From: Kalmusia sp. IMI 367209
Taxonomy: Eukaryota; Ascomycota; Dothideomycetes; Pleosporales; Didymosphaeriaceae
Length of the DNA stretch: 64,000 nucleotides
Reading direction: 5' to 3'
NCBI GenBank assembly: GCA_027946365.1
Contig: JAPEUQ010000007.1
Location: 1,736,001-1,800,000, forward strand
Position 1 is the stretch's first letter, and every line of letters starts with the position of its first letter. Both the position numbers and the translations under genes were made by a program. The notes below the pieces were generated by a model. The model was not told the origin of the DNA. It made no database searches and saw nothing but the letters and a program-made list of their open reading frames with translations. Positions 1-64,000 of this stretch are shown piece after piece.

Positions 1-345
1 TAGCTTCACATGCTAACGTTTATAGATCCTCTTACGTCCTACACCACCAGGCACAAGAATATTAGTAGCGGCTTCACATACTAATTTACAGCTCAGCTCA
101 CTGTCTAGAAAACGAGAAAGAACAAGATCAGTAACAGCTTGAAATGCTAACATTCATGATTTACTTACATCCTACAAAAGATCAGTAGCAGCTTCGCATA
201 CCAACGTTCACAGGTTGACTTACCATCTAGAACACCAGACACAATAGAATTAGTAACAGCTTCGTGTACTATCATTTATAGATCTACTGACCATCTACAG
301 CACCAAACATAGCAATATTAGTAGGAGCTTCACATACTAATAAGT
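1..345 (-). repeat. Tandem 67-68 bp repeat, block 1 (about 6 degenerate units)
   Basis: The block consists of about six diverged copies of a unit whose plus-strand landmarks are an AGCTTCRCATACTAA-like core, a TCTACTTAC-like box, and a CTAC-ACCACCAGACA-like box followed by an AGATTAGTAGCAG-like box. Copies sit near 2, 70, 131, 185, 252 and 322. Read on the minus strand, every unit has the order GTAAGT-like donor, CTAAT branch-like sequence about 20 nt before a TAG acceptor, then 3 nt, then the next donor. No protein is encoded. The strand given is the one on which this intron-like order is seen. The block ends where a TA-rich insert begins. Confidence 0.8.
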
Positions 346-1598
346 ATATATATATATATATATTACTAAGCATTGAAAGATTGTACGTAGTTTTGAAAGA
401 TAGTAAACTAAAAAAGATAGCAGTAGTTCCCTCCTACTTATTAATATAAAAGGCGTGTTAAAGGTGGTAATAATAAAGGTGTTACACTCCTACTAAGCTA
501 ATTAAATTATTAAGTAAGGCTTAGCGTATGCTCTAATTAAAAAGTTATTTAACTTAAATAAAGAGAAAGGATACAGTATATATATCATCCGTTAAGGATA
601 AACCTATTATAGTAGTAGCTATATTAAGTTATAGTCCTCCTTCGTTAATAAATTATTATAAATAGTAATCTCTCCACCTTATAATATTCTCCTTCTTCTC
701 TACTAGGCTAGGTACGCTGTGTAAGTTGCGTGATCTTATATTAATGACTACTATTTATATATTATCTAGCTTCTACTTTATCTATGAAAAATATATATAT
801 TAAAATTAACCTTACTATTTAACCATCTACTGCCAGTCCTACTGTCTTTTCTATAGACGATAACGTATATATTAGAGCCCTTATAGATTCTATATATATA
901 TATATAGAGTCGGTTAGAGATAGCTATATTATATAAAAACTATAGAATTATCTATCTAGTCCGTAAAATGATCGAAAGATAGTATAAGGGAGGATAGTAA
1001 GAGACCCTATACTTAAATATAGAGTAGACGCTTAAGGTATATAAACTAGAGTAGATAGCGATAGTAAACCTAAAGAACGTAAATATAGTTACCCCTAATA
1101 GGTATATAGTGTTACTATAGGGATAGGAGCTTTAGGGTATTATACACTAGGTGAGTGCTAAAGGTGCCATTCTAGTAATAGAAAGTAATAACTAGAAGTT
1201 TATCTATAAATTATTAGGTGATAAGAGCGTTATCTAGATATATAAGATTCTCCTTAGTATAGTAAGATTAGACTAGGCGTACTACTTAAATAGCGACGGT
1301 GATAAGGCGGTGGATATCTAGATTACTATATATAGAATAAGTAAACTTTTTTTTTTTAGGCATAGAGCTTATAGTAGTTTTATATATTTTTGGGTTATAA
1401 AGGTACTTAAGTAAGTAAAGCTTAAGCTATTATAAAGTTAAATAGCTATATAGACTAGATTTAATCGCTGAGGTTAGAGCGACTATTAATAAAGTCTACG
1501 CCAACATTAAATATAAAAGGATTTAGAAGATTTTAAAAAGGTAATTAACACTGTTCCAAGGAACTAGTGCGGCGTATATATATATTTACCTCCTAATC
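346..1598. mobile_element. TA-rich degenerate insert inside the repeat array, probably a RIP-inactivated element
   Basis: This stretch is very rich in TpA, poor in CpA and TpG by eye, and full of stop codons in all frames. In ascomycetes that is the expected look of repeat-induced point mutation on a transposon copy. It interrupts the 67-68 bp tandem array. A GTATATATATATATATAT run begins it (from about 345), and a similar GTATATATATATATT run closes it (around 1574-1590). These could be a TA-rich target duplication or chance simple sequence. No recognisable transposase or reverse transcriptase survives, so the element type is not assigned. Confidence 0.5.
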
Positions 1599-1599
1599 A

Positions 1600-2420
1600 C
1601 GAGGTACAATGAAATTAGTAGTGGCTTTATATTTTAATATTTACAAATCTACTTACTTGCTATACCACCAGGTCTAATAAGAGTAGTAGTAGCATTAAGT
1701 ATTAATACTTATAAGTCTACTTACAATCTACTCCACCGGATATTAAAAGATTAGCTGCAGTTTCATATACTAATATTTGATTACTTACCATCTACACCAT
1801 TTGACACAATAAGGTTAGTAGCAATAGCACATACTAATACTTATAAGTCTGCTTACGTACTATACCACAAGACATAACAAGGTCAGTGACAGTTTTACGT
1901 ACTAATATTTATAGGTCTACTTACTGACTATACCACAAGACATAACAAGATTAGTAGCAGCTTCGTCTTCTTTATTAAGAGGTCTAATTACATCCTACAT
2001 CATCAGACACAACAAGATTAGCGCTAGCTTCGCATGCTATCATTTGCCAGTCTACTTACATACTACGTCACCAGCGCAACAGGATCAGTAAGTAGTGGTT
2101 TCGTATACCAATACTCTCAGGTCTACTTACGAACTATATCCTCAAACATAATAAGTTTAGTAGCAACTTTGCATACTACTATGTGTAGGAACTTCTTACC
2201 ATCTAGAATACCAGACATAATAAGATTAGAAGCAGCTTTGCCTACTAATACCCGTAGGTCTACTTACATCCTACAACATCAAACATAATAAGATTAGGAG
2301 CGGCTTCGCATATTAATATTCGCAAATTGGCTTACCATCTAGAACATCAGATACAACGAGATCAGCAGCAGCTTTGCATGCTGTTACTCGCAATTATACT
2401 TACTTCCTTTGTGACATATT
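1600..2420 (-). repeat. Tandem 67-68 bp repeat, block 2 (about 12 degenerate units)
   Basis: This is the continuation of the array seen at 1-345, with units near 1617, 1687, 1752, 1818, 1885, 1952, 2021, 2088, 2158, 2228, 2296 and 2362. On the minus strand the consensus is GTAAGTAGAC at the start, TACTAATC as branch-like box, and a GTGGTGTAG-like end. A 3-base spacer (ATG, GAT, TAC and similar) separates it from the next GTAAGT. Units differ by many substitutions, yet the splice-like boxes are the best-preserved parts. The short open frames here are by-products of the repeat. Confidence 0.8.
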
Positions 2421-3885
2421 TAATAACCCAGACAACGACTAACATGTTCAACGGCTCACCTTCTACATTATTCCGGTTAGATGGTTTTTTAAGCTACTTG
2501 ACATTTGAACATACCTCAAAGTGACTATCGTTCCACGCCTTTCGGCTCATCTTCGTGACCTTGACCGCAAATAATAGAGGGAAGAAAGTATAATAAGATT
2601 GTGTCGCGCAATCCTGTTACAGTAGGGTTGGGTGAAATGTTTAGCTCGAGCTCGTAAAGGCGGGGTAACCGAGTCGGCTGCTGCCTGAACGATTCTATGA
2701 TGTCTACAACGGTCACTTGATTATGTACATCCAATCATCTGCTAGCCTAAGCTATGGTTGCAAAATGCTAAGCTCAAGCTAATACAGTAAGGTCTATTCT
2801 GATCGAAAGAGGCGCCAAGGTACATTGAAAATGATACGAGGCGCATTGGCCGTTTACCAAGCCCGCCAGACCGGACATAGCCGGAGGCAGCGTCATCATA
2901 TTAACTGCCTTAGAGCATCGGAATATCTAGCCACTGCCGATTCTCTCATCTACCCCAAACCATTGGAAAAACAAAATGAAGTGGCTTTGATGATTCACGC
3001 GACAACTCCTCTCCTAATTTGTTCCATCATTGATTTTGAGACCTACTGACTGCCATCTATTAAGCACATTATACGAATTTGACAACGTTTGCACAGCAGA
3101 TATATACTTACGGTAGCAGTGAATCCTACCCTCATTGTCGCAGTTAATGTGGGAACCGAGCGACAGTGAGTGTGAATACCCTAGTCATGGTAGGGTTTCT
3201 CATTAATTCATTAGACCGTTACGTATAGGGTAAAAAGATCTCAAATTATTGACTGTTATTTAAAAGAACGAAGCAGGAAGGACGATATGAACGAAAATAT
3301 CGCACGCTTAGCTGACGGAATTCTTACCGGTACCGACGAGACAAATTTTGGAGAAATCATTGAGTGGGATGGTTGCGTCTACGTGTTTTGGCTTCTTGAA
3401 TTGAAATCGACCAAGATTAAACGAGACTCAATGTTCGTCACTTGCAAGACTTGAACAATGAAATCATGGGTTCCAAACTAGCTACTATTGGGCAATTGAA
3501 TATCTGCATGAAAGCATGCTGCTCTTCCCATTTGACTGCGGACGTCGTTGAGATCTAGGTCAAGGCAACGGAATTCAGCAAGACCCATGACCTGAAGTCT
3601 CTCGATTGTTACACATGCTTGGACTTTGGCCCCGTATGTTCCATGATAATCTATTGAAAAGGATCTGTGGCTTTGTTTCAAGTTAGCGCGCGCGTCCTGC
3701 ATGCACAGTACTAGCGAATGCCTGAGTGAAGACCTTCGCGATAGTTCGACTAGGCTAAACTGTACTTGGGGGCCACTTCCGGCAATAACTTCTACGCGAC
3801 ACCACCAGGCTGAGCTAACTCTCGTCCGCAATTCTATCAATGCTGTGTTAGCTTGTACAATCACTACAATCCTTCGTTCCGCTCT
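2421..3885. other. Intergenic, no supported gene
   Basis: There are only short open frames. The longest, on the minus strand at 3478-3951, shows at best faint similarity to a copia-type reverse transcriptase and overlaps the start of the PNP_UDP gene. The 5' regulatory region of that gene must lie in the right part. I see nothing else supportable. Confidence 0.6.
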
Positions 3886-3917
3886 CAATAGCGCAATAGC
3901 GCAATAGCGCAATAGCG
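3886..3917 (+). repeat. Short tandem repeat (CAATAGCG)x4
   Basis: Four perfect copies of the 8-mer CAATAGCG run head to tail and end 24 bases before the ATG of the PNP_UDP gene, so they probably lie in its 5' untranslated region or core promoter. Confidence 0.9.
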
Positions 3918-3941
3918 TAGTCGTCACATTACAGCCTAAAG

Positions 3942-5042
3942 ATGGATCCACCTTCTGCAGATGCCTTTACAATTGGCCTTCTATACGTTAAAACTTTGGA
4001 GATGATGGCTATCGGGGCGATGCTAGACGATAGGTACAAATCAATTCCAGTGGCCTATGGGGATGTTAATGAATACACTCTTGGCCGCATTGGTGTTCAT
4101 AACGTTGTCATAGTAGGACCCGCGCGCGGCGAACAAGGTACGGTGGCGACGGCTCAGTTCGTCACAACCATCCGCCTGACGTTCCCCAACGTCACGATCG
4201 GGCTCTTGATAGGAATCGGCGGCGGGATTCCTCGCCCTCCCAAATACGCCGTCCGGCTGGGGGACGTCGTAGTCGGGGCACCAGAGGAAGGCCCAGCAGT
4301 GATTCAGTACGACCTTGGAAAGAGAACCGTAGATGGATTCGAGGTCACCAGAAGCGTTGCCGGACCGCCAGCTTTACTTCGTAAGGTAGTCAACAAGATC
4401 ATAGGAGCCATGAGCTGGCAAACAGAGGAACACGACATCCTCAAGCCACACCTAGACAGATTCTCACTTTACCCACGGCTTTCTAGAGAGTATCAGAGAC
4501 CGTCAGTTCCGGACCGTCTCTTTCAGTCAACTTTCCTCCACAAGGAGAGCACGGAGTGTGCCTCACACGATGAGCAATTTGAGCAGGTTCGTCCCCTACC
4601 TAATTCGGAACACATCGGTATTCATTATGGGACCATTCTCTCCGGCAACACGCTCATGAAATCTTCGGAAGATCGCGATTTGCTCAGTCAGAAACACAAG
4701 GATGCTTTGTGCTTCGAGATGGAGGCAGCCGGGCTCATGGACGTCTTCCCGTGCCTAGTAATCCGCGGGATCAGTGACTACTCAGATTCGCACAAGAATG
4801 ATGCCTGGCAGAATTATGCCGCCGCGACTGCTGCTGCCTATGCTCGCGAATTTTTGTTGAACATGTCAGAACAAACACCAAGAGCACCTGAACTCTCGAA
4901 GCTGGCGAAAGATAGTAGTTCTGCTCTCACGGACGCGGAGAAATCTCACGAGCGGTCTGTTTTCTCTAATTCGAGCAACAACAGCGGTGTGCAGGTCGTT
5001 CATTACACGGGTAGTATGAAGAATATTTTTGGCATGCGCTAG
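3942..5042 (+). CDS. PNP_UDP-domain (nucleoside-phosphorylase-like) protein with C-terminal amyloid/RHIM-like motif
   Basis: Intronless, 366 residues. Residues 10-305 form a phosphorylase superfamily fold of the type found at the N-terminus of many fungal NLR (STAND) proteins: a glycine-rich GIGGGIP at 91-97, the FEMEAAGLM signature at 258-266, and the IRGISDYSDSHK segment at 274-285, typical of the fungal NLR subgroup. A Ser/Lys-rich linker (about 308-344) leads to N347-x-G-V-Q-V-V-x3-G-S-M-x-N-x-F363, three residues from the end. This resembles RHIM and fungal prion-type signalling motifs. No NB-ARC or NACHT follows; the gene stops, and a TPR-type repeat gene with the same motif at its N-terminus starts 567 bp downstream. 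I infer an effector or enzyme arm activated through the motif. A plain nucleosidase is the alternative. Domain call strong, motif role inferred. Confidence 0.88.
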   Translation: MDPPSADAFTIGLLYVKTLEMMAIGAMLDDRYKSIPVAYGDVNEYTLGRIGVHNVVIVGPARGEQGTVATAQFVTTIRLTFPNVTIGLLIGIGGGIPRPPKYAVRLGDVVVGAPEEGPAVIQYDLGKRTVDGFEVTRSVAGPPALLRKVVNKIIGAMSWQTEEHDILKPHLDRFSLYPRLSREYQRPSVPDRLFQSTFLHKESTECASHDEQFEQVRPLPNSEHIGIHYGTILSGNTLMKSSEDRDLLSQKHKDALCFEMEAAGLMDVFPCLVIRGISDYSDSHKNDAWQNYAAATAAAYAREFLLNMSEQTPRAPELSKLAKDSSSALTDAEKSHERSVFSNSSNNSGVQVVHYTGSMKNIFGMR

Positions 5043-5609
5043 GACGGATAAGAAGTTAAATGCCTGCTTGAGGAAAAGACAGAGATTCGAAAATTTCTTG
5101 AGATGTGTCTTTGCTCAATAATTTTTTTCCCTATCGTTGAGAGCTTGTCAATGATCAGATTCGAGTTAAGCGCCTGTTTGTAGCATTCATGATGTAGCCT
5201 TGCGTACTCCGGTCCGCGTATAATATCTAGCCGCCAGTCTTAGAATGATTCAATATGTTACTATGTTTGCGTTCCGTCTCTCAGAATTGTGCACGCTAAA
5301 CGTAGGTTGTTTCATCTTGGCGCTGGTCACTGAATGACAGAACACGTTGTTACATTGCTCGATAAGCAAAAAAGATCATCAAGGGACAATTTTGTAGCAG
5401 GATGTGCATGGATCCTTCGTTGAAGGTGCTAATTGGTTAAAGGGGCAACGGGTGCGCAGGGTTGTCTGCTTCGCCGTCTTTCCTCCTCAGCTTTCAGCCT
5501 GTTGCGCACTAGGTACCTTCTCACTCTGTAAATGTTGAACACCGCATCTTTCTAGTAAGTTGAAAGTTGCTAGTCTGCTCTTTGCAGTTGACAACTTGAT
5601 CATCCCCTC
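5043..5609. other. Intergenic between the PNP_UDP and TPR genes
   Basis: 567 bp with no open frame of note. It holds the 3' end of the PNP_UDP gene and the promoter of the TPR gene. I see no clear TATA box. The two genes are co-oriented but far enough apart to be separate transcripts. Confidence 0.6.
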
Positions 5610-8600
5610 ATGTCGGCACAGGTGTTGTCACCTCCGACGCTCGGCTCGGGTGATACCGAGAGGGCTGGAGTCCTGGCCGCCACCAACTACGGTCTACAGA
5701 TTGCCTATAACCACGGTTCTGTCTCAAACTACTTCTGCTTTAGTTCTGATGTTGCTCATGAGTGTCATTTCCCTGAGATCTCATCGAAAAGTGACTCGCT
5801 TGACAAGCACATATACAAGAGGATACAGAAGGCGCGTGAACTGTACAATACAAAGCGCTGGGTCTCCGCCAAACCTCTTTTTCAAGAGGCTCTAAATGCG
5901 CCGTATGCCACGCTTGTTGCGACAGAGAGAATCCAACTCCAATACAACCTAGCGCACACGCACTTCGCCTTGGCCGAATTCGATGACGCTGCTCGTCAAT
6001 TCCAAGACGTGCTAGACATCCACCAAGAACGGAACGAGGCTCCAGAACAGACCGTAAACGACAGTCGCTACTGGCTCGCCCGTAGCTTCTACCACCTCGA
6101 ACGACACGCCGATGCGTCGAAAGAGTTGCAACACTTTGTCCGAACACACGACCAAAAAGACACACATGGGGTGGAACAGGTGACAACCGCTCGACTGTGG
6201 CTTGGCCTGACCTTCGAACGCTTAAGTCAGTATAGCCTTGCGAAGGAGCAGCTAGTCAGCGCGTTCGAAACGCAGGCTCAAAATCTCGGGCCGGAAAACC
6301 TAAAGACACTTGCGTGTCGGCACCATCTCGCCAATTTTATGTACAAAAGGAAAGCATACCCTGAGGCACAGGAGCACTTTCAAGCTTTACTGTTGGTTGA
6401 GGACAATCTCAGTGGGCCTGAGAAAGAAGAAGCCACGAGAACACGTTCCATGCTGGCTTTCTGCCTAGCAAAGATCGGAAGCTACGAGGAGGCTGAGCCA
6501 CATTTGAGGCGAGTACTTGCCAGGATGGACTCATTAAGGTACTTGTCATACGAGGAGGTGAGAGACACAGGACTCGTTTGCTATTGGCTTGGTAGGGTCG
6601 CTTTCAACAAGAAGAACGAGCTTTCGGTAACTGAAGCTGGCCACTTGTTCCAACGTGCCTTAAAGATGATATCAGATTCCATAAACCACCCTAGGAAATC
6701 GATGAGAGAGCATGTTGGCCAAGAGTATCGCCGCGGTAATATCGTCAAAGAGAAAAATCATGATGATGATCTGCAAGACGAACTCACGGGGTGTAGATGC
6801 TATCAAGCACACACCATGCGTCTCCAACGCCAGTTCGTTGCTGCTGAGCAAGCATATCGGCAGATCCTCAACACTTCGAGTGTCACCGGACAAGATTATC
6901 TCATTGCTAGCCGCCACGGTCTATCACGAAGCCTCATCGAACAAAAGAAGTTTTCAGAGGCCAAGTCGGTCCTTGAGGAGGTCGTCAGCGTTACAACTCC
7001 ATTAGAAGGATGTCGTCACACTGGGGATGACCTTGGCGCTTGTATGGACGCACTTGGCCAGATACACTTGAGGCTCAAGCAACACTCGCAAGCTCGTGAC
7101 TGCTTCCAGCGGGTGGTTGATGTTACACCTGAAGAGCCAACGCGAGCCTATAGCCAGAGCCGATGTTCCTTAGGTATGGCCTTATTCAGGCTACGGCAGT
7201 TCGAGAATGCCCACTCGCACTTCGAGTACGCATATCAATTTGAGATGAAGAACAATAGGGAGTATTTACTCCAGACCGAGTGCTGGCTTTCATGGTCGCT
7301 GTGTGAAGTTGGCAAATATAGCGAGGCTGAAGCCCATTTGCGGCCTGTATTCACCATACTGCAGAACTCGACTATTTCGAGGGAATCAGATCATTGGTTG
7401 GGATTGAGCCACTTCTACAAAGGTCGCGCCGCGATACACCGTCATAACGTAGCCGAGGCAATCAAGCATCTCCGAATGGCGCAAGCTATGATTGCCAGAT
7501 GCGCAGGGCTGGACAATCCAACGTATCTGGAATGTCGATACCAACTTGCATATTCTCTCTTCTCACAGAATCAAATTGACGAAGCTCGCCTGATATTCGA
7601 AGAGCTGCAGAACATTCCAGAAGACCTAGAGGAACCTTCGCAGAATATCCGCCTTGTTTCAGCTCCATACTGGCTAGGCCGCATATCATTTTGGCAAAAT
7701 AAGGCTAGCGAGGCTCTAGACTACTATACTAAATGCCTCGAGCATATACATGGCGATAAACTCCCTTTCCACATGAACATATCCATCGAATCTGTTCGGT
7801 TATCTCGCGCGAAGAGTCTGCATTTGCTAGGTAGAGATGACGAATGCTCTGAGATCTTGAGAGGTATCCTTGCTGAAGAGAATAATCCTTGTACGGAGCA
7901 GGATCGAATCCCGTTGTATCAAGCGAGCCGCGTGTGGCTCGGTCGCAGTCTACACGGCGCCAAGAGATATGCAGAGGCATACGACTACCTATCTTCGACC
8001 GTCTTAGATCTCGAGAGTAAGCGTGGCTTCGATGACAGTGACACATCGACCAGCCGGGTCTTGTTGGTGGACTGTCTCTCTGAACTCGGTCGACACGATG
8101 AGGCAGCACCACACCTGACCCGACTTAGAACTGTGCAAACCGCAACGCCTATGAATAAGGCCATTGCTAACTATTGGCTCGGGCGCCGATCTTTCAGGAA
8201 TAGTCAATTGGTGCTGGCAGAAGGTTTTTTCAACGACGCGCAAAAGTGGAACGGTCTCAAGAATACTAAGTGGAAACACATGAAAATGGATTGCCAGCAT
8301 TTCCTTGCGCGAATCCAACTACGAGATAAAAAGTATATTCATGCTGATGAGGTCCTCATGGAACTCGCGCGGCAGCAGTACGAGTCTGGTGACATCGCCC
8401 ATGCTGTAGACAATCAATATTGTCTTGGGCGAAGCCTCTACCTACAGCACAAGTACAATACAGCCATTCCCGTATTTGAGAAGATCACAAACGATAATAA
8501 AGTAGGCAGGATAGAGGAATATTCGGTATCCGCGAGCTATCAGTCAATGGGACACTGCCTCTACAGTCAGCAAAAGTTCAAAGAGGCAAAGTCGCACTAC

Positions 8601-10346
8601 GAATTGGCGCTTCAATTCCTTAACACTGATTATGCGAAATTCATATCCCGCTTCTACATCGCACATTGTGATTTCAAGATGGGCTCGTACGAGGAGGCCA
8701 AAGAGCTCTATCAAAGCTGCCTGGAACAGATCGCCAACAGCCCCGAGAGCATCACGAAGGTCCAATTCTGGCTGGGAAAGACTTTTTTCGAGCTCCGTGA
8801 TTGGGTCAAGTCCGATACCTACTTGAGCAGTGCCGTATTTGCTGACCTCAAACCATTGTCTGATACCGAAGCTTTGGAAGCACGCTGTTCCATCGGACGT
8901 GCCCGGATTGCCGCTAAGAACTTTTCGGATGCCGTCCACCCACTCCTTAGCATTCACTCCAAGTTTTCAGAGACCAAACCCCCCGCATATCTTTTGTGCC
9001 GATACTACCTGAGCCTCGCCCAATACGAGCTTGGTCAATTTAAAAAGTCGAGGAGGACATTGCTCCAGTTGCAGACGCATTACCGAGAGCAGAAGTCGGC
9101 TTCGAATTCGACCTCTGATGTCTTAGCAGTCAATTTCCTAATCGCGCGCTGTCTCGTAGGACTCAACGTAAACATCAAAGCCGAGACTGAGTTGGGGCGT
9201 ATCACCAACATTGCCTGGTATAAACTGTGCGCAAAGTCATCCGACCAGACTATCATGCTAGCAGAGTACGACCTTGCACGCATTGCGTATCGAACTGGTC
9301 ATTACTCTCGCGCGGCCGAACTCTTCCAGGAAGCCCTGCTCAAACGGGAAACAGTCCACGTAGACGATTGCAGTCTAGACCGCGTGCAGTGCCAGCGGTA
9401 CCTAGCACTTACATTTCAGGCGTTACAGCAGACTGAGGAGGCTTCACAATTCTACCATAAAGTGCTCGATAGCCAGGCTAGCGGGACAGAACAAGCACCA
9501 CACCATTCACTTCTCGACGTACAGATTTGCCTAAGTAGAACGCTGTATAGCCTAGAGAAGCGGCCAAACTGTGAGGAAATCACCGAAGAAGCTGGAAATT
9601 GGCCAGGGACGTTATCAGGGTCCAGTCATCCTTACAAAGTTCGCCAGCAGATTCTGCTTGCAGACTTAGCTTTTCGTCTCCAGGATTTCCAGCGGGCGGA
9701 GCAGACCTATGCCAGCCTGCTCGCGCTGATGGAGTCTTCAAAAGAGGCTCGAAAGATGACTCCTATTCCGGTCCGCTACCTCCACACCGTATTTGCCGTA
9801 ACTCTTTCAAAATTAAATAATATTCAAGAGGCCCGGATACATGTGCTCAAGGCACTTGAGGCGGACTGCGCCCATGCCCATAGTTGCACGTCCGTCGACG
9901 GTTTCACCGAAGCATTCTTAGACCTTCTGCCTGACAACTGGTCTACATCTTGCCCAGTGCATGCCACCGCGATCAAAGCAAACACCGAACGTCATGTGCT
10001 AGAGAATAAGTACCTAGCCCCACAAGACAATTCGCAAGGGAAAGAAACCGAGATCCAAGCATCACATGGCGATACAAGCCAGACCCAAGGTCCGGGGCAA
10101 AGCAAACAAAAGTGTCGCATCACGGACAGAAAAACTCCAAAACCAGAACAACAAGACGAGCAGGAGCAATCGTCCAGTGTGCAGACTCCCATTTCGGGGG
10201 AGATACGGAACAACGGAGAATTGTCTCGATACGATAACAAGCATACATCCCCTCTAGCAATGGTTCTTAGAGCAGAGGGTACTAAGAGAGCACCACCAAG
10301 GCCTAAGCCGAAACCTGCGCATTTGCAGCGTAAAATTCCGAGCTGA
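5610..10346 (+). CDS. Giant TPR-like repeat protein with N-terminal amyloid/RHIM-like motif
   Basis: One uninterrupted frame of 1578 residues. N26-x-G-L-Q-I-A-x3-G-S-V-x-N-x-F42 matches the C-terminal motif of the upstream PNP_UDP protein position by position. From about residue 70 to 1420 I count close to 29 helical repeats of about 45-50 residues, each with a core such as YWLGR, CRYQLAYSL or WLGRSLH followed by a second helix ending in a Y/F-x-x-A pair. These are diverged TPR repeats. Residues about 1440-1578 are polar and disordered, ending in a basic proline-rich tail (APPRPKPKPAH). I see no Walker A P-loop, so it is not an NLR in the strict sense. The likely role is ligand-sensing or scaffolding, passing a signal to the neighbour by motif templating (inference). 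The first ATG is preferred because the motif lies just behind it. Confidence 0.85.
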   Translation: MSAQVLSPPTLGSGDTERAGVLAATNYGLQIAYNHGSVSNYFCFSSDVAHECHFPEISSKSDSLDKHIYKRIQKARELYNTKRWVSAKPLFQEALNAPYATLVATERIQLQYNLAHTHFALAEFDDAARQFQDVLDIHQERNEAPEQTVNDSRYWLARSFYHLERHADASKELQHFVRTHDQKDTHGVEQVTTARLWLGLTFERLSQYSLAKEQLVSAFETQAQNLGPENLKTLACRHHLANFMYKRKAYPEAQEHFQALLLVEDNLSGPEKEEATRTRSMLAFCLAKIGSYEEAEPHLRRVLARMDSLRYLSYEEVRDTGLVCYWLGRVAFNKKNELSVTEAGHLFQRALKMISDSINHPRKSMREHVGQEYRRGNIVKEKNHDDDLQDELTGCRCYQAHTMRLQRQFVAAEQAYRQILNTSSVTGQDYLIASRHGLSRSLIEQKKFSEAKSVLEEVVSVTTPLEGCRHTGDDLGACMDALGQIHLRLKQHSQARDCFQRVVDVTPEEPTRAYSQSRCSLGMALFRLRQFENAHSHFEYAYQFEMKNNREYLLQTECWLSWSLCEVGKYSEAEAHLRPVFTILQNSTISRESDHWLGLSHFYKGRAAIHRHNVAEAIKHLRMAQAMIARCAGLDNPTYLECRYQLAYSLFSQNQIDEARLIFEELQNIPEDLEEPSQNIRLVSAPYWLGRISFWQNKASEALDYYTKCLEHIHGDKLPFHMNISIESVRLSRAKSLHLLGRDDECSEILRGILAEENNPCTEQDRIPLYQASRVWLGRSLHGAKRYAEAYDYLSSTVLDLESKRGFDDSDTSTSRVLLVDCLSELGRHDEAAPHLTRLRTVQTATPMNKAIANYWLGRRSFRNSQLVLAEGFFNDAQKWNGLKNTKWKHMKMDCQHFLARIQLRDKKYIHADEVLMELARQQYESGDIAHAVDNQYCLGRSLYLQHKYNTAIPVFEKITNDNKVGRIEEYSVSASYQSMGHCLYSQQKFKEAKSHYELALQFLNTDYAKFISRFYIAHCDFKMGSYEEAKELYQSCLEQIANSPESITKVQFWLGKTFFELRDWVKSDTYLSSAVFADLKPLSDTEALEARCSIGRARIAAKNFSDAVHPLLSIHSKFSETKPPAYLLCRYYLSLAQYELGQFKKSRRTLLQLQTHYREQKSASNSTSDVLAVNFLIARCLVGLNVNIKAETELGRITNIAWYKLCAKSSDQTIMLAEYDLARIAYRTGHYSRAAELFQEALLKRETVHVDDCSLDRVQCQRYLALTFQALQQTEEASQFYHKVLDSQASGTEQAPHHSLLDVQICLSRTLYSLEKRPNCEEITEEAGNWPGTLSGSSHPYKVRQQILLADLAFRLQDFQRAEQTYASLLALMESSKEARKMTPIPVRYLHTVFAVTLSKLNNIQEARIHVLKALEADCAHAHSCTSVDGFTEAFLDLLPDNWSTSCPVHATAIKANTERHVLENKYLAPQDNSQGKETEIQASHGDTSQTQGPGQSKQKCRITDRKTPKPEQQDEQEQSSSVQTPISGEIRNNGELSRYDNKHTSPLAMVLRAEGTKRAPPRPKPKPAHLQRKIPS

Positions 10347-11639
10347 GCCTTATATAATATTGAGTCATGATGATTAGAGAAGATGGAATTTGCGTCTTGT
10401 AGAATCTTGTATCAACTAAGTGCGTTGAGGAGTATATCGAAAATGACTACTATAATATACTAAGCTTTACAATATTTGCGTAGATCATGTGACATCGGTA
10501 GCTAAAGAATAAAGGATATGATGACAACACACAACTATAGGCTTTATCGACAATTTGGTATCTGAAACAGATTTGCTATGGCACTTCCATAGTTGGTATA
10601 TTTACGAGGGTGATTGGCAGCGCCTACGCTTAGTTTGCTCCGGCTGGCTGCAATTCACTGTTGGCTTGATGTACGTGTAACTGGATCTGTGACACTATTG
10701 AGGACAAGCTTCTGAAGATTGCCAACATCCATGCCCATCGGTACCTCTACCAGGACTGTCATTCGTGTACCTACTAGCGTGCTTACTACTCCCGCTATAG
10801 TTAAACCCCGGACGGGCACTGACATTGCCATAATATGTATTAGAGGAAAGTGGGAAACTCAAAGTCAGATGTTTACCTATCATGATTTTGTTTAGTGGTC
10901 TTAGAAGAATTTGAGAAGCAACCATTCGGTCGGTTAGTGATGCTTGTTGACCAAATTTGCAAGAGATCTAACAGAGACTCAATGATACGAAGTCTGAAGC
11001 CTGAAATGATCATGTGACTACTGCAGTTTCTCGTATCTACTAAATGCCCCAATTTAAACCGCGTAATATACTGTGGGGAATCTGCTCTCCTGTGGATATC
11101 CGACTTTTCGCGGGTGTCCATATCTAGTGCGAGGGCTGCTTACGCGTTGCTTCGCACTGGAGTATCTGAGCTTGTAAGATCTTATCGAGCTATGTTTTTT
11201 TTGGACGTAAATGTTACTTGAAAATCTGCCTCATAGACTACCTTGATCTAGTTGAAGCAGGATACTTTTGCGTTATTTTGGATTCAGTAGAGCCCCGTGG
11301 AGCTGCTGAAGTCTGGGGTAACGGTCAGCCCGTGCCCCTGACGCCGGCGCCGTTAGTGTCGCAAAGGCGTTTGTCGGGGCCGTTGACTAAAACGTTCCGC
11401 TAGCAAAACCTAACCTCAACCAGTGTTCACTAGCACCTCGAATCGGAATCAACCACGAAAACCTAAATCAGATCTAGATGCGCGTCTCACACCCGATAAT
11501 CCACAAAATGACGGATGGTGCGTTACTCGGGGCTGACGTCGGCAGAGACAGACTTTTCTGTTGTCTCACTTATAGAAGCACTGCCAGCTCACTGCTCTGT
11601 AGTTCTCCAGTTTCTCATTGCGCCGCTCTTTAGATCAGT
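10347..11639. other. Intergenic, no supported gene
   Basis: About 1.3 kb with only short, low-quality frames on both strands. The right end is the promoter and 5' leader of the GH17 gene. I see no RNA gene and no repeat. Confidence 0.6.
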
Positions 11640-12599
11640 ATGCATTTCTTCACTTCAACTTTGGCTCTTGCAGCCACTTTTACAGCAGCTTATGCACAGA
11701 ATGGCTACAAGGGTTTCAACTCGGGTAGCACTTTCAACGATGGCACAGTCAAGCAACAAAGCGACTTCGCATCGGAAATGCGCGCAGCGCAGCAACTTCC
11801 TAACACCAATGGCGCTTGGACGAGCATACGTCTTTATACCATAATCCAAGGAGGCACCAGCGACACAGTCATTTCCGCCATTCCTGCTGCCATCGAAACA
11901 AATTCGACTCTGCTCCTCGGCGTCTGGGCGTCTAGTCCCTCGGACACCTTCGAACTCGAGATCAACGCCTTGAAGGCTGCGATCTCTCAGTACGGCACTG
12001 CCTTCACCGATCTCGTGACCGGTATTTCCGTCGGAAGCGAGGACTTGTACCGCACCTCCACCGGCACGACTGGTGCTACACCCGCCCAACTCGTCGACTA
12101 TATCGGACGTGTGCGTTCCGCCATCGCTGGAACGTCGCTCGATGGCAAGCCTGTCGGCCACGTCGATACCTGGGATGCTTTCACCAATACGGCCAACAAG
12201 GACGTTATATCAGCAAGCGACTTCCTCGGCATGGATGCCTATCCTTACTATCAACCAAAGGATGACAACAGCATTGGAAATGCGAATGTCACGTTCTGGA
12301 AAGCCTACACAGATACTGTCGGTAGCGCGCAGGGCAAACCTGTATGGGTCACTGAGACGGGATGGCCAATCGTTGGGGATACGATAGGTCAGGCGGTTGC
12401 CGGTACGGACAATGCGCGCACGTACTGGGAAGAGGCTGTTTGCAGCTTCATGGCGAGTGGTATCAACATGTATTATTTCCAGCTGCAGACCATCCATACT
12501 GGTGACGCGAGTCCAGATTGGGGTATCAAGGGCAGCGGCGATGTTGCTACGCAGCAAGTGCGATTCGAGCTCACTTGCCCGAACTATAACGTGTACTAG
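11640..12599 (+). CDS. GH17 beta-1,3-glucan hydrolase/transferase, secreted
   Basis: Single-exon frame of 319 residues. A signal peptide is clear at 1-19 (hydrophobic core, cleavage after AYA). The GH17 barrel carries the acid/base region VGSEDLYR (E134) and the nucleophile region VWVTETGWP (E239), both hallmarks of the fungal family. GH17 enzymes act on beta-1,3-glucan of the cell wall, in remodelling or glucan turnover. There is no Ser/Thr-rich stalk and no hydrophobic C-terminus, so it is not an EglC-type GPI-anchored form and is probably soluble in the wall or medium. The last 15 residues after the Trp/Gly-rich end diverge, and a small 3' intron could have been missed. No cluster partners are nearby. 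Confidence 0.9.
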   Translation: MHFFTSTLALAATFTAAYAQNGYKGFNSGSTFNDGTVKQQSDFASEMRAAQQLPNTNGAWTSIRLYTIIQGGTSDTVISAIPAAIETNSTLLLGVWASSPSDTFELEINALKAAISQYGTAFTDLVTGISVGSEDLYRTSTGTTGATPAQLVDYIGRVRSAIAGTSLDGKPVGHVDTWDAFTNTANKDVISASDFLGMDAYPYYQPKDDNSIGNANVTFWKAYTDTVGSAQGKPVWVTETGWPIVGDTIGQAVAGTDNARTYWEEAVCSFMASGINMYYFQLQTIHTGDASPDWGIKGSGDVATQQVRFELTCPNYNVY

Positions 12600-13342
12600 A
12601 ACACATATCATAGACATAGACGTACGATAGGGTGTACGATGACTATCTTTATGATCAATGACCAACATATTTAACACAATCTCTACTCATCAGTTCAATC
12701 TCGTCGATAGCACAGACTGTTTTTCGTCAAGTAGAAACAGTTTTGATGGTGATGATTATTATCCATAAGCCCCTTAACAAGGATGTCATGTTAAGCTGCG
12801 CGTCGGACGGCGAAGCAAGCGCATAGCGCTTTCTGGTCGCGCTTTTAGTCCCCATGTATTTTTGAGCCAGCATTTTGTCTCAGAAGATGGAAAATTGTAG
12901 CGAGCATTTTAATGTGAGTGAGGTGGTCTTTTATGTTCCCCTGCTCGACTTTCACACGTGTTATATCGTAGGTCTTGTTTCCCCTTTGCGACAATAAGTG
13001 CACATTTTAGCTTCAACGAGTCCGGGGATAGAAGCACTCATGTCTCTAAAAGACGATGAGCTCAGCTATGCGCATAAAACGCCTTACCTTGCTATTCATT
13101 GTTACTATTCTCCACGCGTATACGATGCAAAGCAGGACTAAAAATGAATTTGATCAAGATATTATGTCTTCCGTTGAAGCTTGCAAAAAATTGAGACCGA
13201 CGCAACATATCGCCATGAGGTGTTAGACATGTTATGCCCTCCGAAAGACACATAATCTGTACGAACTCAGCACTATCATCGATTGATGACCCTCATCACC
13301 ACACGAGCACCAGGCAAAGTTCATACAGGCACATACCCAAGT
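12600..13342. other. Intergenic, no supported gene
   Basis: The 3' flank of the GH17 gene and about 0.7 kb without a credible frame. I see nothing else in it. Confidence 0.6.
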
Positions 13343-13750
13343 CTATCCACATCGCCGTGTACAGCAACAGGCCGACAGATCCCATACGTGGTCGTCCTTG
13401 ATCTTTAGACGCATGGATATGTCAGACGCGGGATAACGCACCCGCAGCGCGTGTACAGTAGGCACGTTCCTTTCGACTACGGGAACCCCCAACTCGTACT
13501 GCATCTGGTATTCATGCAGCTCTTCTTCGGTCATCTCGTCTACGTCTTCCTCTTCTGCCTCTGTCGACTCCGCTTTTTCGTCACCGAGGTCCATCTGCTC
13601 CATGGCTAGATCTGTGAGTTCGTCACCAGAATCGTCTATGCCCTCTGGGTCAGCCGTCTGAATGCTCGAGTCAAGGTTGTTAAAGGCTCGACCCTCGTTC
13701 GCTTGCCACGCTGCTTGTTCGACTTTCGCCATCTCAACGTACTTGCGCAT
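13343..13750 (-). CDS. Acidic hypothetical protein, possibly partial
   Basis: A 135-residue frame. Residues 1-90 look like real protein: Lys/Ala-rich start, then a strongly acidic stretch rich in Asp, Glu and Met (about 37-85) ending in ELGVPVVERNVP. The last 25 residues (Cys- and Arg-rich) look like run-on sequence, so a 3' splice may be missing. Upstream the frame continues as YRDKIKHAEAR before a stop, so the true start could also be an upstream exon. I do not recognise the family. A spurious frame is possible. Confidence 0.35.
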   Translation of the reverse strand: MRKYVEMAKVEQAAWQANEGRAFNNLDSSIQTADPEGIDDSGDELTDLAMEQMDLGDEKAESTEAEEEDVDEMTEEELHEYQMQYELGVPVVERNVPTVHALRVRYPASDISMRLKIKDDHVWDLSACCCTRRCG

Positions 13751-15699
13751 CCGTGCCTCTGCATGCTTTATCTTGTCTCGGTATTAATTTTCATGCTTTT
13801 AGTTCGACCATCTTTTAGTTCCTTCCCTGCATAGAAGCGAAAGTGTACAGAACAAAGCAGGACCCTCCGCGGTGGAGTTTATATACCTTTCCAACGGTCC
13901 ACCTTTCGGTCATCACCGAGATCTCATGTCTAGTCATATGCACCACTGAAGCACGCACGTCCGGCCGCAATACCGCCAAGATGAACGCCTGGAACGCTTG
14001 GAACATGCGGGGCGACTTCGGATGGTGGAAGTGTACATAAATCCCGCCTCTCCTTGCAGAAACTTTTCTTCTTTACACGACTACCTCACGACTTTGCCCC
14101 GACTAAAAGTCCCTCATCACTTCGTGCATGTGGAGCTCTGTCTCTGTCTAAAAATACGGAAAGAAATGGACATGCCTCCTTGAGCCTCTAAAACGCAGAA
14201 TTTTTCAACATATGTCTGGGCCTGGGAAGCAATCGGCAGAGGCATACCTCCGCATACAAGCGACACATCGTCAGCGTCATGGGCAGTAGTGTCCTGGGAG
14301 TTCAAAAGACCCGATGTCGTAATTACTATTCGACTTCATACAACACCTAGGCCGATTAAAAAAACAAAAACAAAGATATCGATGGATTTGCCGTGTCGAC
14401 GTTCCCTACTCTCCACGTATCTTCTCTTCAAAGATGGGGCCCATCACCAACTAGCGAAGGCGACCATCGAACCTCCCGCCTTTAATCAATACTACCAGCT
14501 CTTCATTCCCCAAGCATGAAATCTCTCTGCTTGTCTTTCGAAGACAGGCAGACAGATATCTCACCCCATAGTGTTGTTTTCAACTTCCAATGTCCTTCCC
14601 ATAGTATGTCCCCGACATTAGCTTTTAATCCTCCCCTCTGCTCCGCGGACGCAAGTGCGAAGCTCAAATCCCACGCCCACACGGCGGGAATTTATACCTA
14701 ATTCATCCCGTCCGTCCGTTCCTCCGCCTACATATACCTACACATCGCTTTAACGTCCCCTGCGCACGGCCTAACTTTAGGTTGATAAACGCATATATGA
14801 ACTTTCCTCGCACTCGGAACACCTCTCGTCCCCACACCCTCACAAAATACCACACCTGACTAAAAGCATATATCTGGGAGCCTATGTCGTGGAACTCTCT
14901 CGTCTAAAAAGACGACCACAGCCCAATGGGCACGTCGCGCGCTACGAGATCATTCATGGGATTGTTACAGGCTTTGCATTGAAAGCAGCCGATGGAGCAG
15001 GACGGGGATGCATTGTATTGCGGCCCGTGTTGGTGTAGTGACGAGTTTGGTCTAAAACTTCATTGATGCCAAAGCATGTGGATGTTGAGACTGGCTATGA
15101 CAGGAGCGATGATGGATGTCAGCATCGCATGATGCTGATGGGACACCAAGCCGTCGTCCTTGGTGAATGAAAAGTGGGAGCGGATTCGATTGTACAAATC
15201 TTGTGCAGTTCACTCCATGACACATACCGAAAGCGCACACAGAAGCATGAAAGTAAACAAGGCTTAAATTCTCATTCTAAAAACAATCCATACGTCCAAA
15301 CACAGGATTACACAAGTGTATCACATTTCGTAAAGCAGGTATTCTCTTTTCTTAAGACCTTTTACTATTCCATCCCCGCAGATTGCTCTCTCAACTGCCC
15401 CCTCATATCTGCGCCTAAGAGCAATACATCGTGGAATAAGGTTGGCGAAAGAAGAGCCTGGAGGATAATACAATGACGGGTGCCAACCGCTCGCGCAATC
15501 TGACATCATGATAGTTTTTCTTTACCGGATAAAATGATCAAAAGACTACGCAGCAACCCAGCCGGCTGGAGTCCAATTGACATGCCAAAAACGCCAGCAC
15601 CCGAAAGCGCGAACAAACATTAGGGGAATCAAAAACACGGTGGTATAACAAGGCCGTTGCGGACGGGGTTTGTGTCCGGAATTTGCGTCCTCTCGTGCT
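13751..15699. other. Long gene-poor stretch downstream of the chitin synthase
   Basis: About 1.9 kb of mixed, often pyrimidine-rich sequence (notably 14040-14900) with only short unrelated frames. I see no splice-consistent gene, no tRNA and no obvious transposon remnant. The right end should hold the 3' untranslated region of the chitin synthase. Confidence 0.5.
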
Positions 15700-18585
15700 C
15701 TATCTCCTACGGACGCAGAAGAAGATACCACTGCGGCCAAGGAACCACAGGCAACCCAAGAAGCGGACAAGGGCAAGGATGGCAGTCGAAATCAAAAGGA
15801 AGTTGAAGAAAGTGGCAGTACGATCGTTGGCAGATGACTATATGATGTTAGCGAAGCGTGTTAGATCCGAACGTTGTCCAACTCACTGTGAAACCAAAGT
15901 TCTTCATGTTATCCTGCTGCACGGCAACAGCGAGCAAGGCATTCATACCAATCCAAGCAGTCGTCAAATGCGTTCGGAACGACTTGTACGAGTCCTCAAG
16001 AGTCTTCTCCGTGGATTCAACGGGCGGTACGTAGGGAGCAAGAGCTCGCTTGACTGTTGCCTCGAACTGACTGTCGATATCAGCCTGGGGTAGATCTGGC
16101 TCTTCAATAACTGTGTGTTTTCCATCTGCCGCTTTCTCGGTCTTGGCTGACGGCAGGGCATCCGCCTTGTCCGAACCCTTGGTTCCCCAGGAAACATCGT
16201 GCCAATTGCTGAACGCGTAAACGTTGAGAATGTTGACGTAGGAGGACATGATGAGGAGATACTGAGGGAAAGAGGTAAACATGTGCCATGGATCCATGTA
16301 TAGGAAAGAAGCCACATAGTAGAGACCGAAAGTCGAGGCGAGGGCGAGAATGATAATACCGACACCAGCCTTATCCGTGAACGAATCGAAAAAGGACTTC
16401 GCAGAATCAAGCTCGATACCCCTCGACTTGGGATTTGTAAAAGCGATGACGACCAGGTAGATGGAGAGGACAACGATGTAGAATTGGATCAAACCGAAGA
16501 CGACGAAGGATGTCAAATACGACCACCTGGAACCTTTGGGACGGTTACCGAGAGCGAGAACGAACTGCAGACCTAGAAATGCGAGGTAGACGTATTGGAC
16601 GACCGTGTTGAAGGAAGGAGTCACAGTGTCACCAAAAGGCCAGGCCTTCTTTGGCGGATTAGCATCCGGCTCAGGTGTACCGACCAAGCTCATGATGATA
16701 GATGTAGTGAGCCAAAAGGAAGCGAGGGAGAACCAAGAGAGAATCGTCTGGAACACGTTGTACAGCATCTGAATGTGCAAGAAGAACATGCGGATGATGT
16801 TGTGACCGCTCTTGTACATGCGGCCGAAGTGCATCAGCGAGTAGATACCGGCAGCGAAGGAACCGTTCAGCCAACGACGACGCTGACCGATGAATTCAGC
16901 AGCACCTTCGGGCACATCAGTCTCACCCTTGGAAGACTTGACGTAGGTCAGATGCCACTTGGAACCAGCCTTGGCGACCAGTTCGAAACACAGAATACGA
17001 TCTTCAGCCAAGAACATGTTCTTCTTGAAAATGTTCATGCCCTCGATACCCTTCTTTCCGAGGATCTTGGCAAGCGTGTGGTCACCGTGGAAGTACTGCT
17101 CGAGAGGCCTTCCCATAATGGCGCGGTAACGGTAGGCCGAGAAGGCACCGGGCAAGACGGAAACGTAACCGAAAGACGATTCTAGCGGCTTATCGAGAAT
17201 GTTACTGATCTTGTACTCGAAGTTCTGCGCTGCAATGAGGGGGTTGAGCAGGTTCTTCCAACCCTTACCCAACATAGCGTGAATCTCACCGCAGGCGCCT
17301 CCGAGATCCTTGTCGTTGTAGAAGGCTTCCCACAACGCGAGAAGCGACTTGGGACCAGGCTTGGTACCTGCGTCGAGCAGAATGCACACCTCGGGATTGA
17401 GAATGCGGCCAAAAGCAGTGAAGAGCCAACGATGCGAGTTGATCTTCTTGCTGTTCTTCTGCTTCAAACAGAACATCATCTGTACGGGTGGGAGCGTACT
17501 GGCGCTGTCGTCATGCGGACGAATCAGCTGCTGGTTGGGCGTCACCGACAACTGAGTGGTGTATTCGAAAATGTGTGCGGTCGTCTCCTTGCCGTCAATG
17601 TCCCTCTTCATCACACCGTCCTGGTAGATACCGACGGTTGCGAGCAAATCGAGCGTGCCCTTGTCGCAGGGATCGATACCGTCGAAGACCAGGCAGACGA
17701 CAATCTTCTGCCAGGCTGGGCCGCCCTTGTTCCAGAACTCGGACTTCTTCAGGTTGACAATGTCGCGGATGTTCTGCATGACACCGTGCAGGGTACGCGC
17801 GGTGAGCACCTTGTCTTCGTTGTAGTAGGTGATGGCAATGAGCAACTCCGTGTGGCGGTTGTACATGGCTGGCCGTAGATTGTAGCCGTTCTTCAACGTG
17901 AAGTCGTTGGGGTCGCACGTCGCGGCCGTGTCTAGCAGCTGTCAGTGTCGCAGCCTTTGGCTGTCAAGAATTGCGAAACTTACATCGCATGTGCGTGAAC
18001 TCCTCGCTGCCGCTCTCGAGATCATTGCGGTACTTGGCCTGGATGGCGTTCTGGATGGCGCTGGGCACGGGATAATCTGCGCTGAGGACGGAGCCCTGCA
18101 CGAGCTTGACCTTACGGGTCATGCCACGCTTCAATCCAACGCCGCCGCCGGGCTGCTGGCGCTGTTTCCAGGCCTCTGTTGAGCTGGTCTCGCTCCTCGC
18201 ATAGGGCGAGGCTGCTCTGTGGGGGGCGCCATACTCGGTGGACGGGTCGTAGCCGCCCGTGGCCGAGTAGACATCGGAGCCAGCGTGCGACTGCGATGGG
18301 TACTGTGTCTGTGGGGCATCCGAGGCGTACGTCTCCGTCAGGCTGTAAGTCGACTGCGGCCGCGCGTCGTGGCCGTAGACGCCGTGGTGGTCATCGAAGG
18401 GCCCTTGGGTGCCTGTGGGATTTGAGTGCAGCAGCGAGCGGCCGACTTCTTCCTCATCGTGGCGAGCCTCGTAAGGGTGCTGTGCTCGTCAGTATGCAGC
18501 CGCGATGCAGGCGAGGTGGATAAGGGGGTCGTACAGGTGCGTGAGGGTCGCCGTAGCCGTTTCCCCCGGGTCCTTGGTAGGCCAT
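15700..18585 (-). CDS. Class III chitin synthase (four exons)
   Basis: Exons on the minus strand: 18585-18535 (17 codons from MAYQGPGG), 18479-17984, 17931-15887 and 15837-15700. Joined in frame they give 909 residues, normal for the class. Residues 1-180 are a polar Gly/Tyr/Ser-rich tail. The glycosyltransferase domain follows, with [16 protein letters not shown], an EDR motif (LAEDRILC) and the product-binding QRRRW near residue 533. About seven membrane segments make up the C-terminal third. The enzyme polymerises UDP-GlcNAc into chitin at the plasma membrane of growing tips. The last exon supplies the end ([15 protein letters not shown], then CVRRR), which the third exon alone lacks. Class III is inferred from the MAYxG start and overall sequence. 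All three introns are 45-55 nt with GT-AG ends. Confidence 0.93.
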
Positions 18586-20239
18586 GACGTGCAGCAGTCA
18601 AAGCCAGGCGGTGGGGAAAGGGTGGTGCTGGGGATGGGAAGGGGTGGAGGGGGCTGGTGATGCAGATCAAGGAAAGAAAAGATGAATGTCGCTCTCGCGG
18701 GCACGGGAGAGTTGATAAAGACGGGCAGAGGAGAAATGTCTGGGAGCGAGCTGAGGGTGGAGGTGGGCCTGCGACTAAAGGAGCCTAGTGATTAGAGCTC
18801 GGTCGCAGGGCAGCTCGGGGGCTGCGCGCAGGCGCTAGATATGCGGGAATGTTGCTGAAACGCGATCCTGGTTGGTTTGAGTCTGCCTCCCTGTTTGACC
18901 TGGAGTCCTTCAATACGCGCGCAGAATGCGTGATTGGACTCCGGCCGGCGATCTCTTTGGGGCTTCTTTGACAGTGTCTTTGACGGGCTCTTTGGCTCTT
19001 GGGCAGACGGGGGGTCACGATGGCGAACACGGCCAGGGCGGTCGCTCTGCCAACTGTGGCGTAGCTGTGGGCCGCTTCGCAGGGGAGCAGGGCTAAAATT
19101 AGAGGAGCATTGGACGTCTTAATCAGCCTGTCGCCCGTGTGGTGGAGCGAACGTAGCGCAGCGCAGTGCAGCAAGACTGCTTACGCTGCTCAGCCTCACC
19201 ACCCAACCCTGCACGGAAGGAAAATTTATCGGCGACAGCGCACGCGGTAGCATTGCTGGTGGCATTTGAAAGGTACTATGTACGCCGCTGCAACCATCGG
19301 CCTCAACGTCGTCGTCGTGCAGCTGGTGTGGTGTGGCGACCCTGCTTTGCCTTGGCGTCCATGGCACAGGTACCGGGAAGCGTACGTCACTGTCGAAGTT
19401 TTCCAAGGTTCAACGGCCGCCCCTTTCTAGTGCTACACCCGCCGTTAAACCACAAACCTGGGGCATCCCCGGGCCGTCGTCAAAGCACTCCTGTCGGCCT
19501 CGTCTGCAAATAATATCTGGCCTCGAGGTTGCAGGTCCGCAGAGGACCCTGACGCCGATCGCGGCTTGCATCTCCAGTGTCTCAGAGATCCGGCGCCATC
19601 TTGCCTTGCACCCGCCGCTGCGCAGGAGGATTCGCGATAAACACAGCACATGGCGAGAGCATTCAGCGTGTGCTCAGCAACGCCTGCTTGCGGTATTCCA
19701 TTGTCCAGCCTCCCTTAGCATCCTCAAACAAGCATCTTACCGCACGAGCTGGTTCTGTGCGGTCGACGGGTCAGCATTATAACTACGCCGCCTCCCGTTT
19801 GGGAAAGAGCGGAGATGTACACTGTACTTTTGTTCGTTTCTCGCTCATGACCGCCTCTCCCTATGGCGCCATGGCCCAGCCATCCCTGAATCAACCCGTT
19901 GCAGTGCACATTTTCTAATGCCATGTGGTGCAAGTATGTTCACACCGTCTCGCACGCTTGTGTCCTTTGTCGCGCGGCTGCTGTTTGCTAGCTCGTCAGT
20001 ACCTTCCAAGCCTTTTAGAGCCCGGCGGAAGGGGCGTCCCGCTATCTCTCCCTATCGATTGCCTGGGTGTCGCCATCTGGTCTCACACCATCCTCTCCTT
20101 GAAACAACACTTTCCACTGCCCTTTCACGTAGTCAACCAATCGCCGTATTCATCCTTCTACTGTGTACATTACCGAGACCCGATCGACCCAGCCACTCGG
20201 TGGGCCTGTCTTCCGCTCTGAACTTCCTAATATACACCC
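18586..20239. other. Divergent promoter region between chitin synthase and DUF218 gene
   Basis: 1.65 kb separating two divergently transcribed genes. It is GC-rich near the chitin synthase, with short purine/pyrimidine runs. No frame on either strand looks like protein. A long 5' regulatory region is common for chitin synthase genes, but I cannot point to a specific binding site. Confidence 0.5.
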
Positions 20240-21271
20240 ATGGCGGCACCAGCCACACCTTCCAGAATACTACCTAGATCAAACTTCCATGCTGCAAATA
20301 CTCCGACGACAACAGAGCGTTTGGTGGGGGCCTCAAAACCTCCAGATGCGGAGCCACTTGCTACCCCAGCCTACCAGGAAGCTGAGGACTTCACCCACCC
20401 TGATCATGTGATTCCACCCCAGAGCTACGCAGGCATAGAGAACTTAGTCATCATCTGCTGCCATGCCATTTTCCACCCCGATCCTTTGTCTCCAGACTTT
20501 CCTCTGCATGCTCCATTCGACGAGAACAATTGGTATCTGGCACCATTTCAAAGGTCGAATCCAGAAACAGGCAAACCGGGCGAGCATGAGACGTTTGTGG
20601 CGCATGCCTTGGCTGGAGTTGATGTCTTATCTAGTGGACCGTCCGCAGAGGCAACGCTTTTGGTGATGAGTGGTGGCCCCACCAAAGGCTCTCTCACTTC
20701 GCTAAGCGAAGCTCGCTCTTACTATCATGCAGCACTTGCACAAGAGTTGGCGCAGGGCAATCAAGGCGGTGGACGAGCGAGCCAACTGTTCTCCAAGGGC
20801 CGGATACTTTTGGAAGAGCACGCTACCGACTCCTTCCAAAATCTCATTTTCAGCATTCTGCTATTCCGAAGGACGACTGGTCGTTATCCCAAACAGGTCC
20901 GTGTCATTACACACGCTTTCAAAGCGAAGCGCTTCTTGGACCTTCACGCACCAGCGATCAGATGGCCGTCTGAAAGAATACAGGTACAGGGAATCGATCC
21001 GGTCATGTCGAGCGTCGAGCGCGAGGAGACAGTGGAGGGCGAGGAACAGTATGGTTACGCACCTTGGTTAGAGGATCCTCTTGGTATAGGTAAAGTCTTA
21101 GCGAGCAAAAGAAGGGATCGTGGTTGGGATGAAAACATGGCGAAGCAGCTCGCAGAGGGCCTCGAGGATAGCGTCAAGAAGCTCCTCGAGGGTACTATCT
21201 CTGAGGCTTTGCCTTGGGATTCAACAACTTCGGTGGCAGCACTGGAGACGTCTCCAGATGCCGCGCAATAA
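20240..21271 (+). CDS. DUF218-domain protein, fungal type
   Basis: Single exon, 343 residues. Residues 65-290 carry the DUF218 (YdcF-like) layout: LVIICCHAIF strand, LVMSGGPTKG loop near 140, SEARSYYHAAL, ILLEEHATDSFQNLIFS, and VRVITHAFKAKRFL with a conserved His/Lys pair. The fungal form has a tail GYAPWLEDPLGIG. The first 50 residues are Pro/Ser/Thr-rich and disordered, with no signal peptide. The bacterial relatives bind nucleotides or act in envelope biology. The fungal proteins have no settled function, so none is given here. The start is the first ATG and the domain is complete. Confidence 0.85.
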   Translation: MAAPATPSRILPRSNFHAANTPTTTERLVGASKPPDAEPLATPAYQEAEDFTHPDHVIPPQSYAGIENLVIICCHAIFHPDPLSPDFPLHAPFDENNWYLAPFQRSNPETGKPGEHETFVAHALAGVDVLSSGPSAEATLLVMSGGPTKGSLTSLSEARSYYHAALAQELAQGNQGGGRASQLFSKGRILLEEHATDSFQNLIFSILLFRRTTGRYPKQVRVITHAFKAKRFLDLHAPAIRWPSERIQVQGIDPVMSSVEREETVEGEEQYGYAPWLEDPLGIGKVLASKRRDRGWDENMAKQLAEGLEDSVKKLLEGTISEALPWDSTTSVAALETSPDAAQ

Positions 21272-21677
21272 CCAGCAGCCCAAATCTACCTGACACTCTT
21301 ATGATACAATGATTTCGTGTTCCCCAAGGTGGTTTTCGACGTTTCTGTGGGTTACTTTGGTGCTGTCACCACACCTGCCCTGCCAAACGGTAAACAGTGC
21401 TTCCATGGCAACGTGAAGTAACCCGCACACTCTCGCAACGCACCTCAGCTGTCACCATACTTCAACTATTGCACTTGATTACACGAAGGTCGACGCACGC
21501 ATCAACCCCAGTACGGCCCAATTTGTCCTATTGCGAGCGCACGAGAAGCTCACAGTAGCCCCATCAGCCACTCATCTACTTATATCAAATACAGAGTAGG
21601 TTATCTTGTGCCTTTCCTCATAACATCCCATTTGACGACGGCTACTGCTTCACGCTCTTTAGTCACCGCTTTCAGCA
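21272..21677. other. Intergenic, no supported gene
   Basis: About 0.4 kb between two co-oriented genes. It holds the 3' flank of one and the promoter of the next. I see nothing else. Confidence 0.6.
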
Positions 21678-22160
21678 ATGGTCCTCTTTTCTCAAACCCG
21701 CGAGGAGAAAGCGCGCAAGCGCGCAGCAACTTTCGAGCGTATGCGCCGCGAGCAAACCCAGCAGCGCTCCGATAGACCCGCCCAACCTCCCAAACTCAAT
21801 GCTTTCTTCTTCAAGTCCAGCAAGAAGACGAAGGATGTTCCCTTCTCGAACAAGAAACTAGCGAATGTTGTGCGTGGGGTAAAGCCGCGCAAAATGAAGG
21901 CTAGCGACATGAAGGTAAGGATTGGGGGCGCAGAGGGTGGTGGCGAGATGGAGTTGAGGGAAGGGATGTTAGTAGAGAGGCAGGCGGATGACGTGCAGGA
22001 CGAGGCGGAGATTGGAGGAGAGGTGGAAAGGAACGAGGAAGCAGTGGATGAGGGTGGTGAGAGTGCTGGGGTGGAGGGGAATTGGCTTGTGGAGCTGTTT
22101 GGTGAGGAGAGCTTGGAGGAGGACAAGGAGGCTGATCATGAGAAGGAGTTGGTGGAGTAG
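21678..22160 (+). CDS. Small charged hypothetical protein
   Basis: 160 residues in one exon. The N-terminal half (1-80) is basic and looks conserved: an Arg/Lys-rich helix (REEKARKRAATFERMRREQ) followed by LNAFFFKSS, VPFSNKKLANVVRGVKPRKM and SDMKVRIGG. The C-terminal half is Glu/Gly-rich, acidic and probably disordered. There is no signal peptide or membrane segment. The basic/acidic split suggests a nuclear or chromatin-associated protein, but I do not recognise the family and give no function. Confidence 0.6.
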   Translation: MVLFSQTREEKARKRAATFERMRREQTQQRSDRPAQPPKLNAFFFKSSKKTKDVPFSNKKLANVVRGVKPRKMKASDMKVRIGGAEGGGEMELREGMLVERQADDVQDEAEIGGEVERNEEAVDEGGESAGVEGNWLVELFGEESLEEDKEADHEKELVE

Positions 22161-22468
22161 TGTGGCGCAATTGCGACCTGGAAGAACTCATGAGGAAGGG
22201 TTTCGCGCTGATGAATACGTTGTCATATCTGTCTCCTGTTGTTGAGAGTCACGGTGTAGTAGTACGATGAAAGCATCCTGCTTGTGCAGAATACCTCGTG
22301 AGATATCTCAACCTCTGATACGCTGTATGATCCTCCTCCACATGACGGGGCCTGAGGCAACACCGGCCTGATACGTACGGCTAGACTCGGAGCGAAATAT
22401 GAATTTTGAATGGAAACTTTACAGCCGTATGCAATGTTTGACTTGCATTGACATAAATGCATGATGTC
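22161..22468. other. Short intergenic region between convergent genes
   Basis: About 300 bp between the ends of two convergent genes. I see nothing in it. Confidence 0.6.
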
Positions 22469-23300
22469 TTAATCCCTTTTCGGTCGTCCACAAAGCACAA
22501 CATCCTCTCCCAGCGGCACCCACTTCACATCCCCCAACCTGCCCACTGCTACCTTCTTTCCACTATCATCTCTCTTCTCATCTGGACACACTTGCACGCC
22601 ATCTTTCCCCAACCACACAGGCGCAATCGTCACTATCACCGCGTCTACAAGCCCAATACATCTCGGCGAGAGCAACTCATTGATAACCCCGGCCCCACCC
22701 TCAATCATAACACTCTCAATCCCCTCTTCAGCCAACACCCTCAACACATCCTTCCAGTCGAAATGCCCATCCGCCCGCATCGGAAGCCCAACATACCTCC
22801 CCAACACCGCGCAAAACCTCCTCCCTCTCCCCACCAACATCCACACCCTCGCCAACAAGCACCCAAGGCCCTCCCTCCCCTCCCCCGCCAACCGCACAAC
22901 CTTGCTCTCAACGCTTACATCCCACCGGCCCGCGGATCCAGCACCACAGGCCGCGGCTGCCCCGCCAGACCTGCACCTCCATACCCGCCCACGCCAGATA
23001 AGCGGCAGTTCAAGCTGGGATTGTCGGCGACGGCGGTCCCGACGCCGACGAGGATGGCCGCGTGGTGCGCGCGGAGGTAGTGCGTCATTGCTTTTGAGGC
23101 GGGGCCTGAGAGCGGCGTGGGGATGGTGGGGAGAGGGCGATGTGGCTGTCGAGAGAGGTGGCGTATGTGAGGGTTGTGTAGGGTTTGGACTTTGGGGCTG
23201 GTGCTGGGGAGGAGGAGGAAGGGGATGGTGGGAGGTATGGATTGATTTGGGTGGAAGATGGGGACGGGAAGGAGAGGGCGTCTCTGGTAGGTGCGGTCAT
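22469..23300 (-). pseudogene. RIB7-like diaminohydroxyphosphoribosylaminopyrimidine reductase, frameshifted
   Basis: Family pieces of the riboflavin-pathway reductase (RibD C-terminal fold, fungal RIB7) appear in order but in different frames. From 23300 comes MTAPTRDAL and then YTTLTYATSLDSHIALSP. After about 23135-23118 the frame changes to give SGPASKAMTHYLRAHHAAIL, VGVGTAVADNPSLNCRL and RPVVLDPR. After about 22938-22919 it changes again to RWDVSVESKVV and then DWKDVLRVLAEEGIESVMIE and LVDAVIVTIAPVWLGKDG, ending at 22469. A further shift between 22870 and 22790 is likely. No GT-AG introns restore the frame. The pathway is essential without added riboflavin, so either an intact copy lies elsewhere or these are sequencing errors in GC-rich runs. 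The protein would reduce the ribosylamino-pyrimidine intermediate with NADPH. Confidence 0.7.
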
Positions 23301-24050
23301 CGTGGGTGAGGATTGAGATTGCGGGCCCTGGTGGGTGGAGGAGGGAGCGTTGGAAGTGTGGTGCTGGGACGGAGGGTTGGAGATGTTTTGACTGTTTATA
23401 TGTGGGTGTTGTTACTGTGTCGTTTTTTTAGAGCTGTTCTTGTGTTAGATGTAATGATCTTGCTTTTGCTATTGACTGGACGAGTGTATCAGCGCACACT
23501 GATTGCTGCTCTTTCAGATCGATATTCGCCTTCGCGTAGGCTGTTGCTTCGCTATTGCCAATGATGCGAGTCGCCTCGTTTCGTGATGTTGACTTGTGAG
23601 TCAATATTTGACACTTTTTAGACCAGGACCACCGATATTTGACTTAGATATTCAACCTAGGGAGGAAAAGTTAAGAATTTTATGATGTTGAAACTCAAGT
23701 AGATATCCGCATCCCAACGAATCAACGGCCTAGGAGGAGCGACCATGACTAAGCATCGCGTCAGGCAACGACGGAGAAACCTCGGGTACGACCGCTTTCG
23801 CCCCACGTTAACTATCAGTGACAGCACAGCTTCACTGGCAGCCTATCTTTCGATACATACCTTTTGTTGCCTATAATCACTTAGCCCTCGTGCTTTCGCG
23901 CTCTCGCGTTAATATATCCCGTTGTGCGCCGCTACGCTTCCTCTCACAGCACTACATCGATTTCAAAACCCACTTGAGTTATTGTCCGCGCCGCACGCGA
24001 CCGTATAGAACCGCCGCGCAGAGCGAGGATAAGCAGACAATACCGCCAAG
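23301..24050. other. Divergent promoter region between the RIB7-like gene and UBC12
   Basis: 0.75 kb. The part next to the RIB7-like start is G-rich. No supported gene or RNA. Confidence 0.55.
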
Positions 24051-24781
24051 ATGATGAAAATTTGGTCTATGGTATGTGGCTCGCAGGAGTTTTCTCAGGA
24101 ATGTATCACGCAGAGCCACGATTCGCTGACTCATTTGCAGAAGAAGCAGCAAAAGGATGCTGAGGCGGCAGCTGCAGCGTCAGGCAAAAAGAAGTTCTCA
24201 GCAGCCGATCTACGAGTTATCAAAGGTCCATACATCCACCGTTCTCAAGCGAGACATGATCGCTGACACCGATTACAGATCTCGAGCACCTATCTCTCAG
24301 CGATACGATGGAACTCAAGCGGGAACTAGACAACTACAAGGACTTTTCGCTTGTGATCAACCCAGATGAGGGCATGTACAAGGGTGGTCGCTTCGAATTC
24401 AAGTTCGAGATCAAGCCGACCTTCCCATATGACGCTCCGAAGGTGCGCTGTCAGCAGAAGATCTACCATCCGAACATTGACCTGGAGGGGAACGTGTGCT
24501 TGAACATCCTGCGCGAGGACTGGAAGCCGGTTCTTAATTTGAATGCTATCTTTGTTGGTCTGCAGGTGTGTATTCGACTAAATCGTGGGACATGAGTCTT
24601 TGATTCTGACGAGTGATAGTTTCTTTTCCTCGAACCTAACGCGTCCGACCCACTGAATAAAGAGGCTGCGGAAGACCTCAAGCACAACCGAGAAGGCTTC
24701 AAGCGCAACGTCCGAGCTGCCATGGGCGGTGGGATCGTGAAGGGCGAGTCTTTCGATCGAGTACTGAAACCCGAGCGGTAA
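24051..24781 (+). CDS. UBC12: NEDD8-conjugating enzyme E2 (Ubc12)
   Basis: Four exons: 24051-24071, 24141-24225, 24279-24565 and 24620-24781, giving 184 residues. The first 7-codon exon (MMKIWSM) plus KKQQK forms the N-terminal extension that docks on the NEDD8 E1, a feature unique to Ubc12. The UBC core follows, with the HPN motif at 99-101 and the catalytic cysteine C109 in GNVCLNIL. The C-terminal helices end in FDRVLKPER. The enzyme passes NEDD8 to cullins and so controls SCF ubiquitin ligases. Introns are 69, 53 and 54 nt, and the second donor (GTCCAT) is weak but required by frame. All the expected parts are present. Confidence 0.95.
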
Positions 24782-25595
24782 TGAGGGTGCCTCTTGCGCT
24801 TCAGCGAGATTCGCATTGAAAATAAATGTGCGATAGCGGAGCAGTGCTCGAGGGCTCGGTCAGAGTCCGATGGGGTGCTTCCGTTGACGGGTTCGGACAC
24901 TAGGCGGAGAGAGGGACGCACGAGTGTGGTGGCATGGCAGGGACAATGATCATGAGCGAGCATTTAGTTATGGCGTACATTGGAGCGAGGCGTTGGTATA
25001 CAGGACCTTACTCTACGATATAAGATTTGTTTCACACCATCTTTTGATATTCAAACCGAGTTGGCCTTTATAGATTTTGCAGTGGCCTTGTAGAGAGATC
25101 AATGTAGGCTTGCAGAGGTCGTAAGAGGAATATACACTATACCTATGTTGTGCGGCAACCATTTCCAACGATGTATATACAGAGTGCTGACAGGAGAGAC
25201 GAGGTTCAGCGATGGATCGGACGGTGACCGAAGCCCACAATGCAGTGCGCAAGTATCCATAATATTGTAGCGCGAAGTATCATGCGGTACAATGCATGTT
25301 CGTCTATCAGCAATGCAGTCCCCACCGAACACCTGCAGTCCGCTCCAGACAATCTGGAACGATACGTTGTTGGTGACCCACTTTTCGGCGTAGTATTGCC
25401 TGCTCGGAGACAGGCTCTGCTCCCCGAGGCGTCATCTGTGACTGGCCATAGGCCCACCGCCGAACATCGGCCCAGCCACTTGCGTCCGAGCTCGAAAATC
25501 CGAACGACCCCAGACGCACCAAGCAGCCCAGCTTTAAAAACCGTCCAACACCCTCCACGCTTTTACTCCTCCAAGATACCCCTCACACATTCACA
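24782..25595. other. Intergenic, no supported gene
   Basis: 0.8 kb between UBC12 and the reductoisomerase gene. The right end, from about 25500, is the promoter and CA-rich leader of the latter. I see no clear binding site that I would assign. Confidence 0.55.
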
Positions 25596-26982
25596 ATGGC
25601 TTCAAGACCTGCTGCCCGTGCCTTCCGCCAGACTGCCCGCCAATTGGGCGCTCCTGCTGTGCAGAGGCGCACTTTTGTCTCGGCGCTGAACGCTGCTCGA
25701 GCTGGCGTGGCAGCTGCCCCCAAGGCTGCTGTCAGCACCTCGTTCCAGCAGACGCGCGGTATCAAGACGATTGACTTCGCCGGTACCAAGGAGACCGTCT
25801 ATGGTGAGTTTTTGCATTCGTCGATTGGGTCAATGGGTTGCTGACGTAGCGCACAGAGCGTGACGACTGGCCGAGGGAGAAGCTTCTGGTGAGTCAGCCC
25901 ATGCCTCAATGGCATCAGAAATAGCTACACTGGAACCTTGAGCTGACGATTGAGCTAGGAATACTTCAAGAACGACACTCTCGCCCTCATCGGCTATGGC
26001 TCGCAGGGCCACGGCCAGGGTCTTAACCTCCGTGACAACGGCCTCAACGTCATTGTCGGTGTGCGGAAGAATGGCGCCTCGTGGAAGGAGGCCGAGCAGG
26101 ATGGCTGGGTCCCCGGCAAGAACCTGTTCGACATTGACGAGGCCATTGGCAAGGGTACCATCATCATGAACCTGCTCTCCGATGCTGCCCAGTCTGAGAC
26201 CTGGCCCGCTATCAAGCCCCTCCTCTCCAAGGACAAGGTGAGCCCGTGCGATCCTTGCGCTATCAAGCTCAACTAAATCTGTCTAGACTCTCTACTTCTC
26301 CCACGGTTTCTCTCCTGTCTTCAAGGACCTGACCAAGGTTGAGGTCCCCACCGACATGGACGTCATCCTCGTTGCCCCCAAGGGTTCCGGCCGAACCGTC
26401 CGCACCCTCTTCCGTGAGGGCCGTGGTATCAACTCCTCCATCGCCGTCTACCAGGACGTCACTGGCAAGGCTCAGGAGAAGGCTATTGCCCTCGGTGTTG
26501 CCGTCGGTTCTGGCTACCTCTACGAGACCACCTTCGAGAAGGAGGTATACTCTGACCTCTATGGCGAGCGTGGCTGCTTGATGGGCGGTATTCACGGCAT
26601 GTTCCTCGCTCAGTACGAGGTTCTCCGTGAGCGCGGCCACTCCCCCTCTGAGGCCTTCAATGAGACCGTCGAGGAGGCTACCCAGTCCCTCTACCCTCTC
26701 ATCGGTGCCAACGGTATGGACTACATGTACGCTGCCTGCTCGACCACCGCCCGCCGTGGTGCCATCGACTGGAGCAAGCGCTTCAAGGACGCCTTGAAGC
26801 CTGTCTTCGACGACCTATATACCTCCGTCCAGGACGGTTCCGAGACCAAGAGGTCTCTGGAGTACAACTCGCAGCCCGACTACCGTGAGAAGTACAAGGC
26901 CGAGCTCGAGGAGATTGACAACCTCGAGATCTGGCGCGCGGGCAAGGCTGTCCGCTCCCTCCGCCCTGAGAACGCCAAGTAA
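25596..26982 (+). CDS. ILV5: Ketol-acid reductoisomerase, mitochondrial
   Basis: Exons 25596-25803, 25857-25888, 25959-26237 and 26287-26982 give 404 residues. Residues 1-50 are an Arg/Ala/Ser-rich presequence (MASRPAARAFRQTARQL) ending near RGIKTI. The NADPH-binding motif GYGSQGHGQ follows, then the all-helical C-terminal domain with the acidic Mg-binding residues and the EEATQSLYPLIGANGMDYMY segment typical of the fungal enzyme. It converts acetolactate and acetohydroxybutyrate to the dihydroxy acids in valine and isoleucine synthesis, in the matrix. The second exon has only 32 nt. Codon use is strongly biased to C-ending codons, as expected for a highly expressed gene. The protein looks intact. 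Confidence 0.96.
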
Positions 26983-27220
26983 GCGTGAATTGGCTGGGAT
27001 GTCTGATTGGACGTGTATACGTAGGGTTTCTCTATCTGCACTTAGGCGTCGGTCGAATTCGTTTTGGCGCCGCGGTTTCCTACTACGGATGAACTTGGAG
27101 CATGAGTCGAAAAGTCGATCGTTCCAAAAGCAATGATACCTTGTTCAAACACTTCCGTCCGCACATTGATATCCTTTGTGACTTCAATCATTACTTACTT
27201 ATTGCAGCATAAACTAATAT

Positions 27221-28086
27221 CTAGTCCTCCTTCCCCGTCCTCCTCTCGTTCTGCCATGCCTCCCAAAGCTCCTTTGGCGTCCTCTCCTCCGTCACCGCCT
27301 CGACTCCTACCACCCTCGCCATCAACCCCACAGTACACAATACCATCCACGTCATCACATGCTCCACCGTCATCTCCATGCTCCGTCCGCCTCTTTTACC
27401 TATCCATTCCCCCGTACACCCCTCCATACTCAAAAACACAGGCCAATTATCCAGTTCCCAGAATATAACGAACAGCTGAAAAGGTACCCACCAATTCCCT
27501 AGCGTCCATTGCGCCGCCTTAATCGAAAGTGCCGTCGTCCGAGTGGAACCGGAAGGAGAAGCAACATCGAGAATCACCCCATTCAAATTAAAAAAGAACA
27601 ACGGCTTGCTAACATCAGCCGGATCCGTCCATTCCTCCACCACCACGTCGTCGAAATAATCGTCTGGATACCGCGTCTTACGGTGGAGATTGCGTCGCGA
27701 CGTGTAGTGCATCGCGCGGCCCCAGTTGTGCCGCGTGAACTTCGGGACCGTGACGACGAGGCCGGGAGAAAGGAGCGCGTTGTTGTTCCTGGGGTCGATT
27801 GTGCCGCCGGACGAGGCGCTGAGGATGTGCGTGGTAGTCCCGAGCGTGACGAAGATGCTGCCTCGGACGAGGCGCAGATGCTCCGTGTGCGTCGTGTGGT
27901 AGTGCAAGCCGGATGTCCACGTTGATCGTGGGGGGAGGTGGATTGTTGTTTTGAGCGGGGATGCTGGGGAGGCGGACGGGGATGTTGGGATGTGGTATGC
28001 CACGGCGCTGTAGCCGGTACGCGTTATTGGGTTTGTGTTTGGGGAGGGGTTGAGCGGGGTGAGGGTTGGGGACGGGTAGGCGCCAT
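27221..28086 (-). CDS. Cupin-like protein with hydrophobic C-terminal half; 5' end uncertain
   Basis: The frame reads from above 28086 down to 27221 and has no in-frame ATG before the conserved part. The expected ATG at 28086 lies one frame off, so a base error, a frameshift or an unseen 5' exon is likely. The conserved part starts near GYSAVAYHIPTSPS. A cupin-type barrel follows: SGLHYHTTHTEHLRLVRG with its His/Glu pattern, GSIFVTLG, and VVTVPKFTRHNWGRA. C-terminal to it come NWWVPFQLFVIFWELDNWPV and VMTWMVLCTVGLMARVVGV, which could be membrane segments. No enzyme activity can be assigned. It converges on ILV5. Confidence 0.6.
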
Positions 28087-28704
28087 TGTGGAGAGGGAGT
28101 GAGTGAGGGGGATATGGAAGGTTGGGAGAGGGGATTCTCGTTGGAGAGTTGGTTTGTTGTTTTAATGCATATCGGTCTTGATGTTTGGTCAGTTGTTGGA
28201 GTTCAGGGTGTTGTAAGCGTGCTCGGTGTGTTAGTGCGGAATTAGACCGCGCTTGTGTGATTCGACATCGAGCTTTTGCCTATGCTCGCTTTCGCATCTG
28301 TTCTCGCTTCGTATACAATTCATACCTCACGAATAGTTAGAAAAAGGAACTAGGCAATAAGGCAAGGGCTCAAAGGCTTTGAAGAGTTTGCTCAGGGCTA
28401 CGTACGAGTTTTATCGGCGTGTGACTTTAGGTGCCCAGTTCGATGCATCCCTTGATCCTAGCGACGGTCTGCAACACATTCCTTCACTTCGGAGGAGGCC
28501 GTGAAGGTTTCACAGGGGGGCTGAAGCTGGTACAAGGAAGTAGGTGAGGCTGACTGATATATTTTGAATTTTGAAATCGCCGGGTGATAGTTGCTGCAGC
28601 AGGGTATTACGGCGCATTTTTTTCAAGACGGGAATCATCTGCTTGCTTTTATAACAAGCACCTATAATCAGTCTTTCATCTGTTCTTTCTTCTTATATAG
28701 AGAG
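28087..28704. other. Intergenic, no supported gene
   Basis: 0.6 kb upstream of the cupin-like gene. It contains purine-rich stretches and no credible frame. Confidence 0.55.
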
Positions 28705-29057
28705 ATGACGGAGCTCTTGCAAATTTTATCATTAAATTTCAAAGGCTTCACTGCATTCGTAGGGCTTACATTTCTTGGCTTGTACTATCTGTACACCGTT
28801 CCCATAGTACGATCACCTTACTCAGAACCAGGTGAGTATCACAGTGGAACATAAACGTCGAGAAGATTCGTCAATCACAAGATTGTGCCATTTCAACCCT
28901 CGTAAGACTCATTAACGTGCTTTTCTTAGGCTCACTCGATCGTCTTAGCCGCGCTCGCTCCAGCTACGTAGCTATCTTGGGACGTGCAGAATTGCGTCGT
29001 GAGAATTATAAAAAGAGACGGAAAGACGCAGCTGGTCGACGCTCATCACCGACATTC
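28705..29057 (+). CDS. Possible small one-span membrane protein (tentative)
   Basis: ATG at 28705 opens MTELLQILSLNFKGF and a hydrophobic run FVGLTFLGLYYLY. The frame reaches a good donor at 28832, and a TTCTTAG acceptor at 28929 joins in frame to SLDRLSRARSSYVAIL and a Lys/Arg-rich region ending FYE near 29057. No stop follows at once: the frame runs on into the next gene. So this may be the 5' part of a longer transcript, or chance. No family recognised. Confidence 0.25.
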
Positions 29058-29117
29058 TACGAGGTAATTCCTGCACTACCAAACATTCCACATCAAAAAC
29101 GTCAAACCATTGAAGCC

Positions 29118-29503
29118 ATGAAAGGCACTTTCATCACCCTTGCTGTCTTCACGGTCTTCACGCCCGTCTCAGTTCTAGCAAAGAGCTGCAATCAAGGTGG
29201 CGTCTACTGCGGAACATCTCTTCTCAACAAAGGTGACACTCCTCACTTCTGTTCTCGTGCCTTCACCCCCGTTCGTGTTCTTGTCTAGACTTATTCGGGC
29301 GTCCTTTCAGAAACTTATCCATTTCAGGAAACTACCACGACCACATCGTTCAAACGCTGGAGGGAGCGGGGCAATCTACTGACGAGAGGCATGTCCAGGC
29401 GAGCCTGTTCAGCTGCTTGGGTGGTGGGGATATCAAGTTCCGTGAATTCTGCGGAAATGGGTGTGCCGGAGTGGGAAGTCTTGAACCAGACTATTGCCTT
29501 TAG
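29118..29503 (+). CDS. Small secreted six-cysteine protein, candidate effector
   Basis: Two exons, 29118-29232 and 29328-29503, give 96 residues. Signal peptide 1-21 (hydrophobic, cleavage after VLA). The mature part has six cysteines in the order SC..VYCG..FSC..FC..GC..YC. Around them is GGVYCGTSLLNKGNY, with LFSCLGGGDIKF and FCGNGC further on. This pattern recurs in a widespread group of fungal small secreted proteins of unknown function. The intron is phase 1 with ends GTGACA and TTTCAG, and only the spliced form keeps all cysteines in frame. It sits alone next to two HET genes. An effector or a surface-interaction role is inferred from size, secretion and cysteines only. Confidence 0.75.
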
Positions 29504-29826
29504 ATAAGTCATTGAAATATGTTTTTTTGACAAGGTCCGAATGATGATACAGTCAGCGTAGACGGATGTCAGGATAGTCGCATCATCTGAGAGTCATTTC
29601 TAGATCATTTCATCTTTGTTTTATATGTTGATTCGCACTGTGAAGTCAATCTTTTTTTTTTATCTCGGGTTATTTACCAGTTCAGATGGTATTCATATTT
29701 ATTCTAGAGATGAATCGGTTTCTTAATAATGTTTGGTCAATGGAGTTGCCGCACGCTGAACTACCTTTCTGCCTTGCAGTGGGGGCCAATATGATCACGA
29801 ACCAGCGTAAACGATTCCCCGCACCT
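29504..29826. other. Intergenic between the small secreted protein and the first HET gene
   Basis: About 0.3 kb with a T-rich run near 29650. The true first exon of the HET gene could start here; an alternative in-frame ATG is at 29791. Confidence 0.5.
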
Positions 29827-32754
29827 ATGACGTCTTCACCCTCCTCTCTGAGCCTCATCACCCATAAGGAAAAGGTAATGCTGGGTAGCCACCAGGCTGC
29901 ACAGCTTCACTAACTTACTGCAATGTACCTAGGAAGGTGGACCCTGATGAATTTGATGTCCCGGATACAAGCTCCATTCCCTTCATGAACCTCAACGCCG
30001 CGAGTATCTTAGCGCTACACTATTTTCACCCTAACGGCACCTTGAAAGAGTGGGGCAGTGCGGCTTGGAAATTCTTGGGAACTGCGGCGCTAAGGACGCC
30101 AGCGGCGATCAAGAAGGAGGTCCAAGAAGGTGATTTGCTAAGGAGGTCAAGGGAGCTCATCGCAGTGCGTACAATCCAAACCGTACTCTGCACGACTGAC
30201 TGATGAATCAGCCACTTCATGCCAACGCCTTCGCCTACCGACCGTTACCGAACCCATCATGCATTCGATTGCTGGAAGTGAAACCTGGTGGCAATTCGAG
30301 TACGATCGAGTGCGACCTGTTCGTTGTGGACCTGAAAGATGATCCCAAATATACCGCGCTTTCATATAGCTGGAGGTGAGTCTAAGGTTACCACTGGAAA
30401 TTCTTGAGACAATACACTGACTACTGTTCTCCATTAGGAGCGAGTCGCTTATTACCTCTATGCTGATTCCGTCCACGACCGATTTCAAGACCGTCGCAAA
30501 AGCCACCATCAAAAATGGACTTGGAAAGAACTATGATACCATCAGGAACTTCAAGAAACGCTACTTCGGTGACGAGAAACAGGACATCGCAGCAAACAAA
30601 GATTCTACCGACGAAGATGCCCATACGCGTGCAGAAGAACCTGAGCGAATACGAGAAATACTTTGTAACGGACAAAAGATGCGAGTGTGGCCGAACTTGT
30701 TCGATGCCCTTGCTCACTTGCGCCAGAGCCATCCCGGCCGGTATTGGATTGACCAGTTATGTATCAATCAGAAGGATGAGGTAGAAAAGGGTCAGCAAAT
30801 TCAAATGATGGATAGCATCTTCGGCTCAGCGCAGGTAGTGCAAGTTTGGCTTGGATCTTGTTCCCCTTATCTTACTAACGACGTCAAAAATTTGCTAGAA
30901 TCGCCACTGCGACCAGACGTAGAGATAAAACGTGAAAATCCCGAGCTAGTCATGGCGTCCCTACATCTATTGTCATCACTATGGTATGGTTTTATGCCTA
31001 TAGGTTATCCACCGGATGATGCTAACTCAACTTGAAGGTTCGAAAGACTTTGGGTATTACAAGAGACCGTTGTTGCTCGAGATATCTGGTTTCAATTCGG
31101 CAAACATACGTTTAGTTCCGATAATCTGATCAAGACAATCGAATGGGTTGGTCATTCGACCGATGTAAACAGCGAGTATGAAGGCGCGAGATCCTTTACC
31201 TTCTTGATCTTGAAGATGATCAATACTTTTTTTCCGATCATTTACGAGAACATCATACTGGTCCCAGCTCTGCTACGCAAACGGAACGATTTCCAAAATG
31301 GGAAGCGATGGTCTATCTTCGAGTGGCTTGAGATGAGTAAAGTAAGGAAGGCTACGAACGTCCAAGACTACATCTATGCGGGACTCGGACTCGTCCACAA
31401 AGCAACATTGAAGATTGATCCAGATCTTGTCGATGGCGAACATTCTCCGCCTTTATCGTCGCGTCCTGGAACCAATTCGACCCAAATGGATTCTACAGCA
31501 AATGCTTTAGATCGCCCAAAGTGGGAACTATGGCCTGAACTCCGTGCCGATATCCAAGGTGATATCCACGTCCTATTCACTAACTTGGCTGCTTGCGTAC
31601 TTTCTCAACCCCATGGTATCGACATGCTTTCCTTCAGCCAACACAACTCCAAATCAGAGGCCGAAGATAGTGACTTATCGAATCTGCCATCGTGGGTCCC
31701 TACGCCTCGAAGCCGCGAGACTCCTAAATCCCTTACCTTGCTCGACTCAATGGAATTTCAAGCTTCAACCCATTTTCCAAATACCGCCAAAATATCGTAC
31801 GATGGTACCGAGCTGCATCTTGATGCTGCAAAACTAGACACGGTGAAAAGGGTTTCGGGTTCGATTATGGGATTTTTTGGTATAGCTTTTAGGATACTGA
31901 CAGAAGATGAAGAGTTTGTTGGGCCGTTTGACCCTACAGTACTCGAAATAATTGCTCACGTTTTGATTGCTGGAATGCGGGACGAAGTAGGTCTATCATC
32001 GGATGAGGTCTTGCGAGCCTTTCTTCTAGGTTCCAATATCGAGCGTAAGCCGCTTACCGAGCAGATAATGCACATTGAAAGAAAGGAAAATGAAGAGCTC
32101 GTTAAGGCAAAGGAAAAACTAGCAAAAGAATTGAAGAGTAGCGCTGCGCAGAAGTCTGAGGAAAAGAGGAGAAAAATCACAGAAAAGTATGAGAAGGAAG
32201 TGAAACTCTGGGAGCACGACGTTGGAATTAGCGAACACACCATCGACATGATTGAAAAAACCTTTCGGACATTTAGAGCTAAATTCCCAGACGCACCTTG
32301 GCCTGATCAAGATCACGAGCTGAATGAGGAGGATAAAAATCTACTCAAAAAATACGCTAGGAAGTTTATGGCTATCGCGGCACCTCGATCAATATTCATT
32401 ACCGACCGGAATATGATTGGGCTGGGACCAAGCTGGGTAAAGAAAGGAGATGTGGTGATGCTGGTCAAGGGTGGGAAGGTTCCTTATCTTTTCGTGCCCT
32501 TTGACGAACATCTAAAGCGAGATATAGAGAGACTTGGGAAGAAGCGGGACAAGTTGAAGGAACAGGGCGAGAAAGAGGATGATAAGAAGATTAACGAGAA
32601 AGCGCTGGAGAAATTCGAGAGTGATATTAAGAGCAAAGAGGAGAAGATAGGCCAAAAAGATGCTTGGTGGCTTGTGGGCGAGGCGTACGTTGATGGCGTG
32701 ATGAATGGGGAGGCGGCATATTCCAATGAGTTTAGGAGGATGATTGTTGTTTGA
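29827..32754 (+). CDS. HET-domain protein 1 with C-terminal coiled coil
   Basis: Exons 29827-29874 (tentative), 29937-30164, 30212-30375, 30438-30983 and 31038-32754 join in frame to 900 residues. The heterokaryon-incompatibility domain spans about 95-400: RLLEVKPG, YTALSYSWR, then the HET signature YWIDQLCINQKDEVEKGQQI, and FERLWVLQETVVARDIW. A long insert separates the first two HET blocks. Residues about 670-730 form a Lys/Glu-rich coiled coil (ERKENEELVKAKEKL and after), and a second charged stretch lies near the end. The end of the protein holds a LVKGGKVPYLFVPF segment frequent in fungal HET proteins. HET proteins trigger cell death on nonself fusion; this one's partner is unknown. The first exon is the weak point, as its acceptor at 29936 is AAG. 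Confidence 0.82.
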
Positions 32755-33270
32755 GGCATCTCAAATAGTTCGGATCGTTGAGCCGATTGCGTACTTAACA
32801 GCTTTTTTATGATGCCCACGTATTATTCATTAGTTCTAAGTCTAACTTTTACTTAGACAATTATAATTGAGCCTGGGGCTTCCTTGGGTCTAGATGGTCC
32901 CTGAAATGAGCGTCCAGCAAGCAACTGGAAATGAGCGTCTAGCATATCATATATGCTTTGATATCGAGCTGAGGTACACACGGAAGTGAGTGGTACCCTA
33001 GGTAGTAGTATGCATCCAAAGCTGTCAGCCAGCCCTAAATTTTCCGGAAATGAAGTTGCATCTGTCTTGGCGGAAACCTCCCTTATAGTTTTACTCACGT
33101 ATTCAAGAATATGATTTTGATCACGTGAGTGGCTTATTAACCAACATGCCGGCAGGGTGCGCCCGAAGCGAGGGCGTCGACTTTCATGTTCAGCTGTCTC
33201 TAGAAACCCATACGAACGGAACCGCGAATTCGATTTTTGTATCGTTGTCTACACATGCTATGCATGTGAC
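32755..33270. other. Intergenic between two HET genes
   Basis: 0.5 kb between the two co-oriented HET genes. An in-frame stretch upstream of 33271 exists (from 33157), but the ATG at 33271 fits the usual HET start better. No other feature seen. Confidence 0.55.
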
Positions 33271-35686
33271 ATGAAGACATACCACTACTCCCCGCTGCCT
33301 GTAGGATCGCACTTTATTCGGCTTGTGCGCCTGTTACCAGGTTCAGACAAGGATGAAATTCGTTGTGAGATCTTCAACTTCGAGTTACAATCGTCGCGTC
33401 AATCATTCAACTATGAAGCGCTCTCCTACGTCTGGGGCGATGCTGTCAACAAAAAGAAAATTTACATGTCAGATAGCTACCTCGATGTTACGATGAATCT
33501 CTACATCGCCCTACGTCACCTGAGAGAGACTGCCCTGGAAAGAATACTCTGGATTGACGCCATATGTATCAACCAAGAGGACATAATAGAACGTAGCAGT
33601 CAGGTGGCATTTATGGTCAATATCTATGCATCTGCTATAAGGGTTGTTGTCTGGCTTGGAGAAGCGACTAGCGAGAATGCGAGTGAAAGCTGTTTTATGA
33701 CGTTGAGAAAAATTGCGCGAAATGGCCAAGTACAGAAAGAAGACAACAGACGATCTAGAGGGGAGATAAGGCTGTGTCATGAGAAGCCATCGCAGAGAAG
33801 GATATCTCCAGCATTTGATAACAATTGGATAATACCGATAGACGAACAGTTTCTTCAAGAACACGGTATTGTCCCGCTCTTGGAACTTCCATGGTTTAGG
33901 CGTATATGGGTCAGTAATCAACCATACTGTGCCCTATATATGTAGCTCACCACTTCAGATTCTCCAAGAGGTTGCTGCTGCACAGTCGTTGATCTTTGTA
34001 TATGGCCAACACCAAATTACCGGCAAGATCTTCTGTGAGGCTCTGAGAGAATTTCGAAATTCTTATCTGCGGGATGACAGATACCGACGACGACTTTGGA
34101 GACTGATAGTGCCGGTGCTACACCTGATTGACTGGGATGCCTATCCTGGCTTTCATTCGACATTGAACATTCTTCCGTTAGCCGCCATGGTGGATATGTT
34201 CCACACTCATGAGTCGACTGATCCTAGAGATAGAGTGTATGCTCTCTTGGGCATGAGCAGTCAAACATCCTTAGCTATCGATAGAGAAGCTATCGTCGCT
34301 GACTATTCTGTATCTTGGGCAGTTGTTTTCCGTCGACTGATTCGATATATACTCGGGATGAATATTAACATCAAAACCTGGGAAGACCGCGATAAAGCTT
34401 TGATCGATGCTCAAATTATCGTTCTTGGCCGTGTGCGTAGCGTAGTAAATGGCGGTGGGTTTGGCAAGCAAATAATTCAAGTCTGGACGGAGCAACTCAA
34501 TATTTTTTGGCACGACCAGACTGAATCGAGAACAATGGTATGGCAAGCTCGATTCAGCGCTTATGGGAGCGCAAAGAAAATCGAAAACGGAGACTACGTT
34601 GCTTTAACGCAAGGTTCTGAATGGCCAATCATTATTAGAGAATGCCTCGATTACTTCGAAATCATATCGGTCTCTACAGTCGTAGAAAATGTTGAAATCA
34701 GAGGCATTCGCTGTTATGATGGTTGGGAACCGTCAGAGTGGGATATGCCGCCCGAAACCATGTCATACGAGGATGTTTTCTGGCAGGGTCATTGGCTGGA
34801 ATTTTCGGCGCTGATTAATCGCTATCCATATGAGTTCACACTTATCTGGGACTGGGGGACTTTCCAAGTTATTCCACCAAGTAGACGTAAGCGTATCCGT
34901 CGAAACTCCGGCTTAATCGACATACAAAGATACAGTCTTGTACGCCGCGGCTTAGAAACAGAGGATATATCCGGAAAGAGACGACTTCGAAGAGTATCTT
35001 ACATAGCAAGACTTCTGGATGACCTGGATGATGAAGAGGGTCTCAAACTTCTTTGGGTGCAGTTCTGGACCGACTGGACCATTTTGCGAAAGCAAAAGTC
35101 AGTGGAAGACCCTGAGATTGTGTCGTATTTGGAAAAGCTCCGCCTTAGCCGGGTCCACCACAGCATGTGCCGGCGCAGCTCCGAATATGAATGGGTCAGA
35201 CAGCAGTATTGTGAACTTTCCGCGTACGATGAAAACAACCCTCCAACCACATTTGAGTTCCTGGAGCGACATTTTAGCGAAAAACATCTTCTCCGACCAG
35301 GTCTATCCAATTTTATCGAGCTTCCCGAGACTCAGTTCATGCAATTGTTAGCAAAGTTGAACGCAAAGGACTTCGAATGCTATTCACGCGAAGGGTTCTG
35401 TGTAATGCTTCTGTCTCACGGGATGAATGTTACAGAGGCTATGCTAGAGCATGCACTGACACTCAAGGGCCCTTTGGCGAAAGGGATTCTCGACCTCCAC
35501 GCGACAGGCCTCACGATCACAGAACAAATGCTGATCGCTGCGGCAAGCAACTTTCCTTACGCTGACTATATGCTTCTACTTCTCTTTGATCACTTACACG
35601 ACGTCAGCTTTCTCAGCGAAGATGTTTTTAGAGCAGTTGGATTAATCGCTACCTTATTTGTTACGCTAGGTTCTACCATGGTTTAG
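33271..35686 (+). CDS. HET-domain protein 2
   Basis: Two exons, 33271-33909 and 33959-35686, give 788 residues. The start MKTYHYSPLPVGSHFIRLVRL is the classic opening of fungal HET proteins. It is followed by YEALSYVWGD, ERILWIDAICINQEDIIERS and, across the intron, LPWFRRIW joined to ILQEVAAAQ. The second half holds the TDPRDRVYALLGM box typical of large HET proteins. The C-terminus has a diverged repeat of the VTEAMLEHA / ITEQMLIAAA type near 690-760, related to the short repeats seen at the end of other fungal HET and NLR proteins. Function: nonself recognition leading to cell death, by family. It differs strongly from its neighbour, so the pair is not a recent duplication. Confidence 0.9.
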
Positions 35687-36542
35687 GAGGCAAACATTCG
35701 CTATTAAATGCAGGCTGTCTGGATAGTTGCTCCAAGGGCGTCCTTGAAGCTTATGCACAGTGTACTTAGTATATAAGAGTTACATAGTTAAGATAATTAT
35801 AACACTGGAGTCATCTTGGTGGCGATAAGCATTTCTCAATTCAGAACCTAGCATGAATGCTTAGAACTCATCCTCGACCTACTCATGTCAAAATTATGTA
35901 CGGACTCAACCTAATCATCTGTTGACTATACGAATACACTCTTTCTGATACGCATGAGTTTTAGGATAGGTCTTAGCGACCATATGCGAAAGCATAGCAC
36001 GGTATGTTGAACACACCAACGTTGCGAGGTAATCATCGCCAATTACTACAACAATATTCTGGTAGAACGAATATACCTCGTCGAACTTATAGTGCTCTTG
36101 TCTGAGAGTAGACCATCTTCTTACATACCGTGGGGAATCCGAGCATACAGAGCGATCACCAATGGCTGGAAAGCCAACGAAAAAGTAGAAATCACATAGA
36201 GAGCTCGTTCTACGTACATGTTTTGAGTGCATATTCTGCATCATAAGACCTTCCGCAGAGTGCCTCTCGAGCACAAATTCTGGGTTTGGTGGTTGACGTC
36301 ATAGCAGACTGGGAATTGGCTTTCGAGTTGGTCTTCATGGTTGCCCTGTTGAATTAGACATTATCGGAAAGGTTGAGAAAACCGGGAAGATCCCAAATGG
36401 CCAAGAAGCACAGGAATAGTCACATCCTCGGCTATTTGGTGTGGTATTGAGGGAATGCCACAAGGATCAGTGAGTGAGTCGTAAGCAATCTGAACCGCGG
36501 ACTGCAATGAACCACTGCAAAACAGATAGCTTATTTCAAACA
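35687..36542. other. Intergenic, no supported gene
   Basis: 0.86 kb between convergent genes. Frames on the minus strand (35915-36274 and 36361-36552) have no protein-like character. Nothing else seen. Confidence 0.55.
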
Positions 36543-39232
36543 TCAGTGCCATCTGAATGCATCGCCAGGTAGATAGAAGTTTGTGTCTTCGAAAGTAATG
36601 ACACGATCCATATCCAAGAATTGCGCATCCATGAGAGTATCCGAGAGATTCAGCAAGGATTGGTCCTGAAGTGAATGCCCATTGAGAATATCACCGTTCA
36701 ATGACTGGGTTTGGCGGTCTGGAGTTGGGTAGCCTCCATCCAGGAGCGGTGCAGGATAGGGAGAAGGCATGGCTGGAGGTTGTTGCGGGTATCCCTGTCC
36801 TGACTGGGGTTCGGGGTATTGCATTCCAGAATTCACTAAAGACGCAGCAGAATTATTCGGAACGATGCCGTGAGCCGGAGGACGTTGTAAATGCTCTCTC
36901 GGGATAACCGTTCTTGGGCTTGTTGAGTCGTAAACAGCGTTAGCGGTCGATTTGGGACGTTCACTGCCATTACGTATTCGGTCTCGAGATGTCACTGACG
37001 GACTTGTGACTGGGACCGGAGTCGTGGTTGCAAGCGTCCAGATGCCTGGTTGACGACAAGAATGATCATAGAAGTTGAATGTGAACGAGACATTTCGGCG
37101 ACAAGCGTCTAAGAGGTATTCTAGATGATGCGCGTATTTTGCTGCTTGGTCGATAGGAGCCGCTGTTTTTGAGTCCCGCCTCGAACCTAGCTCTGTTTTC
37201 CCTGCAACCCATCTATATGACATATCTTCCAAGTTGCGCTTCATGCGATCAAATTCGGATCTAAGCGGCCTCTTGGTTGTTTGATGTTCATAAAGAAGAA
37301 CTTTAGCTGCGATGAAGGTGCAGAAAGCGAGTTGAGTGTTGACAAACGGAATCAAAGTGTGCGTGAGGAACTTGTTGACAATATTTGATGTCTCGACGGC
37401 AGCATGTTGACAGGTTTGAGCGCTGCATTCCTTTGGCAAGGCAACGAAGTCGCTCCAATCCTTTGGTGGGTAAGCGATGGAGTGATGAAGAAGAATCATC
37501 GATGTGTTGTGCGTGATATGTGCTAGTGTGAGATTTGGGTCCATATTGACTACTTGACGGTCCTGGGATATATCGGAGTCTTTCCATCTAGGGGGTAAGA
37601 ACATCTTCCATTGCACTAGGCGTAGATCAAGCTCTTTGAAGCGTGTCAGCCAACTGATTGCATGTTCCTTATCCTGCCAATTGATCCTTTGTTGTAGGAA
37701 GAAAGTGGTCACTTGGCTGAGCGATTCTGTAGCTTCAACGCAGTAAGCAAATGCACCAAGCTTAGAAGAGTCAATCAAGCCAGTGACGGAACCAGGAGTT
37801 GAGCCTTGTACCGTTTCCGTTACTGTGTCGTCATCGTTGTAATGAGCCGGAACGTTTGCCAGAGATCTTCCTATCCTGCCTGCAGCTTTACTCCAAATGC
37901 CAAAGAAGGGGGTCGTTACAGGCTCTTCTCGAGTGAAATATCCCCCGTCAGCTGGGAGACGTCTGTGTACATCTTCCGACGTGAGTGACGTGTTCCAGCC
38001 TGTGGACACGGAACAAAATCGGTCGAGAAGGAAGATGACCCAGAAGACCCGGCGTCGTTCTTCAAGGGCGGTCCAATCCTGAGTTGGTAGAATGGTCTGT
38101 AGCGGAGTCATGAGTGCGCCATATGATGATACCGTAGGTTCAATCGTCAGCTGAAGGTAATCTACGGTCCGTGTAAGTGACCCAATTAAAGGCCATGCTT
38201 TGACAACATCTCCATCATTGAGCTTTGTAGTATTAGTGATGAATCATTTGTGGAGTGAATAAAGAGTCGGAGCTCACATAGTCAAAAACAATCATGATGA
38301 GAGCCTGTAAGCTTTCTAGGGACATATTCCGCAAAGCCAACGTTTCGACAATGAAACGTGATATCTTCGTTTGGTGTAGGATTTCATCATGGTCCATGTA
38401 CGTAACCTGTTGATCCATGTGACGTAGCGTGACGGCGACCAAGGCATGTAGAACGAGATCAGACCGGCCTTCGAGTCTGGCACCGGTAACAGTGTCACAT
38501 AACCTTTGTTTGTGCACATAAGGTATCCAGTGGTGAAATGAGGTGCAGAAATATTCAGCAACTTTGATGAGTAGAGGCTGAGACGGTAAATAGTCGGCAA
38601 TTTCAACATTCTCAAGCTCGAGGATTGCTGTCGCGAAGGCGGGCGCCTCAAGCTTTCTTTTTCGGGGATTAGGTGCCCGCTCTTCGGGACGTAATGGCGG
38701 CGATGCGATGCGATCTTGCGCACGATCATCCAGTTGAATGGTATCGGGTGTGGTTCCGTCAAGGCTCACTCTATGCTCTGTTGATGTTTGATTGCTGGCT
38801 GTATCATGCCTTCTTTCCACATAGCTATTTGCGGCTTCATCTGCATCGAATTGAGGCCGAATCCGCCCGACCTCATCTAACAGGATCTGTTCAAGAAATG
38901 CTTCACACTCTCAGCAAGTGATTGTAGGAGGAGTGGAGAGACGCACCGACGCGACGCGTCAATCCTTCAAGCGCGCCTGTTTTCAGGCCTGGTTTTTGTT
39001 TGGGGGCGTAAATACATTCCAACGCTACATCGCGATCAGATCCTCTACCACAATGCATTGTTGTATACCTACATAGTCTTAAACAGTGCGAACAAGCAGG
39101 TGTTTCTCTCGAGCACCGTAGTTTTCGCTTTTTGCACGATGTGCACGCAGGGACGTCCTCGGACGACGCCTGCAATGCTGTGCCATCGTCGTCGCGAGCA
39201 TTAATGGAATAATTGGTCCAATTAGCGGTCAT
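36543..39232 (-). CDS. Zn2Cys6 transcription factor with fungal-specific TF domain
   Basis: Exons 39232-39073, 39024-38947, 38900-38278 and 38222-36543 join to 846 residues. The binuclear zinc cluster is complete once the 48-nt first intron is removed: C30, C33, C40, C47, C50 and C57 (C-x2-C-x6-C-x6-C-x2-C-x6-C), followed by a basic linker [17 protein letters not shown] and a short coiled coil. The fungal_trans domain spans about 200-560, with [21 protein letters not shown] as its signature. The last 200 residues are Pro/Gln/Ser-rich and probably activating. It diverges from the DUF2264 gene across 319 bp, next to GH88, GH5 and transporter genes, so it is the likely local regulator (inference). 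Start: first ATG in frame; the frame is open further upstream without an ATG. Confidence 0.9.
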
Positions 39233-39551
39233 CGAGGCTGCATAATCGATTGTTGTGAGATGTTGTGGAGAAGTGGACACGTTCTGTGCCCAGTTTATTA
39301 TGCCGATGCCCGCGAGCGGGACCGAGGAGCCCACTAAATAGTCCCCGCACGATCCGCGTTTCAACCGCTATCCGGCTGGAAAGACTACCATTTGCGGTAT
39401 AGAACTAATATTAACCTTCCAGTCTATCGATATTCTATCGATATCAGTTCGCGCCGAGGTCCATATGAATTAACGTTTCACACCTTCTCCAATTGTTCAT
39501 CTATCACGTGTCCAAATATTCACGCGCCCGTGCGCTATTCACGCTGTCACC
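39233..39551. promoter_or_regulatory. Shared divergent promoter, TF gene / DUF2264 gene
   Basis: 319 bp drive both genes. CCG/CGG triplets lie at about 39350-39375 (CCGCTATCCGG), as expected for zinc-cluster regulators. A direct repeat of CTATCGATAT follows at 39424-39444. Auto-regulation and co-regulation of the two genes is plausible. Confidence 0.55.
39424..39444. promoter_or_regulatory. Direct repeat CTATCGATAT x2, candidate operator
   Basis: Two perfect 10-bp copies, at 39424-39433 and 39435-39444, are separated by one base; each contains the palindrome ATCGAT. They lie 108 bases before the DUF2264 ATG and 192 bases from the regulator ATG. An 11-bp spacing puts both copies on the same helix face. 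Confidence 0.45.
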
Positions 39552-41690
39552 ATGCCACCGCTTGGGCGGTTCTCCGACAACGCTTTCCAAACACAAAATG
39601 ACTTCAAAACCGCGTGTCTATCTCTTCTCCGCGCGTTGAAACCGTATCAATCTCCCGGTGGAGCTCGTATACGACTCCCATTGGTGACAGGCACTCACTT
39701 TGATGACATTGCAGCTCAGCTCGAAGGATTTGCCCGACCACTATGGGCAATTGGCGCACTGCTTCACGGTTCTTGTCTTACGACTGATGAGTATGAAGAG
39801 CTAGCTGAACCATACGTGCGTGGTCTGGCCAATGGCACGAATCCGGATCATGCTGAGTATTGGGGACCCGTTGTGGTGCGAGATCAGCGGATGGTCGAAA
39901 TGGAAATCATTTCTTTCGCTCTACTTGCAGCGCCCGATGCTATGTTCCATCGGCAGACTCAACAAGCTCAAGTGAACATTCGGGACTGGTTGAAGACACT
40001 TAATGAGAAAGATTTTCCGGTTACGAATTGGCTCTGGTTTCGAGTGATGACAAATTTGGCGCTGATCAAGGTGTGTGGCGTGCCTTATGATGATGTGAAG
40101 GAGTACATGAAAGAAGACCTTGATCAGATGGAAAATTTTTACTTGGACGAGGGTTGGTCCGCTGATGGATTTTGGACCGAGGAGGGACGACAAGCAGATT
40201 ACTACTCTGGTAGTTTCGCAATTCAGTTTTCACAGCTACTGTACATGAAGATGGCTCAAGACTTTGATTCAAATCGCTGCCATAGATTCTGCGAAAGAGC
40301 GCTTTCATTCGCATCATCCTTTTGGCGGTACTTCGATGAAAATGGTAAGCATACACCTCGCCATGAAGGGATTTCAAATGGTCGTTCGATCCAATATTAA
40401 CACGCTATAGGCGCCGCAATTCCGTTCGGACGCAGCCTTACCTACCGTTTCGCATTTGCTGGATTCTGGTCCGCGGTCGCTTTTGCAGAAGTGGATCTCC
40501 CAGCACCACTGAACGACTGGGGTATAGTCAAGGGTTTATTAATGCGCCACTTCCGCTGGTGGAGTAAAAAATCCGATATGTTCAATATTGATGGCACCTT
40601 AACGATCGGGTTTGCCTATCCTAACATGTATATGAGTGAAGACTACAACTCACCTCAATCGCCGTACTGGGCAATGAAATCTTTCGTTGCCCTTGGCCTC
40701 CAGTCAGACCACCCCTTCTGGACGGCAGAGGAGAAACCGTTACCTGTTGGCGAGATGAAGCTCACAACTCTGGTTAAGCCTCCTTTGCAGATCGTGTGCC
40801 ATACAAAGCATCACCACTTCCTACTTTCGAGTGGGCAGTTCTGTCCTTGGCCTCTAAAAGCAACGGAAGCCAAGTATGGCAAATTCGCATATTCGTCACA
40901 TTTCGGATTTAGTGTACCCACAGGACCTCTGATACAACAAATAGCACCGGACAGTACACTCGCGCTGAGCAAAGATGGAGGCGATACATGGCGCGTACCT
41001 TGGAAGGTGTCTGACCATCGATTTGAAACCGTCTCGCTAGTCAAAGATGGACATGTCATCGAACAAATTCCCGTTCTCAGCAGCGTTTGGAAGCCATGGA
41101 GAGATGCGGATATTAAAGTCAGGACAAGGCTCATTGCTCCTTGCCAACGATGGCCGGACTGGTATGTTCGAGTGCATGAGATTATGAATTTGGGAACGTC
41201 TACGACCACACTACAGGCGGTACAAGGTGGTTTCGCCATTCAAGGACGCAAACAGGAACGAGAAGGGGTGCTGTCTTCGTTCACCGAAAGTGCTGAATTA
41301 TTCTCAAAGCGCGGTGAAAATGCTTTCGCTGAAGGGACGCAACAGCTTTCTACAGGCGCGCTCATATCCTCTAATGCCGGCGCAAGTGGAATTAGGCACA
41401 TCTTCCCCGCGAATGGGCTATCGCAGTATAACGGCGAAGTGCTAAAGCCTGACTCAAATACTAATCTTATATGGCAGAGGACATTGATTCCTACAATGAA
41501 CATGCAAACGCAACCGATACCAGCAAGTTCAAACGTGATCATTGTTTCGGCTGTATTTTCGATTGGTCGAAGAAATGGGCTTGAGAGGGAATATGACGGC
41601 ATTGACATCGGGCAAAGATGGGAAGACGTTCCTCCCGTACACTTCCAGCATGACGAAACGCGAACGGTGGAGCATATTCTATTAGCATAA
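39552..41690 (+). CDS. DUF2264-family protein, putative carbohydrate-active
   Basis: Exons 39552-40344 and 40411-41690 give 690 residues. It matches the DUF2264 layout over nearly its whole length: an N-terminal all-helical part with FARPLWAIGALLHG near 58, EYWGPVVVRDQRMVEMEIIS, NWLWFRVMTNLALIKVCG and DGFWTEEGRQADYYSG, then across the intron GAAIPFGRSLTYRFAFAGFW and SPYWAMKSFVALGLQSDHPF, and a beta-rich C-terminal part. The fold resembles alpha/alpha toroid polysaccharide lyases and hydrolases, and bacterial genes of this family sit in pectin or uronate loci. No signal peptide, so it is probably intracellular. Its neighbour GH88 also acts on short unsaturated uronides, which supports a role in oligosaccharide breakdown. 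The reaction itself is not known to me. Confidence 0.85.
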
Positions 41691-41844
41691 TAGCTAGATC
41701 GTTTCCATAAATGCATTGAACCTTCACTTCCACTTACAAGTCGCCATTGTAGAAGTCTTGCTTCAAAGTGACTGTCGCCACAGTGTCGTATACGAAAATA
41801 CAAGCCTATCTATAACCACCTCATGCAGGGGAAGCCAAAGAGCT

Positions 41845-43390
41845 TCATACGTAACCCGCCCTTAAGAGTTTATTACCGAACTCTAGCAAGAAGTAATCCG
41901 CGTACACCAATCCATGATCCCAATATGGCTTATGTGCATGTTCGTTGTGGTTTGCAGTCGAGTGTCTCAATATCGCTTCGAATCCGCTCTCTTTGACATG
42001 CAATGATGCAGACACACCACCGTCCCCATTTACTGTAGCTGATTTTGATGGCGGCTCAATCGAAGCAAAATCACGGTCAAGAGCCATGTCTAGCGTCTCG
42101 CTCACAATCCGTAGAGCGAGCTCTAGATAATCAGTCTCTGGTGTTGATAGCGCATGAGCCTCTTCCGATGGTAATGCTTGAAGCGCTTGGTGAATTATCA
42201 GCAGGCCGTTCGCTGTAATCACTCCCGCAGACACGTCTCTCAAAGGCTCTTTCTCGTCTTCTTGTGGGGCATCGAAGTCCCATGCTGGGACCAGGGGATG
42301 ATGCCATTTTCCTCTACCCTCTTCACACCTTCGCAAAAAGTATTTAGCGCATTGTATCGCTGTGAAGAGATACTTTGTATCTTTAGTCCAAGTGTATGTT
42401 TGCGCGAAGCCCATTATCGACCACGCTTGGCCACGCGACCACGTTGAATCATCTTTGTGACCTTGATTTGTCATCTTGGCTTGAGGCTTCCCAGTTTGCG
42501 GTGAAAAGTTCACCAAATGGTAAGACGAGTGATCAGGCCGAAGAATCTCATGGATGATGGTATCAGCGTGTTGGGTTGCGATTTGGATTAGGCGGTCGTC
42601 TTGCTGAGTGTGACCGACCCAGTAGAGGAGATCGAGATCTTTAATTTGTTAGTGCCATGGGCTTGAAGAAAGTTGATGGCTGAACTCACTGCACATGCTG
42701 TCAATGATGACTAGAAAGTTTTCTTCCATATCGGTGATTGAATACCGATCGTTGATCGCAACATCCCAGCTTCGAATAGCTTTCACTCGGTCATCCCATC
42801 TACTGGCCAACGCATACGCCGCCTTCACGACGCTTTCTAGGCTCTCGATATTGCCCGTCAGTTCATAATCCTTCTGCAGGGCAGGCTGCACGATAAACCC
42901 CATGTCGTGCGTATCAGTGCGTGCAGACATCTGATTGATTGCAACCGACCAATGACGCCCGAGCTTCAAAAGTTGATGTTTTAGTTGGGAAGGTGGATGC
43001 GCAGGGAGGTCGATGACTCGAGGGTATCTGATAGACCGTTCAATGAGCGTATAGATGCATCCTGGAAAGAATCCACATGTCCAGAAGTCGGCTTCCCGAT
43101 ACTCATAACGCCCTGCGCCGGGCCCGTTCTGGGAAACTGTGTGGGGGTACTCCGCGAGTGGTGCCTGTCGAAGTTAGAAAGCGCGAGAATGATTCGGGGG
43201 CATGTACCTGTTGCTTGAGGCCTCTTTGCGCGACCTGAACAATCTTCGCGACTACATTTTCCGAGTATACTTCGCTGAAGTCTATGCCTTTCACCCTAGG
43301 CCATGTTAGTGAAAGGGTACTAATGCCAACCTTAGGTACATACTTTAGGTTCGACACCGAGTTGTCCACCTGCACCGACGCTTCGCCCAT
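41845..43390 (-). CDS. GH88 unsaturated glucuronyl hydrolase
   Basis: Exons 43390-43344, 43295-43208, 43164-42690 and 42638-41845 join to 467 residues. The alpha/alpha-barrel shows the two catalytic aspartates of the family: D132 in THDMGFIV and D200 in IIDSMCNLDLLYW (the usual Met before Asn is Cys203). STWSRGQAWSIMGFAQTY and DHGLVYADYFLLE are further family blocks. The enzyme hydrates the unsaturated uronic acid left at the non-reducing end by polysaccharide lyases. No signal peptide is seen, so it would work inside the cell on imported oligosaccharides. The first intron has no stop and a length divisible by three, so it can be misread as coding. It is convergent with the DUF2264 gene. Confidence 0.92.
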
Positions 43391-44068
43391 TTTAAAGATA
43401 CTTGCTTTCGCTCTGATATCGAGTCGAGAACAATGTTGATTCTTGCCCAGAAGTCGCTACAAGTGCCAGCTATAATCCGAAGTACCAAATGTACCATTCA
43501 AGACCTGATCAAGCCAACTCGTATTGAAGCACATGCCAGAGCTTCCAGAAACACGCTGCAGGACGCGGGGCAATGACCATAAGTCTCGGAGAAATTGCTC
43601 GCGAATGGCATGGCTAAATTCGGGATCACCATTACCCCGATGCCCGATACCGGCCGTTACTCTAAAACAAAGTATCTACCGCTCGGCAAAAGTCACAGTA
43701 CGAAAACGTGATCAGTAAAAATTGGGGAACAATATCCTCGTGATCAAGTCGCATCGGAATGATCCATTCTTGGGAACGCTTCCTTTGGCCTACGGGGGTC
43801 CTGCCTATCGCCCCTGATGGCCTCCAACTAGGAAGGCTAGGGACAATAGAGCTAAGCAAACAACGTTTAGAGCTCCCCGCACTCTTGGTGATGTTGGCTG
43901 AGTCTTGGTTCCTGGACCGAAAGTTCGGAAGACCTATTCGTGCAATTAATTTATCGAGCGTATGACGCGCCGAAAAAAGGATGGACATACTATAAGAAAC
44001 CAGGTTCGCGGGAAGTGAGAACGTGGAGGAAACATTCGGTTGCGCATTTTCGTGGCTACTTTGCAAAG
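43391..44068. other. Divergent promoter region between GH88 and GH5 genes
   Basis: 0.68 kb between two divergent genes. An open stretch upstream of the GH5 ATG (from 43940) is in frame but precedes the signal peptide, so it is leader. No other feature seen. Confidence 0.55.
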
Positions 44069-45416
44069 ATGTTGTTGACATACGCGTCTATAACGCTTCT
44101 CTTGAGCTCAATTGCTGCTGCTCTCCCATCGACTCTGGCCAAACGTGACACTCCCAACCTTCCGCTCTCAACGAAAGGAAAAGATATTCTCGACAGCAAT
44201 GGAGACGTGTTCCATTACAAAGCCACCAATTGGCCCGGGCATCAAGAGATCATGATCCCAGAGGGGCTTCAACATGCCTCAATCGCTGACATCGTCTCCT
44301 GGATTCCCAAGCTTGGATTAAATTCTGTGCGGATGACGTTCGCCATTGAAATGATTGATGATATCTACAGCAACAATCCCAATCAGACACTAGAAGCATC
44401 TGTCATCAATGCCTTGGGACAAGACAACGGAACGATAGTATTGGAGCAGATCCTGCAACACAATTCACAATTTACGAACCAATCGACGAGGCTGGAAGTA
44501 TGGGATGCGGTCGCGAAAGAGCTGGCCAGTCAAAATGTCATCCTCCATCTTGACAACCACGTGTCGAAGGCATTCTGGTGCTGTGGTGATAACGATGGCA
44601 ATGGCTGGTTTGGGGAGAAGTACTTCGATATCGAAAAATGGATACGTGGATGGTCATACATTGCAAGACATGTAGGCACCGTCTCTCAAGGACTGATTAC
44701 AGAGCTCACAAGAACAGGCAAAAGATAACTGGCCCACCTTCGCGTCTGCTGGCCTCCGCAATGAGCTTCGAAGTTCTACTAGCGCCGAGCCCGTAGACTG
44801 GTACACATGGTATGTTCACATGACGGCAGCAGCAGACGCCATCAACGAAGCTGCCCCTGATGCGCTTCTGTTCTTCTCCGGCCTCAGCTACGATACGTAT
44901 ATCGACCCGATTCCTCTTGGCAAGACACTGAACGGCACAGCCGGGACGTCGACTGCGAATAAGACAGCGAAATTTGTGCCAAGCGACTTTGCATGGGAAA
45001 ACAAGATCGTGCTGGAGATACACAAGTACGACTTCGAAGCCACTCAGAACCCTTGCCCCACGTTCAAGTCAAAGTGGTATCAGCAAGGCTTCCAGGCCGT
45101 CAATGCATCTGACCCTGCGACCAAATACTTGTTCCCGATGGCAATCACCGAATGGGGCTTCATTCAGAATGGCACATATTGGAACCAGACAACGTACAAC
45201 AAGTGTCTGATCGAGATGGTAGAGGACTACCAAGTGAGTTGGATGCAATGGGAAATCTCCGGCAGCTTCTACCTGCAGACGAGACCGAACAGGACACCAA
45301 ATACTATCCAGGGATTGGAGGAGTTTTGGGGTCTGCTCAATTACAACTGGAGTGATCTTCGCGATCCAGTGACGATAGAAAACAGCCTGGAGAAGATGAT
45401 TGCGGCTTTGAAATAA
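44069..45416 (+). CDS. GH5 family glycoside hydrolase, secreted
   Basis: Exons 44069-44671 and 44718-45416 give 433 residues. Signal peptide 1-19 (MLLTYASITLLLSSIAA), then a possible KR processing site near 26. The GH5 barrel has the acid/base glutamate E217 in SAGLRNEL, H303 and Y305 in LEIHKYDF, and the nucleophile E346 in AITEWGF. HLDNHVSKAFWCCG is another family block. The intron (GTAGGC...ACAG, 46 nt) falls just before AKDNWPTFASAG, and without it the acid/base glutamate is lost. About eight N-glycosylation sequons. The exact substrate (beta-glucan, mannan or other) cannot be read from the sequence. It lies in the same cluster as GH88, DUF2264 and the sugar-acid-type carrier. Confidence 0.9.
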
Positions 45417-46181
45417 AAGAGCATATGAACGTCATTAGATCTGGTAATTTGGATAGTAGAATACCATGGCCATGAACCGTAAGCCATATCTTCATTGACT
45501 TGTGATAACATGTGAGCCCTCACACTGCGATAGATGAGTTGTGCTATGGAGCAATGCCCGATTTCCCTCTTGTACTAAACTAAGTTCGTACTAGAGCAGA
45601 ATTCGACGGCTCGCCAACATTCACGAACATCACAAAACATCGTGAAAATAAGCATTAGAGAATCATCAACTCCTTCCCCGAATTCGAAGCGAAGATTTCG
45701 TGAGAAAGAAAATCACGAAATTTGCGATCTATGCAACCCTCGATAGCGCAACGAAGGCGGACAATCAGCACCAAGCCAAATACAATCATCTCTCCTCATC
45801 ATCTGCCCACAAACCATGTTTTTCCTACCCGATGACAACATTCCAAGATCTCAATGCTCCAAATGCTTGGATCACGCTCTTCACCGCCCGGCGTCGCCTC
45901 CTCCGCACTCCCGTTCGTGGAGTTTCTACCCCAGACCCTCACCCCGCAGTATTGGCGTCCCGGCCAGGAAATAGCCCGACGCCCGCGCGCAAGCACCACC
46001 CGCCCTGGGCACTTTTCCAGAAAGCCTTGGTATCGCTGCATACACAATATGTGGGATTATAGACGTACAAATTGCGGCCGGAAACCGGGGTTGGCAGTCG
46101 CACCCGCAAACTGTTTCGACATTCTGCGGCTGCAAAAACAAAATTTTGTATCGTGTGTTTCGGTCGCGACGTGTGTGAACC
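45417..46181. other. Intergenic between GH5 and MFS genes
   Basis: 0.76 kb, co-oriented genes. Short frames upstream of the MFS start have no protein character. Nothing else seen. Confidence 0.55.
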
Positions 46182-47847
46182 ATGGCGACGACACCCCGCG
46201 AAGAACATGGCGAAGTCGACTGGCGAAATGCGCAGACTATCGCCCCGACCGACGCGCCCAAGCGCTCGCCCTGGAAGGCCTGGATGTACCTGTGGGAATG
46301 GTACCCCAAGCACTACCCTGAGGAGGAGCGCGTGCTGCTCCGCAAACTGGATGCTTGCCTGCTCACGTTTTGCTCGTTCATGTGTATGTTCTCCGGTCCG
46401 TCCTCGATTTCGCTTTCTCTTCTAATATGCGTATGCATCAGTCTTCTTGAAATGGCTCGACTCCAGCAACATCAACAATGCCTTCGTGTCTGGCATGAAA
46501 GAAGAGCTCTCCCTCTACGGCAACGAATACTCCTTCTTCGGCACCTTTTACAACATCGGATACCTGGTCTGCCAGATCCCCTCATTGCTCATTCTCTCCC
46601 GCCCGGGACTGGCTCGATGGTATCTACCGACTATGGAGGTGCTATGGTCCATTGTGACATTCAGCCAAAGCCAAATGCGCAACGCGCACGACATCTACGG
46701 CACTCGCTTCCTCCTCGGGCTACTCGAGACGCCGGTCGCATCTGGAACAACATATGTGCTCGGCTCATGGTACAGGCCTGAGGAGGTGTTCAAGCGCACA
46801 GGCGTGTGGTATGTGTCGAACAACATCGCCGTCATGTTCGGCGGCTATCTCCAGAAGGCGGCGTACGAGAATTTGAACGGTGTTGGAGGAATGAGCGGGT
46901 GGAGATGGCTGTTCATAATCGACGGCGTCATCTCGCTGCCGATTGCCATAGCCGGGTTCTTCATCTTCCCGGGGCTGCCGTCAAGCAAGAAGCCGTGGTG
47001 GTTGACCGAGGCACAGCATGCGCTTGCGATCAAGCGCGTGCGCGACGTCGGTATCGAGCCGAGCAAGAATCTGAACTGGGGCATTGTCAAACGCACTCTG
47101 CGGAGGTGGGAGTTCTATGTCGGAGTGACGGCTTACACTTTGTGAGTATTTCTGACTTCGATTGATGAGAGCGAGCGGACATTGACTGTTATCAGCTTCC
47201 TTTCGTCTTCTTACCCTCATGGGCAGATGGCTCTTTGGCTTAAAGACCTCGCCACAAAATATCACGCCTACACTGTCGGACAGATCAACGTCATACCCAC
47301 CGGCGCACAAGGCGTCTCAGTCGTCGCGGCGCTCCTGGCTACTTCGCTCTGCATGATCTATCCACTCTGGACAGTTTTCAGCGTCGTGCAAGCTATCTTC
47401 CTATTCGCTAACATCTGCCTCCTCGTCTGGGATATCCCTAAGGGACTCCATTTTACGAGCTACTACCTCCTCGGCGTATCAGCGGCCGTTACACCAATCC
47501 TCATGCCGTTCATCAACATGGCGCTCCGAGACGACGCCGAAGCTCGCGCCGTGACTGTTGGCGCTATGCTCACGTCTGGGTGGGCGATTTACTCTTTCTA
47601 CCCCGTGGTAGTGTTCCCGCAGGTTGAAGCGCCGCGCTGGAAGAAGGGATACTCGGTCAACATTGCCTTTGTGTTCTTCTGCTGGTTCTTCTTCATGGTG
47701 TCCCAGTGGTTGTATAGACGGGATGAGAAGAAGAGGGAGGCGGAGGCTGCGGCCCGAGCTGGTCTTGCAAAAGACGAGGAGGACGGGGGCGTGCTGAGTG
47801 ATAAAGCGGTTGGAGAAGTGGTGGAGTACATTGAGGAGAGGCGCTAA
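46182..47847 (+). CDS. MFS transporter, anion:cation symporter / Liz1-allantoate permease type
   Basis: Exons 46182-46383, 46442-47141 and 47196-47847 give 517 residues with about 12 membrane segments. N-terminal [21 protein letters not shown] leads into helix 1; [16 protein letters not shown] is the typical loop after it. [17 protein letters not shown] and [16 protein letters not shown] follow, then [19 protein letters not shown] and [14 protein letters not shown]. This is the layout of fungal ACS-family carriers (pantothenate, allantoate, nicotinate, sugar acids). Given the uronide-processing genes beside it, import of a sugar acid or short uronide is a reasonable guess; pantothenate uptake is the alternative. 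The C-terminal tail is charged and ends in [14 protein letters not shown] sequence. Confidence 0.9.
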
Positions 47848-49017
47848 TTGTGGCAAGTCTGTAGCGAAGAATGTTGAATCCTATTAAAGCAAATCCGTGT
47901 AGCTTTGCAGGTGATGTGCCCGGATGTTCTAGGAGCCTGAATGCGGGTCGTCTACCCACCGCAGTTGTATTGCTGGCGAATTGGGCAAGTCAAGAGATAT
48001 GGGACTGTATCTGGCGCGGGAGCGAATAGATGCGGTCTTAAAGAAGAGAATGACGAGGTATCGTATAACTGTGTTGCAGCAGACACAAGCCTGTGCTCAG
48101 AGGCTGCGGTTGGAGTTCTTGGACAACATTGTACCTGAGTTGCACTAGGCTTGCAGAAGCGTAGTGCTAGCTGGACGTACTCTGTCATATAGCAATCAAG
48201 TTATCTCAATGGTGCTTGGTTCGATATCGTATTTGTAACTTGGTGAATCAATTACTCGTGATTTTGAGTACCCGTTGAGACATGATAGAGCAGCCGCCGA
48301 TTCACATGTCCCTTCCAACCCGTGCAGCATCCACGAAGTCTATCTTGGAAGTGAACACGACAACACACTCTCTTGAAAATGTTGACGAGAACACACCAGC
48401 CCATGAAGTGTGCGGTTGCAGAGTCAGGCCTCAAGATTGACTTGCACCTGACATTGAGGTGAAATCAGATGCAAGTTAGTAAGCAGCCTCCCACGGATAG
48501 TGCGGAAGGATTATAATAGTAACTGTCAACAATACCATACTCAAATCCTGTGATGAAAGAATGATGCACGAACGTTGTCCTAGGCGCCCCACAGAAGCAC
48601 ACCAGAAGCCAAGCCCCTCGTTCCCCCACCCAATCAAGCACCATGCCAGCCTTAGCAGTGGACCCCGCGCCCCGCAATCCGGTTCGCTTCCTGCAGCGAG
48701 CCCCGCTGTAAAACATGGCATTGGACGATCTGCAATCATTGTCGCGACCTGAGAAGCGCGTGACTCCGACGATAGCATCGTGGTACGGACCTTTTGTAGT
48801 AGCGATTAGCCTGGGCGGCCTCGTTGGCCAGTCGCAGACTCACGATGGGCGTGGGAGGAAGCATGGCTTACGCTGTCCTTGGAATTACATCATGCCTTCC
48901 GTTGTGTAGCTATAAGCTCTGGCCAGAAATGCTGGAATTCCATGCAGGAGCTGCTTTCATGTCCTGAATCGCTTTCTTGCCTCTCAATTCGTATTGATAC
49001 AGCTTTTCCGTTTGACA
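47848..49017. other. Intergenic, no supported gene
   Basis: 1.17 kb with only short overlapping frames. The last about 100 bp are the leader of the SDR gene. No RNA gene recognised. Confidence 0.5.
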
Positions 49018-50186
49018 ATGGCCTCGCGAACACTCCTCCGCCGCCTCCCAAGACCATCTTCAGCCTTGCGGCCAACACCCCTCATTCCCCCCCTCCAACG
49101 CCGCTTCGCCTCAGAGGACCGCGCGCCGTACGCGAAAGCTGAAAGTGTGGGTAACAAGCCATTCAGCCGGTTTGACATCAACGGGAAGGTCTTTCTCGTC
49201 ACAGGTGCAGCTTGCCGTCCTCCTCCCATATCTGAGCAATGTACTGCCTTAAAAATCGATGTTGACTAGACACAGGTGGTGGTCGTGGATTGGGACTTTG
49301 TATGGCGGAGGGGCTAGTCGAGGCAGGCGGAAAAGGTATGTAGTCCTCGCGATGTGGGATGGCGAGTCGTTGGGTTGCTGATCAAGGAACAGTGCATTGC
49401 CTCGATCGACTACCGGAACCTCCCAAAGTATTCTCAGAAGCGAGCGCGAGATTGGACAGCGAATTTGAAGGGCAGTTGGTGTACCACCAAGTCGATGTCA
49501 CCGAAGAAGATGCGCTCGAGAAGAAAGTTGCCGATATTGCGGTGGAGAGGCAAAGGCTGGATGGACTCGTTGCAGGTATACAGCCCTAGATCATGCCGCA
49601 AGACCGTGAGTTAATCGACACTAGCTGCCGCCATCCAACAAGTAACCCCGGCCCTCGAATATTCGGCCGCCGACATCGCGAAGATGATGTCCGTCAACTA
49701 CACTGGCGTCTTTCTCTCAGCCCGCGCCTGCGCCCGCCAAATGCACAAGTACAAAATCCATGGCTCGATATGTCTGATCGCGTCGATGAGCGGGTCCATC
49801 GCTAACAGGGGATTCATCGCACCCGTGTACAACTCCTCCAAGGCGGCAGTCGTGCAGTTAGCGCGGAACCTTGCCATGGAATGGGGTCGCGTGCAGCCAG
49901 ATGGCTCGGGCGGAATCAGAGTCAACTCGCTAAGCCCGGGTCATATTGTGACGCCGATGGTGGAGGAGAACTTCAAGAGAGGAGAGGCTAATAGGGAAGA
50001 GTGGGAGAATAACAATATGCTGGGGAGGTTGAGTGCGCCAGAAGAGTATAAGGCGGCTGGTTTGTTTCTGCTCAGTCGGGCGAGCAGCTACATGGTAAGT
50101 TGATCTGCTAGGTATAATGTAACAATGCTGATAGAACGTAGACGGGCTCGAACCTGATCATGGATGGAGGAACGACGGCTTGGTAG
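49018..50186 (+). CDS. Short-chain dehydrogenase/reductase, probably mitochondrial
   Basis: Five exons: 49018-49204, 49276-49335, 49393-49575, 49625-50094 and 50142-50186, giving 314 residues. Residues 1-30 are Arg/Ser/Pro-rich without acids (MASRTLLRRLPRPSS), a likely mitochondrial presequence. Then comes the classical SDR core: cofactor loop TGGGRGLG, the D-V adenine loop VDVTEED, ASMSGSIANRG, the active-site YNSSK, and a C-terminal TGSNLIMDGGTTAW. It resembles fungal sugar-alcohol/sorbose reductase-like SDRs, using NAD(H) or NADP(H). The substrate is unknown. The small exons are supported by frame and by restoring the cofactor loop across intron 1. Confidence 0.88.
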
Positions 50187-50926
50187 ATAGAGGCGGATGT
50201 AGATACGTGCTTCTGCGGAAACTGGTACGTTATGAGCAGTATTTTTGGTCTTAGCGCTGGTGCTGGCATGTGTGCGTTTTAATGATGAATTATGACATAC
50301 AATCGTACAATCATCACTCCTGAGCTCATCTATTGACTTTACGGTCTTGGCTAAAATCGAAGTATCCTGATGATGAGCCATGAGGCTCTCCAACTGACGC
50401 TACATCTCAAATCATGATCCAGTGAGGGGCTGAGGTGCCTGCTTTCGATGTCCGGGAGACCTCTAGTTCTAAACGTGTTGTTGGAAACTAACTCGAATCG
50501 ATTGTTGGCATATCCCTCATAAACGACGGCCAAGGTCCAATCCGTTCTCCTTCTTTTGCCCAACAGTGCATCGAAGCTTCTATTGCGGAGATTAGGAAAG
50601 TTTGTGTAAGACGGATGTAGGAATCTAGTGAGGAATGAGACGTGCAGAGGGCCGTGCCCAGTGCCGTCAACGAAAGATGAACTTCAAAAGAGGAGCCACC
50701 ACACACAGAGAAATGAGCACTACTACTAAGGGAACTCAGAGTCTAGGTGAGCGAGTACCTGGTGATGGAAAGTGCACGGTGAAACATAGCGCTTCCCCAA
50801 CGCTACTCCCAAAACGACACTAGCGCGCTTTATCGGACCATCTGTCCTCCGCATCCCTTCCAGATCACGAAATCACAATACCGCAAGAAAGCTCGCGCGA
50901 GCTCAGCGATACAACCCACCGCCACC
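50187..50926. other. Intergenic, no supported gene
   Basis: 0.74 kb between co-oriented genes. The right end is the leader of ERV25. Nothing else seen. Confidence 0.55.
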
Positions 50927-51722
50927 ATGGACCGGTTACTACGCCTAGTACATCTCTTCCTTCTCCTTTCGCCCCTCGCTGCGGCCCTCAAATTCGATCT
51001 CCATGCCGTGAACTCGCACGAGTCCGCTAAGCACGAGCGCTGCATCAGGAACTTTGTAGCAAGGGAACAATTGGTCGTGGTTACGGCCATTCTGGATGGA
51101 TACCGGGGCGATGGGCAGACAGTAAACATGCACGTACGTTAAGCATGCCATTGGAAGAATGCGGATTGCAGTGGAGGCGGGGAGAAGAGGGCTAACCGAT
51201 GTTTTGGACAGATTCGCGATGCGATGGGCAACGACTACCACAAGCCCAAAGACGTCTACGGCGAGAATAGATACGCATTCACATCGCACGCCGACTCCGC
51301 ATTCGACGTGTGCTTCGAGAATGTGCTCACTGGCAGTACGACAACCCTCTTGCACAACTCCCTCTAGCTTAGCTGGTCCGACTAACAGTATGGCAGAGCC
51401 CCCTGGCAACATGAATCCCACACGTCACGTCGAACTCGACATCGATATTGGAGCCGATGCTAAGGATTGGTCTGCCATCCAAGCCAGCGATAAGCTGAAG
51501 CCCGTCGAAGCTGAGCTGCGCCGCATCGAGGAAGTCGTCGGCGAGATTGTCAGCGAGATGGATTATCTGCGTGGAAGGGAGCAGAAGCTGAGAGATACAA
51601 ATGAGAGCACGAATGATCGGGTGAAGTGGTTTGGGTATGTGACTATGACAATGTTGGTGAGCTTGGGCGCTTGGCAGGTTGTGTACCTACGGAGTTATTT
51701 CAGGAGCAAGCATCTTATCTAA
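50927..51722 (+). CDS. ERV25: p24-family cargo receptor Erv25 (p24 delta)
   Basis: Exons 50927-51133, 51212-51335 and 51397-51722 give 218 residues. Signal peptide 1-20 ([17 protein letters not shown]), GOLD domain to about 110 with two cysteines (ERCIRNF and DVCFENV), then coiled coil [21 protein letters not shown] single membrane span [17 protein letters not shown] is followed by a short cytosolic tail [12 protein letters not shown] with the aromatic and basic sorting signals of p24 proteins. It cycles between ER and Golgi in COPII/COPI vesicles and selects cargo, including GPI-anchored proteins. Splice sites are GTACGT and GTACGA donors with CAG acceptors. Intact. Confidence 0.94.
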
Positions 51723-52541
51723 GAGATCTGTGGGGACAACGAAGTGGCAAAATATAGGGTATGGGGAGCTGTAGGGGTCGAAGGTGTGTCGGGCAAGTGT
51801 ACGAACAGTGGGGGACGAGCATGGATGGAGTATGATCGGTCGATTGACCAAGGACGATTTCCTGACATGCTTTTTTGACGCAGAGCGCGGCATGGCGTTG
51901 GTATGAACAATTGCAATATTAACAGTTTGATCACTTCCGATTCACATTGCGCTCAATCGCTTAATTCTTGCAGTAGTGCCGACATCGCACTCACAAGCTC
52001 TTCCAGTCCACTCAACATGCCGTTCAAAAACATGCAAGCGGTCTTACTTACGGAAATTCCGCCTCATCTCCTCTTTGATAGCCTCTACGCACGACAGAGG
52101 CGCCGTATAACTCACGGAAATCATCGACAATACCAATACATCCCGACGATAAGATCACGCCTGCAAGTTCCCATCCCAAGGTAGATGCTCGTCGGGATCC
52201 TTTCCGACTCAGCAGCGTGCGAAGTATCCTGCTTTCGACATGGTTTTAGCCTTGCGTAGGATTCGTGGGCCGAGCGGGCCCGATCGAGGACGAGCATGGA
52301 GGTTTGCCGGTGAGAGGAATTTAGTTCTGCCACTGGAATGTTATTCCCTTCCTGGGCGACTTGATGGATCAGGCAAGGACAAGTGTCAAGCTATGCCCCG
52401 ACAGTGACATGACCAGGTGCATATTCCTTTCAAAAACCCTACCTCTGTACAGCCTAGTAGCTGATCTGAATCCTAAGCCAAAAAGCTTGCTGAAGCACTC
52501 AAAGTGCTAAAACCAACGTACCTCACCACTACACCAAGTCC
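51723..52541. other. Intergenic between convergent genes
   Basis: 0.8 kb with no supported gene. A short tRNA D-arm-like string near 52516-52545 (minus strand) lacks the rest of a tRNA. Confidence 0.55.
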
Positions 52542-54073
52542 TTAATCAAAGATCTGCCTCTTCAGCTCCCCAATCTCAGCAGCAGCTTTCTCAACACCCC
52601 CCGTATCCAGCGTCCCCTTCTCCGTCACATATCCATCTACATATCCAGCAGACACCCACTCAAACCACTCCCCAAACACCTCTACGCCATCCCCCTCAAT
52701 CCTCTTCGCTACTTCCCTTCTCGTATCATCGCCCCACGCCTCCATCATCTCGCTATCAGGATGGACTTCCTTCTCCCCCTCCTCCGCATCCGGTGCAACA
52801 ATCTTATCACCGTCACTGACGACCACGACCTGTGCCTTGGGATTCATTGCCTTGACACAGATCGCCGCAGCCAGACTCCCAATCTTGTTGCTCACATCAC
52901 CCTTGGCAGAGATGCGATCTGCGCCTAGGAGAACCATGTCGGCGTCTTTGGCGGCGGTAGCGACGGCGCAGTCGGGATGGATGCGAACACGTAGCCGCGC
53001 CCTGGCTTCAGCGGAGATGGAAGAGAGGATCTGCGAGGCCATGTCTGCGCCTTCGAAGCGTGGGCGGGACTCGAGAATGTGGAGAGTGAGGTGGAGGAAG
53101 CGGAGGGTGGAGAGGGTAGTGAGGATGCTAGAGCGAATGGTGCTGCTGTTGCTGAGTGTGAGGATGGTTAAGGAGTGCGTGTTGTTCAGGCACTCTTGCT
53201 GTCAGTATCCTGGGTTCACAAGGCATGGGTATTATGGGAATAGCTTACCTGTCTACAATATGCCTTCAAGCGCTCAGCGAAGTTCTCTCCCAAGCGTATC
53301 CCCGCCTCCTTTCTCTGCTCTAGGATCCTCATGAGCTGTCTTCTCGACATAGCCGCTAGATCGACCGCTGACTTGTTCTTTTTCTCGTCCAGCGTCTCCC
53401 ACAGCCGTCTGATCTCCTCGAGCGCTCTAAGTAGACAGGACGTTATAGCTGCGCTCATGCTCGGCCTCGCCTCACTCAGCGCTTTCGCAGCCACCACGGC
53501 CATCTTCCACAACTCATCTCTATTCTCCGCCGTCACTGCAGCAGCCTCGATCAAGTCCGACAATGCAGATATCGCAGAGTCGGCCATCTCCCGAGCCCCA
53601 GACACAAAGTCATTTTTGAGCCGGTCTACCGCCTCGCGAAGCCGTCTCCTATACTCTGCATTCTCCAACGTTGGAGTGGACAAGATCAGCGCCTGGGGGC
53701 TGCCAACTTCGATGCTGTATTCTTCCGAGTCAGCCTGACCAATAGAAGGCAGAGTCTGGAAGGATGAAATACTGGAGGTGGAGCGTGCGAAGAGCGGGCG
53801 GGTGAATCTGCGGCCGAGACGTGCCCAGGGAGAACTATTCTCATACTGGGAGGTGCCTCCGGAATGAATTGAGTTTAGTGGTTCCGTATTGCGGGGTGCT
53901 GCTGAAGTGTGCTCTAGATCCTTGGGCGGGATAAGCCGCTTGGGGCCTGATGAGCGCGGTGGAATGGATTCTGGGCCCCTGCGGTATAGGGGCGAGGGAG
54001 GCTGAGAGAAAGATGGGGATCTTACCCGGAAGGGGAGCACTGAAGGCTGCGGAGAATAGATAAAATGATCCAT
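52542..54073 (-). CDS. eIF2B alpha/beta/delta-family protein with long N-terminal extension
   Basis: Exons 54073-53249 and 53198-52542 give 493 residues. The C-terminal part has the family Rossmann-like fold: VRIHPDCAVATAAKDADMVL then GADRISAKGDVSNKIGSLAA, and VVVVSDGDKI. The middle is helical (ENAEYRRRLREAVDRLKNDF and on), as in eIF2B alpha-type subunits. Residues 1-150 are Pro/Ser-rich and disordered, longer than in true eIF2B alpha (about 305 residues). So this is probably the second fungal eIF-2B-like protein or a sugar-phosphate isomerase relative, not GCN3 itself. ATGs in frame at 54187 and 54151 are alternatives; 54073 (MDHFIYSPQ) is chosen as the start of sequence that looks like protein. 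Confidence 0.8.
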
Positions 54074-55243
54074 CACATTGGTTGATGAAGTATATGGTAA
54101 CGAAAGGTTGCCCGAGTATGGAACAAAGTGAGTCAATCCGATGAGCCGCATAATTTCACATTGTTCTCGTGTTGTTGCACATGGCATGGGTAAAGAGTGT
54201 ATTTCGTATGAACGTTGTTTAACTCACCAATCACCTTCGGCGTCGTCGACGGCCATTATCGGCCATCAAACACTCTTGTGCTGTAGGCAAACGCGCGCGG
54301 TTTGGAATGTTACCACTGATCCTATCCCTCATCTAAGGTCTACGAGATTTGTGGTGACGCCTATGCTCTCGCCTACTCGTCTTCAGCATGTAACGGTGTA
54401 GAGAAATCGAGTGTTCGATCCTGCAGAAGGAGTGTTTGGTTGACGGAAAGGCACTGTGGGCGCAAGATGTCAACTCTGTGGTTAGGCTGGAAGTGGCTAG
54501 TGCCATTTCGTCATACTTCAATCTGAGAACATCTTGGTGCCCAGCATCTAGAGATCTGACGCTGTCTCCACTATGCACGATGAGCGCTCTGACAGCAGCA
54601 GAATTATCGCATTGACATATTTAATAACTTTGACAGCACGATTGCCTTCGACGTCACGCATCTTCGCTCGGGAACAGCTGTTTCCGTGAACGCCATCGGT
54701 CTTGCTGATTGGACAGACAAGCGAGACAGCGATTGCCCCATCACGTCCCCGCCTCCTAACCCAGATCTCGAATACTAATTTACAAATTCACGACCATCGC
54801 CTCGGACCATTGGATATCCGGAGGGACGTGTTTCGAAACATCATTTCCTCTTTTGTACGCAAGGGTCCTAGTTGGTGAAGGCGCTAGTCCCTTTCGATGC
54901 TTGACAGCTTCTTTCGGGAATGGTCTAAGTGGTATAGTTTCTATCAGCCGTATCTATCTGTATGTAAGCCTAAGGAGTAAGACCAATGCCCGCCTTGGAA
55001 GCGGAGAAGATGGCGATCTCACGGGAAGAGATACATCCGCAAGTGCATCGCCTCTTCGCGATGTGGAGGCAATGAAGTTAATGACGATGCTGGCTAATGA
55101 GCCGTGAGCCCATAAGAAACGGGAAATTTGGGTCGTGGTTCAGTCTATAAAGATCGAAGGAGTCAGCCGTGTAGTTGTTATACGCAACTTTGACTCAATT
55201 GCAACCAAAAGTTCAAGTTACTACACCAGTCCACACTTGCAAG
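54074..55243. other. Divergent promoter region, eIF2B-like gene / ferritin-like gene
   Basis: 1.17 kb. No supported gene. The right end is the promoter and CA-rich leader of the secreted ferritin-like gene, with TATAAAG at about 55145. Confidence 0.5.
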
Positions 55244-56274
55244 ATGAAGTTCCTCGTCACCGTATCCGCCTTGCTGGCGACTTGCTCTGCGCACCCTACT
55301 CGTCGTGCGGAAGCTCCGTCGGCGCCTAACATAACCGATGTAGACATCCTACAATATGCTCTTACATTGGAGCACTTGGGTAGGTCTATCCACTATTTCA
55401 AGGTCGTACACATACTGAGTCGCGATTTCTAGAGGACAAGTTCTACCGTGAGGGTCTCGCAAACTTCACGTGGGAGCATTTCAAGGAGGCTGGTTACAGC
55501 GAGACGTTCTACAAGAATCTCAAGGAAGTCTCGTACGATGAGACAACTCACGTCTCCTTCCTCACCCAGGCACTCACTGGTGAGCACCCTTGTTGAGTCA
55601 CCTGGTTCTACCTCCACTGATTCCTTTAAGCTGTCAACGCAACGCCCGTCGCAGAGTGCACATACGCTTTTGGCGTCACTGATGTCAAGACCTTCCTCGC
55701 AACAGCCTCGATCCTTGAAGGTGTTGGTGTTTCAGCTTATCTCGGCGCCGCTGCCTCAATCATGGAGAAGCTGTACCTCACTGCTGCCGGATCCATCCTG
55801 ACTGTTGAGTCGCGCCATTCAGCCTACCTCCGCGCCGCAAACAAGCAGTCGCCCTTCCCGCAAGCCTTCGATGCCCCACTTACGTTTGACCAAGTATACA
55901 CCCTTGCTGCGCCGTTCATCGTCTCTTGCCCCGAGAGCAATGGCATGCTTCCAGTCAAGGCTTTCCCAATGCTTGCTGTCGATCCGGAGTGCCAAGGTAT
56001 CAAGACAAACAAGACCATCACGCTTGAGACGCCTGAGCCAGTGGCTGGATATGGACAGGTTGGACAATACTTCGCGGCTTGGATCAGTGTTACAGGACCA
56101 ACGTTCACAAACGTGACGGCCGTAAGTGACAAGAAGTTCTCTACCATGGTGCCTCCGGGTTTCCACGGCCAGAGCTATGTCGTTCTTACCAAGGAGGATG
56201 GCTGCGTGAAGGATGATTGTGTTGTCGCTGGACCAGCCATCGTCGAGGTGGAGGGTGCCAGTGGTATGGAATAA
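55244..56274 (+). CDS. Secreted ferritin-like (Ferritin_2 / rds1-type) protein
   Basis: Exons 55244-55379, 55433-55579 and 55631-56274 give 308 residues. Signal peptide 1-16 ([14 protein letters not shown]) with a short RR-containing propeptide. Then the four-helix ferritin-like domain: [33 protein letters not shown] with its ExxH, and [20 protein letters not shown], ending in SRHSAYLR near 200. The iron-ligand pattern (Glu, ExxH, Glu, ExxH-like) seems preserved. The C-terminal 90 residues form a beta-rich region with two cysteines (EDGCVKDDC). Fission yeast Rds1 and its filamentous relatives are stress- and sporulation-linked; the reaction is not established. Intron sites are short and canonical. 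Confidence 0.9.
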
Positions 56275-56376
56275 GAGTCTTGATGGTTCGGAAGATTGTA
56301 TATATCTGAAAATACTCGATGACAGAGCTATCGCTACTATCAAATTGTAATCTATAATTCCTAGTACAATCTACCT

Positions 56377-57357
56377 CTACTGCACAAGTGTGATCGTCCC
56401 AAAACTAGGATCAGATGCGTATTTCTCATTTAAAGCAATCAACTCTTCAACATCCCAGTTGGACATCACAAACCTGCCCTTCAGGAACGCCGCCTCAGGG
56501 CTCGCAAGCCACACCGCAAAACCCCTAGGTAAACTCAAGTCATCAAAGTCGAACCCTGAGATCTTGCCCCGATCCATCATTTTCTCCACCCCTGGAGTGA
56601 TAATCGCACCTGGATTGAAATGATGAATGCGAATCGGTTGCCCGGGAAGACGGTCGACCTCAGCCTGCAGGGCCTGCATGATGCGCGTAAATGCAAGCTT
56701 AGAGGATGCGTAGGCACCTTGACCGGGGATCACGAAGTATGCGGCGGTTGAAGATACATCTAGGATGGTCTTTTTCCAGTTGGGTGGCGTGGTGCCAGAG
56801 GTATCTTTTACGATACCATCCAAGGTCGTGTTTGGGATGCAAGGAATCTCGGGTGCGAGGAAAGCGCGTACCAAATTCAAGTTGCCTATCACGTTTGTCT
56901 CAAACGAGTCGCGGTACACGTCTGGTCCGAATTCGATCGACACCTTGCCTTGGGTGAGCACAGCCGCGTTCGTCACCAAGATGTCGATATCTATGCTGTC
57001 CTTGGTTTTCCCGTTGCCTTCGTTGAGGCGGGCGCGAATAGCGCGGAAGGCATCCTCTACTGCGGTCGAATCTCGAATGTCCAGTAGAAAGGGCCAGACC
57101 TCAGCGTTGCGGCCTGCAGCCGTGTTCTCTTCGTTGAATCGAGTGACGGCTTCATCTAGAGCTTCCTGGCGGCGGGCGATGATGATGATTCGAGCGGCAC
57201 CTGCAATGGCGAAGCCTTGTGCGATAGCGAAACCGATGCCGCCTGCACCCCCTGAGATGACGACTGCTTTTCCTGAAGCTGAAAGCGTTGGGTTCGCGGG
57301 ATCTATGGCAGGGTATACTTTGTTATGAATGGTCTTGGTCAAATGAGGAATAGACAT
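56377..57357 (-). CDS. Short-chain dehydrogenase/reductase, cytosolic
   Basis: Single exon, 326 residues from the ATG at 57357 (MSIPHLTKTIHNKVYPAI); an upstream in-frame ATG at 57399 adds 14 residues of poor quality. SDR parts: SGGAGGIGFAIA (TGxxxGxG variant with Ser), DIDILVTNAA, a serine in ILDVSSTAAY, active-site YASSK, and FNPGAIITPG. Its long, Ile-rich N-terminus and the C-terminal WLASPEAAFLKGRFVMSNWD box are typical of a fungal SDR subgroup often seen near secondary-metabolism genes. No such cluster is visible here. Substrate unknown. It converges on the ferritin-like gene. Confidence 0.9.
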   Translation of the reverse strand: MSIPHLTKTIHNKVYPAIDPANPTLSASGKAVVISGGAGGIGFAIAQGFAIAGAARIIIIARRQEALDEAVTRFNEENTAAGRNAEVWPFLLDIRDSTAVEDAFRAIRARLNEGNGKTKDSIDIDILVTNAAVLTQGKVSIEFGPDVYRDSFETNVIGNLNLVRAFLAPEIPCIPNTTLDGIVKDTSGTTPPNWKKTILDVSSTAAYFVIPGQGAYASSKLAFTRIMQALQAEVDRLPGQPIRIHHFNPGAIITPGVEKMMDRGKISGFDFDDLSLPRGFAVWLASPEAAFLKGRFVMSNWDVEELIALNEKYASDPSFGTITLVQ

Positions 57358-58007
57358 GATTATGATCGTCTGGCGGAGTCTCGATGCATGATAGCACACT
57401 CTGTGAAAGATACTTATATCCTACTTGACGTACCTGATTTCTAAGATGGCATACTTAATTCCGAAAGCATAATGCAGACGGACGACGATTTTCGGCGCTC
57501 ATATATAACGGTATTGCCAAGTTCAGATTGTCACCATATACATGTTGCTGACGCTAGCATACTGCCACAGCAGTGTGAGTCAACGGTCCGTGCACTCGGC
57601 AATACCGGTAGCGGAAGGTGGAGCATAGAACTATGTCTTGGTAAACATCTATGCCATGCATCACTTTATGATCTATCTTGAACCCAAGATGACGTATAAT
57701 GTTGAAGTGGCGGCCTCATAAGTATGAAAGGAATAGCCCTGAGTATTTCCTGTATATCAATGTCAACACCAAAGGTTCATAAAATTTAATCCCCCAAACA
57801 AACCACGACACAAGCGCCGCGAAAAGGCCCGATTGGTTACCCCACTTTCTGACATAATTATGAACGATAGGCACTGGGCGCATGTAGTCCTCTTAGCAAT
57901 CAAAGTGCAATTTGGACATATTCAGATGTCTGCGTAGCTATTTTGATTCCTAATATGTGTCTATGTGGTTATACAGCTACCTTGGATACTCAGGTCAACC
58001 CATTCTA
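57358..58007. other. Intergenic, no supported gene
   Basis: 0.65 kb with moderately AT-rich sequence and no frame of interest. Confidence 0.55.
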
Positions 58008-59166
58008 TCAACGCTTTCCATCAGCATCCAAAAGCTCAGTGTATTGCTCGATCGCCCGTTCGACAGTATCCTGAAACGAACGAAACTCCCATCCGAACGC
58101 CGTTTCCGTATCTTTGCAGTCCACTTTCCACCTCGTCGTTGGTAGAGTGCCGCCTAATGGTAGTTCTTTGCTTTCGCATCGAGCCGGAAATCTAGACCGA
58201 ACGACATCGATCATAGAGTCCCAAATAATGCCTTCCGGGTACCCTGTAGCAGATAGATAGTCCTTATTGCCGGGTACTGAAGTTCGAATGGCATCTACAT
58301 GTGCTTTTGCTACATCAGCTACATCGATCGGAACCCCAACCATCGGGTACGGCTACTGGTGTCCGAGGATCGGCGATAGTTTCAGGTCCCACAACGGAGT
58401 ATTGTTGCTCAGGTCTGCGACACTAGTCGCACGGTCGTCAGCCCCAAAAATGACTCCTGGCAAGATCTGGACGATGTCGAAATGCGGCTTGTTTGTCGTG
58501 ACGAAGTCATGCGCCGCAGTCCGAGCCAAAGCTTTGGAGGTCCAATACGCTTCCATGGCGCTCGATACGGTTCGTGTGGGATTGGGATTGATATCCGCGG
58601 CAGTGTAGGTCTTGTCGTCCGGGTTTGCAAGCCAGCTGAAGGGAATCAGTGTGACCATTGAGGACGTGATAATCACCCTCTTCACGGATGGTGCTTTCTT
58701 CGCAGAGTGGAGCATAGCTGTACACATCTGTACAGCTGGGTCGATGATATCGCGATCGTAGTCATCGGACTATGACACGGGTAAGCATCTAACAAGTACC
58801 CAAGGGATAAAATTCGGTAGCATGATCATACTTCGTTGGCCAATGGGCTCGCTATATGCAGGATAGCTACGACGTCCGCAAGTTTGTCGTCAAATGCACC
58901 AGGGATGGCCAAATCCGATACAACCACGAAATCAAGCTGGTTGACAAATGGAGCGATCTTGATGTGGGACTTCAGTGTCTCGGCCTGTGCAGGTCGACGA
59001 ATCACGGCCCGTACGGCTTGACCGGCCTCGAGGATGATAAGAAGTGTCTTGAACCCGACATACCCAGTGGGCCCAGTGATCTTCAAGTCTCTTAGTTATC
59101 ATGGTCATAATGTTGTACCAAGAGTGGGTGCTAAATGCACGAACTTACGAGTATGACACCTCCCAT
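58008..59166 (-). pseudogene. NAD(P)-dependent aldehyde/dihydroflavonol reductase-like gene with internal TAG
   Basis: Exons 59166-59149 (MGGVIL), 59080-58832 and 58769-58008 join in frame to 343 codons of an extended-SDR reductase. Visible parts: ITGPTGYVGFKTL nucleotide-binding loop, VAILHIASPLANE, KRVIITSSMVTLIPF, the active-site Tyr and Lys in EAYWTSKALA, and VQILPGVIFG. A TAG at 58355-58353 (codon 228) interrupts the frame between SPILGHQ and PYPMVGVPIDVADVAKAH. The downstream part keeps the same frame and family similarity to the end. So a single nonsense change breaks an otherwise complete gene. Read-through, a strain-specific null or a base error are the options. It would reduce an aldehyde or ketone with NADPH. 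It precedes another epimerase-type gene on the same strand. Confidence 0.75.
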
Positions 59167-59730
59167 AATGGAATCATATAACGCGCGAGATACTGAGTAG
59201 AGGATGAAGAGGCGCGATGGCTAATATTTGTTTTTGACGGCAGCGTACTGCTCGCTTGGAGCATGCTCGACCATCGAAAGCCTCTCGGAATTCCGAGTAC
59301 GCGACTTGGCTGGTTACGGTATACCACCTCGCTTGATAAATTTACCTCATGATTAGAGAGACGCGCTAAATTGAGCTGCATATATATTCGCTTTAGCGAA
59401 GATAAGTGTCATTTCGCGTAGACATCGCTTGTTTCGGGACAGGAGCGGTCGCTTACTAACTATGAGTGCCGCATCTTGGGTACTAGAATAGTTCACCTAA
59501 GTACAGACTATTGGAGGACATTATCCAAATGCCTACGACTGCATTAGATATTTTAGGCTACGCTGCTGGCCGGAGCTTCGGATCACTAGCAAAGCAACGG
59601 AGCGCAAAAGACAAATAATGGATCTACCTTGAAAAATACCAGTTACAACAATAAGAAGTATCAGCCCGAGTTCTTTATTAGAATGTAGAAGCCATAAGCT
59701 ACTGATTAATCAAGCTTTCTGCCTACGATA
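59167..59730. other. Intergenic, no supported gene
   Basis: 0.56 kb between two co-oriented reductase-type genes. Nothing else seen. Confidence 0.55.
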
Positions 59731-60762
59731 TCAACATCTATACCCTGGTGCCTCCTGAACCATACGGTGCCAGTCAAAATCCAGGGGCTCCCACCCAAGG
59801 GCCCTCAGCTTGTCAGCTTTACTCCTTGAACTGCTGCAAAACAGATACGGCGCGAAGTTTCCACACTCTGCCTGGATCTCCTCTACAGACTTGATCTGCA
59901 CATCAGCCGTCGGGATTCTGCCTTCTTTGTAGAGTCTGGTGGCACACGCGGCGACCCTATCTGCAAGCGATAGTTCAAAAGCCTCAATAAAATAGTATCC
60001 ATGCTCTCCAAGCTGGACTCGACTGTTATCTCCCTTCATCGCTTCTTCCAAAAGGAACACGCACGCACGACCGAGGTCCTCGATCGAGATGGTGCTCCAC
60101 GCATTCATAGCTTCCCCTCCTAAGAAGGCACCTTTGTGCTTCAGAATGATATCATACATAGTACGCTGATGTGTTTCAGTGCGACCTGCGCCCAGCCCAC
60201 GACCGAGAATAGTCGGCGGGGCCAAAATTAACGAGTAGATGCCCTTCTGTACTGATAGCTTACGGATTGCGTTATCGGTGGCAACGCTCGTGCGCGTCTC
60301 TTCCAGAGCAAGAATGGCTTCCCAGTCATGCACATCGCTCCAAACATGAGGCGAGTTTTCGCCTAGCGTTGGGTGCCCGACGTTACTGGAACCAGAGATC
60401 TGAACGAAGATCGGTTTTTCGGTCGCGTTAGACGATTGGCTTTTGGGGTTCTGAGCGGTACCGTTCATGAGTGCAAGGACAGCATCTCTGAAATCGCCAC
60501 AGGCTTGTATAACGATGTCTGCTTTGGCGGCCTCGCGCTGTAGGAGTTCTAGGTCGTCAAGCCTGCCGATGACGGGAGTGACGGTCCACCCGTAGAAGCT
60601 GGTGAGCGTTTCTGCTTGTGTGCTGTCGCGAACGAGCGCCCGTACGAGGATGGAGGGTTGCGATCTCTTGAGGACTGTTAGGAAAGTGCCACCGATATAC
60701 CCAAGCGCGCCAGTAATGAATAGGAGAGGCAACGGCGCCGGAGGCTCAAGAGTCGTAGCCAT
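59731..60762 (-). CDS. NAD-dependent epimerase/NmrA-like oxidoreductase
   Basis: Single exon, 343 residues. Rossmann start LFITGALGYIGGTFL at 14-28, then LVRALVRDSTQAETL, DIVIQACGDF, FVQISGSSNVGHP, SLILAPPTILGRG and AWSTISIEDLGRACVFLLE. This is the layout of atypical extended SDRs close to fungal NAD(P)-binding proteins annotated as epimerases or NmrA-like. The usual Tyr-x3-Lys is not obvious, so it may bind cofactor for sensing or act on an atypical substrate. C-terminal SKADKLRALGWEPLDFDWHR is a family feature. No intron and no targeting signal. Confidence 0.85.
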   Translation of the reverse strand: MATTLEPPAPLPLLFITGALGYIGGTFLTVLKRSQPSILVRALVRDSTQAETLTSFYGWTVTPVIGRLDDLELLQREAAKADIVIQACGDFRDAVLALMNGTAQNPKSQSSNATEKPIFVQISGSSNVGHPTLGENSPHVWSDVHDWEAILALEETRTSVATDNAIRKLSVQKGIYSLILAPPTILGRGLGAGRTETHQRTMYDIILKHKGAFLGGEAMNAWSTISIEDLGRACVFLLEEAMKGDNSRVQLGEHGYYFIEAFELSLADRVAACATRLYKEGRIPTADVQIKSVEEIQAECGNFAPYLFCSSSRSKADKLRALGWEPLDFDWHRMVQEAPGYRC

Positions 60763-61609
60763 TGAGTTAGTTTTTTGTAAAAGAATACTTTAGGCTTATG
60801 GAGAAATTTCTATGTCGATAGCAATATACTCCAAGTATATGTGCCTGAGGCTCATAGCGCAGATTGTTTGTATGTATCGTCTCGATTACAAATGCTCCAG
60901 TAGATTTGAAATTATGCAACCTTGCAAATTCAGAAGGGGAATATTAATTATTCCCAATTATAAATCAATCACTGGGACAGGCGTGCACTACTCGGAGTCC
61001 CGAGTCTATTCGGGAAGCATCAAAACGGAAAAACCAGAGACTCAATGCTTACCCATTCATTAAACTTTAGTATACCTTGAGTGCTGGCTAAAGTTTAGTT
61101 TTTGACATCTCATATGGCATTTTATGAAAGTTTCTAGTGCCTAGTACCTTTGAGAATGCGATTCACGCTTTGATAGACTTCACCGTCCTGATTCGGATGC
61201 TGTCTACTCTACGGCAACAAGTCAAGGCATTGAAGATCGCATAAAGTCGCGTTCCTTACTCAACTGAGTGTGGATAGGTTTTTTAACACATTGCTCTGAT
61301 ACGAAATGGAAACGTGTAAAGTTGGTCTTCCTTTGCAGCCGTTGGGATCACTCACTGTTCGTTCATGTCTGATGAACAATATACATAAACTGAATCATTG
61401 TCTTGGTCTGGAGCTGTACATCTATATTCCCGTTTCTATGGCTGAATATAGCTACCGCTGAATTGTCAACAGCCATCACAGTGGAGACTCATATTCCCGT
61501 TGCGTCACATCGTCCCGTGGTAGGCAATATCAACCGCGCACTAAAACTGCCCAATACAACTTCAAAAAGCATAATAGACACACCCTAAGTGCAAGAGATC
61601 GACGGCTCT
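60763..61609. other. Intergenic, no supported gene
   Basis: 0.85 kb, partly AT-rich (60800-61120). No supported gene. Confidence 0.55.
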
Positions 61610-62287
61610 TTACGGCCATCCAGATCCACCGCTGGACTTCTTGTTGTCCGGATGCCACTGACAACCCCAATGGATGTAACTCAAGTCGTCCGCGAACTCT
61701 GTGTCTTCAGCTCTATTCTCCGGATCGCTCTCCACGTACTCTGCCTTTCCATTGCCTGGATCGCAGTTCTCGCTAGCGTGGATTCAGTCTATTTTGGATA
61801 CTAGGAATTGAGGTTGGCAACTTACTTGGACTCGTAGAAAAAGCACACATACTCCTTCGGCATTGTGGGATTGCGCCAACCCTTATGAGAATCGACATGG
61901 GCGCTCGTGATCTTATTGCCATCATAATCCTCAAGGGCATTGCACCACGAAGATCCGGACGTCTTGTTGAAGGGAGCATGCATCTTGATAATATCGCCGC
62001 TCTTCTTGGCATGGAAGCCACCGAAAGTATAGTCTTCAACTTCCATATTGTCGTCGCGCTTGAGCAGAGTTGCTGTATCCACATGCTTCCCAATGTTAGT
62101 GTGCGATATGAATGCGGATTCAGACATCAGTACTCACGGCAAGCGTTGGGATCGGGACAGGTGCGCGTGCGATCTTGTGTGCCACCTGTTGGACGTGACC
62201 AGCTTCAGGGTCGAAAGGCATGGCTGCTGGAGACGCAACAACGATAGCAGCGAGGGTAAAGATTGAGAAGAAGTCGAAGAATTGCAT
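61610..62287 (-). CDS. Small secreted protein A (four cysteines)
   Basis: Exons 62287-62138, 62085-61826 and 61772-61610 give 190 residues. Signal peptide 1-18 (FFDFFSIFTLAAIVVAS), then a propeptide-like stretch ending near LLKRDDNM, a probable KR (kexin) site. The mature part is acidic with cysteines in SSWCNAL, YVCFFYES, NENCDPG and HWGCQW. The second intron (GTAAGT...CTAG, phase 2) splits the codon just before ENC. It is the first of three secreted genes in 2.4 kb; the motif C-F-F-Y-E-S-N^E-N-C (^ intron) has counterparts at the same intron in the other two. The first intron acceptor is AAG and less certain. Function unknown, candidate effector by features only. Confidence 0.75.
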
Positions 62288-62568
62288 CGTGGGCAAGATG
62301 TCGGCAGGCTTGGGTGCAATGGTTGAACGAACGGCAAATCTAAGTCGAGGTAGAGAACAATTTCAGTGGTGATACAATGGCTTATGTACATCTCAAGAGC
62401 CCGCGAGTGGGGCGCTGACGTGACTAGCTCAGACACCCGAGATGAAGGAAGGCGCGATCATGTTATTGCCTTAATAAGTGTAAGACTCAACTTCTTGCGC
62501 TTCTCATCCCCACCTTCTCATCTACACATCAGATAGCTCCTCAATCGCTCTAAAACGCATCCGCAACC

Positions 62569-63062
62569 ATGTGCCGACTCGCATTCCTCGCCACACTCCT
62601 TGTTTTCGCATGTTCCGTGGTTGGTATGGCCATGCCCACCGTCACAACAGCAGTGCAGCGTAGCGATGACAGCAGCAGTAATGATCCAGCTGGAGACACA
62701 CTTTCACTTCACCTTCCCACTCAGCCGTCCGACACTTGGCCTACCAACATCCCCAAAGGCCAATGTGGTTCATACTGGACCTTCTACGAAAAGTATCAAC
62801 TCTACACCGAATACCCGCTCCGCCTGGCCCCAAAATGCTGGAGCATAGTGAATGAGACCCACGTGAAGGCGGTCATTGTTCACAATGAGCATTGCGACTC
62901 GTGTGTCTTCTACGAGTAAGCAATTTTATCTGCTTGGATAGCGCAAAGTGACCGCTGACCTTTTCCAGGGATGAGAAGTGTAGGGGCAAGATCAACTCGG
63001 TGGGCGGTCCTACGAGCAATCCTCAATCTCTGGGGGCTACGGGCAGTTACCGTTGCTTGTAG
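62569..63062 (+). CDS. Small secreted protein B (six mature cysteines)
   Basis: Exons 62569-62915 and 62969-63062 give 146 residues. Signal peptide 1-20 (LAFLATLLVFACSVVGM). A Ser/Thr/Pro-rich pro-region (23-60) precedes the cysteine-containing domain: GQCGSYW, PKCWSIV, EHCDSCVFYE and, across a phase-2 intron (GTAAGC...CCAG), DEKCRGKINSV and a final YRCL. Divergent from protein A across 281 bp. The intron lies in the Glu codon right before D-E-K-C, the same place as in its neighbours. No known domain recognised. A small disulfide-stabilised extracellular protein is the reasonable reading, and effector function is inference. Confidence 0.8.
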
Positions 63063-63491
63063 TGGAGCCATCCAATGGCAACCTGAGTAGAAAATAGATC
63101 TTGGTGAGTGGCAAAAATATCTATTATTCATATTGCAGTGTTGATACGTCAAGGTTTACTTGATACCCCGCTGTACGATTTTATGGAAGGATGGTGGTAA
63201 AATCAAGACCCACGAGATATCACGAGTGAGGATGGTCATCGGAACCACCTAGCAATGCACATAGGTAAAGAATGACGGATTAACGTCTAGTCAATAAGTG
63301 ATACATTCAAGCAAATTAAAGAAAGTGTTGAATGGAAGATGGAGTAGAGCCCTCAGTGACATCCCAAGAGAAGCAAAATAACCTAAAATCTATGACAGCC
63401 TGTAACATGCTCTCGTCAGCATGGGATACCCTGGGAACATTTGTTCGTCTCTGAATAGTGGAGTAAGAAGATGTCCATACTTCCTCGAGCT
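63063..63491. other. Intergenic between convergent secreted-protein genes
   Basis: 0.43 kb, moderately AT-rich, no supported gene. Confidence 0.55.
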
Positions 63492-63940
63492 TCACCAATG
63501 CTTTGGTGCTTGCCAGACCTTGTAGCTCTTGTATTTATCGTTTTCGTTATCGGGTTTGAAGAACCAATCATCATGTCCGAAACGTACATCGCCGATCTTT
63601 TCTTTACAGTTCTGGTCTCTTTGCACAAATGAGTACACAATCGCTGGATATGGGCCTTGGAAAGTACATACCTGTACAGATTGACGTTATAGCCCGAGGC
63701 GAGATACCAATGGGTGCCTGTCTGCTGAAGCGTGACACAATCACCCGGAAAGGTAATGCATATTTTCTCAAAATCTTTGCCGACCACGTTACGCTCATTC
63801 CATACAGTCAATCCCACTTGTTGATAACGAGCACCACGCTGTGGCTGACCGCAATCCTTGGCGATATCCGACATTTTGCTACCCGCAGTCGAGGTGGCAA
63901 GCCAGGTGAGGCCAACGGTGAAGATGGTCCCGGCATACAT
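63492..63940 (-). CDS. Small secreted protein C (four cysteines)
   Basis: Exons 63940-63672 and 63618-63492 give 131 residues. Signal peptide 1-20 (MYAGTIFTVGLTWLATSTAG). The mature part has AKDCGQ, KICITFPGDCVTL, NVNLYR and, after a phase-2 intron (GTATGT...CAAAG, 53 nt), DQNCKEKIGDVRFGHDDWFF and a Lys/Tyr-rich end. The acceptor was chosen because it alone keeps DQNCKEKI in frame. The intron sits in the Arg codon just before D-Q-N-C, matching proteins A and B. C-K-E-K-I-G-D-V is close to C-R-G-K-I-N-S-V of protein B. Function unknown. Confidence 0.75.
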
Positions 63941-64000
63941 AGCAGGCGATAGAAACTCCTAGAGAGCGTAAATCTGCATCATATATTAGCAACATAATTG

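What the first reader, a model, noticed from the sequence alone, without database searches (positions are those of the whole stretch)
4980..5735. Matching amyloid/RHIM-like motif at the facing ends of two adjacent genes
The PNP_UDP protein ends with N347-x-G-V-Q-V-V-x3-G-S-M-x-N-x-F363. The TPR-like protein begins with N26-x-G-L-Q-I-A-x3-G-S-V-x-N-x-F42. N, G, Q, G, S, N and F are identical at the same spacing, and the remaining core positions are both hydrophobic. Known fungal effector/receptor pairs (HET-S/NWD2 type) place one copy of a prion-type motif in each of two neighbouring genes, and RHIM motifs share the V-Q-V-like core. Here the same logic joins a PNP_UDP enzyme-like domain to a large repeat protein. 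The combination looks like an amyloid-signalling pair that I do not recognise as described.
Basis: partly seen in the sequence, partly recalled or inferred. Interest (0 to 1): 0.92.

Follow-up and report, generated by a model that had tools for sequence, protein, structure and literature searches.

The report
Fungal prion-motif gene pair without NLR
Two neighbouring fungal genes, a nucleoside-cleaving type of enzyme and a large repeat protein, carry matching copies of a known prion-like signalling motif, and the presumed sensor lacks the switch domain seen in the published pairs we looked at, which makes an open question about amyloid signalling testable.

Summary
It is not chance: all 17 TPR homologues found keep an N-terminal version, many related PNPs end in the canonical fungal PP motif (Pfam Ses_B), and 8 of 17 TPR homologues share a contig length with a listed PNP homologue. 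The motif is not new: PP, the fungal RHIM-like amyloid motif, was named in 2012 and forms prions in Podospora; PNP/NLR amyloid pairs are in print. What none of my eight paper searches listed is the receptor: no NACHT or NB-ARC found, TPRs starting about 20 residues after the motif. Best reading: a PP amyloid pair in which a NOD-less TPR sensor nucleates the PNP tail and activates a nucleosidase. A 2021 review asks whether fungal signalling amyloids exist outside NLR pathways; this is a candidate. Against it: both window copies lack the second core glycine, motifs do not covary within pairs, amyloid formation is untested.

The parts
3942..5042 (+). PNP_UDP (MTAN-like nucleoside phosphorylase/nucleosidase) protein, 366 aa, no intron seen; presumed effector
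   Evidence: PF01048 26.9 bits, cutoff 25.1 (the genome-wide PF01048 search did not list this copy); AF2 model mean pLDDT 76, best PDB matches MTAN/futalosine hydrolase; 119 homologues listed of 7984 hits
4881..5039 (+). C-terminal tail (residues 314-366) predicted disordered, carrying the motif
   Evidence: pLDDT under 50 for residues 314-366
4980..5030 (+). effector-side PP-type motif NSGVQVVHYTGSMKNIF (residues 347-363); second core G replaced by V
   Evidence: profile from homologous PNP tails 20.2 bits; no Ses_B call by Pfam for this copy
5043..5609 (.). 567-bp intergenic region between the two co-oriented genes
5610..10346 (+). TPR-only protein, 1578 aa, single open frame, presumed NOD-less receptor
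   Evidence: no NACHT/NB-ARC match, no Walker A; model of residues 1-656 all-helical from residue 63
5685..5735 (+). receptor-side PP-type motif NYGLQIAYNHGSVSNYF (residues 26-42); second core G replaced by A
   Evidence: Ses_B 16.2 bits in hmmscan and 21.5 bits in the genome search, both under the 23.2 cutoff

Best explanation
A two-gene PP-type (RHIM-like) amyloid signalling pair. The TPR protein senses a ligand or damage through its long TPR solenoid. Clustering of several copies, by a multivalent ligand or TPR-TPR contacts because there is no NACHT/NB-ARC to drive it, brings the N-terminal PP motifs together and nucleates a short amyloid. This templates the matching motif on the disordered tail of the PNP protein. 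Assembly of the PNP domains turns on a nucleosidase, perhaps one that cleaves ATP as related PNP immune effectors do, and the hypha shuts down or dies. Shown: the motif pair, its conservation in both partners, contig sharing in part of the family, co-divergence, the predicted PNP fold, no detectable NOD. Inferred: amyloid formation, templating, direction of signalling, substrate, trigger and outcome.
For: Matching motifs at the facing ends. The N-terminal motif is in all 18 TPR family members and more conserved than its flanks. PNP tails cross-detect TPR N-termini. Pfam's PP model is matched (E up to 0.1) in 19 of 35 PNPs that I chose for alignment from the 120 listed. Eight of 17 TPR homologues have the same longest-contig length as a listed PNP homologue, two of them with consecutive locus tags, E0Z10_g9350/9351 and NPX13_g7750/7751. 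PNP and TPR distances agree over these 8 pairs plus the window, r = 0.88, 0 of 10000 permutations as high. All 9 paired PNPs fall in one 24-row clade of the 119-row tree, SH-aLRT 100. In the pair P0036/P0014 both partners lack the GxQ core yet share FGDNHGNITNHF / VGFNHGTISNYF, 0 of 150 shuffles as high. The same genome holds an ordinary PP system: HeLo-PP beside a PP-bearing frame and a TPR frame. The last third of the PNP matches the PADLOC 'PN-superfamily' effector, 46.8 bits.
Against: No amyloid or interaction experiment. Both window copies lack the second G of the GxQxG core (VQVV and LQIA), and neither reaches Pfam's PP cutoff. Receptor and effector motifs differ as groups: after Q-x, G stands in 37 of 40 PNP tails but in 1 of the 15 Q-bearing TPR motifs. 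Motif similarity was not higher within pairs than between them: 42.4 against 43.5, 108 of 120 permutations as high, 5 pairs, P0036/P0014 left out, unlike the sigma clusters of PMC3321046. Scored as 12-mers, some pairs are weak: 4 of 150 and 3 of 150 shuffles as high for P0025/P0007 and P0027/P0006, and for the latter another stretch of the TPR protein scored as high. Co-divergence is also expected from shared descent of two unrelated genes. Three of the eight PNP partners are truncated records without a tail. Synteny outside the window rests on contig lengths and locus tags; gene order and strand were not seen. Without a NOD the usual trigger of nucleation is missing.
Confidence: 0.6

Rival explanations
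1. The TPR protein is an adaptor, scaffold or brake. A NOD-bearing PP receptor elsewhere in the genome (the TPR protein on C1, NB-ARC-type by my reading, or the NACHT-WD40 protein on C25) starts the amyloid and the TPR protein relays, concentrates or caps it. The pathway would still depend on an NLR.
For: The genome carries two other N-terminal PP motifs, on C1 and C25, the latter directly upstream of NACHT and WD40 frames. [quoted passage not shown]
Against: In the window the TPR and PNP genes are neighbours, and homologues appear linked and co-diverge. No further N.G.Q.{5}G motif lies in the window, and none of 10 other long frames scanned (of 25 frames of 230 aa or more) matched a NOD domain. 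A brake would not obviously need a TPR array of 1000-1500 residues.
Confidence: 0.2
2. The motifs are a non-amyloid docking or scaffolding element: the TPR protein simply binds the PNP tail, for example to hold the enzyme.
For: Conservation and co-divergence would also fit docking; the window copies deviate from the PP/RHIM core.
Against: The same motif class in other fungal proteins forms prions and fibrils (PMC7885112, abstract and passages). Both partners carry the same motif, as self-templating needs.
Confidence: 0.12
3. The TPR gene is a truncated NLR, or its gene model misses a NOD exon.
For: PP-NB-ARC-TPR (PNT1) is a known architecture and loss of the middle would give this one.
Against: The open frame of 1584 codons begins 6 codons before the ATG; helices start at residue 63 in the model; none of the 17 homologues has PF00931 or PF05729 in its precomputed domains; after the family, scores fall from 782 to 109 bits, and of the 45 further proteins listed 2 show PF00931 or PF05729 (P0180, P0184; two domain lists were cut in the output).
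Confidence: 0.04
4. Chance similarity of two short N/G-rich ends.
For: Only 17 residues, 7 identities; some pairs score modestly as 12-mers.
Against:: 1 of 2000 shuffles; family-wide conservation; decoys.
Confidence: 0.02

Closest known systems
PP-motif NLR signalosomes: PNT1/HELLP (Podospora anserina), CgPNT1/CgHELLP/CgSBP (Chaetomium globosum)
   Same: PP motif at the effector C-terminus and the receptor N-terminus, adjacent genes, TPRs in PNT1 (PMC7885112, passages; PMC7889193, passages)
   Different: Receptor here has no detectable NB-ARC; effector is a PNP enzyme, not a HeLo-like protein or putative lipase; core G is lost on both sides in this species
UDP-phosphorylase/STAND pairs (sigma type, 2012) and PUASM PNP_UDP/NLR pairs (2022)
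   Same: PNP_UDP effector with a C-terminal amyloid motif beside a receptor with the same motif at its N-terminus (PMC3321046, passages; PMC9815663, sections 19 and 24)
   Different: Motif there is sigma, HRAM3 or PUASM (FxGxGxQxxGxGxF); receptors there are STAND/NLR proteins
Mammalian RHIM proteins such as ZBP1 and TRIF (domain layout recalled)
   Same: RHIM-like motif on sensors or adaptors without a NOD (recalled; the list of RHIM proteins from the abstract of PMC9444067 in the listing)
   Different: No homology outside the motif was looked for; downstream partners there are kinases
PNP ATP nucleosidase immune effectors (Detocs)
   Same: PNP-fold immune effector; the fungal PNP_UDP domain is linked to it in PMC10197012 (passage); Detocs described in PMC11249213 (glossary passage)
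   Different: Substrate of this protein is unknown; Detocs is a three-gene two-component system of bacteria
Fungal CHAT-TPR protease beside gasdermin
   Same: Repeat-bearing sensor gene beside its effector gene; only a small subset of those sensors are NLRs (PMC12881547, passage)
   Different: Signal there is proteolysis, not amyloid

Membership tests
PP amyloid motif family | NxGxQxGxN core (PMC9815663) | tested here: inconclusive
   Window: NxGVQVV and NxGLQIAxN, second G absent in both. Many related PNP tails have the full core.
PP amyloid motif family | Match to Pfam PF17046 over its cutoff | tested here: not met
   For the window copies: TPR side 16.2 and 21.5 bits, under the 23.2 cutoff; PNP side not called. 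Homologues: matched at E up to 0.1 in 19 of 35 chosen PNPs
PP amyloid motif family | Matched copies at effector C-terminus and receptor N-terminus of adjacent genes | tested here: met
   In the window.
PP amyloid motif family | Forms amyloid or prion | not testable with these tools
   Needs ThT or foci assays
Fungal NLR signalosome (PNT1/HELLP type) | NACHT or NB-ARC domain in the receptor | tested here: not met
   None by Pfam, precomputed domains, Walker-A scan or model of residues 1-656
Fungal NLR signalosome (PNT1/HELLP type) | C-terminal superstructure-forming repeats | tested here: met
   TPR_12 185.7 bits, TPR_10 best stretch at 1221-1252; helical repeats in the model of residues 1-656
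RHIM | G-(I,V)-Q-(I,V)-G core (PMC7885112) | tested here: not met
   GVQVV and GLQIA in the window
PUASM | FxGxGxQxxGxGxF (PMC9815663) | tested here: not met
   Not in either terminus, by reading
PNP/UDP nucleosidase (MTAN-like) fold | Fold and conserved active-site residues | tested here: met
   Predicted model: Foldseek E 3.5e-13 to 4bmx; E20 and E261 nearly invariant, D279 invariant in 35 rows; their role as MTAN catalytic residues is recalled
ATP nucleosidase effector | Cleaves ATP | not testable with these tools
   Only a partial PADLOC 'PN-superfamily' match, residues 223-305, 46.8 bits

The most novel reading that the evidence does not exclude
An NLR-independent amyloid signalling pathway in fungi, kept as a linked pair in Xylariales and Diaporthales, with the TPR partner also seen in Lophiotrema (Pleosporales): a NOD-less TPR sensor, built like a RHIM sensor and not like an NLR, switches on a nucleosidase through a RHIM-like PP amyloid. 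It would answer the question posed in PMC7889193 (section 10) of whether fungal signalling amyloids exist outside NLR pathways.
Probability: 0.5. Interest if true: 0.85.

Novelty: new variant of a known kind. Interest (0 to 1): 0.7.

Why it matters
In the passages and sections I saw, the fungal amyloid signalling receptors are NLRs, partly because the searches were designed that way, as PMC7889193 says of its own section (section 10). A conserved pair with a NOD-less receptor would show that the amyloid relay does not need a nucleotide switch, would bring fungal PP signalling closer in layout to animal RHIM signalling, and supplies defined peptides to test.

Tried and rejected
Rejected: chance; PUASM or sigma as the motif class (by reading); a hidden NOD; DNA-level tandem repeats in the TPR gene as in highly variable NLR repeats (none at score 40 or more).

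The PNP list shows 120 of 7984 hits, window protein included, so TPR homologues without a partner in it are not evidence of absence. The tree used 119 of 120 PNP rows (P0134, 201 aa, dropped), with the tails cut off; the 'paired' label is known only for 9 rows, needs 7 changes on the tree (shuffled mean 8.8, 4 of 500 as low), and unlabelled rows may be paired too. The family-count table shows the 25 most frequent of 58 families only.

Not in print: eight paper searches, six on amyloid motifs and two on nucleosidase effectors, in an open-access library; the listings show 5 to 20 papers of up to 8277 matching; none listed title or opening abstract tells of a NOD-less PP or RHIM-like receptor in fungi. 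Papers were seen as passages or single sections, none as a whole text. Subscription papers, among them the 2016 PNAS paper on PP and the 2020 J Mol Biol paper on bacterial motifs, were not read.

Full report
What is there. The window lies in a 42.8-Mb genome that is fungal by its genes and closest protein relatives. Two genes on the + strand are 567 bp apart: a 366-aa PNP_UDP protein (3942-5042) and a 1578-aa TPR protein (5610-10346), each one open frame. The PNP ends with NSGVQVVHYTGSMKNIF at residues 347-363; the TPR protein has NYGLQIAYNHGSVSNYF at residues 26-42.

Chance. Shuffling the two termini gave the observed score in 1 of 2000 trials, and N.G.Q.{5}G occurs nowhere else in the six frames of the window. 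Homologues settle it. Two searches found 17 relatives of the TPR protein (14, 3 more), after which scores fall from 782 to 109 bits. All 17 carry the motif near the N-terminus: 14 as N-Y-G-x-Q, and three (P0012 Diaporthe, P0013 Cryphonectria, P0014 without a name) without the Q. Over the 18 sequences the motif has a mean majority fraction of 0.81, the residues before it 0.39, those just after it 0.48, residues 67-300 0.68. A profile of 40 PNP tails, taken by regular expression from the 119 listed PNP homologues and without the window protein, ranked 17 of 18 TPR N-termini above all 307 decoys, 12 of them over the inclusion threshold; P0013 was missed. As 12-mers the six pairs with both ends intact are uneven: 0 to 4 of 150 shuffles as high.

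Which motif. Many PNP homologues end in the canonical fungal PP motif, for example NSGVQVGHNTGNMTNTF. Pfam PF17046 'Ses_B', which is PP (PMC8086366, passage; 'misnamed SesB', PMC12261475, section 12), matches 19 of 35 PNPs chosen for alignment. PP was described in 2012 as FxGx(x)NxGLQLxGxNxGxL (PMC3321046, passages), resembles RHIM, and forms prions that partly cross-seed with human RHIMs (PMC7885112, abstract and passages). The window copies are off-consensus: VQVV and LQIA instead of VQVG. The TPR side scores below Pfam's cutoff and the PNP side is not called. The two sides also differ as groups: G follows Q-x in 37 of 40 PNP tails and in 1 of 15 Q-bearing TPR motifs.

Is the pair a unit? 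Eight of 17 TPR homologues have a longest contig of exactly the same length as one of the 119 listed PNP homologues (P0003/P0088, P0005/P0029, P0006/P0027, P0007/P0025, P0011/P0039, P0013/P0045, P0014/P0036, P0016/P0042); for two the locus tags are consecutive. Three of these PNP records (P0039, P0045, P0088) are truncated and show no tail. The named ones are Xylariales (Nemania, Xylaria, Hypoxylon) and Diaporthales (Cryphonectria); for Lophiotrema, Pleosporales, only the TPR protein was seen. Gene order elsewhere was not seen. Over these 8 pairs plus the window, PNP and TPR distances correlate at r = 0.88, 0 of 10000 permutations as high; shared descent alone would also give a correlation. 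All 9 paired PNPs fall in one 24-row clade of the 119-row PNP tree with SH-aLRT 100, though not in one smaller clade (7 label changes). In the pair P0036/P0014 both sides lack the GxQ half and still share FGDNHGNITNHF / VGFNHGTISNYF, 7 of 12 identical. Against a simple specificity story, 17-mer similarity is not higher within pairs than between pairs (5 pairs, P0036/P0014 left out, 108 of 120 permutations as high).

What the receptor lacks. The amyloid receptors described in the passages I saw are NLRs. Here no NACHT, NB-ARC or other NTPase domain was found in P0002, nor PF00931 or PF05729 in the precomputed domains of the 17 homologues; the family-count table shows only the 25 most frequent of 58 families and none of those is a NOD. 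No conserved Walker A was found; one G-x4-GKT in P0008 lies in a TPR segment. The model of residues 1-656 (mean pLDDT 81) is weak to about residue 60, then all-helical with no strand, and matches TPR and other helical-repeat scaffolds. The gap from the motif to the first of these helices is about 20 residues.

The effector. The predicted PNP domain folds like MTAN and futalosine hydrolase (TM-scores by target up to 0.78 among the 50 listed rows) with acidic positions that I recall as catalytic in MTAN kept. The tail 314-366 is disordered in the model. Residues 223-305 match the PADLOC 'PN-superfamily' effector. PNP_UDP domains are frequent NLR effectors in fungi, and the bacterial immune PNP is an ATP nucleosidase (PMC10197012, passage). 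An older guess is MTA/SAH nucleosidase (PMC4986451, passage). I favour nucleotide depletion but cannot name the substrate.

The rest of the genome. Five PF17046 matches at E up to 10, the window's own included. C1 has a HeLo protein ending in PP (34.4 bits) head-to-head with a PP-bearing 66-aa frame (25.2 bits) followed by a 725-aa TPR frame with DUF7779; its NB-ARC identity is my reading of the sequence, not a Pfam call. C25 has PP (22.7 bits, just under the cutoff) in a 96-aa frame directly upstream of NACHT and WD40 frames. So ordinary PP-NLRs coexist with the NOD-less pair and could talk to it: the main rival.

Verdict. Known motif, known effector type, known two-gene logic, a receptor architecture that I did not find described, conserved in two orders as a linked pair and in a third by its TPR partner. 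PMC7889193 (section 10, read in full) asks whether signalling amyloids exist in fungal pathways not dependent on NLRs. This pair is a direct candidate. Eight paper searches did not list such a receptor; the library holds open-access papers only and each listing is capped.

Noticed in passing
L033 (G000:C1:146500-155500), 4867-6064: Ordinary PP system in the same genome: HeLo protein ending in FSGSHNTGVQIGHNSGTMSGFTFG, head-to-head with a PP-bearing first frame (NFAGARNQGLQIGDNTG) of a TPR protein.
   Followed up: partly
L034 (G000:C25:1264000-1272500), 1652-6234: PP motif (SNSGVQVGNNYGTLHNTF) directly upstream of NACHT and WD40 frames, with a HET-domain frame (50 bits) next to it on the other strand.
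   Followed up: partly
L034 15-918 (+): Frames with long GTQGTQGTQG runs (collagen-like low complexity).
   Followed up: no
G000:C26:1655569-1656459 (L024): PNP protein with a Q/G-rich tail LTFQNFGSVQGRNVLQGQTMYGSANTLNF that looks sigma-like by eye; no Pfam match.
   Followed up: partly
window 5736-5765 (residues 43-52 of the TPR protein): C-x(6)-H-x-C just after the motif; both cysteines and the histidine stand in 10 of 18 family rows (spacing differs in two) and not in P0012-P0014; possible metal or redox site.
   Followed up: no
window 1703-1964 and 2105-2379: Two arrays of a 68-bp repeat; the first lies in an AT-rich stretch (1-2000, 31% GC) before the PNP gene.
   Followed up: no
window 39474-41690: A DUF2264 protein lies in two frames of the same phase separated by one stop codon (intron or interrupted gene).
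   Followed up: no
P0028, P0030 (536 aa): Metagenome PNP-PP proteins with an NPHP3_N-like stretch before the PNP; may be a fused prediction.
   Followed up: no
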